Source: Plasmopara viticola (Eukaryota > Oomycota > Peronosporomycetes > Peronosporales > Peronosporaceae). Taken from it: a stretch of 64,000 nt of DNA. A program made the position numbers and the translations under genes. Under the pieces are notes generated by a model. It was not told the DNA's origin. It was given only the letters and a program-made list of their open reading frames with translations, and searched no databases. This document shows, in pieces, positions 1-64,000 of the stretch. The first letter of the stretch is position 1. Every line of letters begins with the position of its first letter. The stretch spans positions 1,426,001 through 1,490,000 of the forward strand of contig MBPM02000005.1 of NCBI GenBank assembly GCA_001695595.3, given 5' to 3'.

Positions 1-547
1 GAAATTAGAGTTTTTGCTATGTTGAGTTTAACAATGATGAATGATAAGCGGAGTGATGGCAAGTTATGTTGATTGCATGTTTAATGCTATGAAGGGAGTG
101 TCTCCAAGCTGCGTCGTAATCGACATGATTTTGTCAGCTACGAGGCGATCAGATTATACTTAATCAACCCTCTTGCATATAACGTCTCTAGTCTCAGCTT
201 AAATGCTTTAAAGCGTCACTTGGTAGGTCAATGAGATTTGCAAACTTGCACCCACATTGACTACCAGTTTGTAATCAATTACCGATAAATAAATCACTTG
301 CGATAGTCCTCCTCAAAAATACATCTGTTTTAAAAAATTTAAAATTGATTGTCCCATAGGGGTCATTAATATCCGGACGATTCTTTTTCAAACCCTGCGG
401 CTATTCCATAATGCTTTGTAAAAAACCAAAGTCGTAAAGACACGGTCCACATGGTTTCTCAGTCTCAATCTTGACAATCTATGCGTTTTCTTCGGCACTA
501 GACCCATGCAGCGCACCACCGACATGATGACTCCCATCACCAAGTCA
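1..547. other. AT-rich non-coding stretch upstream of first peroxidase-like gene
   Basis: I see no supportable gene here. The sequence is AT-rich with frequent stops in every frame. A short minus-strand ORF near 388-579 overlaps the promoter of the following gene and has no recognisable features. Confidence 0.6.
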
Positions 548-563
548 GGCCATTCCCCATTTC
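548..563 (+). promoter_or_regulatory. Inr/FPR-like core promoter of the first peroxidase-like gene
   Basis: The 16 bases ggccattccccatttc match 13 of 16 positions of the oomycete Inr-plus-flanking-promoter-region consensus (GCTCATTYYNCAWTTT). They end 33 bases before the ATG at 597, the usual distance for a transcription start in oomycetes. The consensus is established knowledge; use of this site is inferred. Confidence 0.6.
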
Positions 564-596
564 GCATCGAAAACGTCAAAACCCCTCTTTTTTCAA

Positions 597-1367
597 ATGC
601 TTCGCGCTACTGTCGTCACTGCCATCGCTTTCGTTGCTTTCAAGGACACTTCGGTCGTCCATGCTCAAGATGATTCAAAACCAATGACATCGTCGGAGCT
701 CAAAGTTGGCGACTATTTCAAACCCAGTGGGGACCAAGTGTCGGGCGTGGTCGACAACAATGCTCCATTCCGTCGTGCTCCATGCCCCGGTTTCAACGTG
801 CTCGCCAACCACGGATATCTATCGCGCGACGGCCAGAACATTGAAAAAGCGGCGCTGGCCGCTGTCTTCAAGAATGTTTACAACGTTGCCGAGGAGTGGA
901 CGAACGCGCAACTTGGTCGTTTCCCAGACGTCTTTAACCTCGACTTTGTCAGTCGAAACGACCGAGATGCGTCGTTCGCGCGCGATGATCGCTACTTTGG
1001 TCGCGATCCAGCTGAAGTGAACGTGACCCTCGCCCAAAACTTTCTCGACCGTGCGGACGCCGATGGAAAGATCACGCTGGCCACCGTTGCCCATGCGCGC
1101 ATGGACTATGGGGCCATGTGCAAGGCCAGTAACCCAGAGTGCAACTTTAACGTCACGGTCCAGGCGACGGCGTTCCGTCAGGCGGCTCTGTTGCTGACGG
1201 TCTTTGGTCAGACGGACTACATCTTGGCTGAGCACGCAAAGTCGTTTATGGTCGACGAAAAGTTTCCAAACGACTTTGTGAAGTCCGAGGTTTCCATGAC
1301 GACCGCGTCTTTGAACACGACAATCAAGCGACTCGTCGAAGCGGCCAATGTTACGGCACTCATGTAG
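597..1367 (+). CDS. Secreted heme-thiolate peroxidase-like protein (chloroperoxidase/peroxygenase family), copy 1
   Basis: This is an intronless 256-residue protein. Residues 1-23 form a signal peptide with a likely cleavage after VHA, so the enzyme should be extracellular. Residues 57-85 hold the family signature, with Pro62-Cys63-Pro64 (Cys63 would be the proximal heme-iron ligand) followed by a conserved FNVLANHGYLSRDG block. In this family an acidic distal motif, EHD or EGD, lies about 60 residues later. Here the aligned residues are Asp122-Arg123-Asp124, followed by ASFARDD. NPEC near 179-182, the Cys175/Cys182 pair and a DEKFP stretch at 220-224 match the family's C-terminal half, where the catalytic Glu of the ERLP-like motif would be Glu221. 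Sequons occur at Asn142, 185, 240 and 251. The family oxidises or halogenates organic substrates with hydrogen peroxide. Activity and substrate are unknown because the distal motif is altered. The gene converges on the 16-Cys gene 370 bases downstream. Confidence 0.92.
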   Translation: MLRATVVTAIAFVAFKDTSVVHAQDDSKPMTSSELKVGDYFKPSGDQVSGVVDNNAPFRRAPCPGFNVLANHGYLSRDGQNIEKAALAAVFKNVYNVAEEWTNAQLGRFPDVFNLDFVSRNDRDASFARDDRYFGRDPAEVNVTLAQNFLDRADADGKITLATVAHARMDYGAMCKASNPECNFNVTVQATAFRQAALLLTVFGQTDYILAEHAKSFMVDEKFPNDFVKSEVSMTTASLNTTIKRLVEAANVTALM

Positions 1368-1737
1368 AGAGAGTTGCATCCTAAATATGTTGCTTTTTTA
1401 CTTCTTTGTTTCTTAAAGTTGCTAGAAAAGTATGTAACTGAAACGCAAAGACGTGTTGCCGATGTAGCGCAAGAAAAGCAATGGAATCTATTGAAAGCAA
1501 CTCAAGCACATGCTTACGGCGCTAGACGAGTTGTGTGTGTACTGATTCTATAAAAGCACCTACAGTTTTTTCAGGCCTTCTTTGAGAAGGGTACTGAAAA
1601 AACACTATTACAATACACAGGGATACAATCTATGTACCTCTTAGAGCAATCGAAGCCTAGCATAAACTTAAAGTGCTGGAACTTTTCAGGCTATGTTTGT
1701 CAACCGTATCCATCGCTGGTCTCAATCAACTCGACGC
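1368..1737. other. Convergent intergenic spacer of cassette 1
   Basis: This spacer lies between the stop codons of the peroxidase-like gene (+) and the 16-Cys gene (-). It must contain both 3' ends. The only distinct structure is the hairpin at 1565-1603. Confidence 0.7.
1565..1603. terminator. Hairpin in convergent spacer, possible shared 3'-end structure
   Basis: A ten-base arm, gttttttcag (1565-1574), is complementary to ctgaaaaaac (1594-1603). A nested arm, ccttct (1576-1581), pairs with agaagg (1585-1590). The T-run on one strand and A-run on the other would serve transcripts from either side. A role in 3'-end formation or as an antisense barrier is inference, and no similar hairpin is seen in the spacer of cassette 2. 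Confidence 0.35.
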
Positions 1738-2301
1738 TCACGAAAAGTAAGGTTTCTGTCCACACTCCACTCCACCTTGCTGGAGATAATGGCAGTATTC
1801 GTCCTCGGGACACGCCGCGGTCCCGTTACTACAACACGTCGCTCCGTTGGCATCGTCCACTGCATCAGACGGTGCACAAACGCAGTTTTCGCTTGGTCCG
1901 TGCAGACAGAGACACGAAAACTCTCTCTTGCAGACTGGCGGATCCCCCATCTTCCTGTTGAGCTCTGCTGCCGGGTCGCACGTGGCCCACGGCGCAACAG
2001 CCGTCTCTTCGATCAAAAATGGATTGTCCTGCATCGTCTTAGGATCATAAATCAAACACGATGGCGGTTTGGCGAACATTTCCTGGCCAGATTCCATTCT
2101 GCAAACAAAGTTCTTGCTAGCGCACATTGGAAGAGTGTGGCCGAGATAGTCGCACTCGTCTCCATCTGCTACGACGTGAACAAAGTACTTGACGTTAGGC
2201 TGAGTGACGGGATTTTGACAGACGGCTGCTTTATTCTTAGGAGCAGCCGATGGTGAGGCTGCTAGACTCGATGCTACAGCTACGAGGGTTAGTAGCTGCA
2301 T
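1738..2301 (-). CDS. Secreted 16-cysteine protein, copy 1
   Basis: This is an intronless 187-residue protein. The start at 2301 is preferred over an in-frame upstream ATG at 2355 because it opens directly into a signal peptide (MQLLTLVAVASSLAA) and gives exactly the length of the paralogue at 13927. The mature part contains 16 cysteines, all conserved in the paralogue, which suggests up to eight disulfides and an extracellular location. The middle block, DPKTMQDNPFLIEETAVAPW, is almost invariant between copies and has no cysteine. The C-terminal half has the C-x-C pairs FSCLC and CVC, a CC pair, and a closing CHYLQQGGVECG block. I do not recognise the family. An apoplastic effector, inhibitor or structural wall protein would all be possible. 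It lies tail-to-tail with the peroxidase-like gene. Confidence 0.85.
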   Translation of the reverse strand: MQLLTLVAVASSLAASPSAAPKNKAAVCQNPVTQPNVKYFVHVVADGDECDYLGHTLPMCASKNFVCRMESGQEMFAKPPSCLIYDPKTMQDNPFLIEETAVAPWATCDPAAELNRKMGDPPVCKREFSCLCLHGPSENCVCAPSDAVDDANGATCCSNGTAACPEDEYCHYLQQGGVECGQKPYFS

Positions 2302-2356
2302 CGTCTCGTGTGAAGTTTCAGGTATGAAGAGTTCGTGTTTGGGTCGTCTGTGCATA

Positions 2357-2366
2357 CCGGTATCGG
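2357..2366 (-). promoter_or_regulatory. Conserved palindromic motif upstream of 16-Cys gene copy 1
   Basis: On the minus strand the bases are ccgataccgg, starting exactly 65 bases before the ATG at 2301. The other 16-Cys gene has ccgatatcgg at the identical distance, while the rest of the two 5' flanks has diverged. It is probably a transcription-factor site, by inference. Confidence 0.5.
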
Positions 2367-3675
2367 TATCACAAATCGTAAGGTTAATCTAAGTCAAAAC
2401 TCGAATTTGCATTAAACATTAAACTTATGTAAACTTTGTCCAGATTATTCTTTATATCGATCTGGGAAAACAACGAGGAGACCACGTTGCATCCCTTCAC
2501 TCATCAGCTACTTCGCCCCTATCACGCTTTGGCACGAGGGTCGGCAAACTTTTGCCGTGGCGGCGCATGACTAGCGTTGAAATGAGCAACGCGTCGAACA
2601 TAGCGATACTATTTATGATAGCAAATCGTTTGGCAAATATCTCTACAGTCATAATCCACTTCTCTTAGTAACATTCGGCCGGCGCAGTCAAGCATAATTC
2701 TGTAAAAACTTTGATGGCCAAAAACGAATTTGCACTTTTGCACGATGCAACTACTAGGCACAGGAATGGTATCGCGCAGTGTATCGATGGTCTCGAGCAT
2801 TGCGAGCAGTTTCGAACGACTCGCTTTCCCGTATTGCCTAAACCACAGTTTCTATGACTAGATGAAAAGATTTGCAGCACTTCGTGAGTATCACATCTAA
2901 GTAATTGGTAAAGATTAACATAGGTTTACGTGGTAGTGCTTGATTTCAGACTTTCACACCCACCTGTCGCAGGACGTGTCAATATCTTTGCTTTAATGTC
3001 AGCAGCAGCAATGATTCGTGCCTTGCATGATCAAGCACTTGACTCATGGATACACCAGAGATGTTACGACATTGTAGTCAATCCTCGTGATACCAAAAAC
3101 ACTAATTGGAGAATTGAATGAAAGTGTCGGGGTGATCAGAGCAGCAGTGGAGCAAAGGTTTCAACACTTGCCCTACCTCTTCGAAAACGACCATGAATGA
3201 AACGAAATTTTCAGCAAGAGAGTCCACGACCTAAATGAACTCCATATCATCTCCGAGTTCGACGACGAGTTTGCAAAGGATGGTACGGGGTCTTCTAAGT
3301 AATCACGACGTTTGCATGACGTTGTGAGCAATAATTAAAGTTTTCACGCTGTCGTTGGCAGAGACGGAATCAAGCAAAGCGTGATGCCTGCTGTTAACGA
3401 CGACTGTATTGAGAAAGAAGAGCCAATTTGACGTACTTTGGCGAGCTTCACTACGAAACAATAAATTGTGTCAAGCCAATAAAATGTCTATTACAACGGT
3501 AATTACCGAAGCTTTACCAATACTTCAAGCTCAAATTATGCGTCTCACAATGGCGTCATAGCGTTCGATGGGTCGATGAAAGGTGCCTTCATAACAAGTG
3601 CTCTTATGCAATAAGATAGGTCTAGGAAGTGACCTTTGCTGTGAGTTTATTAACTCGTTCTCTTTAATGCTTGCG
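2367..3675. other. Non-coding stretch
   Basis: I see no supportable gene. A GC-rich patch near 2515-2610 stands out from the AT-rich surroundings and may be a worn repeat. The short ORFs here lack signal peptides, domains and sensible promoters. Confidence 0.5.
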
Positions 3676-4235
3676 TCAGTAGTAACCTCGTTCACTGCCA
3701 CTGCAAGCACCATGACCTCTCGTCCTCCAAATTGTATAGACAACATTCAATGCACCAGTAACGAGAGCGACAATCCATCCATTGTGCTTGGCTACAAATT
3801 TCAGTGCCTGTTCCTTCCTACTCGGTATCTGCAACAAAAAGACATGAGTCGACTCTCTATCCACACTCCATACGACGAAAATGTGTACATTGCACGAATC
3901 CTCTCATGGAAACTTATCCTCACCTTGTACTTTAATCGAAGTGGTTTGTCAGCCGTCCATCTAGCTGCATCAGCCGCCGTCACACGCTGATGCTGCGCCA
4001 AATTCTCCTCTTCAAAGCCACGAAAACTTGCGTGTTTGAACTTTGGGTCTTTAAAAGCTACAGTCACCAATTTGCGCAGAGTTGTACCGACTGGAACTTT
4101 CACTAGCTGGGCAATGCCATTGTAGTCGCGCACATATACAAGGACCGTTTCCGGTTCGTCGATCGAAGTCATTGGGCTGATTGATAGGGTATGAGATGTA
4201 CGATGTGTTGCTTCAGTAGCGCCATACGTCGCCAT
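3676..4235 (-). CDS. Two-exon gene: small protein with possible ubiquitin-like body and C-terminal membrane segment
   Basis: The proposed exons are 4235-3924 and 3828-3676, separated by a 95-base intron (3923-3829) with donor GTGAGG and acceptor TTGCAG, phase 0. This gives 154 residues. A start at the ATG at 4172, giving 133 residues, is also possible. Residues 30-104 (VLVYVRDYNGIAQLVKVPVG and what follows) alternate strands and turns like a ubiquitin-like fold. That is an impression, not a family match, and there is no LFLAK motif of crinkler effectors. Exon 2 encodes a basic stretch and then a hydrophobic segment (WIVALVTGALNVVYTIW, about residues 122-138), possibly a tail anchor. The splice model is supported by a decayed inverted copy just upstream in which similarity resumes at the equivalent of exon 2. 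The donor is not the ideal GTRNGT. The function is unknown. Confidence 0.55.
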
Positions 4236-4598
4236 GTCTTGGTGGAGCAATTTGAATGTTCTATAATAAATTCTCCGTTCTTTCTTCAAAGACGCACTGT
4301 GAAGTATGATATCTCTTTCGTTAAACTAGTATTAAACTGTTACGATATTAGTTTTTATGCAGCCTACAGTAATACAATTAGTTGACACAAGATAAGTCAA
4401 GCAAGTCAAACAATTGAATAAACTATTAGTTGTACAAGACACTTATGTAATTTCTCAAATGGTAGATATTATGTCATTAAAGGATATATATTTAAGCAAA
4501 GAATTTTAGAATTCATTTCCGGTTGCTTAACCAAGACACCACGTAAGTCTCGAGAGGTTTCTCTTTCGATCAGCCCGCAAACATAGTCAAAGTATTTT

Positions 4599-5090
4599 CG
4601 ACCGACTTAGAGAGTACGATTTTTGTGTATGTGCGCGACTATAATGGCATCGCCAAGCTAGTGAAAGCTCCAGTCGGTATAACTCTGCGCAAATTGGTGA
4701 CTGTGGCATTCAAAGACATAAAGTTCAAAAACGCAAATTAAATTGGCTTTGAAGGTTGCAATCTGTTGCGGCATCAATTTGTGACGATAGCTGATGTAAA
4801 TAGATGGACGATTGACAATCCACTCAAATTAGAGCACGAGGTGAGGACAAATTTCCGGATCAGGATTTGTGCAATGTACTTATTAACGTCGTATGTAGTT
4901 TGGATAGAAAGTCGAATCATATCTTAATCTCTGATTATTGCAGAAATCGAGTTAGGAGGAACATGCATGAATAGTTTTAGTCACGCGTAATAAATGGATC
5001 GTTGCTCTCGTCACTGGGGCTGCAAATGCTGTGTATACAACAGGGACAACGAGTGGTCATGCCAGTCCTTGCTGAGTGAAGCGAAAAGAC
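4599..5090 (+). pseudogene. Inverted, decayed copy of the two-exon gene
   Basis: Read on the plus strand, 4612-4840 translates to a close relative of exon 1 of the gene at 3676-4235 (it keeps VYVRDYNGIA and TLRKLVTVAFKD). It carries an in-frame TAA at 4739-4741, and GTA stands where the internal ATG of the parent lies. The intron equivalent is 4841-4943, which still begins gtgagg and ends cag. The exon 2 equivalent follows to about 5090 and keeps the WIVALVTGA block among frameshifts. Similarity also reaches upstream (accaagaca in both flanks). The two copies are head-to-head. Confidence 0.75.
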
Positions 5091-8000
5091 TAGTTGCAGC
5101 GGTAGCGAGTGATATTAGATGGTACGGACGTAATGACTAACAAAAAAGAGTTGATCTTGTATGAAAAACAAACACGAACTATTTATGACTGATGCTCATG
5201 GACACTACCGGTAAGAAAAGTTGGAATACGCCATGGCTTGGCTGTGAGTTGATTTCCTACCGTCACAAAGCTTTTGCGTTCGTGACAAATGTGACCTTAA
5301 TTCAAATGTTCGACCATCATTTAATAATTTTCACGCACGCTCGTTACAAACTTAAGTGCACCACATCTAACAAGCAGTCCAACTTTCATCATTATACCAT
5401 CGCGAGCCAAAGTGTTTGCCAGAATGCTGGAGTCGGGCTGAGCGTTAACGTTGTAGCTGTAATTTTTACCGGCAAATTGTTTGAGATCTTTAGTTCAGTA
5501 GTCACATCTAGAATAATGTACGTGATCAATCACTTGGCGAAATAACATGAGCCATTGTTCCGTCTTAAAGCTCGCTGGACAGGGTCTCCGATATTTTTAT
5601 AGTCATCAGCAGCAGCTAAAAAATATTTTTACATCCCTTGAGAAGAGAATGAGGTTGTTAAATTTTATAACCACAAAGTCAGCACAACGATTCCACAACG
5701 CTGGCGGACGGCATGCAAAAGTCGAGCCCGTATCGTTCTCTGTAAACTCGTCATTATACCGTTGTGGCAAATTTCGTGATCTTTGTTTCTTTTTGCTCCA
5801 ATTCTTTTTCTAAGCTTGATGGTTCTTCGTATTGATATCACCGCTTTGACAGGCTGAGCGATTATCTTGACCACTTTGTATGCATCTAGTATTTTGTTAG
5901 CTTTAGGTATGCGCTAGTGTATAGAGACAATCAAGCACTCAGGAATTGCTATCGATACGCTAGCTAAGCACTTACAAAGCTAACGCGAAACATCTTTGAG
6001 CAATTCAGGCAAGATCGCCCTGTGCTCTCTCATCAATCGCTTTATTTTCAGATTTGAGCAGCCATGATCATGAGTCTTACCATTTGCAATAAACGCGCGT
6101 CTGAAGGCAATCTAACACTGTTTCAACAGAACCTTGTCACTTCGTCCACGTCTGCGACATTGGCTTTTCGGAAGGAATGATTTACATTAGCCAAGACTGC
6201 TTACAGCAAGGGTAAACACTTTGAATATGGTAGGTGTAGAGAATTAGGATCCAGCGAAAAAGTAATATATGGTCTGACGACTGCAGCTCAGTACATTAGC
6301 AGAACATTTAAGATATCTATGCTACAAAGAATAATTTTATATGTGTGAAAGTAATGTAGGTCTTGACAGTTAGTCCGAATCAAACTTTTGAATCAGAGGG
6401 GTAGTCAGTCGTATTATATTTAGCTATAGAACGACGGTCCGAGATATGAACTCAATTTTTTTTCTTGACAACGACTACGAAAGTCTGCACTGGTTATCGA
6501 TATAAACCTGAGTGTTATAAACAAATTCTCTGAAAGGATGGAGCTGTATACTTATCGGTGATTAAGCAGACAATCTTTGATTGCTCTAGGACATTTAGTT
6601 CCATAAGGGGCCAGAGCGATCAAGACCTTGCAGAAGCATGCTTGAGCTTTAAGAACGTTATGTTAAAGCGTCAAAGCACAAGATTAAAAAGACGTCTGCG
6701 CAAGAAAAAATCATTTAAGAAGGGTGTTCCACTAAGCCGAGGCCACTGGCGATAAGCGCGAATTTCTTTAAAGGAAAGGTAGGGTGAAAGTCTTGTTCCG
6801 AGTAGTAGAAGTCGATATGACAATGAAGTCTTTGTTGTTGCCTTCAGAGCAGCGAAAAGTGGCTCTGATCGTATCAAAGCCATGTGGGCGGGCACGTAAT
6901 CTGTATTTGCATGCAATGCATTGGCTGGGGCGGCGTCCTTTGAAATAAGTGTCTCTGTGAGAATTTTGATCGCGTACACTAGTTGTGCAAGAGTTGCTGC
7001 TCTTATAATGTAGAGAGCATACAATCCAAGCAAAAAATGTGAGCGAGTATAATGCAAAAAAAATGGTTGGAGCAGGAGCGGATATCAAAGCACCTATATC
7101 CCGTCAAGATTAGCACTTCCACACGATTTGCGAATTAAAAAAGATGAGGCTTTATGGCGATTTGTTAAGTGTTGCTGCTATTTGCCATAACCTAGTAATA
7201 AAATATGTTGACCCTGCTGATCGAAAGGTCATAACTCATTTTTGGAAGCAACATGCTAGCTCGCAGTCTTTTGGCCGCACGTTGGAGAATCCCTCTGTTC
7301 CTGGGATCCCAGCACCTGCCGGTGCACCAATTTCTCTATTTCATGCAAATTTAAGGTCATGGTATTTCATCGAGTGAGTTTAAATTTTTAGCTTCTTAAA
7401 ATTTTATAAAATATTTGAAGCTTTTGAAAAATAGTGAAGGTTTTGGCTGATCAGACTGGGTGCAAATCGGTTTTGTCTTTAGGCTTCTTACGATGCCGTA
7501 CAAAATCCATTAGCCAATGTCGATGCGGTGCGAAAAGCACGCATATAGCTGCCGCTAAAATTTGGCTCTATTCAGGCTATGCTTTTTGCACGCCGCGTGG
7601 TGTAGCCTTGAAGACTTCTCACGGCACGCAGAACAGGTGAGAGAACGGAAGAAGACTATGGTGTACATTTTTAAGTAATGCTTATCCAAAATGATCTCTT
7701 TATTCTCATATATTTCTTAGATAGAGAGAATAAACATTTTATACAGACAAAAACTTGCATCTACCATCGCCTACTGCGATGGTGATCTGAGTCAATAACA
7801 TCATCCGTGGAAAAGTGAAAGGTATGTCGTCTCTAGCTTCACTTTTTTTTTCAACTGTTGCAGGATCTGACAAGCCCTTAATTTTGGAAGGCGTGCATAA
7901 ACATTCATGGTCTTCCAGAATGCGACCGCTGACTATTTCTGTTCCTTCGGGGTCAAGCTGTGCGATGAATCGCAATCTTAAGACTTATAGCAGTATTATT

Positions 8001-11000
8001 TAATTGTACCCACCAAGTTGCGTATGCACTCTTTTTACTCTGTAAGCTAGACAGGACTGCACAATTTTCGGTATCCTAGAGTTAGAAACTGGTGGTACAC
8101 TATTTTTGCCCGCAAGCCTAAGGCTTCTGTCAACGGGAAACCATCCCTCACGCTTAATGTAAACGTAATTAATAAAAGACAAATAGGCGCACCCTTGACT
8201 GTTGTCAAACAAGGCGGTATTTGTCATAGCAATGACATAATGCTGAGAATCGAGAAGAAACGGATTACCGGTTGGTTGCTTCATTTTGACTGATCAAGCC
8301 AAAACTCGAGAAGGTCGCTTGGTCATCAACAGGTGACACTGCGCCATCGTCGGTCTCTATGTCTAAGGCTGCGCCAGCAACAAATGATGCATCTTAATTC
8401 AAAAGTACGTCTACCACACTTGCCCGTGTCATGGGCTGTAGATTTGAAAGAGCTCACCCATCATTAAGTCGCTTAGGTACGGAAGGATCTTTCACTCTAC
8501 CGTGACGAAGAACGTGCATTTATGCTCATCCCTTGCCTGATGGTCTACATACAACACCTTCCCGTCTTTGACATAAGGAGGAGCTGCGCGAGTACTCCAA
8601 TGTGTACTTACACCTGCTAGAGTGCGAAGAAGTCTTGAGCTAATGAAAAAACGCTGTTCGAACAGACCGTGCAACTCAAGATTACGGCTAGACAAATCCT
8701 CGGACTTACAGTCCATGCGAAGGCCTTGGGCAGAAAGGCTTATGACTTTTGAGGACAAAGACTCAGCTCTAACTGCTTATTCAATGAGGACACCCGATTC
8801 GGGTACCAGGAGCTAGTGAGGAAACAGTGAGCAAGGGGCTTCATGAAATATGTACTGCCAAATGTCACCAACTTATGAGGTATATGAAAAACCTACTGAA
8901 CAAAAACTACATGTCCGATGCAAGCTGTGGTGAAAAGCAGTAAATTTACTTATGCGTGCACCAAAAAGTTCTTTGTGGACTATTTCTTGCGTGGCATTCA
9001 AAAATACCACATAAATTTTAGTCCACCACGATTAAGCGGTGGATGCGCGCCCTCTCTCAACATTGCATTAGATTCTGCGATACTATTTTATTTGTCGTCA
9101 CAAGCAGCTTGAAGACAAGAGTGATCTGTATTACAGGGCAATTCTTGGGCATTCCCTCGTACTGTCGCCACCACGGTACAATAAAGAGTCTAGCTACGGG
9201 TTGCGTAAGTCTCCAGGGCATACTAACCCAATAACTAACTAAGTTAGACGAAGTGTTCCACATCCAAGAGCTTCAAATCTAGATTTATCGCTTGGTGGAT
9301 CAGACACAACTCACCTTTCAAGCTTCAGCCTGATACTAAGTCAGTAATCGAGTGACTCATAACGCGCAGTCAAAGCAACAAGCTTTAATACAAAATGCCA
9401 TTGCTTTTTTTAAAAGCAGGTTTCAAGCAGTCTCGCTAAGCCATTACAGCAGCACCCGCAAGTTCAGTAGGTGGAATAAGCACGCCACTTTGCAACTACA
9501 AAATGGTGCCCATGAGAGTTTTTTGTGATTCACAATGCACTTTGCACGAAAGTTTCGACTTTCTTGGCTGTCAAGAAATGCCAAAGAAGTAAGGTTTCGA
9601 CTTGGCCTTGGGCCTACTTCATGTGGAGCTAAAGATCTTGTGTGATCAAGTGTACATGCCTGAGATTGCTCTCAAAATCAGCCCTGGCGGTCAGCTGCAG
9701 CATTTTTTATCTACCCCAAACTTTTGGTGCTTTTCAATAAAACGAAAATGTTGAGGCATAACGCAAAAACTTCACTGGCCATCCATTTGCCGATGTATCA
9801 GCATAAATAGTTTGAAATCCGGCAGGAGTATTTCTTTGTAGTAATCTTCAAATTTGGCTAGCTGGCCGTTTAAAATCACATGCCTATGGACGCATTATGA
9901 GGCTAAATTCCTGATAATCAAAAAGGTCGATGGTTTACGCTGACTTATGGCCGTGAGACATACCCTATATGCCTAAGAATACTTTAAATAGGCAAATATG
10001 AGTTTTCACTCTCGTACTTGCATCCAAATGTCTTTTTCGTCTGGGGTGGATACAAACGCATCCCTTATCTTGCGAGTTATATTCAGCCGCCTTTTACAAA
10101 GTCGAATAACCATTTCCAAAAAAAAATCAATATATAAGAGACTTGAATGGTTACGATATTTAAAGCCTCTCTTGTTGTTATTGGGAGAGTCATACGCCAT
10201 CCAAAGCGTAAACAAAACGCTAAGGTGGCTTAGACTATTTAAAAAAAACGGTTTAAAAAATGTAGACACGTAAAACGCAACATTGGGTACAAACTCAATC
10301 GTAGAAAGATTCTGGCCTATCTTTGTGATGACTCAGCGCACACGCTACACAACGCAGTTAATTTCTTAGCAGATGGTTGACCCCGTCCGTAAAATATTCT
10401 GTCTGTGGACGGTCTGCTGTAGTCACAAACAAATATGTTCTCAACAGTGGAAGCACCGAATGCCAAAATGTAGAGACAAATTGTGGGTCTTTAATTGGCA
10501 CCATCGTATGGCTTCAATTAACTATATTTATAGAAAGTACTTTCCAGTAATACTGGATTGGACGGCACGCGAACACCACTATGCCCGTATTGCCTTTCAT
10601 CACCGGCAAGCAAAGACAAAGTAGAGTCTTATGAACTTTGACAGTTTGTCGATATCGGTAGATTCCGTGGAGGAGCCGATGAGTTTGACCTATGGCAGGG
10701 TTCGCAGGTCATCACCTACTCTGTACGTGTACATGTGAGGCCAACATTACATTGCGAAAAACGAAAAGCTGTTTTTTTATCTCAACTACCACTAATTGGA
10801 GCATCATGTGCCTTCAGGCTCACTTAATCACAAGTGACTCGTCACTCTCCGCTTGATTTTGAGCTCAAAGCTCGGCAATGAGTGTGGAAGTCTCACGTGT
10901 ACATCATGTCAATTTCTGCCTTTACAGCGAGAGAGTCATCGATGCGCTACTCTGCTCTCGTGGTAGTGCTCAGTATTTGTTGAAAAAGTAGAAGTGCCTC

Positions 11001-13861
11001 ATTCCTCAGTCTGGCTAAGCATCAAGTATACATCTCATCTAAGTATTTTGTTCATAGAGAATGTACGAAATCGCTTAAATTATCGGAAGCTCGGAGCCAA
11101 GGCGCAATGTACCCTGCCTTGGTGGCTGATACTTACACAGAAAAGTTTGTGTCTTTCAAAGAACCACCTCTGAGATCTGATTCGAGTTTGAATTTGCCGA
11201 AACCTCACTCAGTAGCTTTGAGCTTTTTACAGGCTCAACAGTTTTGACACCTGTGGCAACTTCATCTATTGAGTGCTCTTTCCGCGACACAATGGTGTCA
11301 ATTACCCTATCAATAAGGTCTCTTTGTCAACTACGGGGTCCCTTCAAAATTCTAAAGACTAATCCTTTTTGCTTCCTCATCCATTTCTTACGGAGCTGTT
11401 ACCTTTATTCGAAATTTTGTTGCACAAAGTTGGTAGTTCACTCGCAAAGCTATGTTTTCTGCTATTGTTGGCGTCTCTGGCAACCCGTGCTGCAAGCAGA
11501 ACGTATCACCTACAAGTGAAGCAAGCTGTACCTCATCATATGTATCTCGAATGCGTAACCACCCGGGCTTCCTTCCAAACATTTTCTACGCACAGAAAAA
11601 AATGACTAACCAAAGCCGTATAGCTAAAAGCAATATTTTTTGCAGCGAGCCTACAATTCTCCAGCGCTGCCTGTGAAAATATGGCGTGAACTTCGCAAAT
11701 ATGTCTATGATTTAGAAGCAATGACTGCTTCCAGAATTGAGCTGATCAAATTCATCTAGTACAACTACTAAAGGTTACGCTATATCTATACATATTGTTC
11801 TGTATCATGACACGAGTAATTATGCCGGTTGCAAGCAATCAGTGGCAAGGTAAGGCCATCGGCCGAATGCTCAAAGTCGCTATGCGCTGGGGGAAGACAC
11901 TGTGATAAATTCAGAGATCAAAACGGCTCGGTGTGTAATTTCAGTAAGTTACTTCCCAAAACGTACCAGTCAAAAGTGTAGGCTGATCCATTATTGAGTA
12001 GAATTCTTTGTAAAGCTAAGATGACTGTACTTATACCTGACACCCGCCTCGTATTTGGCTCGAATTTAGGTAGCAAACGTGATCAAATTGCTCTGCACGA
12101 TGAGGTGCATCATCAATGGACTTGAGGTTACCCAACAAAGCATCCACTTCTTTAGCTGTGGTAAAAGAGGACACATAATCTGATTCGGTCTTAAAAAAAG
12201 GTCCTTAGTCTTCATCAATGCCATTCAAGAGTTGTTGGTGGACTTTACAGCCGGTAGACTGCTTGTCACTAATAGAAATGGGGCAGCTTGAAAGGTAAGA
12301 GCGAAGCTCTCAAGGTGAGTGTGTGGCTTATATACAAAACACGACCTCGATATTGAGAGCTTGACAGCTTCGAAGAAGAAATTATAGCCGGCGGACTTCT
12401 TGCTTTGCTCACGAATGAACAACCTATTTCAAGAGTTGACGATATTCGGCGCGTCGTAATCATTCTTGCGCCAGAGAAAAATGCCGTACCATTACGCGTT
12501 TCAGTTAATTAAACCAGTACGTACTGTATCCATCGTTTGAGGTCATCAGAGGCTAACACGTCTTTCGAGCAGTGCGAGCTGCTCGTTTGACTGCAAAGAA
12601 TAAGGGGCTTGCAAGGACTCATGTAGTCAGTCTACCCTTTCGGGCGTTAGGTTTAATGTGGAGTATTAGTTTGCACATAGAGAAGTCGAGCGAAAAAATG
12701 CGGTGAGGGAACGTTCACTGTTTCCGGTTCCAAGGATTTGACATTCAAACTAAATTGCGCTTTTTGCATATACTGATTACTTTAACACACTGAGTGCCGC
12801 TTTTACCCTCGTGTACTCATATTAATCAAACCTACTATTCAGGTAATCCCTTATAAAATGAATCCTCATACCAAGCTTTCGGTATTAATACGGAAAAAGT
12901 GCCTGACATGCACCAGAAGCCCCCATTCTCTTAAGACTCCTTCAAAAAGAAAGCCAACTTTTGCCACGAAAGCTCGGATATATGTAACAGCTCATTACAG
13001 CAACGTTGGTGACATCGCTTACGTGGACAAGTCCTTTCCGTGGATAACGCTACGGTATTTCTTGTCTTTACAGGACACGGTCGATGAGTTTCGCGATAAG
13101 ATCATCATTATTTAAGGTGGGTCCCCAATTTAGCTATTTAGACAACATCACATGGTAGTTTATACGTTCCCTTGCAGCCTTAGAAGGCGAAGAATCAGCC
13201 GAGTTTCCACCAGAGTGCTCAAAGCACTCCTTATCGCCTCTATCACTTAAGTTGGAGGTGTCTGTGGATATTCGGTGAGGAAATCAAAACAGACGCGTTT
13301 TCCATCGTGGCGGCGTTAAAAGTTTCTTCAAATCTTTTTTGCCGGAAAAACCGCTTTGGCGAGAACTCCACTTTTGCCTCGTCGCCTGAGGCGCCAAGGT
13401 AGACGCAGCCCAATATCTGAAGCAACCTTCATGGTGTGTCGCTTTGTCAGCGGTAGATCAACCGGTGGACTGGCAGCATTCTTTGCCGTATGTTTGGTCA
13501 TCGTTTTGATTAAAGTTAAGCCTTTGCATAACTCGTGATTGATACTCGACTTTTTACATGATGATGTGTAATCCAAGCTTTGTCCAAATGATGCGATCTT
13601 CGTGCAAGATAAGAAAAGGAGAGGGGCAACAAGCCGAGTATACTTCCACACTCAAAGGTGGCGAGGACCTTAACTCTTTTAAATTTGTGTGAAAATTAAA
13701 ATTATACATGTGCGTGTTCTAAGCCACTTCTTGGCAATGCAAACCAGCTCTTGGAACATATACCCAATAAGTCGCTTCACCATCATCAAAAGAGCATCTG
13801 ATATATATTTGAAGTAGAAGAATTGCTGTACACAAATAGCACAAATTTTAAACTATCAAAG
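5091..13861. other. Long gene-poor stretch
   Basis: I see no gene I can support in about 8.8 kb. The longest ATG-initiated ORFs (for example 8000-8284 minus, 94 codons, and 12858-13115 plus, 85 codons) have no signal peptide, domain or paralogue that I recognise. A GC-richer patch at 13330-13460 is open in two minus frames and may be a worn coding remnant. Most of the stretch is AT-rich DNA with frequent stops, as expected of decayed transposons. Confidence 0.45.
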
Positions 13862-13871
13862 CCGATATCGG
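13862..13871 (+). promoter_or_regulatory. Conserved palindromic motif upstream of 16-Cys gene copy 2
   Basis: The perfect palindrome ccgatatcgg starts 65 bases before the ATG at 13927. It matches, in sequence and exact spacing, the motif before copy 1 (one base different). Confidence 0.5.
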
Positions 13872-13884
13872 TTTCTATAGAATC

Positions 13885-13894
13885 GCTCCAATTT
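13885..13894 (+). promoter_or_regulatory. Inr-like element of 16-Cys gene copy 2
   Basis: The bases gctccaattt match the 3' half of the oomycete Inr/FPR consensus (YYNCAWTTT). They end 32 bases before the ATG, a plausible transcription start. The upstream half of the consensus is not matched. Confidence 0.35.
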
Positions 13895-13926
13895 GCTACA
13901 ACTTAATTAGTCAGTACGCACTCAAG

Positions 13927-14490
13927 ATGCAAATACTCGCCATCGTCGCAGTAGCATCGAGTTTAGCGGCGACGCAGTTAGCTGCATCAAAGAATGAAGC
14001 AAACGTCTGTCGGGTTCCCGTCACCCCGCCCTATGTCAAGTCCTTTGTTCACGTCGTAGCAGATGGGGACGAGTGCGACTATTTTGACAAAACTCTTCCC
14101 ATGTGCGCTGGCAAAAATCATGTCTGCAGAATGGAATCTGGCCAGGAAATGTTTGCCAAAGCTCCATCTTGTTTGATATATGATCCTCCTACGATGCAAG
14201 ATAATCCATTTCTGATCGAGGAGACGGCTGTTGCGCCTTGGGAAAAATGCGACCCGGTAGCGGAGCTCAACAGGAAGATTGGCGATCCGCCAGTTTGCAA
14301 GAGGGGATTTTCGTGTCTCTGTTTGAAAGGAGCAGGTGAAGACTGCGTTTGTGCACCGCCTGATGCAGTGGACGATGCCAACGGAGCCACGTGTTGTTTT
14401 GAAGGCTCCGCATCGTGTCCTGAGGACAAGTACTGCCATTATCTTCAGCAAGGTGGAGTGGAGTGTGGACAGAAACCTTATTTTTCGTGA
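13927..14490 (+). CDS. Secreted 16-cysteine protein, copy 2
   Basis: This is an intronless 187-residue protein of the same length as copy 1, about 80% identical by eye. The signal peptide covers roughly residues 1-20 (MQILAIVAVASSLAATQLAA). All 16 cysteines are conserved in position. The region of most change is the first 25 mature residues and the stretch before the CC pair, while the QDNPFLIEETAVAPW block and the closing CHYLQQGGVECGQKPYFS are unchanged. This pattern fits selection to keep a folded extracellular protein. Tail-to-tail with the peroxidase-like gene at 14770-15537, it forms the mirror image of cassette 1. Family and function are not recognised. Confidence 0.9.
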   Translation: MQILAIVAVASSLAATQLAASKNEANVCRVPVTPPYVKSFVHVVADGDECDYFDKTLPMCAGKNHVCRMESGQEMFAKAPSCLIYDPPTMQDNPFLIEETAVAPWEKCDPVAELNRKIGDPPVCKRGFSCLCLKGAGEDCVCAPPDAVDDANGATCCFEGSASCPEDKYCHYLQQGGVECGQKPYFS

Positions 14491-14769
14491 GAGTGGAGTT
14501 TGTCGACATCAGCGATAAATGCTGTGCGCCCTTAAGTTGCCCTTGTGAATAATCGAGGACACAAAGTGATGCTGCTAGAAGTAAAGGAAACGAGAATGAC
14601 ACGTTGTTAGGGTAGCATTAGCGGTAACGCAACTGTATTTTTACGTAATTGCTCCACACCACGTAGCCTTATTGTTACGGTTCTCATACTCTATTTTCGT
14701 TCTTTGAAAAAAGGGGCAATCCGTTGTTTCGTATTAACGTTTCGTTTGCAGAACAAAGTCTTATCATCA
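14491..14769. other. Convergent intergenic spacer of cassette 2
   Basis: The 279 bases between the two stop codons hold both 3' ends. I find no clear match to the 370-base spacer of cassette 1, including its hairpin, so non-coding DNA has diverged much further than the coding parts. Confidence 0.6.
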
Positions 14770-15537
14770 CTACATGAGGGCCGTAACATTGGCCACCTCG
14801 ACGAGTTTGTGGAACGTCGTGTTTAAAGCCGCGATCGTCACGGGAACCTCTGATTTCACAAAGTCGCCTGGGATCCTTTCTTCGACCATAAACGACTCTG
14901 CGTGAGCAGCCGAGATGTAGTCCGCCTTTCCAAAGACCGTCAGCAACAGAGCCGCCTGACGGAAAGCCGTCGCCTCGACCGTGACGTTAAAGTTGCACTG
15001 TGGGTTACTGGCCTTGCACATGGCCGCAAAGTCCATGCGGGCATGGGCAACGGTGGCCAGCGTGATCTTTCCATCGGCGTCCGCGCGGTCGAGAAAGTTC
15101 TGAGCGAGGGTCACGTTTACTTCGGCCGGGTCGCGACCAAAGTAGCGGTCAGCACGCGCGAACGACGCATCACGATCGCTTCGGCTGATAAAGTCGAGGT
15201 TGAAGACGTCCGGCAACCGATTGAGTTGCGCTTGCGTCCATTCCTCGGCAACGTTGTAAACATTCTTAAAGACAGCGGCCAGCGACGCTTTTTCAATATT
15301 TTTGCCATTGCGTGATAAATGGCCGTGGTTGGCGAGCGTGTTTAACCCGGGACAAGGCGAACGGTGGTATTGAGCGTTGTTGTCGACAATGCCCGAAACT
15401 TGGTTCCCACTCGGCCGGTAATAGTCCCCGACCTTGAGCTCCACAGGCATGGCCGACGATTGTTTCAGATTCATAAATCCGTGGACGCCATTGAAAGCAA
15501 CGAGCGCGATGGCAGTGGCGACGGCAGTGCGAACCAT
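14770..15537 (-). CDS. Secreted heme-thiolate peroxidase-like protein, copy 2
   Basis: This is a 255-residue protein. The frame stays open to 15822, but I start at 15537. That ATG opens into a signal peptide (MVRTAVATAIALVAFNGVHG), gives the same length as the other copies and lies 41 bases from an Inr-like element. The upstream 95 codons have no counterpart. Pro61-Cys62-Pro63 is intact and followed by a LANHGHLSRNG block. The distal motif is again Asp-Arg-Asp within RSDRDASFARADRYFG. The C-terminal VEERIP resembles the canonical ERLP motif of heme-thiolate peroxidases more closely than copy 1 does. The NPQC pair and several sequons are kept. It is the closest relative of copy 1 in the window. 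Its convergent partner is the 16-Cys gene. Confidence 0.92.
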   Translation of the reverse strand: MVRTAVATAIALVAFNGVHGFMNLKQSSAMPVELKVGDYYRPSGNQVSGIVDNNAQYHRSPCPGLNTLANHGHLSRNGKNIEKASLAAVFKNVYNVAEEWTQAQLNRLPDVFNLDFISRSDRDASFARADRYFGRDPAEVNVTLAQNFLDRADADGKITLATVAHARMDFAAMCKASNPQCNFNVTVEATAFRQAALLLTVFGKADYISAAHAESFMVEERIPGDFVKSEVPVTIAALNTTFHKLVEVANVTALM

Positions 15538-15578
15538 TCTTCGGATGGTAAATAGTACTTGCTTGACAAGGTCGAAGA

Positions 15579-15594
15579 GAATTGGCAAATAAAG
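15579..15594 (-). promoter_or_regulatory. Weak Inr-like element of peroxidase-like gene copy 2
   Basis: On the minus strand ctttatttgccaattc matches 11 of 16 positions of the oomycete Inr/FPR consensus. It ends 41 bases before the chosen ATG, which is one reason for preferring that start. Confidence 0.35.
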
Positions 15595-18440
15595 CAACCG
15601 AGCCACAGGGCCAGTCTTTCGGATTTGCGCTAGGTGCTCACAAATCGATGGGCGTAGTACATGTCTCACGAGTATAGGAGCCTTTGGCTCCATTCTACAA
15701 AGCGAGGCATTCAGGTCGATCACTTTTTTGTGCATCTTCCAAGCCGTGCCTTTTCTAAAGAGGGCAGCGCGCGTATTTTTACGTCCTAAACTTGTCATGT
15801 CTGTTACGTTAAAACATTCCACTGATTTACAGTAGGCCTACTTTGAAGCAGAAGAATGAGAAAAAAAATAATTGAACAATGTATCAAACGAGTGGTATAC
15901 AAAGTGTTCATGTTTTCGTGATGAAAGCAATCCGGTGGTCCAACAAACAAAGAATGCACCTTCAAGCAAACCGTTTGTGTGCACACCATATGGCATGCCC
16001 CGGTCATGGCTTCGAAAAATGTCATAATCATTATTTGTTCCCGTTGAGCGTGGACGGTGTTGATGAGAATGACGAGGCACCCTTGATGTGATAAGTTATT
16101 TTTTATTTCTGAACGCATACGCTGCGTACTCCTTGCAGTTGGCTACAAAGAGAACTGCAAGTCTTTTTTCTCAAATGTCATAGATCCAGCTATCATGAAT
16201 GCAATCGTTGTCTTCAACTATGTGCGGACTTGAGATAGGGAGCATAAGCTATCGCAAGTGCAACTCTTTTACCTTAGCTATCTAATCTTTAAATTGCGAG
16301 AAGCAGAATTAGATAGACCAGTGGCGTACAGGAAGTGCCAAGGCGCATTTGCATGGTCTATCGGTATTTAAAGCGGAAGAGCAAACACGTGAAGGCCTGA
16401 ATGTTTTTTTTTTGCTTTAAGAACACGCTTCAAATGACAGGTATTTCTTTTACAAGAGTGCAAAGCAATCGTGAGCTCTCGTGCTCTTCGATGTTAAGGT
16501 CAAAAATGGAACAATACTTCTTTAGATGTGTAACAAACGCAGGAATCACGCACGTAAACTGCCGGCGAGGATGGATAGGACGCTGGCTGCGCCGCAGAAG
16601 CGATTTGCATCGAGTATACTTAAAATTAGGGAGCCGTTAGTCGCTAAAGTATTCGCGTGCTCCGATTGGCTAGATAGATAGCACCGTTATAATGAGCTCT
16701 GTAAAGACTTATTGTAATACAATAAGTCTGACGCCGACAGCACCACCAAACGCCGCAACCATATCAAACGGCGTACGCTGTAGCATCACTTCTTACCTTC
16801 AACCATTAGTGTGCAACTAGCATTAAGTAGTGCCAAGTGCACGATCCTCTATTCCAAGATTAGCACAAGTCCTTGGCTACTGACGTGGCGAGAAGCGTTT
16901 AAGACGTACTAATCGTAGCGCAACGCAGTTTTAATTAAAACAAACGCAAGATCATTTTTGACGCTAATGTTAACACTATCGATTAAACCTTGGCTTCAAT
17001 TGGGTGATTTTTTATAGATACCTCTGTGTCATCGGCGAGCTTCATGTAGTGAAAAAGCTGTAGGGCCAGCGCCGCTTCCGTGTCGTCCGACGCGTTGCGA
17101 CGCTACATGGACAAGGCTGTATTGGATGCGTGAAGATGACGACATGATGGATACATGCGTGACGTTTGACGTCTAATAAACCAGCGGAATGTCCGTGCCT
17201 TCCTTTATGCCAGAGGAAGAGAATGATAAAGCACAGCGTATTGCATTTGCTGAAGCTCTGAGCACGAGATGTCTTACGGCAGGTCTAGCCCGTCAATACA
17301 CGCATAGGTGCACGCACAATACTATAGAAATTAAAGAGACGCACTTTGCCATCTCAGCTCGTCAACCCTTTTAAGCCTACAAGTGGTGGCTGACCTCTCA
17401 ACAGTCATACAAAAGGAATAATACTGCTATACTACATTGTATTGGAAATTCGCATTAAGATAAATTATACCTTTTAGTATTGTTACCGAGTTCAGTCAGA
17501 TTGCTGATGCTTTCAATCCAGCCAATCAGAAAAGCATATAGAGGGGAAGAGTGGTGATTGGCAGAATTCAAGTATGTCTAGCGGCTCTCTATATGTGCAC
17601 GATAGCGAAGATGGTAATTAGCACAGACAGTTTAACATGTGCACTAAATGTAATATGTGTCGGTACGTGTGATATAGTAAGCATCGGGCTTGGGGAATGT
17701 AATTAAGTGAGGCGATGGTAGTCTTTGAAAGACAACTGTATGAGGCATTCGGCAACCAATAGTTTACTCATTCAGTGGCAGATAGGATATTGGCGGCAAA
17801 AGTAACTCTGATGGCCTTACATTACCTCCTTCCACACAAAGCGTTCTGCCATCAAACAAATGCCTAAACAACGTTGAAAAACTATTGCATGGATGGAGCA
17901 CACCAACGAAACTGCATAACTTATTGATTGCAGCTTTTACGTTTTACCCGGAAAACCACCGATGTTACGGATAGTATTCTGAGCCCTGTTTTTTAGCCGT
18001 AATGCGAATTGGGGCTCACAATCATGGCTGATTGCATAGAGGCCTTTTACTAGCTAAACATAATCATTTCCACTGCAGCCCTAACATTGGCTGATCATGT
18101 AGCCAAATATATTGTTTTCGTGCTAGCGACGCTGCGGTCGACTACACTGATTTAGCACTAAGCCTCAAGTCATGGGAGATTTAAAAACCGTGTTCGACCC
18201 CGCAGTCGACGAGTTCCGCACTCGTTTAGTGCCATCTATTTAACGTGGTGCTTGCTCCAGTTAGCTCAGTTAGCTGGTTGCCGATGCATCGAGGATTCAT
18301 CACATGGTTAAGATGTGTCTCCAAACCATCCTCGACGTTATCATCTTGACTGTTTCTTATTCTACTTCTGCGATGCAGACAGCAACTCTGAATAATTAAA
18401 ATCGGATTTTCCTGGTGATCATAAGTGTCACTCGGGCTCA
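15595..18440. other. Non-coding stretch
   Basis: I see nothing I can support. The start of the stretch contains the open but unconserved extension upstream of peroxidase-like copy 2. The remainder is AT-rich with short ORFs in all frames. Confidence 0.5.
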
Positions 18441-18442
18441 TG

Positions 18443-19620
18443 TTACGACTTCATGAATGTAGCTACTGGCGCCTTCCAGCGGAGCTGTTTGATTATCCGG
18501 ACGTCGTCCAAACTATTGAAGCTTAAGCGCGAGATGCTCGGCAACGTCATCAAACCTAGGCAAGGCGTGACATCGCTGAAATTCGACACACACAAGCTGA
18601 TTCGGGTTCTGAGGGTGTGGCGAAGCATCGCACATTGCACCTCAGCCAGCGCTGTAAGTCTACGATGACTGTGTTTCCACGTCTCATGCTTACACCCAAG
18701 ACAAAACTCTCGACTTTAAGGCTCAGAAACTCGTTCAAGAACTTCTTTTGACCGCTTGATATTTTGCTCCGACGTGTCAGCACCAAGAAAGTTTGGACGT
18801 TAAACAATGAGCTATCAAATAACCCTTCAGACATTATTAATATGTTTCAATATTAATAAAAATGAGGGCGATAACGGTGAATTCATTGAGTACAGCTGGA
18901 TGACCGCCCGACCCATATGGCAAGGCGATGGGAAGCCTTATCAGCGCTGTCTATAAGACCCTGCTTGAAGAGAAAGCATCGATGCTAGATGCTCCCATCA
19001 CAGCGAGCGACCTGGCTGCATCCATTTGGTAGATGCGTGCTCACTCAGCTCCCGATCTCGACGGCTTTACGGCTGTCTTCCATTTTTCTGCATCTGACGT
19101 GATTCGAAAGTGCCACGAGACCGGGTACAGCTACCAGCTTGCTCGCGACGAACTTCTATCTTGTAAGCGTCAATCTGCCATCAACTTGCTAAACAAGAAG
19201 AGAGAGAGCGGAAGTTTTTAGGAGGGTGTACAACCAGCCAACAGCACTCCTAGGTGATATTTTTAAGGCTCTTATAAAGGGCCAACTTTGCGGCGTTTGA
19301 CATTTTTACCTACCCAACTTCATAAAGCATGACCAGGAGAACTACGCAAAAAGTCGATCACTTCGTCATTCCGTCCAGTTCTCGTTATTTCTTTTGAGCG
19401 ATCGTCGTCCCGCCCCGTCCCCAGGTTCTACGCAGTTTTCTCGAGTTGGAGAAGGCATCTGACTGGGTCATCTCAACCTGCTTGCTTAAATTTCTCGAAC
19501 GAATTGAGTGTGGAGGCACGCACCCATAATGTTTTTTTTCTTCTTGTTGACAAGTACTGCCGAAGGTCGAGTGCAAGGCTCAACAGAACAAAGTGTCACG
19601 ATAAGTCTAAATCAAGAAGG
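18443..19620 (+). pseudogene. Decayed non-LTR (LINE) reverse transcriptase fragment
   Basis: Plus-strand pieces in several frames read as a LINE pol protein. Near 18985-19020 there is LDAPITASDLAASI, like the segment that precedes the reverse transcriptase core. It is followed after one stop by APDLDGFTAVFHF (about 19045-19085), a worn version of the K-x-PGPDG-x-T-x-EFY motif. Next come AINLLNKKRESG (about 19175-19215) and a FRPVLVI segment near 19360, equivalent to the RPI-x-LLN motif. Multiple stops and frameshifts make it non-functional. The upstream linker (ELFDYPDVVQTIEA, near 18480-18525) is compatible with the region between endonuclease and reverse transcriptase. The catalytic YxDD motif was not found. 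Confidence 0.6.
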
Positions 19621-22600
19621 TCACGCCTCTGGTGAGCAATCATTAACTATTGGGCTTCGATAATGTCGTAATATACATCATGCTTTTTTTCAGCCAGTAC
19701 TCCACTGGCAATGAGGTCGTCAAGTTCTTTGACAAACGTTTATACGGAGTGTTGGCATAGGCGAGCACGAACAATTGCGTGATCTGTTCTCATTGCTCAG
19801 AGATTAGTATTAGAGTATTTTTCGGTATTACAGATCATTAAATACGAAAAAACCTTTTATGATAAGGCTTTATTGACAGTAACGTTATTTACCATAGTAT
19901 TCGGAATCTTTTGAAAAGAGATATTTCCGCTGCTCCCATCACGTCAATGTGACATCAATTGCTCAGCTTTAGAATGGTCAATGTGGTCCAAAAACTCAAT
20001 TGCATTGTTTGAATGCTGAGTCAGATTGCTGCTACCTTTTTTTTACCCTGATACTACATTTGCTCAAATTTACAAAGGAAGAAGTAGTCACCTCAAAGCT
20101 TGAGTATGTGTTTTCTTTTCATACTATCGTTCAGCGAATTGATAGAGTTAGACGGAGGCAGTACCTACCCAATTTTGTTTTCTAGCTGTGCTCCGACCAC
20201 GTGCTATTTACTGGTGCTTTTATCTGTAAGAAAGCTCCCACGCACCTGGTCAGCGCTAATTTTTATTAGCTTTATGTAGATTGGCGGCACCGACTATCAA
20301 TCTATACTAAGCAGCCTCCATTTTTCATAGTCGCCGCGTGGATGTGCTGAGCAATGTGTCAATGACCGATTTAGTCAGAAGATTGAAAAAGTACACACTT
20401 TTACGCGCTTATATTGCATAGAACAAGCCCCGCGATAAAGTGCACAACACTATGGGATGAGAAACGAATTCGATGAGAATAATCATCGACTGGAAGGTTA
20501 TGAAATCGCGGTGGAATCAATAACTTGTATTGCAAATTTGATTTTTTCTCAGCACCGTGTATAGCTTCTGATCTATACTATACGCGTGCATGCGGCTCTA
20601 CAGCCCACCGGAGAGCTTAAATTTCACACTGCCGTCGCCAAAGCGGTATGATATGAGCATAAAAAATGTTTTAATTAAAGAATTGAGAGCATCTTGTGTT
20701 GAAGTGAACATATTTGTACAGGATGTAGTATCGAATGATTTGCAACAGTAACCAATACGATACCTTGACAATAAAGACCTATAATAAAAGGCTTGAATAT
20801 AGACGCACTGCCTAAAGCAAGCAAAGAAAAATATCGTTTTGACGCAAAGGTTAATCAGATACTGTGCAGAAGCTTTCTTTGGTGTCATCAAATTAGTTGT
20901 ATCACCGTCTCTCCTAGCACCCATAATGTTTTTTTCGTACAAACCCGACCAAGGCTACGCGAAATCCGCAAAACCAACGCTAGACGCAAGTGCTTGGCCA
21001 ACAAATTATATGCCGCGTGGGATTTTCTCAGAGGTCATTTATTGCGTGACAGCTACGAGAGGGTCTTCATCCAAAAGAATCCATTAATCCGGTGCGATCT
21101 CGCGGCGGCAATACACGTGCAATAAGCGTCGCATTAAATTCCGTTCGAGGATTCTACTTGGCGTCGAAAGAAGTGTAAGACAAAGATGGTTTGCATTGGG
21201 ACAGAACATCCCTAGGATCTTCTAATAATACAATTAAGTCGGAGACCACTTGTTGAGGCTTGGCACACCTGCAGCGTTTGAAGCTTATTTTTTAGTGTGG
21301 GTCCCACTTTTTTGCTTGGAGACCGCGGCTTCCAAGAAAGTGCCCATTGCTTCTGTTTTCAGATCGAAATGGCCTTGTAAGCAAGCCGATATAATTTATC
21401 TCACGAGCTTTGCGAAGCTGTAGAGCCGTGTTACTCTACAATAAGCCCGTGGCCTTTACGATACTGCCTTTGCTTTGTAGCGCACTTTACATAGAAGTGC
21501 AAATGCTTCTTATGCTAGAAGAGGCCGCTCCCACTTCAGTATTGCACTTTTTCAATGAAAAGCAGTAGCTCTTGCGAGATCGAACGTACACGCTTGGTAT
21601 CCATCTCGAGCTCTATCAGGATAGGGCCTTTTCGAAGCGACCCTGGACCCTTATATACTTAAAAAGAAGCACTTTGGCTACTGACATTTTTTTCAACTGT
21701 CGGATTGTGTCCTGGTGTGAAATACCATCTCTGCGCTGAGAGATTATTTCATTGAGGTTTAAAATAGAATGGACGCTCATAACGCGCACCATAATTGGTA
21801 CTCGGTCGCTCGATGTTATAGTGAATATAATTGTCTTTGGGAACACTTTCCGCCGCCGTATTTAACTCGAACTCGGCTCGCTAACAACTTTCAAGCGCTG
21901 AAAGGCAGTCAAAATTGACTGAGGACGCCTCAGGCAAGACTCAGATGAGGCTCGGAGACCTAAAAGCTGGACCACTTCAATAAACGATTCGCATAAATTA
22001 TTGGAAGCGTCAAAATATTCTTGAGGGGTTGATGGAGTACGCCGATCCAAAAATTATGTGAAGGATTGTATTAAATGATGTTTTTTCGCGCTCGAATATC
22101 CCCTTAGCGATAGATTTTTGCATCTAGCAAAACTCTATTGCATTTACTGATAGAAAAACGATTGTCGCTCATATTCATATGAAAAATCTTTCGTTATCTT
22201 GGGCTGATCCAATAAAGTCTTCGTTTAACCGCTTCTGCAGAGAGCGCTGTACTACTAGGCTATCGCCGTTTCACCTTCGGATTTTTAACTTTTAAGTCTA
22301 TGACGAGTGCATCAACAACTCCAGTCCGCATTTGCGACAGAAAAGACATACAATCTATGTGACTCACATCAATAATTTGGCTGGTGAGTTTCTAGAAACC
22401 ACATGTAAGTGTTCGTACAAGATCTGAGTTGAGATGCATCGTACACCACTTATATAGGTCATCCAATACAGCTTCGTCGAGAAGAAAGGAGATAATTATA
22501 TCCTCAAGAGATGTTTCAATTTTGTCTCTGAGATATGGTTGGCTTTCAATTTTGGCGAATATTTGAGGTCGTAAAGGATTAGAAGCTCTGACATTGATGA

Positions 22601-24237
22601 CAGCGAAATCAATTTGAAAGACATTTCTTAGACACAGCGACCAATTATACTATTAATGATAAAACATCATCGTTAGCGTCTCCTCCTGCCGATGTAGCTG
22701 AGGAGAAAAAATCTTCTAGCTGAAGATGATTTTAGGGACGTCGGCACATTCGCACTCATAGATATTTAATGTTTCGATACCTCCCAGATTGGTTCAAGGC
22801 GAGGACTGACTTCCTATATAAAAAGCCGTGTGTACAACACGGATGAGAATATGACCAAGTTGTGCGGAATTTAGTTTCTGCACCGATGACATTTCACTCT
22901 CTTTTTCAATGATCGCGCTTTTTATGACCACTTTATGCCCAGGATCAAGTCATGCTTGGCTGCATCAAAGACTAGGATCGTCAAACTATTCAAAGTCTAT
23001 AGACAGGTTTATTTAGACCCTAACGACCGTCTCATTAGCCATGCAACCCAATCCTCATTTTGTAATGCGCTCCGATAGCATCGGTCAGCTTACCTTCGTT
23101 GACCGCGTGCAACAATTCGTAAGAATTTAAAGGCTACCAGTACTCGGCATGAGAGGAGTCAGTTAGGAGCTATGAGTTTGACTCTGCAGCGGACGTTAGC
23201 GTTGTGCTACCGAAGCCCGATTGATGAAGCTTAGGTATTACTCGTAAGGTTCAAACGCGAATTTGCTTCTCAGCAAGGTAACCTTTAGATGCAGCTTATA
23301 AATTCCGAGTAGTGCGAACTTCGAGATCGACGGATGCAGAAAGTGGTCTTTTTCATCTTATACCCTTAAAGAGCTTTAGGTGGACAGTATACTCGCGTGG
23401 GCATAGAGTTGGCTACCAGATGGATCAGTGTAATACAGCATCTTGGACAGAGGAGGCTTGCAGGGAGATATACAAGCTTCAGGTGAAGGACTGTTTACAA
23501 TTCTTGGTCTTGAGGGAATTCACGGGGGCAATAGATTGCAATCGAGAGGCTCATTGTTTCCGATCGAACTCATAATTGCTTTGACCCTCTTAACCTACTT
23601 CTCTACTTTAGACAGAGCAAAACCTGTGTCCTGCAGATTATTCTTGAAACACGTCAGTGTGCAAAGCCTGTCGTAGCATATTTGATGGAAACCCAACTTC
23701 GAATAAAAAAGTTCGCTTTTGTGTAATGTCTCGTTACAGCGTGAAATCAATCAGACACGATATATATATTGGTAAAGGCCTCGCAGTCCCTATTAAAAAT
23801 TGTGCGCATTGACTGCGCCCTACGATATAGAGTTACCATCGAAGCACTTTTATCACAAACGAAGTCCTATTTCTTTTCCTTAGTCATCATTCTAACGTCA
23901 GTCTTCACTTCCAGATTAATTATATGCGTTAGGGTGGAAGCAGAATGACATTTAAAAAAATCAGAAACTACAGCCCCAAGCGATAAATATACGAACGAAA
24001 TTTCCCAAATTATAACATCCTAGCGCATTGCATTCGCGAGTATAGTAAAGTTGCGTGTGACAAGACAGCAAATTAGGGGCTGAGAGTTTGAAAACTTTTA
24101 CAGCGTTATCGGAACACTCGCCTTCTCACAAAGATTACTTGCTTTTTGTGTCTTGTCGAAATTAAATAATGTGTGAACGGCAGCTTACCAACATACAGAA
24201 GCTCCTGTCTCACTGTAGCTAACTCTTGTATAGATTA
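19621..24237. other. Non-coding stretch
   Basis: I see no supportable gene. Short ORFs such as 20793-21125 (plus) and 23312-23575 (plus) lack recognisable features. The AT-rich sequence is likely to be old transposon debris. Confidence 0.45.
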
Positions 24238-24495
24238 TTAAGCTAGTTCGTCCGCAAGTGCCTGTGCAGACTTCGCTTGAATTTTTGACCACTCGGCCAG
24301 AGATTTCGCTGCCTCAGCTCGAGCGCGTGCGCTCTCTGCTTGCACCCGTGCTGCCTCGACCAAAGCTTGAGCAGCCTCTGCTTGTGCGTGAACGGCCTGG
24401 GCTTCAGCTTCAGCTGCTTCCGCTTGAGCCTTCGCTGTACTCGCTACAGTCTGTGCTGCCTCTGCCAGCGATGCAGTGCCTGGAGATCTCGCCAT
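24238..24495 (-). CDS. Small alanine-rich heptad-repeat protein (candidate)
   Basis: This ATG-started ORF encodes 85 residues. After about 15 residues it is almost entirely seven-residue repeats of the type A-x-A-x-A-E-A (for example AKAQAEA, AEAEAQA, VHAQAEA, AQALVEA, ARVQAES, ARARAEA), about nine units. Such a pattern should form a long amphipathic alpha-helix or coiled coil. There is no signal peptide. The sequence is GC-richer than its surroundings, and the repeat at DNA level has a 21-base period with many substitutions, so the protein pattern has outlived the DNA pattern. It could be an intact small gene or the repeat domain of a larger lost gene. I cannot assign a function. Confidence 0.45.
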   Translation of the reverse strand: MARSPGTASLAEAAQTVASTAKAQAEAAEAEAQAVHAQAEAAQALVEAARVQAESARARAEAAKSLAEWSKIQAKSAQALADELA

Positions 24496-25210
24496 TTCTT
24501 TTCCCAGTTGCTCACTTGTTCTTTACTTTGAAAGTGTGACTCCAATCCTTTATCTGAGACGTCTTGTCCCCAGGATGGATGGTGTGACACTTAAATAGAC
24601 CCTTTCATTGAAAATTGCAATGGATTTTTTGACGTGCATGCTTCAAGTTGCTTGAGTGCTTCTGGTTTCTTCAAACGTCTTAAGAGAGCTTAAGAAACCA
24701 GCTTAAAAAGCGTAGAAGCTTTTTTACCTACTCATAACCTTTTCTCACCTTGTCAAGTATCCTATTCGAAATTGAAGTACTTCTATTCTTTATACTCCAC
24801 ATCTTGAATTTACTTGTATGCTGTATTTGAGCTTCGTCAAGACCAGAAGGTGTGATCGTCTTGGTAATTTTAGTTATTATATACAACTATTTAATGAAGC
24901 TTTACATTGATGCACTCCGAACGCTATTAATTTAAAGACTTTGCTAGGATGCTCTTATCTCGTGACAAAGTCGTATCAATTCATATCTAGTAGTAATCAC
25001 TTGTTACTCGATTAGCGCTACATCTTCAAGATCCAGTGTCATATGTATTTTATCGCACCTGTCAACACATACACTAAGAGTGATGCCGTTACTTTCTACT
25101 CATTAAGTTCATTAAACTCAACTCAAGTCATAAAAGGGTTGATTTACATTAGATACGTAGACGTTCTGTGCGCCATTTGTAAAAAGTATTGTTGCATTGA
25201 TACGTTTCCC
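24496..25210. other. Non-coding stretch downstream of peroxidase-like copy 3
   Basis: In the other two loci a 16-Cys gene lies at this position in convergent orientation. I looked for its conserved blocks on both strands and found none. Confidence 0.5.
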
Positions 25211-25963
25211 TTACATGGCCGCGTCCACCAGCCTGTTGTATGTCTCGTTTAGTGATGCGATCGTCACTGGAGTCGCGGACTTGACAAAGTCACTGGGGAA
25301 TTTCTCGTCGACTAGAAAGGCCTTTGCATGGTCAGCAGAGATAAAATCGGTTTTACCGAGAATCGAAAGCAACAGGGCCGCTTGACGGAAGGCCGTTTGC
25401 CTCACAGTCGCATCAAAGTTGCACTCGGGGTTAATGGCCTCACACATGGCCGCAAAGTCAACACGCGCGTTCGCCACCGCAGCCAAAGTGATTTTTCCCT
25501 CGGAGTCTGCGCGGTTGAGAAAGTTGCGAGCGAGCGTCAAGTTCACGTCCGCCGGATCGCGACCGAAAAAGCGATCGTCGCGCACAAATGAGGCATCGCG
25601 GTCATTTCGACTCAGAAAATCAAGGTCAAAGACGTCCGGCAGTCGACTGCTTTGAGCAACCGTCCATTCCTCTGCAACATTGAACAAGCTCATGAACACA
25701 GCGACCAGCGACGCTTTTTCGATATCCTGGCCGTTGCGTGGGAGATACCCGTAGTTAGCAAGGGCGTTGAACGCGGGACAAGGTGAACGACGGAATGGAG
25801 CAGTGTTGTTGACAACGCCTGACACTAGGGCACCAAAAGGCTTGAAAAAATCGCCAACGTTTAGCCCTTCAGGCATCTCACATGCAATGGGTTTTTCTAC
25901 GCCATGGGCATGGGCACCATTGAGAGTGAAAGCGATGGCAGTAACTATGATGGTGCAAAGCAT
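25211..25963 (-). CDS. Secreted heme-thiolate peroxidase-like protein, copy 3
   Basis: This is a 250-residue intronless protein with a signal peptide at residues 1-19 (MLCTIIVTAIAFTLNGAHA). Pro61-Cys62-Pro63 is intact, but the following block reads ANYGYLPRNG, with Tyr for the otherwise conserved His. The distal motif is again Asp-Arg-Asp in NDRDASFVRDD, so the substitution predates the duplications. The NPEC region and VDEKFP stretch are present. It is more divergent from copies 1 and 2 than those are from each other, with an extra cysteine at residue 28. It stands alone, with no 16-Cys partner. A good Inr/FPR match lies 29 bases upstream. The family role is peroxide-dependent oxidation outside the cell; the substrate is unknown. 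Confidence 0.91.
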   Translation of the reverse strand: MLCTIIVTAIAFTLNGAHAHGVEKPIACEMPEGLNVGDFFKPFGALVSGVVNNTAPFRRSPCPAFNALANYGYLPRNGQDIEKASLVAVFMSLFNVAEEWTVAQSSRLPDVFDLDFLSRNDRDASFVRDDRFFGRDPADVNLTLARNFLNRADSEGKITLAAVANARVDFAAMCEAINPECNFDATVRQTAFRQAALLLSILGKTDFISADHAKAFLVDEKFPSDFVKSATPVTIASLNETYNRLVDAAM

Positions 25964-25991
25964 GGGAGAAGCTGGCTAGCAAAGGCAAAGC

Positions 25992-26007
25992 GAATTGGTG
26001 AATGAAC
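25992..26007 (-). promoter_or_regulatory. Inr/FPR-like core promoter of peroxidase-like gene copy 3
   Basis: On the minus strand gttcattcaccaattc matches 13 of 16 positions of the oomycete Inr/FPR consensus and ends 28 bases before the ATG. Confidence 0.6.
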
Positions 26008-29000
26008 ATTGGTAGCAGACTTGTAGCCTCGGCCTTCTTGGCAGGCCTTTCTTTCAAGCTTGGAATTTTTTGCTGCCATTTGAAGGGTCGTTCGAAGGCA
26101 CGTTGAGTTGCTGTAACTGCCTATTTGTTAACAGGTGAACTTGACGTCAAAGTCGTTTTGAAATGGAATTACATTAGTATCGAAATATAGTATAAGAAGT
26201 TAGAGTACTAACACGAGGCGAGGCCATATCTTATGATCCTTAAGAAGGCTTGACAACTTTATCGACACAGGTGAAGCACGTAAGTGTTACGCATGGATCA
26301 ATCACGCCATAAATGTGCAGCTCGAGGGCTTTGAAGGACTACCACTAACACCTTCTATGGAATGCCTGCGACGGACAGTGCTATTGGACGTTACTGTCAA
26401 AGTTTCACCTCGAGCGGCTTTATCTATGAGTTTTGTAACTATTATAGAGCAAAAGGAAAAGCACCATAGGCCGACAGGTCTGAGTGAGTAAAGGCGAAGA
26501 ATTGTTAATACCAGAAAAGACACCGACAGAATTCCTGCAACAAATGCTTATGTAATAAGCAGAAAATTGGATTGACAGACTGGGGGATAAAAAGCTGTTA
26601 AAAGTTGTTGCATGCTTCGCAATTGTCCTGCGATTGGATTTGCTGGTCTACTGGTCCAAAGCAAATTAGTTTAGGAATGCAAAGTGCCTGACGTCGCACA
26701 GGACATACTGCTGCAACTGTGATAAGTGACCGTTCTTTTGGAATCCCGCGTTGCAGTTACAGATTGACAGCCCTTGGGTCGCCCTTCCCAAATTTCGGTT
26801 AACAGTGTTACACCCGTAGGGGTGTTACCTTAACACCTCTGAATACACGTTGGGTCGTTGTTTTAAACTATAATATCGATTATGAATGTACTAGCTTATC
26901 AAAGCTCAAGCGCAGTAACTCACGAGAGTGTCAGTGTTGGCTCACTCGAACGAGTTCTTATATGAAAAGATGAATTCACAGATGTGAGCATTTCTCGTGG
27001 CATGACAAAGACTTGGAAGGCACCCTTGTTTGGTAAGCAAAGTGTCTTTATTTTTCTAGCTTGCCTTTTTTGTGCTAAGGTTTGTACGTAAAAATTGTAC
27101 AGCAATTTGCTTGTCGGGTAAAACACGAATGCGTATCTATCCCACACCCAAAATGTGTGCTTGCAGCTCTTTGTGACGGGATCACGCAAGCACCTGTGCA
27201 AAAAAATGGAATTTATATTCTATAGAAAACCTATAACCTAGTATTTGTAGGACAAATGTATGTTTATCCGCTCTGTAAAAGTATATCAATCTATTTCGGC
27301 TTTTTATCGGTAGCTCACAAACATTATAATCTTCGGGAAATGGATATGATAAACACTTTCGCCCGTTGAATATAAAAATGGTTACCTATTTCTCCAAGGA
27401 ATAAGCTAGTCTTGACGTCAATACGTCAATCTCTCTGGTCAATCGAATGACTTCATCGAAAGGACAGAAAATTATTGAATTTCAGGAGCAGAAATTTGAC
27501 AGGAAACACCCTTGCTGATGAGGTCACCAAAATTGGGGACGAGGGGAGAGACGATAAACTTAAAGACGACAATTCTCAATCAGTCGAAAAGTAGGTTCAG
27601 CGGCCGAAGTCACTAGAAAGGCTATGTGACTCGCTTACCACCGGGTACGACGCAAAATGTTATCCAGTGAGAAGTTTGCTCCTTCTCGGGACAAAAGGAT
27701 TTGACGAAAAAGGCCCTACTCGGTCGATGCAAGCCATGGTGCTGAGCAGTATACTTTTCTAATTATGCGCCGCGAAGGCTAATTGGTGGTCACTCATCGC
27801 ATGAACATTACAAAAGTGCTGGGGCAATGACTACTTATCAAATCGGAATTTTTATAATAAGTCATTGTTCCAGAACGGCTTAACGGTGGGTATGTGATTA
27901 CTGGGCACTGTTTTGGAGCACAAAAAAGACATTTTACCTCCGCGATGCTGTGATACCAAGCTCGGCCTTCGAAGCGATTGTCTCGAACATGGGTATGGAG
28001 TCATTCTTATCATATTCCAACGCGCAGCACGAACTTTGGCTTACAAACGAAGTGTCCATAGATTTTACTTCCAAACAAATGCGGCCTTTAAGGGGTCGTT
28101 CAGGATCGCACTTATGGGTATTCCAAAACAGGAAATTACGCCACTAAGCAGCTAGCGCCAGGCATCTATAAGAGCAAAAATGCACTAAATAGGGAATTTT
28201 CTCCCCTGGTAATGAGAAAGAGCTGGCAAATATCACTTTCTTCGTGCTTTGCGCATTTTGCATGAGCAATTGGAGCTTCAGCGCAACCATGTGTTCGCGC
28301 ATGAGATCATCTCAAGATCTTTCCACGCACACGGGCCACGGTTTTTTTTAGCAATCCCTGACGCTTGAGAAGGAGATCGTTTCTTCGACCATCTGACACA
28401 AAAAATTCGCATTCAAAGCGAACACGATACATCTTAGCTCAGAATGCACAAATTGCTCCGATAAGTTGCTTTCCTGTGCAGGACTCGACCGGTTGCAAAT
28501 ACCGCAAAGCCTAAAGGTAACACAGAGGCTTGATTTTGATTTCAACATGGTAAAGACTACCAATACCTTCAGCCGTTTATGGCAATTTAAATTTATATTA
28601 CTAACAAATTCTAGCGTGGGTAAATTGCCTCAAGGAGGCACTGATGGCTTACCAGACAGAACTTACGATCGAACCGGGGATCCAGAAATCGAATACCTTA
28701 TAAAACGTGTTTTAGATGTGGGCTCGATAAAAGATGTTCTATTTTTTCTCAAAATGCCAAGCTTACCGCATCAAGCCGTAGAGTTTTTCAGCAAAAAATG
28801 CTTATTCACTTTCAATAGACACATTTGGATTCCCTTTCTTCCGTTATAAGATCTTCACTTTTTTCAACCTTGAGCAGGTGCAATCGCTTGCTCTGCTTCT
28901 CAAACATTCCGACTTTTTGCAAAGTCAAACAATTGTTTCTTTAACTAGAAAGACTTAGAAATTTAGGGATTTGAACCCTCTTCCTTTCGTATGCAGTAGA

Positions 29001-32000
29001 AATTGTATGTCGTATATGCGTGAGCGTCATTGCTAACTCTACGATCCCCAGTCATAAAACCTCATCAGCCCACCTCCGCGCTAAAGCTGCACAGTGTACC
29101 TCCTATCACAAGGCGGGCGACCCTTTCCGCCTGGCAATTTGTCTGTGAATGGCCTAGTGTAGATGACTTCCTAGTAACAGCATCTGCCAAAATGCAACGG
29201 TAAGTGGGTTATTATCCGAAGCAAACACATTTAAAATGGACATGGTATATAATATTGTATCCATGAGTATCTTTTCTATTTGCTTTTCATGTACCGACTA
29301 AAATAAAGACCAAACACATTATTTACTTATGCGGCACGCCAATACTACAATGCCTGCGCTACTATTAGCTTCGGACAAGCCAAAAAGAAAGCTATGATTT
29401 GAAGAAATTAGATAGTCCGCCGGTATGGTAGATCTTGTAGATGAACCGACGTATAAATATTTTCATCTTTCCATAATGCTCTGTCGATCGAGAAAAACGT
29501 CCCAAATAAACGCTATTTGCAGCAACATATTTCAAAACAACTATATCGTTGCCCAGGTTCTCTTGGGTTGGAACAGCTTCTCGAGTTGAACCTGCTGATT
29601 AGTCTCATTGAGAACAAACTATCTGTTGTTGTCTATGAGCCTAATCAGCAGGTTCTTGCTGTGCCGCCCGACACACTTTTCGCCAATCGAGGTTCTAACA
29701 ATGGATTCGGCAACCGCATTATACTATGTTCTGCGCGACACCGTATTGGCAAGCACGTTGACCTTCGAGGCTCTTGTTTGAAACAAAATTTATGTTTTGC
29801 AGTACAATCCAATTTCTGATCACTCCTAGGAAATGATTTTAGCCATACTTTATGATGCATGGTGTGAATATATTACAAAGGGCTTGGACCCCAAAAGACG
29901 TTCTCAGAGCGTACGCTTTGGCAAATAAGCTCTTGTAATGAACTGAGTAGCTCTGTTTAGCAGTATTAAGCTATACAAACCCAAGTGAGCTGACCTACTC
30001 GTGACCATTCATGTCGGTTTGAGTAAAGCACAAAAGACGGAGCGGTCGGAAGCGTCGCATATGGTACTAAAGGCCAATATTTTTCTGGTTATTTCAAACT
30101 AAGATCTTTGAAGGTGCTATCAATCGCATCCTGCTACTGGTCTCTCAGCTTTTTTGATTAGTGCATTTGGCAAAGTTTTGTGAGGCCTGTAGCAGTAAAT
30201 GTGGGCTCCTTCCTCAGGCCAAGCCGAAAGACCTTTTCTTTCCTCGGTGTTTTCTCAGACTCCGTGAATGCTATAAAGGAGCCGAGGATGTCGACTTAAG
30301 GCACATTTGTCTGAACTCGCACAAAATTGATTGGTCCTCATACCCTCAAAAATTCGCCTAAGTTGGTATAGATGAGCCTTTAGTGCCTACTGATGCGACT
30401 GTGGGCGACTATGTCATTGATTCAAGCTGATGGAAAGACTGAATAGGCCAAAATAATTGTTCTGCCAAGCGGTGAAATGCTGGCGGCCCTTGTGTTGTCA
30501 TCAAATGCTCCGCTTGGCGCACCAGCCGCTGTGGAGTGTATTTTTTGACATTCTTTACAGCTTTGATGCTCCTCATTCACTAGTTCGGTGCACTGTACTA
30601 CACACACTCAGACTTGCTGTTACTAAGCATGTTTTCCATGGAATTAATGTTTGTGTGCAGGTGTAAACCTCTAAATAAAAGTGAAAAGTCTCACCTTATT
30701 ATTACAATTAAATTGGTGATGGGTGTTGATATATAAAATTCTACATAATGTCATTCCAAGTCTTTAGTCATCAATAGGCTCAATTTTTTCTCTCGTGTCA
30801 TTATTTACTTCTTTGGGACAAAGTCTTGTATCACTCGCACGAGGTAAATCTGGAGCCTAATATCGCTATCCGTTGAGAGTTAATGACTAGCTATTTGGTA
30901 ATGAAAATCTACCAAAATTTGGGATCTTTGGGGGTCTGTGAGTCGAGGTACAACGTACGCTATCAGTAAACTGCTTTACGCATGAAATGTTATGGAGAAA
31001 TGGTTTCAAAAGGAGTTTCTTTCATAAGAACCATCACCTGCATAACAAAATCCAAATCCAGACAGGATTGCAGTAACCACGGATTTTTCAAGCTTTACCT
31101 GGTTTAGGCATCTAAATACCACAATGCCCGTGTTGTCAACAACGTCATAGTATCAAGAACAAAGGCTAGGCATATGAGCTTATATCGCTCCGCCGATTAC
31201 GGCAGACTCCATAGAGGACCGACGTATGACCCGAATTTTTTCTCGTTTTGAGGCGAGAAATCACCAAGACATCATCTGTCTGTAAAAGTAAGTTATACTC
31301 CGGGTCCTTATTCGGACAAATCTATTCGTGACGTTGCTCGGTGCAAAATATCGAGCCATTCTTCTCCGAATCCACGTTATAGAAAAGCAAACCATCTGCC
31401 CACTCGACTTGGTCTAGCTGCGAGGGACTAGCGACTCGACGTTGGTACCCTCGCTTGCGATGAGACGTCACAACAATAACAGTAGTTTCGTATACCAACC
31501 AACAATGTTTTTGGCTTGTAAAGGCTAACTAAAAGTGACACTTACGAATGAGTGTCTGTACACAAAGTGCGAAGAACCCCGAAGATGAAGAAACGTTTGT
31601 ACCAAATAGTGCCCCTGGCATCTTTTTCGTCGCGAACTAGGTATCTTTGTCGGGCATCTTTTTTACCTAGGCTTGAATAAGATTACCCTTTTACCGTCTT
31701 TGGCCAGCACAATCAATAGTGTAGCGTCATAAACGACTTTAAACGGCTTGAGCTACACAATAACGACTCTATTTTATACATTAGACAAAACAAATGCAAG
31801 ACTTGCAGATCCGGCATTACTAGACATGTGCAAATAGAAGACTTGGTCTACCCACACCTGTATTTTTTTTAGTTTTGATGTGGTCGAGCCAGATCAAGAT
31901 TAAAATGTTGTAGTGACAACGTCTTTACATCTTTAATAAGATATACGTACGTCTCTTTGGCTAAGCCGCGCGCCAAAACTAAATAGAAAGCGTTAATTGG

Positions 32001-34293
32001 TTTGGTTGTATAGCTCTTTGAATGGCAAATAGCTCAAACTGCTGACACCATCAATTATTAAAACAGCAATGGAAGAAGCATCCTTTTAAAAAAGCGTGAA
32101 GCGTGATTGTTTGAAAGCGGGCAGCATAATTCTGCAAGCGAAGCATGTTGGAACCTTACGCTTCGTCCTGCAACTTTTGCATACTGTACGAAAGGAAGAT
32201 TGCGGTACAAAATTCTTCCTTGGGTTTCACGAAAGACTTCAAATTGACAGAACGAAACATATCTGTAGGAGCGATTTACATCTCAACGACAATGTCATTG
32301 CAAACGCACTCTAATCAGATGGGTATTATAGCTACTGAACATTAAGTATGTCAAAGCTAGTTTAATCTATGCCGCAGACGCTCTGAAGTAGATATGCAAA
32401 TTAATGTCTTGAATATATGTATACTCTCAAATTTATACAAGGATGCCTTTAGCTGCCATATGGCTGGCGCACGTTCAACGATCGTGAAAAACTGTAAGAT
32501 GTTAAATATATTGTCTGTCAAAGAAATGCTCGAATGTATTGTCGAAATTTAATCGTAAGATACACCTTTTCCGAAGGTCAGTGTGCCAAGCGAAATGGTT
32601 TGAAAGTGATTAAAATGCCATTCGGATCACATTTGAGTAAATTATCAGGTCACAACGTTTCTCCGACCATTACAGACTTTCGCCTTGAAGTATTTCTTTT
32701 TTTACATAGTAGTAAAGAGCAACCAGGCAGGTAGTGCAAGGCGATTTAATGAGCATATAAGACCAACGAAACTTTTATATTATTATTGACTCTGTGTCTT
32801 TAAGACAAAAAAATTAGCATTTGTGGTCACTGTGTTAGCAGCCGTGAAGTTCATACAAGTTGGCAAGAAAACATCTTTCCATTAAAATAAATATATAAGC
32901 AGTAATTTAATAGTAAATACGTGCACAAATATGAGGCCTAGAATTAGGTAACTAGCGTCAATTGTGCACATTCACTTTATTAAACGCTAAAGCCAAGCCT
33001 CACCAAAAATAATTTATTTAGTGCGCAATGTATAGATCTACTATACCCATAGTGCTTAAAGCCTTATTGCTCCCATATTTTTTAACCTTACGCGCTTACA
33101 AAAAGTACACCTTGGTAGCAAATGACGAGTAACACCTATGATTAATCATCGGCATATGCCAATATGCTAGCTCGCAGCCTTAAGGTCTACTTTCCCCTCA
33201 CCGGAATGCTGAGAGCTAAAGAGATCAGTTCGTCCGATTGGCCCTGACTCTAAGAGCCTTGTCCCCTCACACAGACTTTCATTAAAAGCTTAGTTGTATG
33301 CGCAACACTCAGTCCAAGGTGCACTCGTGCGAGCTCTGTCCATAACGGCGATGACTGCCACCATTTTAAATAGATGTTTCCAGCCAGTGATATTCGTAGT
33401 TTTGTACAAAGCCCACCATCTTTGCCCTGGTGAAGTTTGAAAAAGCGTAAGGCCACACAATACGAATAGCTGAGTTCTTGCGTCGGCTAGCGCCTTAACG
33501 AACTCAGATGGAGATTGCCGCTTTCACTAAGATGTTTCACGTAAATGTCTATTGGCATACTTTTCCAAGAATCTCTATAAGGCCAAGAGCCGTTCTCTGT
33601 TGCTTCGCTGGCACCAATGCGAGCATCACGACCAATTGTAGGTGTGATAGAGCACATCGCAACTTAGAAATACATGGAGATATTAAACTTATCGTTTCAT
33701 GTCTGTTCACAATTTCTGGCATGGAGGAAAATGAGATTTGCTACAGAATACAAACTTAAGGTTGCTTTGTTTGAAAAAGTACGTATATGTAGTCATTCTA
33801 CCGCTGTATTTGATAAATGAGTGATTGCGTTACAGCAATATTGATTGGACATTATCTATTTTTAAACAATATTGCCGTGTATCGTCAAGGTGGCTTCCGG
33901 GCATCATTTCGATGAGATGTCGGCCTGTATGCATGAAAGCAGGCGTTATATAAGGCTCAAAATACTCGCAGCAACTTATCATTACTTAATACGATCTAGC
34001 GGGTAAAAAGCAAGAAAAATTCAAGTCGCAAATTATTTTGAAGCAACTTAGGTTAGTTACTAGCACGTTAATAGCGATATCGTTATGTCATTCTGATAAA
34101 ATTACGCTTAAATGTACAGTTGAACAAATTTCATCAAACTTTTATCCGGCAAATTGCCTAGCTACTGTTGTAGTATCTAGAAGTATACCAAAGTAGGTTA
34201 AAACTGTCAATCGAGGACGGCAGGCATACAAACTTTCAGTCACATTGTGAGTCGAAGAATCATCCAGAGTAAGCACTGAAATTTCGTTGTTTT
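26008..34293. other. Long gene-poor stretch
   Basis: I see no supportable gene in about 8.3 kb. Near 26800-26835 the bases tgttacaccc...ggggtgttac form an imperfect palindrome of the kind found at LTR ends, but no second LTR end or primer-binding site could be paired with it. Short ORFs such as 28466-28849 (plus) show no domain. Confidence 0.4.
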
Positions 34294-34872
34294 CTAAACG
34301 GTTTTTTTGGTGCAGTGGTTTAAATACATCTGCTCCAAGTCGGTATCGAATTCCACCGTGGACGATATCTGACAGGTGATGCTATTTGGTGGGATTACAA
34401 TCGGGGAGTCGAAAAGTTGATAGCTTGCGATAAATGACGAAGGCACTGTCGTGAGGGAGTCGTTACAACACCTTGCCATAAGACGTCGGTATGCAAAGCC
34501 CCTAATTAGGGGTAGACAACACCTTGGCGAAGCCCAAAGCAAATTGGGAGAGACGGTAATACTGGGTGGCGGAAAGCTGCAAGGATTGCTAACTTGACAG
34601 TAGTCCCACCGAATCGGTGAGTAAGATGCGACGTAGATCGGGTTGACCCTTGACCTCAAACAGGCGCAATTAGCATATCGGCTACGACTGATTCCAGGAG
34701 TAAAAAACCCTAAAAAGACGAAAAGCCAAAAATGCCAAATTGTTAAAAAGGTGCTAAGGCCGGAATAACGAAAGGCCGAAAGCAAGCTTAAAGACAGCAT
34801 TTTTGTGTTGAGCCACTCTTTTTTTTGCAAAGGAGCTAAGAGGGTCATCCTTTCAACTAGAATAGGACCCAA
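34294..34872 (-). CDS. Long open frame of unknown status, downstream of LINE remnant
   Basis: The frame is open for 192 codons, but its first codon is TTG and the first ATG lies eight codons in. The predicted product has a hydrophobic stretch near residues 40-57 and then a serine- and proline-rich, cysteine-containing tail. I recognise no domain. It lies on the same strand as, and just downstream of, the LINE remnant, so it may be part of that element rather than a gene. Confidence 0.2.
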   Translation of the reverse strand: MGPILVERMTLLAPLQKKEWLNTKMLSLSLLSAFRYSGLSTFLTIWHFWLFVFLGFFTPGISRSRYANCACLRSRVNPIYVASYSPIRWDYCQVSNPCSFPPPSITVSPNLLWASPRCCLPLIRGFAYRRLMARCCNDSLTTVPSSFIASYQLFDSPIVIPPNSITCQISSTVEFDTDLEQMYLNHCTKKTV

Positions 34873-35084
34873 TTGTAGCGGCTGCTAAAATGGGTACAGG
34901 GTAACGAACGATGAGGGCACAATTAGCAATACTGCTCCGAGTTAATTTCCATCGTAAAGAGAACTTGCCGAAGCGTTATTTAGCTGCACTAAGTCTTCAT
35001 TGTGGAAATTCAGCTGTAAATTGCTGGTGGATTTCAGTCTGGCTAGCAACTCAAGTAATTGCCGCAGTTTGGCACTGGAATGGC

Positions 35085-36545
35085 CTAGACTTCTGCAGCA
35101 TAAGTCTCGATAGAAGGGTTATATGTGAAGCACTTTAACCTCGACTTGAGCGATAACTTCGATGATGTTGGCTTGGATCTCATGAAAGCGAATTTTATTA
35201 CTGTGCACCACAAGCAACTTAGACCCACTACTCGAACAATGTGAAAAATCACAAATAAACTATAGCCGTAACGCGACTTGGCATGGTCGGTTGGTTCAAG
35301 TTTAAAAAATAGAATTGACTCCCATTCCAGTGGGGCCCGAAAAATGCCTCGAAAAGCATTGAGCCATTTCGACCAAACCTGAGTCGCAAAATCGCAATTC
35401 CAAAATAAGTGTGGGGCAGTCTCCAGAATTTCACAACCATGATGGCAGGTTGAAACTGCAGCAGTGAGATGCTGAAGACGATAACTGAGAAATAAAGCGT
35501 TGTGCTGGAGTCGATAAAGAAGATCGGAGAAGACTGGCAAGACATGTCGACCCAGTTTGTAGTCACGGGCCCACATAGTCGTGTCAGGTCTACCTGAGAC
35601 GCCGAGTCGAGAAAGAAGCAATGCTGGTGTATCAAATTTCATTAAAAATCTTCGAATTCTTGTCACACTTAGCTCGGACATTTCATAAGTAAGGAAAGTC
35701 CAGGCGTGATGTTCGGCGTAAAATTTGGCACTTGACTAGGCCCTATTGGATAAGGGTCTAGTGAACGCAGCAGAGAGCCAGCTTTGTCCAAGAAATTGTT
35801 GCATGAAATCGCGCTGACAATTCGCCCCGAGCCAAATTGGCTTGAAAAACGGGAAAAATTTGTAGCCGTAATAGGTATTGGGCAAGCCTTGTATAGTTCC
35901 GCCGGCCTAAAAAATTCTTGGGCAGCTATTAATTTTACTAACCCCAGTGGCCTTGTAGCTGCAGTACTACCACAGTTGCCGTAGGTGATATCCACATAAT
36001 TAAGAATGGTCATGGTTAGCCTGTCAAATTTGACCCGAAGCCTTGTAAGGTTTTCGCGAAATTGAGTATGCCATGTAAGAAATACGAAGTGCCAATACGA
36101 CCCAAGACTTGTCCAGCGATGGAAACGGTGTGATACTACGTGGTCCGGGCCAATAGAAATGGGGGCGTAAGGAATATCATAGTCTTGTCCCCAACGCGGA
36201 ATTGCTTCATCGAAAATTCGAATAATTGGGTACGCCCAAGATGATAAGTTAGCCGGCCTCCTGCCAGCTGAAATCACTTTATATAGCAAGTGAAGTTAGG
36301 CTTTTAACGGAGTTTAAGATATGTGTTAAGCCTAATCCACCTTGACTTTTAGGGAGGAATCACCACTCGCGGGCCAGAGCGTTGGAAGACCTAAAAGGAC
36401 ACATGAAGCGTGAAATTAGTTGTGAAATCTGATCTTGAAAGCCAGTGGACGGAATATTACAAACACTGGCCGTGTACCATAGGATAGGTAGATTAAACAG
36501 TCAAAACATTTGGTAAACAACTTCCAGTTAAATGTTTTCTTCTCG
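35085..36545 (-). pseudogene. Decayed LINE, C-terminal half with zinc-binding reverse-transcriptase domain
   Basis: Minus-strand frames between 36545 and 35085 read as the back half of a LINE pol protein. About 36350-36310 gives WFLPKSQGGLGLTHIL, the GGLGL motif that follows the reverse transcriptase. From 36289 to 35690 a roughly 200-codon frame runs through the spacer. From 35620 to 35300 lies the zf-RVT region, with LLYRLQHNALFLSYRL and CHHGCEILETAPHLFWNC, a conserved CxxxC...H...C arrangement. A TGA falls just before the FLPKSQGGLGL segment, and a frame change occurs near 35680, so it is dead. No poly-A tail or target duplication was identified. Confidence 0.75.
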
Positions 36546-39113
36546 GCAAATGTTCTACCTGATAATTACAGTACATTACGCTTCGCATCAACTAAAGCCA
36601 AAAGAGGTATCAAATCATACTTTCAATATCAGTACCGACCAAGGCATACAGATAAATTCGCATTATAGTTGTAATCTGGAAGAACGCAAGTAAACATATT
36701 GTTGTTGACAGCGCAAGACTGTTCGACTCTAGACAAAGTTGCAGGATATCGTGATTTGCAATCAACCAGATAATTTGCTTGTAAGGTTCATATGTAAGAT
36801 TGCACGTAGCAAGAGCTCACTAAGTTTATGCTGAGTGCGGGTACGATAAGCGAGATACGATAAAAAGTTCGTTTCGTAGCTTATCGGTCGATTATTCTGA
36901 TTTATAAGCGGACTATCTGTGAAACGTAAGATGTCTGTGCGTACGGCTATATGTTTATCTTCCAGGCAAGACAAGCTTTTCAATCTGCGAGACTGTAGCC
37001 TCGTTTCGGAAATACTTGGTTGCAATGGCTATAGGACCGGTACGTCAGCCGATATCGACTTCCGATAGAATTCGTTACGTGACTCAAGAGATATCAATTG
37101 TACGAATGCGTTTTAGGATGCTTATTACTAGCCAAAACATCGTATCCAATGAGCTTCAAAATTCTAATGCGTAACCGAGCTACCACAACGATGGAGAAAG
37201 ACAAGTCAACACTCACCCCTTTTTTTGTCCTGTGTTGCCACATAGAATGCCGTTTCTGATCCTGAAGAATATCATAAAAAACAATGTTGCACTATATGCT
37301 TCAATAACAAAGGCGTTTACGACAAGGCCGCTTAAAAAATGCAACGCTATGGGAACGAGCCAATGCGAGCACAAACGACATTACATTCTACTTCTTGAAT
37401 TCAATGCCTTGTCTCACAGTAGTAAAAAGACCCAATTTGTTTGGTGAAGGTGCCACTAAGTCGCGCTTTGAAAGCCTGCTCTAGGATGCGAACAATGTAA
37501 TTTGGTGATTATGTTCCGAGTGCAGCCTTTGTATAAGAACCTATTTGCTTCTTTAGCACTGCTCTCTTTGTGCTACGCTTCGCAGATGTTATATAAAAGT
37601 GCAAAATTCGTAGATGGATGAAGGTACATGGCAATTTCTAGCCCTTCTAGTTTTGTTAGATCCTCAATTTCAGCTCATTCCTCAAGTCTGTTTGGGTACA
37701 TCGTAATAACTTTACCTTGATGGTGCCGTCATAGTATCGAGCTTCATTTTATGCAGTGTTCATACCAGTCAGCGAGACGAAATATTTAATATTTAAAAAG
37801 TTTAAAGGAGGTGATAGCAATAACACCAAAATTACATATGTCAGGGTTTTTACATCTTCTTTTGGCGTCTGACTTGTTTCATAGCCATAATTCTTCTGGC
37901 GGTCCTTGGCGAAAAGTCTGAAATTAGCGATAAAATATTTGGCCATATCGCTAGCGATTGATCTGGGTAAACTATCGTCGGCTTGTCCTACGCAATGCTC
38001 TCTATGCCTCACACCTAAAGTACAGCCTACTCTCGGTCGCAGTAGCTACAAATCACGATTTTGCTCTCAGTTTTGGGGTACTTGAGCATTGTTTACATAG
38101 ACGAGTGTCTATACAGAGGTAAAAAGAAAAGATTTCGTATGAGAAGTCCAAAATGAACATCGAAGACAAGCTTTGCAATACGAAAGCCTAGTGAATTTGT
38201 GAAGGGCACGCCAGAAGTTGCGCTTTTGAATTTAAGCTTGCAATAGTCGATCCGGTGCAAGCCATGTCTATAAATCAAGTTATACGACAGGGTGTGGCTA
38301 CTGCCAAAAGCCTCGTCGCCCTTTCTACCAATGATGCAAACTTCGGAAAACCTACGCGATGACTCTCCTAAGATCATGTGTGCGATGTCGGCAAATTTTG
38401 AACTTTGTGGCTATTAGTCCCTTTGACATTTCTTTGGTATTATTCTGGCTGCTGTTATAAAAGTAAAAAATTATCGCGCGAGTTTTTGTCGCAGTTAGGC
38501 TACATGTCACACATTTGAGAGGCTGACACTACTTATCTTGTAGAGTTTCAGCCCTAAGCTGGTCGAATGCGCAATTCCTGTCTTGATGTTGCCATTGCGT
38601 AGATGACGAGGCATATTGTACTACTCATTTATGTCGTGGCTGCCGCGTTGACAAAAAGCGTACTTTAGCTCGGGCAAACTGCTTTATCTACCGTGGAAAA
38701 ATTGTATCCAATAAGCATTGCATTCTGTGTCATAGTATCCAATATTTCTTTTGCCTGAGATCCTTTTAGTTTCGGCGCTTCTTGTCGGAAGGTATAGCGA
38801 ATGCACGCTAACGTATGATAATCTTGTTTGATGTGACGTCATGATCACCTAACAAAATGATTGTTCAGCTTAATTCCAGCCAGACAGCCAGAACTATTTA
38901 GTTGAGGATATAAAGTGGCTTCAATCATCACTAAATACACTGTCTGTGGCTTTCGCAGCGACGTACAATCCGCCTCCGAACAGATGCATGGGATTAGATA
39001 TATTCTTGTGGTCGGATACAACGTGGGGAATCATGACGTTTGCCCCTCTGTATTTGATACGGAGTCTTTATAAACTTCAGCACGTTGTTGTCTTTTTTTC
39101 TCAGTAAAAGGAG
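36546..39113. other. Non-coding stretch
   Basis: I see nothing supportable. The first 30-60 bases may still be LINE sequence. Short ORFs on both strands lack features. Confidence 0.45.
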
Positions 39114-39659
39114 GTGTTGGTCGCCAATTGCGTCGAGAAAAATAGATCTTACCTTGGCTTTGTCGACTTAAAACTTCCTCGTGATGGCTTCTCATCACGT
39201 TTGGATCATGATGCTGCTGACATTAAGTGTGCGCCAGCTGTAAAACAGCAACTAATTGAGCTGTTTGTTATCCAGACGAATGAGATTTCCATGGCCTCCA
39301 CGGATTTTTCGACATCCACGGATCGAAGTTGTACAGCATTCCACCTCTTGGCTTGCGAACCTGATTTGAGTGATGATGTTCGACGGATAAATATTTGTAA
39401 GACGTCTTCCTTTAGCAGATATTGGTCTTCCTTACTGACTCTTTTAGCCCTAGTCAAAGGCTACATTCCTTTTTTGTTTTGGCGTATAATTACAAGACTT
39501 CTGTTCTTACTTGCAATATCGGCGAGAACAAAACTCACGAAAACTCTGGTGTGCGGGATCGAGTATCAGACGCCTAAAGCCTTTGACCCGCAGCACATAG
39601 GTCATTTCTTTCTACTGAGCTGCCCAGGATCAATCCATACTTGTTCATGTCAAATATAA
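39114..39659 (+). CDS. Possible coding fragment, unknown
   Basis: The frame is open for 181 codons but begins at GTG. The first in-frame ATG lies about 60 codons in. A pyrimidine-rich tract ending in CAG lies just upstream (39089-39104), so this could be an internal exon with its acceptor there. The first 110 residues have a balanced composition (for example LDHDAADIKCAPAVKQQLIE) unlike random AT-rich ORFs. The last third is hydrophobic. I do not recognise it. It may be a fragment of a decayed gene or element. Confidence 0.25.
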   Translation: MLVANCVEKNRSYLGFVDLKLPRDGFSSRLDHDAADIKCAPAVKQQLIELFVIQTNEISMASTDFSTSTDRSCTAFHLLACEPDLSDDVRRINICKTSSFSRYWSSLLTLLALVKGYIPFLFWRIITRLLFLLAISARTKLTKTLVCGIEYQTPKAFDPQHIGHFFLLSCPGSIHTCSCQI

Positions 39660-40855
39660 ATAGGACTTCGTGCTGCCACAACTCTCAAATTTTACAGCCA
39701 AGTCTATATTGTTTGTAACTATCTAAGCCAATTCCATTTACCGGACAAACCAAAAACTAAACTTCATTGATTCCATTCTCGGAGAGTGCGAGTCAACTTA
39801 TTGTTCAGATCACAACTGCTTGATAGCGCTCGAAAACTATGACCCACTGAAATCTGCCATGACTTGAAAAGGGTTCTCATCATTTCAGTTAGTTGTACGT
39901 ACAACTAGGGTCCATACCTGCTGCTTATCTTGAAGTCTCAGAGACTGAGATATCATAGTATGTATTTGCCGCATACACTTCAAGGGAAGTCTTTTCTCGG
40001 CGATCTCTCAGAGTCGTTAAAAGGGAAAATGTTTTATCCATTCTCGACAGCTGACTGAATTTGGTGAAGAAGTAGAGCCTTTTGGCGATCTCTGATAATC
40101 TTCGGGCGAGACAAAGCTTCACCTCATCCGCTTTCGAAGAGATTTACGTATTATGTGGCTTTGTTTGCCGTATATACCGCGCTCGGCGCTAACTTTCGCA
40201 ACAACGCTTCTATTTGTACGAACCGAATCCGAAATAACGATCTCATGGATATCACTAGTTTTGAGTCGAGCGGAGATGCAACCTATTTACGGCAATTTAA
40301 GCTTGACCATGGAAATACCAAATAAATCACTTCTCTCATTGGCCCTCAGATCTTCAAAAGAACGTCACAGGTGACGCGGCACCTCAGTAAAGCTAACTAT
40401 CAGCTCCCTCATCTTTAACACATTTATACAGCTTGCACTGTTGTTTTTCAAAGATAGCGAAGCTTAATTGGTGTGGCTCAAACTCTTGCTGAACGATCGC
40501 TCATAAATATTATAAAAAGTGTTTTCTGGAGCCGAAACACTCAAATAAAGTCGCATTACGTGTGTGTGCCGTGGGATTGCAATGAATTCTATTTGTCAAA
40601 CCTTAGGGCCGCCTTTGAACTCACTCCAACCACTTTAAATTAAAGCGAAAATGTACTTTTTACAATGATATAAGCTTAATAATTCACCAGCGTAGACACC
40701 TAATAGGCGCATCTATTCGAGGACTTGTGCCACTGAGCTCTAGCGTACAAACCATGCTAGTAAAGCTCAAACATTATTGCAGCAAGGCTGCTATGAAGGA
40801 AGCTTGGGTTCAAAATTTTGATATTTTTCAGACAATGAGTCGTAAATTACACTTT
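39660..40855. other. Non-coding stretch
   Basis: I see no feature I can support. Confidence 0.5.
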
Positions 40856-41202
40856 GCAAGTAGCACTATTGTATTGTATCACGTTATCGCGTTGCCAATT
40901 TATGCACGTGCTAGGCTCAGTCTGGCTAGTCCACGGCATAGAGTGGTGTCCGCATACGTCGGGTCTCGTTCGGCGGGCAGTGCAGCCAGCACCGAGGTCG
41001 TGAGGGTCTTGTATTATTTTGTTTAGTTCTGACTTGGTTAAAGTCCAGGTGGCGCCCTGGTGCTGGAGACCGTCGCGTCGAGGGTGGGACTCGTTAAAGA
41101 CCTGCAGATGCCCGAGAGCACCTGCCCGAAGCGCGCGAGCATTTAGCCCCCGCGCTTGGAAGGAGGGCGTCACCCCAACCTTTTCCGAAGCAAGTAGCAC
41201 TA
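40856..41202 (-). mobile_element. SINE-like GC-rich insert with 13-bp target-site duplication
   Basis: The 13-base sequence gcaagtagcacta occurs at 40856-40868 and again at 41190-41202. Between the two copies lies a 321-base block (40869-41189) that is strikingly GC-richer than the AT-rich flanks. Read on the minus strand, it begins ttcggaaaaggttgg and ends in the short repeat atacaatacaa immediately before the second target copy. This is the arrangement of a LINE-mobilised short retroposon. A partial A-box-like stretch (gggctaaatgctcg) lies near its 5' end, but I find no clean B-box. The minus-strand frame open through the insert and both target copies is not a gene. It could instead be another class of small insert lacking inverted ends. 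Confidence 0.6.
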
Positions 41203-43529
41203 GTCTTTTCTAATTTATACGAAATCTAGCATAGATTTATCGACAAAAACCTTGTAATACAATTACCACATTGCTGAGAAATTCCTGCTGATTTGCATTA
41301 AGCAATGATCAATTGCCCATGTCCTGCTTCTCGCTTAGCTCTTCAATGCTAAGGTTTGCTAGCTCATTCATGTTTGAAGCACCACGCGATAATGCCACAC
41401 AATTTGACAATACAACTGACTCCTGCGATAAACACAGAGTTTGTAAAACCTCGTCTAGTCCATGCACGTAAACACTTTGTTTAGTCTTCCATACATCATC
41501 CACGTCCATCAAACAGCGCTGATGGCTCAAACTTCTCCAAGTAAACTGCATGAAGCACCTCGTGCAACGTCAAAGTCCAAGGAGGCAGTAATCATACGAC
41601 GCGTGCTAAACTCACAGCGTGTGAAAACACGACGGCAGCCTGCCGAGGGTATTGCTCCAATGTAGCGCGAGCACCTTTTAGTCGTATTAGACAGCACTAT
41701 ATGCATTTGTACTTCTAAATGCTGCATAAGCAAAGCATAAATTCTGCGTCGTCGTATATAATGTCGAGCTTTAAAAGAAATCGATACCTTATGGATTTGC
41801 CGTCAACCCAGCCAATGATATATCATTTAGAGTTTTTATCTTTTTTCGCCACCTATTGTATGAATTACTGGGCACTGCTAAAATGTCATGGGAGTGTTAC
41901 AGACGTTGACGGTGTAAACAGAATGATTTAGCATATACAAAAGACTTGTAAAAAAGGAAGCAAGTACTTTAAAGCTGAGAAATCCCTATAAATTGAATTT
42001 CGTGCTGTAAATGTAATTTATACACCACGTTAGAATCAAAAATGTTGGTAGTATTATTGAAAAGGAAAAATGTCATATGGTTTAAACAGTATGCTAGTGG
42101 CATATAATACTTAGTGACTCAAAAGACGCATAAAGTAGCCGTGCACACAATGCAAAACACAGCTGGCGAGAGCAGGGCACATTCCGCGCATGGCAGTCGC
42201 GCGTATGGCTGGATTCTTGCACAAAGCCAGCACGATAACCTGGCAAATCCTCTCCAATCTGTATAGCTCCCGCTTGCATAAGTAACATGTCTCAGGTCCG
42301 AACCAAGAGCGTCCTGTCCTGTTTTTGACTCACTACGTGCGTGACTACCTGAGTATACAATACAAGGTACTCAAGTATAGGGTAGAGAGAGACCTGTCTC
42401 GGTCCTTAAATGATGGGCAAATACCACTGGCTGTTGAAATTCAAGATGCTGGACCTCGCATGGAGACCTCGACGGCCGTACAAATAAGCACGTTTGAAGA
42501 GCACTTGCATCTCAAGACATTTAGCTCACGGATGATCACCATCGAGTGTTCTTTCAGCCACTTTCCTGTACCAATTGCGTATACTAATTGCGTATAATCT
42601 TAAAGACGTATTTTGAAGCCTACACTGTATATAACAGTATCTTTTTCGAAAGAGCACCCATCCGTATTGTCTTCGCTTTTCCACGTCTTCAACATACATT
42701 TCTTGAAGTATCGAATACTCACCAGGGTTTGGAAGACTGTATACACGTAAGTACGTATTTGTTGCTCATAGATATTTTCATAGTATTTTGTTAACTGGCG
42801 TCTTTAGGGCTTGTCACAAAATGTGACAACCCTCCTGTTCTATCAACGCTAAAACCCTAAGAATTCGCGCTGAATATGAGTCAGTGGCCTCACGGTTGCA
42901 AGTATGGGAGCGTGATTCTGCTTGTGTCGTTTCGACTCGTCAAGTCTCAAATCCATCCATAACGGCCATTTCCCTGATTTCCAGCTTTATATCAGCCAGA
43001 GGACTCGAAGTCCGTAGTAACTAAGAACAAATTCTCGATAAAATTCCAGTGCACATATGTTCATGACTCATACCTAATTACGAATAACGCACATCTTTTT
43101 CAATGTCACACTTGATCGTGCTTAAATTTGAAAAATTCTGGAGCGCATCGGCCAATTTTTAACTACATTAAGTTGCGTTTTTTTATGACTTTTTGACAAA
43201 GGTTGTATGCTGCGATTCAAGAAGTTGCTCGTTTCTTTGTAGACCTTGATTGTAAAAATGAGCAATGTGTAGGATAGATCAAACCTTGTTCTTTAATGAC
43301 AAATTCCCAGTGTGCCAATTATCAAAAACACGGTCTGTACATATACGTTCATTTCCGTTATGCCAAGTATATCTTCATGCTAAATGTCCTCCGTCCGACA
43401 AACGATAGCTCCTAGTGTTTGCCGATCAGCAAGATTACTATAAAAGTTGCCTTTTCCAGCACCAAGTGATATCCCCATGCGGTTCTACTGCTTGCTCTGT
43501 TCCAAAGGCTGCTACATCAAGCGCGCGGT
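41203..43529. other. Non-coding stretch
   Basis: I see no feature I can support. The final part is the 3' flank of the bZIP-PAS gene. Confidence 0.5.
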
Positions 43530-44843
43530 TTACATGGCGCGATCCACGCGGGTCGAGCACACGACCCCCTTTTCAGCCAAGCGAGCCGTCGTCTCTGCGT
43601 GAAAGTAGTCGCCATCCATTGCCTTTATTCGAAATTTGACTACACGTATAAACCAATCACTTACGCGTTAAGCCTTTGAGAGGGTACCTACACAAAACAA
43701 AAGACGTACATCGATGGGTCTCGCCCAGCGTATTTAGCTTGGAAAAAACAGCGCGCACTTCCTGCACATTGTCCTAGAACAGCAAACGAGCCGTTATGAA
43801 ATCACCGTAATTCCACAACGTGACCAGCAACTTACGGGATGCACCATATCCAAAAAACTCGTTTGTCCAGGCACAATCTGGTGATTCTGGTAGCCAAGCA
43901 CACGTGTATACGCCGCACTCGAGAACAAAAACACAGCCGAGGCTTCAGCCGCTACGAGGGCAATACAATCCATGCACTGTTCACAAATTTGCTGGTACAC
44001 TTGAAGCTGCCCCACTTCGTGCTTGAGGGACTCGACAAATTCTTTCTTGCGCAGTCGTGACTTGCGTGAATGGTCTCGATTGCGCTCTCGGGACTTTTCT
44101 TCTTTAATTAGAGCTTGCTTTTCGTCTTCACTTAAATTATCAAAATTGTGCGTCGGATTATTCTTAATCATTGCCGAGATGATTTCAGGGGGGAGGGTTT
44201 GCGATCCCACGACGTCCGGTGGCAACATGGCGGGTCGGACCTGTGGGCCTTTATGGAACGGCAACGGTGCACTTTGGCTTGGAAACCCCGACGCCGGATC
44301 GTACAGTCGCGACCCTCCGTCTTGGAATGCCAACTCTGAAGTAGAATTGAACATGGGCGGGCCAGGGGGCATATGTGCACCCATAAACCCATTGATCCCA
44401 CTGCCAATACCTGCTGGTAGCGTCATGGACGTGACATTGTTGCCATCATCCATGGCGTCGTTCCGATCGCGATTAATGAGGTTCTCAAAGTACGCGGCAT
44501 TGGCCTGGATCTTGGCCGCATCGTTGCTATGGCCTGGCACACCAAATGCATTGGCGTTCGGATCTTCGTTCTCCACTTTGATGCCCATAAGACGCGCATA
44601 CTCTTCCATGGCATCGCCCTGTGGTGGGTGCTCCATTGGATTTAACCCAGGTACGTAGACGCCCGGGAAGGCGGACTGGTCGGTACTCATGCCCGACATA
44701 CCTGCGTGCTGTGGCAGCGGACGCTGACCTTGATGATGAAGATGGCCGTACTGAGCCGCAAGATTGGCGTTCAACATCGAGTCGTCGTGCATCATGTCGA
44801 CGTCCGACTCATTGGGCGACGTAAAGTCCATAATGCGATTCAT
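43530..44843 (-). CDS. bZIP-PAS transcription factor, three exons
   Basis: The proposed exons are 44843-43836, 43773-43692 and 43639-43530. Intron 1 (62 bases) has GTAAGT and CTAG ends; intron 2 (52 bases) has GTAGGT and TGTAG ends. The spliced coding length is exactly 400 codons (399 residues). Residues 1-235 are low-complexity, rich in Met, Pro, Gly and Asn, a likely activation region. Residues 248-270 form the basic region (ERNRDHSRKSRLRKKEF), with the canonical Asn255-x7-Arg263 spacing. A short, weak zipper follows. From about 290 a PAS domain begins (AEASAVFLFSSAAYTRVLGY, then SFLDMVHP). Unspliced, the frame ends in junk just after VHP. Splicing restores a full PAS end including HAETTARLAEKGVVCSTR. 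bZIP-PAS proteins are an oomycete expansion of nuclear DNA-binding factors. The gene appears intact and is the only regulator in the window. Confidence 0.9.
43640..43691 (-). other. Intron 2 of the bZIP-PAS gene
   Basis: This 52-base intron has donor GTAGGT and acceptor TGTAG. Removing it joins SFVLF to KFRIKAMDGD in frame and completes the PAS domain. Without it the frame stops within a few codons. Confidence 0.8.
43774..43835 (-). other. Intron 1 of the bZIP-PAS gene
   Basis: This 62-base phase-0 intron has donor GTAAGT and acceptor TTCTAG, directly after the VHP codons of the PAS domain. It contains an in-frame TAA. Confidence 0.85.
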
Positions 44844-45258
44844 ACACTTGTAGGGGCACTAGCTTTCGGTGTCTCCAGCGCAACTTTCTCGAGTATCACT
44901 GGTTCGTCTCTCTTCCTTCTAATAGTCTGCAATTGGATCACGAGGTCCGAAGTTCGACGAGGTAAGAACGCTTGCACAACCGCGGGGGATAATGTTTGGT
45001 AGGTGTTCGTGTGACACCGGATTATAAAAGTAGGAATGCTGAAAGTTTAGGTGGCTCACTCAATTTTGGAAATCCAGGCATGGGATCATACACTAAAATG
45101 GGGTGGCATACTGACAATTCTCGTAATCAATCGTGCGTCAATGAAAATATCTTGAAAACTTTTGTAAATATCATAGACTTAATACTTGACCCTTTGATAC
45201 AACTTTGATATGCGATGTTTTGTGTTTATCACAATTGAATATAGTTCTATTAAAAAAT
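44844..45258. other. Upstream region of the bZIP-PAS gene
   Basis: No gene is seen. On the minus strand a tccaatt Inr-like core lies near 44931-44939, about 90 bases before the ATG. This is a weak promoter candidate. Confidence 0.35.
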
Positions 45259-45653
45259 GGGAATCGTAAAACTGCCGGTACCCTTTTGGTAAGCTGCCGG
45301 TTCCCCTTGATTTTAGCCAATGAGATTAGTTCATTCTATCAATGGGAGCAGTTTATCTTTGTAATTGAACACAGAGTTTTTTCAACTAATAAAAAGAGAA
45401 AGCAATACTCATCCGGTACCCCTTTTTCGTAAACCGCCGGTTCCCACTGTTTTTAGCCAATGAAAAGAGGAGCAATTCCGCCAAAGATTTTCTGTCAATG
45501 AAAGCAGCACTGAACAAATTATCGAAATGCGCCTTCCTCTACGTTGTCTTTTCTTTATGAGTATACGCATTTGCATGACTCTTGGGTATGTATATATGTA
45601 TTGTTTTGAGCGACGTGATTTTACATAATATAACTAATATTCAAATATCAATT
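45259..45653 (+). repeat. Left terminal inverted repeat of the Mutator-like element
   Basis: It contains two sub-repeats starting at ccggtaccc (45275 and 45413), 138 bases apart. Each carries a second ccggttccc motif and a ttttagccaatga stretch. It matches 46682-47080 inverted. Confidence 0.88.
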
Positions 45654-46268
45654 ACAGTATCGAAATCTGCCAAAGAAAAGTTCAGAGGAATGAGAAGTAG
45701 AAGAGTTAAGCGCATTACAAAATGTTTGCATACCGATAGATGGCACAGTCGCTGGTGCTGTAGGTGGGGCTCGTTGCCGACATGTTCTGGCATTGTGACC
45801 AGTCCCTCTGTACACTCTGCACCTGCGGAGCAAAGGCGCCTCTGCATTAGCAGCTATCTCTACATGCTCAAACTGCAAAGGTAGGCGTCGAGTGGATCCA
45901 GATGGTCGGCCACGCGATAGCGCAAGTGGAGGTTCCTCCACCGAAGTCATTGCCGTCCAGGTTCGCATGTGATCCAGCATTCGGCGCTTTCGATGTGAGA
46001 GGATTTCATTATCGTAATCGATGGCGAATTTCCGTAACATCTCACACATTGAAGGTTCCGAAATACACTCGTCTACAGCTACACGTATTGGAGCTTGAAG
46101 CCACCAATGCGTGTCGAAGTCTTCGAAAATGAGAGGCTGATTCGCACGAAGTCGAAAGTTTTGGGCGCATGGATATCCCATGGTTGATTTGAACAAACCG
46201 CGACAGCCTTGCTGCTCAAGAACTATAATCAGATGGTAATTAAGCTTTGAGTATCGGAACTTGGTCAT
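45648..46268 (-). pseudogene. Mutator-like transposase C-terminal remnant (SWIM-like finger and zinc knuckle)
   Basis: This frame of 206 codons shows three marks of the end of a Mutator-like (MULE) transposase. First is a worn SWIM-like zinc finger (GLFKSTMGYPCAQNF, residues 24-38, where the expected first Cys and final His are replaced). Second is a RGRPSGSTRR block near residues 119-128. Third is a CCHC zinc knuckle (CRVYRGTGHNARTC) in which the second Cys is Tyr. The catalytic DDE core is absent. Damaged zinc ligands and the missing core mean it cannot act. Confidence 0.7.
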
Positions 46269-46598
46269 ACACTTACTACTGGGTTATCATTGCGTATTCT
46301 GTACTACGTATAAGCACCTATCATCGCGGCAAGAGAAAGTTTTCCCGCAAGAGGGGCAAATTTGGCCCATGCTGCTTATCGGTAATGGCACTCTCGTTGG
46401 CGTGGTGGTGCTTGACCTTGGTCAGCTGATCGTCGCATGCGAGCTTAATTGCTGTATTTACGGACAAAAGGTCGCCTCAAAGAAAAAATGGGTTTGAATT
46501 AGCGCAGGGTACATATGTCTGGTTGCTCCGACGGAATAGCTTTACTCGTGGACACCCCATTCCATTTTTTGAGCGCGGAATGAGCGCTTCCAAAAGCT

Positions 46599-46658
46599 CG
46601 TTAGTGCATGGCTGCGGGATGTACTTCAGAAACTACATCCCGCAGCCATGCACTAACG
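46599..46658. repeat. Perfect 25-bp hairpin inside the Mutator-like element
   Basis: Bases 46599-46623 are exactly complementary to 46634-46658, with a 10-base loop (cttcagaaac). There is no mismatch, in contrast to the decayed coding sequence beside it. Confidence 0.9.
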
Positions 46659-46681
46659 AATTTTTCCTTGCAGCATAGCCA

Positions 46682-47080
46682 AGTTGATATTTAAATATTA
46701 GTTATATTATGTAAAATCACGTCACTCAAAACAATACATATATACATACCCAAGAGTCATGCAAATGCGTATACAAAGGAAAGACGACGTAGAGGAAGGC
46801 GCATTTCGATAACTTGTTCAGTGCTGCTTTAATTGACATAAAAATATTGCTTTCTTTGACGGAATTGCTCCTTCTATCATTGGGTAAAAACAGGGGGAAC
46901 CGGCAGTTTACGAAAGAGGGGTACCGGATGGGTAATGCTTTCTATTTATTGGTTGAAAAAACAGGGTGTTCATCAAAAAAAGCTAAATTGCTCCCATTGA
47001 TAGAATGAACTAATCTCATTGGCTAAAATCGAGGGGTACCGGCAGTTTACCAAAAGGGTACCAGCAGTTTAATGATTCCC
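46682..47080 (-). repeat. Right terminal inverted repeat of the Mutator-like element
   Basis: This is the inverted counterpart of 45259-45653, including both 138-base-spaced sub-repeats. Small indels separate the arms. Confidence 0.88.
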
Positions 47081-48336
47081 TAAGAAAGAAGTAACTGCTG
47101 ATGTGCTTGTTTTTATAAGCGATTACATTCGCAACCATTCCTCTTGAAATAACACGCTTTATGAAAACAGCGAAATAGAAAATCGTATCGTACAGTCGCT
47201 ACATTAAACTTGTCAAGCAATACTTCTGATTTCCAAATCACAACTGAATTCCAGTGAGCTGCTCCTTCTATACTGCAAACATTCTCGAGGCAGCGAATCA
47301 GGCAATGAACCACCTTACGCAATTTATACTGGGTGAAGGAATTATTTGATAAGGAGTAAAGCGAGGGTATCGTTAAGGTTCGACAGGGGTCCTTTGCAAT
47401 ACGAAAGGCGATAACGTTATATCTTTAAAGGTAAAAACCTGACTATAATGCCCAGGCATTTGAAGTCTTAAGATAGTTTCTTACATTTGCAGCCTTGCTT
47501 GGCTTAAAATTCATCAATTGTACGCAATTACTGCGTGCCTTAATAGAATTTCATGGTGATATTGATGATCTAGAAAACACAACACCAAGTACTACCTAAC
47601 AGCGTTTTCAGATACTGACAGAGCAAATTGTCCAGACACATGTTGGTCTGTCGCATGCTACATGTGTCGATGCTTAACCTTTTCGCAGGGCAACAGAGTC
47701 TGAGTATACTAATTGGCATTATTTTATGCAGAGGAAATTTGATCTTTTGCTTATGCACGAAAGTCCACACGCAATCGCTCGATATAGAGGTGCAAAAAGC
47801 TTTTGACCAAAACAACTTTTGCACCAAACACACTCATATTCATTATGCTTTTGTACGGAAAAAATATGCAGCAAACACACTCATATTCGTTATGCTTTCG
47901 TCCGAAAATAGTATGAGAGACTAGGCAGCTATTTTAATGTTATATACTTACAAAACAAATGTCAAAGAATATATTAAGTGAAAGCATTTCTGACAACGAA
48001 TATAATAAGGTTTTGATAGAAGGCCCACCGATTTCGCTATTTGGCCCACTTTTCTTCCGCATGAGTAAAATAGACGTCAAACACTATAAAGTTATAAATT
48101 TTTGGGAGCGAACCCCACACATTTTACCTAGTACGTGATTTCTTGCCTACGGAACCTCGTTCAAAGCACCCCGAAACATCCGATTGTGACATTGACATTG
48201 ACGATGTAATCAGCGTCCCCTCTAACCTATAAAATCCCACGTCCAAGGCGCATATTTTACTAGTACACCCACACGTTTGATGCGCAAGCGATGATTTATA
48301 CAATAGTTCGGAGGGACCTTGTATGTACATCGTTGA
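47081..48336. other. Non-coding stretch with a short tandem duplication
   Basis: No gene is seen. A 47-base unit is duplicated in tandem at 47825-47918 (listed separately). Confidence 0.5.
47825..47918 (+). repeat. Tandem duplication of a 47-bp unit
   Basis: Two adjacent units begin caaacacactcatattc at 47825 and 47872. They differ at a few positions, and the second unit's end is slightly worn. Confidence 0.85.
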
Positions 48337-48418
48337 CATCAACTTGTACATCAACTTGCACATCAACTTGTACATCAGCTTGTACATCAACTTGTACATC
48401 AACTTGTACATCAACTTG
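48337..48418. repeat. 12-bp minisatellite, about seven copies
   Basis: The unit catcaacttgta is repeated almost perfectly (variants cagcttgta and acttgca). Because 12 is a multiple of three, the minus strand reads as a Leu-Met-Tyr-Lys repeat without stops, which opens a spurious ORF continuing into the transposase remnant. Confidence 0.9.
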
Positions 48419-48624
48419 CGGCAGCTAAACCTTCCCATTTCTCGTATACTACAGCTGCGGGCCATCATCGCAAAGCATGCCTGCGCAGCTGCATCCACTT
48501 CTGCCAGAGATGCTGGCGGAGGGATCACGATCTGGGATGCTGCTGCGGGTGCTGTTGCCAATGCAGGTGCCCTGATGCTGTTGCCGATGACATGTTTGAA
48601 AGTATGTTTTTGCTGTTAGCACCT

Positions 48625-50506
48625 TCAACATTTGCGTCCACCTCTCGAATTCTCTCCCAGGGCATTCTCGAGGTGCACAAAGGCCGAAAGATCGCGCTGG
48701 GTGCTGTTGTTGTTGCGAGTACGATTGAGGGCGCCGGCGGGTCTTCCACGTCTACGTATGCGTGCAGGATCAAGGATTACATCCGATGGAACTGCCGCAA
48801 AATACTCCAAAAAATCTCGCTCGCGATGAGGTGATGATTCAAGCTCCTCGGTGATCCTCTTCACAATGGCCGTTCCTCGATCATCTAACGAAAGGACAAA
48901 TGCGGGCGCTGGTTTGCTCAAGTTTTAAGGGTTGTAACAACCACCAATGGCGATCGAAGTCTTCCATTTTTGAAAGTGGTCGAGAATACCGGAGTTAATG
49001 TCTGTAGGGATAGCCCATCGATGGTGAAAAGCTTGGCATGGTCGATTGACTGCATCAGGGTCGGCATGGATGTCAGGATTGGCGACAACGGCATCCGCGT
49101 TGACATTGGTGTTGATATCAGCATCATTTTTATTATCATCATCTGCCTCGTCATCAGCAGATGCATCATTTGCCTTAAATTTAGTTGTTGCCGCTCCCGT
49201 AAAGCGCCGCTTGTACTGCGCATAGCAATCTCGTATGCCTGCTACTGTGATGTCGTCGAATTTGCGTCCAAGTTGCAAATTGGATACAGCACTATTGCGA
49301 CGCCATTGATGCCGAATACCAGCTAGTTGCCTATGACATGCAAGGTGTAGAAGATCTTCCACTGTGAAAAGATCTGTCGACAATGTACCCAGCTATTTCT
49401 TCAGCGATGAGTGCGCCACTTCTTCCCGAGATGTCGTGATATGTCTGTAATGCCTGATGCCTAGCATGTAGCAGGGAATAAATGAATGTTTTCAAGGATT
49501 GAGCCAGGTATCCTCAACGTATCGCTCTGCGGCAAAATGGTACTTGTTTCGCATAGACTGAAGCTGTCTATTGTAAGCCTCCACCCAACACTTGAAGGCC
49601 TCTCTCTGTCTGGGAACATTCTGCGCGTATTCGTTTGTTGTATGTTATCTGCAAAGCAACCGAAGCGAGGCAGGGCATATACGGGCAAGGTTATTCGTTA
49701 GCGCAAGCTCACGATCTGTCACAAATATCGTTATTGTTGCCAATAATTTCAAAGTCCGTAAAGCCGTTAATGATGTGATCCATCGTCCAGGCACAATCTT
49801 CATCTCTCTCCTGTTGCTTGAAGCAGTAAGGAAACGTAAAAGTTTGACCCGTGGATGTCACGCCGACGATATGTAGCATGGCCACCTGAAATTTGTTGCT
49901 CTTGTATGTGGCGTCAACCAACCACACGCGACATGCTGAATACGCCTCGCATATCTCCTTTGCCGACGGTGCCACAATTAGCAGATTAGACAGGCGTTGT
50001 TTGTTGTCCAGCTGCGTAAAGTAGACTGTCGATGGAGCCCGATTGTCGAGTTAGGCCTTCAATGGTGTACACCCCGCAAGAAACTCGTATCTTGCGGCCT
50101 GTTTGGTGTTGTGAATATCGCGAGGCGTAATCGCAAAGTCCATGCTGGCGGCAATGCGAACGGATCTTGTGCCTCGCCTCAGCACCTCAGCTATCCCTTT
50201 GTTGCGCTGCTCTTCTGTAAATTTACGACCTGCACGGTATACCGGTACATTTAAAAAAAGGGTCGTGGTTGTGTTCTGCATCTTTGACCATCGTTGATGC
50301 GGTTTTTTGCGGACGATGTTGAGCGCCAACAGGCAGTTTGTATGCCCGCTGGTGCCGATAAGGCGTCGTGCGCCTGCGCGAAGGACTGTCAATCCTAGCC
50401 TAAGAGTCGATGATATGTCGCGTGCGCCTGGTCGCGGGAACGAACCCTCGAGCTGCGAGCTCGGCATCCACCGTCCTCCTGAGAGGAGTTCGAGACTTGA
50501 TATCAC
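48625..50506 (-). pseudogene. Frameshifted Mutator-like (MULE) transposase
   Basis: Minus-strand frames from 50506 down to 48625 together make most of a MULE transposase. The N-terminal region is at 50506-50051 (RKPHQRW-like block, KFTEEQRNKGI). The catalytic start is at about 49930-49800 (WLVDATYKSNKFQVAMLHIV, then FPYCFKQQERDEDCAWTMDHI), containing the first catalytic Asp. After a one-base frameshift near 49720 comes FVTDRELALTNNLAR, followed by FKCWVEAYN and NPxKHSFIPCYM. TTSREEVAHSSLKK lies near 49420. A tail near 48690 has RRRGRPAGALN. Several stops and shifts make it inactive. An Asn/Asp-rich stretch at about 49060-49160 is an expanded simple sequence inside the gene. No terminal inverted repeats matching the neighbouring element were found. 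Confidence 0.8.
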
Positions 50507-50841
50507 GACGGAGAATTAATTTTGTAGCCAATCAGAAGCCAGGACAGCCAATTAATTTATCTCATAAGTAAAATTTGGGGCCAAGTAGTGGGGCATCTTT
50601 CAAAATTTATGTAATAGTCACTTTTTTCAATATGAGCAAAAATATGAGGCTTGAAGCTTTTTCGACAGCAAGCCACCTGGCTACTCTTTGATGGCGTTTA
50701 CGTAATTGAAAAAATATCTTAACCTATAGACGTAAGACGGCATGTAGCCTGTGAAGGCATGTGCGGTGTTATTGAATGCCGAACGAACAAGAAGCATGCT
50801 GCTTTATCGTCTTGGAGCATCCACTCACGCAGTGCGGAACG
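50507..50841. other. Non-coding stretch
   Basis: I see nothing here apart from possible worn transposon end sequence. Confidence 0.45.
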
Positions 50842-50856
50842 CTTCTTTGACAATGC

Positions 50857-50917
50857 TACACTTGATACTACACTTGATACTACACTTGATCTTAGCCAAA
50901 AGGCCGAGAAGGTACTA
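50857..50917 (-). pseudogene. Retroposed U2 snRNA 5' fragment with internal triplication
   Basis: On the minus strand the insert reads ccttctcggccttttggc followed by taagatcaagtgtagtatc, the near-universal 5' end of U2 snRNA including the branch-point recognition segment. It then breaks off. The 12-base segment atcaagtgtagt is present three times in tandem. The insert is flanked by direct 15-base repeats cttctttgacaatgc (50842-50856 and 50918-50932), a target-site duplication. The 61-base piece therefore entered as a reverse-transcribed copy. It lacks the Sm site and the 3' stem-loops, so it is not a working snRNA. Confidence 0.88.
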
Positions 50918-50932
50918 CTTCTTTGACAATGC

Positions 50933-52803
50933 GAATTACTTGTTTAGTCTAAACATTAGTCTGCAGACAATCCACTTTGATAGTACAGCATGGTTGTATG
51001 CCGCGGCACTCGTACACAAAACGATTCTTTGCTCCTACTTCATGAGCATGAAGATACGCAAGAATTGCTTTCATCCGCCAATTTTGTTAAAGTCAGCTAT
51101 CTGCAGCCTAACAACCACTATTGGAGCGCTAGGACGGAGTAATTACGTCATGATATTAAATTTATCGCGTCTGCCGAACTGGCAGCCGCGATGCAATCGA
51201 CCCTAATGTCTATTCCGAAACAAGAGGCGCACTTAATATCGTCTTCGTGCTCTGTGGCTTTTGACAGCAAACGCCGTTTTCCGGGACGTCAGGTACGGTT
51301 TATATTCTGATTAAATTTGTAACATACGACGAACGTTTGCTCCGTGAAGAGTGAAAGAGAGACAGCCATGTGCTGTGGAAGCTGAGAAGATGGTGTAAAT
51401 CACGTAAATCTTAAAAAGGAACCTCAGGTACAGCGGTCGTAGCAGGTTTATTTCGAGCTCGGCACTGAGAAAAAGGCACATGTTCAGCGAGGTTGACCTA
51501 TCATTTTTTAACGAAAACATGCCGCTAGCTCTATGATTTCTTTTAAAACTTAAAAATCAATACGAGTAGCGGATCGCTGTCTGCCTGACAGCAAGAGTTA
51601 GTCTATGTCCTGATGTCAACATATAGCTGTTTTTTTCTCTTTTTGAGTTCAAACCACCACCCAGTTCAAAAAAATATTCAGCATAGTAACTCATGCAGAT
51701 GTTCATTGAGCAGTATTTCAAAGACTAAGTGATGCTTTGGTCATCACATCACTTACGTCATACAATATTATCATACCACCAGTAAGTGTGACACACACTG
51801 TGTGTAATGTAATTTGGTGAGCTCCTCCTTCAAGAATTTGAATTCTTCAATGCATACAAATCAATAAACTTAAAAGTCCTCCCAAGCAGCCTCACAGCAC
51901 ATTTTAACAAAGACTTAAATAATTTGGCAATTTTGTGATGTACTGTCAAGGTCTGAGTCCAACATTATCCTCCAGATAAGATTACAGTGTCCGAAGAACC
52001 ATACATCATCCCGGCATAAGCACCCTATGCCGTCAGATGACATTTCGATTGCCCGAAGGACAAACTTGCGCCATGCGCGTCGACCGCTCTTTGTTCAAAG
52101 TAAGCAAAGGCCACGTTTCATGGCCGATGACGAGCCTCTTACATTGACATCAGAAGGTGAGCGTTTTCTTGACGATTCTGAGCTTAAATCGTGAGTCTGC
52201 GGCTCGTGTCACCAAGCAGAATATCTTACAGAGGCTCTCAAATGATGCCATACATAGTATTGTTCACCTAATCAGCAAACTCGCAAGACTGTGTGTCCCT
52301 TAACAGATTTTTGCAAGACCATAGTATTACTCCACGAGTCCCGTTGTTGATCTCCGATAATTATTTTGCCGGGGGATTCGATGGCCCACGATCTGCTAGG
52401 CACACGAATCAAAGGAGCAGTCACAGCGGAATAATTCTCCCGGTAAGCTGGTTGTAATAAACCAAGAAACTACGTCGGGCACATTAGGACTTCCGACTGA
52501 ATAAAAGCTCAGTGTAGGAATCAATGAGCCCTAAGAGCGGGGTTATTAGTATCACAAAATTGGCTTATGCAAATTGCCGTGGCGGAGTCTCGGTGGCGAG
52601 ACAAATGCGAACATTTTCGGTGATAGTTACGCCTGATGTATCATCTAAGGTTGCCAAATGCTCAAGCGGTATGTATTGATTTCCAAGAAAGTGTGCTCTC
52701 ACTGCTCGCTCTATGCAACTGCTTCCGCGAAGTCAACGTACGAATGTGGCGGTAACCTCGCTTTGACATAAACCTCGCCGTTTCCTGCTAACGAACTGTC
52801 GTC
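50933..52803. other. Non-coding stretch
   Basis: I see no supportable gene. Confidence 0.5.
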
Positions 52804-53013
52804 CTACAGCCTATCTCCAACAGCAATACCTTCGTTAGCATTGTTTCTACATGGACCTTGAGATGAGTTATGCTCGTCTGGAACTTTAGCGGCGAGAGGC
52901 GCTACCATAATTATGACGCTGATCACTATTATCGAAAGTGCTGTCCTGCTGATGTGGCTCAAACTTTCAGACGTTACCGAGGGAGAGATACCACAAATAC
53001 CAATTTTGACCAT
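52804..53013 (-). CDS. Possible small membrane or secreted peptide
   Basis: This ATG-started ORF of 69 codons has a hydrophobic segment (LSIIVISVIIMVAPLAA, residues 26-42) ending in a plausible signal-peptidase site, then a short polar tail with one Cys and an NSS sequon. The hydrophobic part starts later than in a normal signal peptide, so a signal anchor or a chance ORF is equally possible. There is no paralogue or promoter motif. Confidence 0.2.
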   Translation of the reverse strand: MVKIGICGISPSVTSESLSHISRTALSIIVISVIIMVAPLAAKVPDEHNSSQGPCRNNANEGIAVGDRL

Positions 53014-55550
53014 GAAAATAGCGTGGCGCGATCAAGTATATAATGCTCAGGGGCTCTTTCTTCATTAATATGGTGAGAATATTAATCAGCTTCTTGCGGC
53101 ACTCTAAATGCTCTTCACCTCATTATACTCACGACCAACGTCCGGCATACGTAACCCAGGAGCTGGCGAGACGTGATGTCAACAACCTCGATATCTTCTC
53201 TAGGAAAATCGCTGGGTACCTCAGCTTCAAGTGCTCCGTGTAATTTTGCCCAGACTTTTGGGTCTAGATTGCGAAGCATCCCTTCAGGAGCAGGTTGCTC
53301 GAATTAAAGCTCTTGAGACAGAGGTTGTGGCACCCCATAAATAGGACTATTTTGGGTCTAGCTAATGGATCGGCCACGCGTGGCTGCGCCCTGGTGTCAC
53401 CATTTTTGCGTTGACATTTTCTAAGTTGCAATAAGACTAAAGTAAGCCAGGATAGTGCACGAGGTGTGTTTGCAAATTGTGTCGAACTAACGCACGCATA
53501 CGCTGAACCTCCTTTCACTGTAATCTTATAAAGTGCAGTCGTACTTTAAAAATGATGCCTTTGTTGATAATTTCATGCATTTGATAGCTTAAAATCTTCA
53601 ATTTGGAAGTTTAGTTTGCTATTCGGTCGTGTGATCTTCTTCAAACATTTTGCCCTTCAAGCTTTGTGTATGTGTTTTCAGCTCATAGAAGTCTTCAGCA
53701 TGCTTGTGCATTGTAGGACAAATAAAGACAGCAAAGCGCTTAGCTAAGTTCCTTCCTTGGATCTAAACGACGCAAAGTAATGGCACTAAAGCAGTTCGAA
53801 GGTCCACTGACTCATTCTCGTAAAGTAGTGTGTAGCCTTGAGGCATGTTAAACAAGTAGGAAAGTGCTACTTTAGAGCTTTGGTATATCCGCGTACTAAT
53901 TGCGCAACGCGACTTCGGCGCAATTGACTCACTCTTCCTGATGATCGCTCGGCGGAGTACAATAAGTAAAATCGTCAAATATGAGCCCATAAGGTGGGTT
54001 TTTGGTCCAAAGGAAGATACTTTGTTAGTGAACGACGTCGAGAAACACGACGGAAGAGTAGCGCAGCTGTTTCGACAATGTCGACTGTGTGCGGTACAGC
54101 CGCTACAAGAGCTATCTTGTAATAGTACTAGGGCTACACGTCAAATGATTTTTGGCAGGACGAATACAATTTCGAATCAATAAATTGCGAACCGAGCAAG
54201 GACACCGGCAAGCTTACTAGCAGCGCTGCCGCATTTTAAAAGAGTTTCATATAGTTGTAGACTTCATATGTGCGCACGTATGTGCAGACACACTTGTACA
54301 GCGTAGGTCACCAATAAAGGGTGCCTAGCAAGCTTCTGAAGGCTAAGCGCTGATTTATATACCTCGATAAGAACACGATATTCTAATTCTCCTACATGTG
54401 GAGTTTTACCTTAGTAACATAGCAGTCCGAGAGCTGTCGTATGCTCAATCACACTTACACCATCTTGCCTCACACCTTAAATGTGTCTATGTCATCTTGC
54501 AAATACGTGCCACGGATTATTTTCGATACAGAAAAGGCCACAGTTGTGGCGTGAGATAGATGATAGTATGGGCGTCTATTACCCAAAGAATTTGCTTTTA
54601 TTCGGAATACACGTCACCATAGATGTACGATCTGCAATGCACAAAGGCATCCCGGCCATTTTCTGCAAAGAGTGCTGTGAAGTTGTCGTAATGCGAGGTG
54701 ACGCGTGATACGTATAGAATACAAACTGTTTAAAATCTATTGTGCGCCCTGAGCTTGATGAGAGTACACCGAATTGCATATACGGACAAATCAGATCTTC
54801 TTGGAAGTCAAACTCAAAATTGATCACCAAGTCCGGCCCCTCGGCAGCAGCGGGGTGCCGAAAACAAGATTTGACGCATCATTGATAGCACTAAACAATC
54901 ATAAGGCATGACTTTTTAAAAGGTATTTATCATATTTGCGAAATGTCTTTTAGTGCTGGATTTTAAAACTTGTTTCGTATCTTTTCCACGGTCATACATT
55001 AGTCCAGACACTTCTACAAATTTTTCAGAAGTGTCTCGATTATTGACTATTGTCCGAAAAACGTGCGCTTTGACTAAGCAACCTTAAAATGTAATTTCTT
55101 TTTACTTTTGGATGCATTTATCTACTTAAGTGCAGAGTTTTTTTAGGCACAAGGTCTTAGTCACTGTTCGCAACAGGACACTACAACTTTTCTTGTCCGT
55201 CATACGCCGTTAGCGGGATTCAGAATACTTTTACAAGCCTTGAACACTAAATTACGTGCCAATCCAAGCTCTGACTTTTGTCTTTGACACGATCAGTGTT
55301 CATCTCTGGCATTTGTCAGCCCAGGGTTCGTGATTTCTATAATCATGCCACAAGTCATACTTTGCACCCAGATTCGAATCAAACAGATCCGGCTCTTTAG
55401 ATGTCAAAAATTTTTACAACCAGATCCTTCAATACAACATTTCGTTACGCTAACGAGGGCATCTAGAGGTAGAGATGCTCGTAGAGCCGCAGCATATGGC
55501 TAAATCCTGTCATTAAAAAGTTAAACGTATTAATCTACAGCCGAGAGCTG
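53014..55550. other. Non-coding stretch
   Basis: I see no supportable gene. Short ORFs (for example 54579-54830 minus) lack features. Confidence 0.45.
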
Positions 55551-55842
55551 CTAAAGACAGTCTGTAGTCTTCCAAAACCTAAAGCAACTAATGAAGCACA
55601 AATTAAGAGCACAGCCGGTCTTATAGATGTTGGGGCTTTTAAAGATAGACATAAAATCAATATTTGAGGTCTGTTCTTTGCCATCATGCGCCAAACGGGT
55701 GCTGCCGTCATCTTGTGGTATTCACGACGACGGACAGGCCAAAACGCTTCGAGTCTCTGAAAATTGGCAGGGAAACCCCATCGTAAATGGCGGTCGTCAG
55801 CACTGTTAAAACAACGATATATAGTCCGGCGGCTCGCATCAT
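55551..55842 (-). pseudogene. Possible frameshifted secreted effector-like gene
   Basis: Two adjacent ATGs (55842 and 55839) open into a typical signal peptide (MRAAGLYIVVLTVLTTA, residues 1-17 from the second ATG, then IYDGVS). The frame stops at 55708-55710 after 44 codons. In the next frame sequence stays open from about 55718 to the stop ending at 55551, and includes RLAHDGKEQ about 47 residues from the start. An RXLR motif followed by an acidic dEER-like motif is expected at that place in oomycete host-translocated effectors. Neither motif is canonical here. The reading as a broken RXLR-type gene is inference. A short non-effector secreted peptide is the alternative. Confidence 0.3.
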
Positions 55843-58800
55843 CGATGTAATCGAAATCGTAACCTCAAATAAGCTGAAAGTTTCCCTGCACAAGCTGCTT
55901 GAATGCTAAGTTCAGGTTTTATTGCGACTTTCGCGTCTACCTTAGGCAACGCCGGGTGCACACGAGACACCACCGTGAAGGCCGGGCGCTGTCCACTTAT
56001 AACGACGTTGGCTTATCGAAGTGAGTCTTACTGACTATACTAAAAAGCATAGTATGCAATTCCTGCACAAATAAATTCACTTACCACCGCCTGCTTCTTA
56101 TTACCACCAAACTTCAACTATGTTAGCATATGTCAACAACAGGTAATGTGATTTAAATAGTCAGACAAATAGGGTCAACTATGTGCTTGGGAACACTTTG
56201 CGCAATATGCTCTAGGTCGCCAAATTTGTAATTATAATAATTGCTTGCTTTAAAAAAATGCAGTTGAGGCATCGATGAGCTTTACACCTTTTGAAAAAAA
56301 AAACGGCCAGAACCAATGAGTTTCATTAACCTGTGGATTAAAATACCGCTGACATATAGACGGGAGAAGGCTTGAAAAACATTTTGCTCCCGTGTCTTTT
56401 ATTTAAGATAGATCTTCATCATATTAATAACCTGACTTTGCAAAAAAGTGGGCGATAGTCATCAGGATACCAAGGAGCAGCATTGCGTTCGCCAAAGACA
56501 CTTATTAGGACTATTAGCCAAACATGAAATCGATAGATCAAACATTGAATATATAAGAATTGGGCTTTATAAGATACAAAAAACTGCTCTTCTGTATTAT
56601 AAGGGTATTTTTGCGATCAAAAGTTAGCAATTTACATAAGATTCGCTTCGGACCTGGATCGGTATGGATTGGTGACTTTCTCTAAATATATATTTTTTAA
56701 ATTACAAGCCTTTTTGTGTGGAACGTTCCAATTTGTCGGGACTCTGGGTCCCAGGGTATTTTATACCTCTTTAAGTCGTTGTACCCGCGCCCGACCATGT
56801 TAGGTGCGTACAAATGCCCATACCGTGCCAACTAGGCTGAGGGCCCAGAATAATTGAGCTAAGCGCTTGAACATATAGACAATGCTAGAGCCCACGACAA
56901 AGGAAAGAACTTTCTTTGTGCAGTTCGAAAACCTCACAGTGACACGCGCGGCAATCAATCCAGCTGTGAAGCATGTGACAACAATAATTAAAAACGTCCA
57001 TCTTCCCCCAAGAGCCTCAATTGTCCGAGGACTTCGGAGCATGTCCACGTGAATCGAGCGCAAACGCAATTTCAAACACTTATAACATGTCGGTCATGAG
57101 GTGCAATTTCCTTTTAATGAGGCGCACTGTCGAGGGGGAGCAGCTCCCACCACCATTCTTGACCGCACCTTGACGTAAACCGCGAAATGAAGTGGATGTG
57201 CTATTGCGAGGTCAGCATCTTCTCGTGAATTAGAATAAGTAGTTGGGTTTTCAGAACCCACCGAGACGTTTGACCGGCTTCGGCGAAATTATCCCCGACC
57301 GTTGCGATGTAAGAATAGAGGCAACAGGAATATCGCAAAAAGTTGCGGTCCTTCGGTCGTATCTTGGGATATGACGATTTTTTGCTCGACGCCTATGCTT
57401 TCAGAGCCTGCCACTATGCCAAAACCTAGACATATCCGTGGCAAGTTATGTCCAAACCACTGATAAGAGTTAAGAAACTTCAAGCGCTTTATCCAACGTG
57501 GTTTTGGTGTGGGTTTCAGCACCTCGAAGATTCAAACAATTAAAGAATATTTGCTTCGAGCAACATTGATGTGGTTACAATGCAACGTAGCATATGAGAG
57601 TGTACGCCTCTTTGTTTGCTAACTGCTTATGACGTTGCGTAATATTTTATGCACGTTGCTGAAAGAAAGTGTATGATCGCGCTGAAGCAGTGACTCCTTT
57701 TGAATCAAAAAATTTTCGCACACGCAATGCAAGAAACTAGCTTCGGGCCTCGCGCATTCGAGGCTTGTACTTTTCGGATCGATGTTCCGCATTGAACGAC
57801 TGATGCCCATCTAAAATCTAATTTTGCTTCTCATCGTACCTGTTACATAATATGTGTGAGCCTCCGATCAATTATTCAGAGGCTCGCGCCAGTACGCGAC
57901 GGCGAGCGAGTCGCAAAGCCCACAGCTGACTGCAATTTCGGTTTTTGGACCCACCCCTAAATTCATCCTAGAATTTTGTCTAGACTTTACTGCCTCCTTC
58001 CTGATTTTTAATGCTGTTGGCATCATCAACCAGGTCATTCCAAGGCCATGGCCCCTAGAATTCAGAGTGTGTTACGAACGTGTCTTTTAACAACTGAATA
58101 ATATGACGCTGAGTCAAATGCCTTAAGGGCGTGCTCTCATCTGATCAAACCGTTTTGAAAACGTTTTTGCCGAGTTAAGACTTCTTTTACCATAGCGGGC
58201 GATAAGGCAGGCAAAGTGGCAAGCGAGCATTCGCCGGAGCGCCTCCGGCATTTCTAACCACTTTCGTCCCTCAAAAATGGAGCTGTTTGTTGATCACCCG
58301 GGGGCAGGTGCACATTCACCGCCATGTATAAGCGGAAGGCGCTTTTATATCGACCTTCGCCGGAACAATTTTTTTGCAGGCGAACTTGACGTCTATGGCC
58401 CACGCGCGGTCTTTTCTTGCTCCAAAAAAGTTTTTTGCTATAGGCGATGCTTTCGGCACATAGGTCAATTATGGCGCAGAAGCACCTTTGGATGCCAAAA
58501 CAACTTGCTTCGTTGCTGTCTTGATTTCCGTTAAACGTCTCAGCCGACTGACAGCGCATTTTGCTGTCGAATTGGTGATAAATAATAGCAAATAATTTCA
58601 AGTCGTATTCGCAAAGGATGCAAAAGGGCGCACAAAAATTCAAGTTATTGTGTTACAAGCTTTTTATCCATTAAAAGCTTATAAGAAAGAGACTTTTGTT
58701 GCAAGACAGTCACCTTATTGGCATTCATACCGGTTTGCGTTCAGTGAGTTTTGGCTGCTTATAAGCTTATTTATGGATAGAGTCAAAGCATCAATATTGC

Positions 58801-61800
58801 AGTACAATAAATAGTTTGTATACTGCAGTCTGTTACACACTACGATCTCTTAAAACGGTGGTAATAAGCAGTTTCTCGCAGGACTTATAAACTCCTCTGG
58901 ACAAATAGCTATGTAATATCCTTACAATGCGAAATTGCTTTTACAAATTCGAGTATCCTGACGCTTATACGTTTCCTCAAGGGCTCTGTAAGCTTTAAAG
59001 TGTTTAGCAGATGCGGTTAGAGATTTAAGACTCACATGCTTCGCGTACGATCAGGCTATAGTGACGCAAAGGCTAAGCTGGTGAGCATAACAATGCAATC
59101 AAAGGAGATTTGATCAATTTGCACATATCTTGTTGTAAAGCCATGTTAGGTTACCGGAAGAAGCAGCAAACACAAGCACATTAACAATGTTAAAAACGAC
59201 GATAGATTTATAGTCTAGACATCGACATGCTTTCGCTTAGTTGTACTACGTCGACTAAAACCTAAATATTCAAAGCTATCAACCATTTGCTGAGCTTTAG
59301 TCGTATCAGCGACCACCTCAAACGCAAGGTCAATTTTTTTAAGGTTCCAATTTGAGAAATTTACGCGTACGAAGCAAGGTAAACTTCAGGATGAGCTTGT
59401 TAAAGCAACTTTTTAGCACGATTAAGCATAAAACACCAAGATACAGTCGTTATAAGGACTGCTTAAGCGTTCGTCCAAAGTATCACATCATCACGATACG
59501 TGATCAGAGAAATTAGTCCCAAAACTCAAGCACAAAAGTAATATTGTGACGTTAAATGTCGGTAGCAAAACCATGCAAGAAATAGCCGACAATCCGCCGC
59601 TAGATAGTTTTAGCCTCCATACGGTAGATGCTATTCGGTAAAAGAACTGTGTGAGGATAGTAACCAATCAGGTTGATGCCGTGAGCCTCATTAAGCTCCT
59701 AGAAAATACGAGTGATTGATCTTTCGAGTTAAAAGCTTGGTCTTGTCAAAGAGCCTCTTGAGTCTCTCGCCCGATTAAAGAACTATGAAGGGTAAACACG
59801 GCTCACATTAAAGAATCTATATACAGATAGAGATAATACCTGGAAGAGGAATGTTAATAAGAGTCGAATGCACTTGATTCGAGTAGTGATCAATTTATAT
59901 ACTTCAGTAAATCTAAGTTGCAAATCAGACGTTTCAAGCTCGTCATCAGTATTCGGGTCGACCTACACAAGAAAACTTAAAGAAGTATCGACAATATATA
60001 AAATCGCCCACCGCTGATAGAAACAACCCGGAAGCCAAATGAGATTGTGTGATTTAAAGTTGTCATAACAAATTACGGCGTGACTGCACCTTCAAATACG
60101 TACGTATCGGGCGAAAGCTAAATACTGGAATGATCAAAGACGCATTGGACCAACTCTGATATGAGTGAGGTGCTTACGAACCTAGTCGTCGCACTAAATT
60201 GGCTGCAAGTAGTCTGTGTTGGCCCTCTAGCTAATACATATACTTTGCACAGTTAAATTGTCTGCATATTTTCGAGCTGAGTGCGGTCAATCATATAGGG
60301 CTGCCACAATACATCGGTGCATTTGAGCAGCAGCTTTCGACATTTGCTAAGGCGGTTGAGTAGAGGCTTTTAATGCGCAGCTGAGCCGACAGAGCATGAA
60401 TTTTCGAGAAAATGTCGGGTGTTCGAGCAGGATATCTTGCAATTTTTCGGCGCGGTCAGTGGCATCGACATGATTTTTGCAAGTTGCTTTCGTTACGGAC
60501 ACGAGAGCTGATCTTTGTCGCAACCATATAAGCTGTGCATTGTGTCGTTTCAAAATTATCTTATTCGCAACACCATCTTGCGACGACCCGTCGATCACCT
60601 GCTTGTCAGGCTAAACTTATGTACGAGCAGGTAGATGTGATTTAGCAAGTGTGTCGTACTTACCATGGCTCTGGCATACGATGTCGAGTCTAATAAAGCA
60701 AAAAAGAGCTTTTTGCGTCACATTTGAAAAATGTCACTGCTTGCCTTAGCTGACCTAGCTTACGACATCATTCTTAATCGAGTTGACTTTTTCTCGCATA
60801 GCAGACCTCGTTGATATCTTCTTGGTCGGCAACCAGAACGGTGCGACAGTGCTTAGGTCACGCAAGCTTTTTTGGCTATACGAAAGGTGCTCTAAAACTC
60901 TCTGCCATGGCTGCTAAGGAAAGGTGCTACATAAGAGTGGCGCCTAAAGCCCCAAGAGACTTCCGGAGAGGTGAAAGCGGACTTTTTCAGGTCCTAATAC
61001 TGGGATCTTCCGCGATACAAAGTATAGCGAAATCACAAAATGTAGTGTGTGTCACACTAGCTGGCGATATTACCATATTAAAAAAAGGCATGCGATGAAG
61101 AAAACATCACTAAGGCAGACTTTGTACTAAAACGCTAACAGAAAAACGATACATGATCTATTTATTGACCACAAACTACCTAAAAGCCTATTTATACTCA
61201 TACGCTTTTTTGAATAGAGCTGAACAAATATTTATTTGAAACAGGGCTTTATGAGTTGCTTGGTCCTAGTGGGAGATTACTACACATTCTTGGAGTCAAG
61301 CAGACAGCGATCTGCAGTTCGCATTGGCTTTGAGTATAGAGCAAAGGTCAAAGACATGACCTCACGCTTTTTCTGAACAAAGGTTACAGCAGCCTCACTG
61401 GATTCGCTAACGTTCGTGGGCAATTAAGAGACGATTCGCTATGACGGTTCTACACCAACGATGGAGTAGTACGCTCTTTTATTGGGACATGAAATACGCT
61501 ATAAGTCGTGTTTGGTCTTGGCGAGATAGAACGTTTGACTGCTTGAAACCCGAGGCTGCCAATCCGTGTCCCAAGCCATTTTCTTTAGCTAAAAGAGCAC
61601 TCTGCTAAAGCACCTTCGTTACGAGACATTGAAGTCGTCTGCATCGATGATGCCAATGCCTTAGGCGAATGCTTTACCATGTGTACCGTGTACAGTCAGG
61701 CTTGATAATCGAAACAGTATTTGCCGAGATGCAGCGATAAATCTCGGATTTCTATTCGACATCATTGCGTCCAAAATTTCGTAGTATCAAAATACTACTC

Positions 61801-63708
61801 TCATAAACAATCTTGTTGTTGCTTACCAGTTGATCTGACTGGAGCAGCCCAATATTGCTCGATCTTTTTGTCAGTTGCAAAGCGAAGTACACGTATCCTT
61901 CTGAAACTTGCATCTTGTCTTTGATTTTACATCATTGATTGCACATGGACCATCATTTTCCGCATTTGCAGTGTGCGTAAACTCGGTCGCTTACAATAGA
62001 ATACTGGGTGCAGACTTAAACACTAAATGCAGCTGATGAACACACTTTCACTACTAGTAAAATGCACTATCACTTCCTTTTTGTAGCAGAAACTCAACCT
62101 CATTGCTGGTTTAACTTCCACCAGTATCTGCGTGAAGTACCAAGAGCTTGTGGTTATTACTCTGCTGTTTTCGTTTTCATATTAAATTGCTTGCGCCTGG
62201 CTTTGATTACAATATATATAGTCCACTTTATATCTTGCGAGTCAGTTTAACTGCAACAATTTCATTAGTCGTACGTGCTGAAGCTAAGACCTGAAACAGC
62301 TCCACAGCTTGGTACCGCGCGTGTAGTAGGCCATTATATGAAGTCGTGCTTTTGCACCATGCATTCAGTCAGCATTGATGCCAGTTAGCATACCAAGACA
62401 TTTTACTGATCATTGCCTGACTGCAAAATTAAATTGAGTCGATTGTCAAGGTGCAAAAAATACTGGATTACCCTGCATATTGCATTCTATTGCCCCCTGG
62501 ATCATTAAAGACCAAAATATATCGGTCGTTTGTCTTCCTGTCCGTCTCTGTGCACGATTCTGTGTGACTCTGTCCGACTTGGTTCACTTTAACGCTCACA
62601 CGAGTAGATTGTTACCCAAACTCTTGCAAACATTGTGAAATTGATCCTTTCTTTTACGGCGAGTAGAATCTGTCTACAAATGCTCAGTTAGACCCGATAC
62701 GCATTGCACTTCGTAAACGAACTAGAAACTTTGCCGTTAAACCTATGTTTACATTAAAAGTGCAAGCATTATTGTGTTGACATCCGCGATACAGCCACTG
62801 CAAATTTATATCGACTGCCAAATTTTATTCATCCAAAGTTCGACTCGATCAAAAAACGAAGAAACAAATCTTTCGACCTATGCAGCCAAAGATACAAAAA
62901 GTGTTAAGTTTCAAAGGTTGCACCGAGCCGTATAAAGCAAAAAAGAACCTTTCGCAGGTATTATCAGCTGCAAGAGGAACTACAGAGCGCACTCAAAACA
63001 TATATTTTGGTCGACTGTGCGTTAAGTAGCCAAAAAGTCGGCTTATGCATCCGCAAATAAAGATTAATTCGATGTCTTTGAGTTAATGTAACCGCTGTCT
63101 TACACAATCTGCTCATTCTGGCTGGCGAGAATACCGATGTGAATGGGTTCGACCCTATGCTATACAAATATTCGTCTACTGTAATTGTGCTTCTTTGTGC
63201 CTCACAAGTTAGTGTCAGTGCGACGTGCTTTATCGGCCGATGCTTGAAGTTACTTCTAGAACAGCAGAGAGAAGCCCTATTATGCACAACTAGAAAAAAA
63301 ATCACTGCATTTTTATGTCTATCGCGTAGTTGTACTTAATGTCATTAAAAGGATCGGCTCCACAGTAAGTGACATAATTTTTGCTCCACACAATAAAGCT
63401 GACTTGTTAGTCATTGTCAAGCACACAATCTTTGTGATTAAAGGACATATCAAAGCCATGAAACCGTCAGATCGATGCACGATGCAATCAGACCATGGAA
63501 AAAAATTTGGAACATCCCATGTTTACTAAGCAATATCTGAGAGAAGAATACTATGGGTAGTACTTTTTCACGCTCGGATTATATATCATTAAAGCCTTAT
63601 AACAGAAGAGACGTTCAATATGGAGCCGCCTTTTTGCCGCGGCGCCGCACGTCACTCGTTAATCTGTGCGAAGGGAACGCGATAAATTTGTTCCCAAGGA
63701 CATAATTT
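55843..63708. other. Long gene-poor stretch
   Basis: I see nothing supportable in nearly 8 kb. A TTG-started minus frame at 56800-57075 would encode two hydrophobic segments, but it has no ATG near its start. A GC-richer patch at 58260-58500 is open on both strands and may be a coding remnant. Confidence 0.4.
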
Positions 63709-63972
63709 GTGCAGATCCCATTAATGCCAATGGAAACAGCGACCGTCACGAGTATTTCAAAGGCGCTGCGGCTCCCACGGCCTTTTCTAAATGAAACAAA
63801 TTGTGCGTTTCAGCAGCTGGAAACTTGGCAACAACTTGCGGCATTAGTGGCAACAGAATGCGTGAAAATCAAGCCATTGGGCTACTACCGAACGCCGGAT
63901 AGTATCGACATGTACGGAACTGGCTATCATACTATTTCTGATTGCTACGCTCTGATGAGGCTAATAGTATGA
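63709..63972 (+). CDS. Short ORF near the window edge, unknown
   Basis: This ATG-started ORF of 87 codons lies in locally GC-richer sequence. The second half (ECVKIKPLGYYRTPDSIDMYGTGYHTISDCY) has a soluble-protein composition with several Tyr and two Cys. There is no signal peptide or recognised domain. It could be the end of a decayed gene. Confidence 0.25.
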   Translation: MQIPLMPMETATVTSISKALRLPRPFLNETNCAFQQLETWQQLAALVATECVKIKPLGYYRTPDSIDMYGTGYHTISDCYALMRLIV

Positions 63973-64000
63973 TATATGATATATGTGATTATGCCCGTGT

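What the first reader, a model, noticed from the sequence alone, without database searches (positions are those of the whole stretch)
597..15537. A convergent two-gene cassette (heme-thiolate peroxidase-like plus 16-Cys secreted protein) duplicated as an inverted unit
At 597-2301 the order is peroxidase-like (+), 16-Cys (-). At 13927-15537 it is 16-Cys (+), peroxidase-like (-), which is the exact mirror image. Both partners are predicted to be secreted, both copies are intact, and all 16 cysteines and the enzyme motifs are conserved while the spacers have diverged. Keeping a pair together through duplication, with non-coding DNA free to drift, suggests a functional link: for example, the cysteine-rich protein could be a partner, substrate, stabiliser or co-deployed factor of the enzyme. 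I know of no described system of this kind.
Basis: partly seen in the sequence, partly recalled or inferred. Interest (0 to 1): 0.85.

Follow-up and report, generated by a model that had tools for sequence, protein, structure and literature searches.

The report
Duplicated pair of secreted-protein genes
In the grapevine downy mildew genome two neighbouring genes for probably secreted proteins were copied together as a mirror image, and the peroxidase-like one has lost residues that such enzymes normally need, so it may have taken on a new role; that the two proteins work together is not shown.

Summary
The mirror-image arrangement is real: HTP-A(+)/CRP-A(-) at 597-2301 and CRP-B(+)/HTP-B(-) at 13927-15537, all four frames intact. 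The genome fits Plasmopara viticola. Both gene pairs duplicated after the split from P. halstedii at similar synonymous divergence (dS 0.43 and 0.53), and are under purifying selection. One inverted segmental duplication explains this; an assembly artefact does not.

First, the enzyme motifs are not all conserved. Of PCP-EHD-E only PCP is intact: the catalytic Glu is Gln, EHD reads DRD and three residues are deleted. All five members of this downy-mildew clade share this; none of the 125 other aligned homologues that cover the EHD site has the deletion. So they are probably not classical peroxygenases, yet they are selectively maintained. Second, 16 cysteines is not the family state: relatives have 14.

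The inferred functional link is not supported. A third HTP 10 kb away has no CRP, and Phytophthora species carry the CRP with no DRD-type HTP found. Two genes a few hundred bases apart stay together by default. Bremia has both on contigs of the same 5-Mb length, so old linkage is possible. The remodelled active site is the more interesting finding.

The parts
597..1367 (+). HTP-A, probably secreted heme-thiolate-peroxidase-like protein (256 aa), remodelled active site (DRD; Gln for the catalytic Glu)
   Evidence: (Pfam PF01328 E 1.5e-36)
1738..2301 (-). CRP-A, cysteine-rich, probably secreted protein, 187 aa, 16 Cys (14 of the family plus 2)
13927..14490 (+). CRP-B, cysteine-rich, probably secreted protein, 187 aa, 16 Cys; 81% aa identity to CRP-A
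14770..15537 (-). HTP-B, probably secreted heme-thiolate-peroxidase-like protein (255 aa): Cys62 kept, Asp121-Arg122-Asp123 for EHD, Gln194 for the catalytic Glu
   Evidence: (E 2.3e-39)
25211..25963 (-). HTP-C, third, older paralogue (250 aa; dS to A 1.17, to B 1.34), no CRP found beside it
1368..1737 (.). spacer of unit A, 370 bp, not alignable to the spacer of unit B
14491..14769 (.). spacer of unit B, 279 bp

Best explanation
The feature is a local cluster of genes for probably secreted proteins in Plasmopara viticola. One segment carrying an HTP gene and its convergent neighbour CRP was duplicated once in inverted orientation after the split from P. halstedii (supported by order, dS and trees). 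Both products stayed under purifying selection (shown). The pair stayed together because the genes are a few hundred bases apart, not because the proteins must work together (inferred). The HTP belongs to a downy-mildew clade that keeps the heme-ligand Cys and, by prediction, the fold, but has replaced the acid-base Glu by Gln and EHD by DRD with a three-residue deletion (shown in sequence). I infer that it no longer runs the ordinary peroxygenase/peroxidase cycle efficiently and serves as a secreted heme-thiolate pseudoenzyme, or as an enzyme with altered chemistry, in the host apoplast. The CRP is most likely an independent disulfide-stabilised apoplastic protein of the Phytophthora/downy-mildew lineage (inferred).
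Against: Non-coding DNA is more diverged than dS predicts: in simulation the spacer is detected in every run at K of 0.6 or less, yet nothing is seen. The segment may therefore be older than dS suggests, or the spacers were replaced. No clear gene-conversion tract was found, though the longest identical run in HTP is borderline (P 0.058). In Bremia both families lie on a contig of the same length, 5,039,839, which leaves conserved linkage open. Secretion is judged by eye. No expression or biochemical data. Bacterial UPOs without the Mg site, one with Lys in place of the distal His, are active (PMC13394420, passages), so changes in EHD alone do not prove inactivity. The HTP-B model loses confidence just after the changed motif (residues 129-134 under pLDDT 50).
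Confidence: 0.6

Rival explanations
1. Functional cassette: the CRP is a dedicated partner, stabiliser or inhibitor of the HTP, and the pair is kept together by selection.
For: Both kept and under purifying selection in both copies. Both families on a Bremia contig of the same length, 5,039,839. The extra CRP cysteines are shared by both P. viticola copies.
Against: No CRP found near HTP-C. CRP occurs in Phytophthora without a DRD-type HTP found. In P. sojae, P. oleae, P. boehmeriae and P. megakarya the listed CRP and HTP proteins carry different longest-contig lengths; only the longest contig is shown, some contigs are short, and those HTPs are not DRD-type, so this is weak. A few hundred bases of spacing needs no selection to persist.
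Confidence: 0.15
2. The DRD-type HTPs are working peroxidases with a new distal acid-base arrangement (Asp121-Arg122 in place of His-Glu), comparable in idea to the Asp-Arg pair of dye-decolorising peroxidases (recalled).
For: Asp121 and Arg122 are invariant in 5 of 5 clade members. Arg serves as charge stabiliser in long UPOs, and Lys or Arg replaces His in some bacterial UPOs (PMC6417270, PMC13394420). The deletion could reposition Asp.
Against: The acid-base Glu position is Gln. In ordinary HTPs the residue at the Asp121 position binds Mg and is not the acid-base catalyst (PMC13394420). The model has no heme and no coordinates were available to measure distances.
Confidence: 0.2
3. Assembly or haplotype artefact: the two units are alleles or a misassembly.
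For: Inverted repeats are a known assembly hazard (general knowledge).
Against: 82-83% nucleotide identity, dS about 0.4-0.5, unalignable spacers and flanks; PacBio assembly at 185x (PMC9130769).
Confidence: 0.02

Closest known systems
Short heme-thiolate peroxidases / unspecific peroxygenases (MroUPO, HspUPO, CviUPO) and chloroperoxidase; Pfam PF01328; the 'oomycetous peroxygenase family' of PMC9138132 (passages)
   Different: EHD changed to DRD, three residues deleted before it, acid-base Glu changed to Gln
RALPH effectors of powdery mildew (CSEP0064/BEC1054), RNase-like secreted pseudoenzymes (PMC6464244, passages read)
   Same: Works-like analogy: a secreted enzyme fold that lost catalytic residues and was kept and multiplied in an obligate biotroph
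   Different: Different fold and organism; an effector role was tested there and is untested here
Unnamed 14-Cys secreted protein family of Phytophthora and downy mildews (UniRef 'Cysteine-rich protein'; P. halstedii PHALS_07518 labelled 'RxLR-like')
   Same: CRP-A and CRP-B are members; CRP-B is 53-73% identical to the 12 others aligned
   Different: Two extra cysteines (Cys28, Cys156 of CRP-B) and two copies

Membership tests
Heme-thiolate peroxidase superfamily (PF01328) | Sequence profile above the curated cut-off | tested here: met
   124-136 bits against a cut-off of 26.9 for HTP-A, B and C
Heme-thiolate peroxidase superfamily (PF01328) | CPO/UPO fold | tested here: met
UPO/CPO (functional motif PCP-EHD-E) | PCP heme-ligand Cys | tested here: met
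   Cys in 5 of 5
UPO/CPO (functional motif PCP-EHD-E) | EHD (or EGD) motif | tested here: not met
   DRD in 4, DRH in 1 of 5
UPO/CPO (functional motif PCP-EHD-E) | Acid-base catalytic Glu (HspUPO Glu180, CPO Glu183) | tested here: not met
   Gln in 5 of 5; Glu in 117 of 126 other rows. The column is Glu in the solved UPOs printed (9iz8, 7zcl, 7znm, 9wa6). That it is HspUPO Glu180 rests on motif order; the 7o1r alignment was not printed
UPO/CPO (functional motif PCP-EHD-E) | H2O2-dependent oxygen transfer | not testable with these tools
   needs enzyme assay
14-Cys secreted protein family | The 14 conserved cysteines | tested here: met
   14 of 14 in CRP-A and CRP-B; 11 of 12 others have all 14, P0015 lacks one; the partial P0017 was left out
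Co-inherited HTP-CRP cassette | Partner always adjacent | tested here: not met
   No CRP hit near HTP-C or the C4 HTP; the CRP-family hits in the genome at E 0.1 are CRP-A, CRP-B and one remote paralogue
Co-inherited HTP-CRP cassette | Adjacency conserved in related genomes | not testable with these tools
   no relative of this genome held; only contig lengths of homologues seen

The most novel reading that the evidence does not exclude
Downy mildews turned a secreted heme-thiolate peroxygenase into a new kind of heme-thiolate protein in steps: first Glu to Gln, shared with P. lilii, P. kernoviae and Nothophytophthora homologues that still read EHD; then EHD to DR(D/H) with a three-residue deletion in the Plasmopara-Bremia lineage. 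The new motifs were then fixed and the gene expanded to three copies in P. viticola. It acts in the apoplast as a heme, peroxide or ligand-binding effector, or with a new Asp-Arg chemistry, and in P. viticola it was co-duplicated with a cysteine-rich protein that gained two cysteines (a possible extra disulfide) and could be its partner.
Probability: 0.3. Interest if true: 0.65.

Novelty: new variant of a known kind. Interest (0 to 1): 0.42.

Why it matters
Oomycetes can hold many peroxygenase genes (eleven UPO genes in P. infestans per PMC8772875, passage), and PMC9138132 (passage) says of the Phytophthora clade that its physiological function has not been addressed. Three of the four HTP genes found in P. 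viticola belong to one clade with a rebuilt active site, and the A/B pair is under purifying selection. That is a sharp, testable case of an enzyme fold reused in obligate biotrophs. It also corrects a tempting inference: joint duplication of close neighbours is not by itself evidence of joint function.

Tried and rejected
Structure of the CRP: AlphaFold with 14 sequences gave mean pLDDT 48, so no fold search was made. PDB sequence search for the CRP: 0 hits at E 1. Pfam for the CRP: only DUF3109 for CRP-A, below cut-off, rejected. IMG/VR scan with the CRP family: 158 pattern matches, none a relative. Gene conversion as the reason for the spacer/CDS contrast: longest identical-codon run not significant (CRP P 0.32, HTP P 0.058), not supported. 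A CRP remnant beside HTP-C: none by tblastn.

Papers: heme-thiolate peroxidase + oomycete, Plasmopara viticola + chloroperoxidase, UPO motif terms, genome size, locus tags, Plasmopara + cysteine-rich + secreted + apoplastic + peroxygenase (0 papers), chloroperoxidase + Glu183 + mutant, pseudoenzyme terms, Phytophthora + peroxygenase + oomycete, downy-mildew secretome terms. No title or abstract start in these listings describes this pair or the DRD change; full texts were not read. Only passages of PMC6417270, PMC13394420, PMC9130769, PMC9144378, PMC6464244, PMC9138132 and PMC8772875 were seen; supplements were not available. PMC9138132 discusses a fungal intracellular HTP with this Glu replaced and asks whether it can work, so change at this position is not unheard of.

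Against the stepwise story: the Q state also occurs in P. oligandrum P0116 (long branch), outside the clade. With the motif columns removed, the forks joining P0098, P0099 and P0102 to the downy-mildew clade fall below support, so a single E-to-Q origin of that group is only the most parsimonious count (2 changes of state in 51 rows).
Full report
What was checked. Peroxidase-like HTP-A (+) and cysteine-rich CRP-A (-) form one convergent pair; CRP-B (+) and HTP-B (-) form its mirror image 11.6 kb away. DNA identity is 82% for the HTPs and 83% for the CRPs, and it stops almost exactly at the start codons: HTP match 596-1370 against CDS 597-1367, CRP match ending at the ATG and running 26 bp past the stop. 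The window lies in a genome of 92,937,831 bases in 358 contigs, matching the Plasmopara viticola INRA_Pvit_2 assembly (92.94 Mb, 358 scaffolds; PMC9130769, passages).

A third HTP (HTP-C, 25211-25963 -) stands alone about 10 kb beyond HTP-B, and a fourth lies on contig C4 with canonical motifs. Across the genome, the CRP query at E 0.1 finds CRP-A, CRP-B and one remote paralogue about 1 kb left of the window (E 0.0086, 31%; 18 Cys); such counts are lower bounds by the tool's own note. No CRP remnant was found by HTP-C.

History. dS is 0.431 for HTP A/B and 0.534 for CRP A/B, with overlapping bootstraps; the difference interval is -0.11 to 0.35. A and B are sisters with P. halstedii outside in the HTP tree (100/96) and in the CRP tree (95/86). 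HTP-C is older (dS 1.17 and 1.34); whether it split off before or after P. halstedii is unresolved (89/30). One inverted duplication of a two-gene segment explains the A/B pairs. dN/dS is 0.34 (0.22-0.48) for HTP and 0.21 (0.12-0.32) for CRP, so both are under purifying selection. One point is unexplained: spacers and upstream regions show no significant similarity (p 0.47, 0.086 and 0.12), although in simulation divergence of 0.6 or less was seen in every run. No clear conversion tract was found. Either synonymous sites are constrained, or the intergenic DNA turned over faster.

The enzyme. Pfam, PDB comparison and the predicted fold make it a short-type heme-thiolate peroxidase. [quoted passage not shown] I aligned 131 homologues: the 11 rows P0003, P0004, P0018-P0026 and the 120 listed of 274 hits. 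Five rows (HTP-A, B, C, P. halstedii P0018, Bremia P0020) form one clade (100/100, stem 0.62 with the motif columns removed). In those five, three residues before EHD are missing, EHD reads DRD (DRH in Bremia), and the late Glu is Gln. Outside the clade Glu of EHD is kept in 124 of 126 (1 Asp, 1 gap), His in 123 of 126 (2 Arg, 1 gap) and the late Glu in 117 of 126; the nine exceptions there are 4 Gln, 2 gaps and 3 other letters, those three in fragments or poorly aligned rows. Three of the four Gln rows (P. kernoviae, P. lilii, Nothophytophthora) fall next to the clade in the full tree and keep EHD, which suggests a stepwise change, but that backbone is weak without the motif columns. Other downy-mildew HTPs, of the C4 type, in P. 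viticola, P. halstedii, Bremia and Peronospora keep EHD and Glu, so the change is of this clade, not of downy-mildew HTPs as such. The new segments D-R-x-A-S-F and T-A-F-R-Q-A-A-L-L-L are invariant in all five rows. This looks like remodelling under constraint, not decay.

The cysteine-rich protein. The family was found in Phytophthora, Plasmopara, Bremia and four sequences without a species name (13 hits). It has 14 conserved cysteines; the 16 of P. viticola come from Cys28 and Cys156, absent in all 12 others aligned. No domain above cut-off, PDB relative or confident model was found.

The proposed link. Joint copying of genes a few hundred bases apart is the default outcome of a segmental duplication. 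Against an obligate partnership: HTP-C without a CRP found; CRP in P. oleae, P. aleatoria, P. sojae, P. megakarya and P. boehmeriae, while the HTP-B search at E 1e-20 (8 hits) found DRD-type proteins only in Plasmopara and Bremia. That search is word-limited, so absence is not proven. For old linkage: Bremia CRP and DRD-type HTP are both recorded on a contig of 5,039,839 bases. For P. halstedii the longest contigs differ (2,729,523 and 254,873), and the CRP is recorded on 4 contigs, so nothing can be concluded.

Verdict. The more novel content is a downy-mildew heme-thiolate clade with a rebuilt active site.

Noticed in passing
window:25211-25963 (-): Third heme-thiolate-peroxidase-like gene, older paralogue, without a CRP neighbour found.
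   Followed up: yes
L009:8356-8997 (-), about 1 kb left of the window: Remote CRP-like, probably secreted protein with 18 Cys (31% identity over part of CRP-B), so the locus may be a small cluster of cysteine-rich genes.
   Followed up: partly
window:3711-4141 and 4623-5061: A second, short-range inverted duplication (440 bp, 77% identity) between the two units, overlapping an ORF at 3801-4289 (-) with no Pfam match.
   Followed up: no
L009:2250-2570 (+): Crinkler effector N-terminal domain (PF20147, E 9.9e-8) about 7.4 kb left of the window.
   Followed up: no
window:45259-45651 and 46684-47080: Inverted repeat, 88% identity over about 400 bp, roughly 1 kb apart; possibly a mobile-element remnant.
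   Followed up: no
window:35085-35681 (-): Reverse-transcriptase-associated zinc-binding fragment (PF13966, E 7e-5, below cut-off): possible retroelement remains.
   Followed up: no
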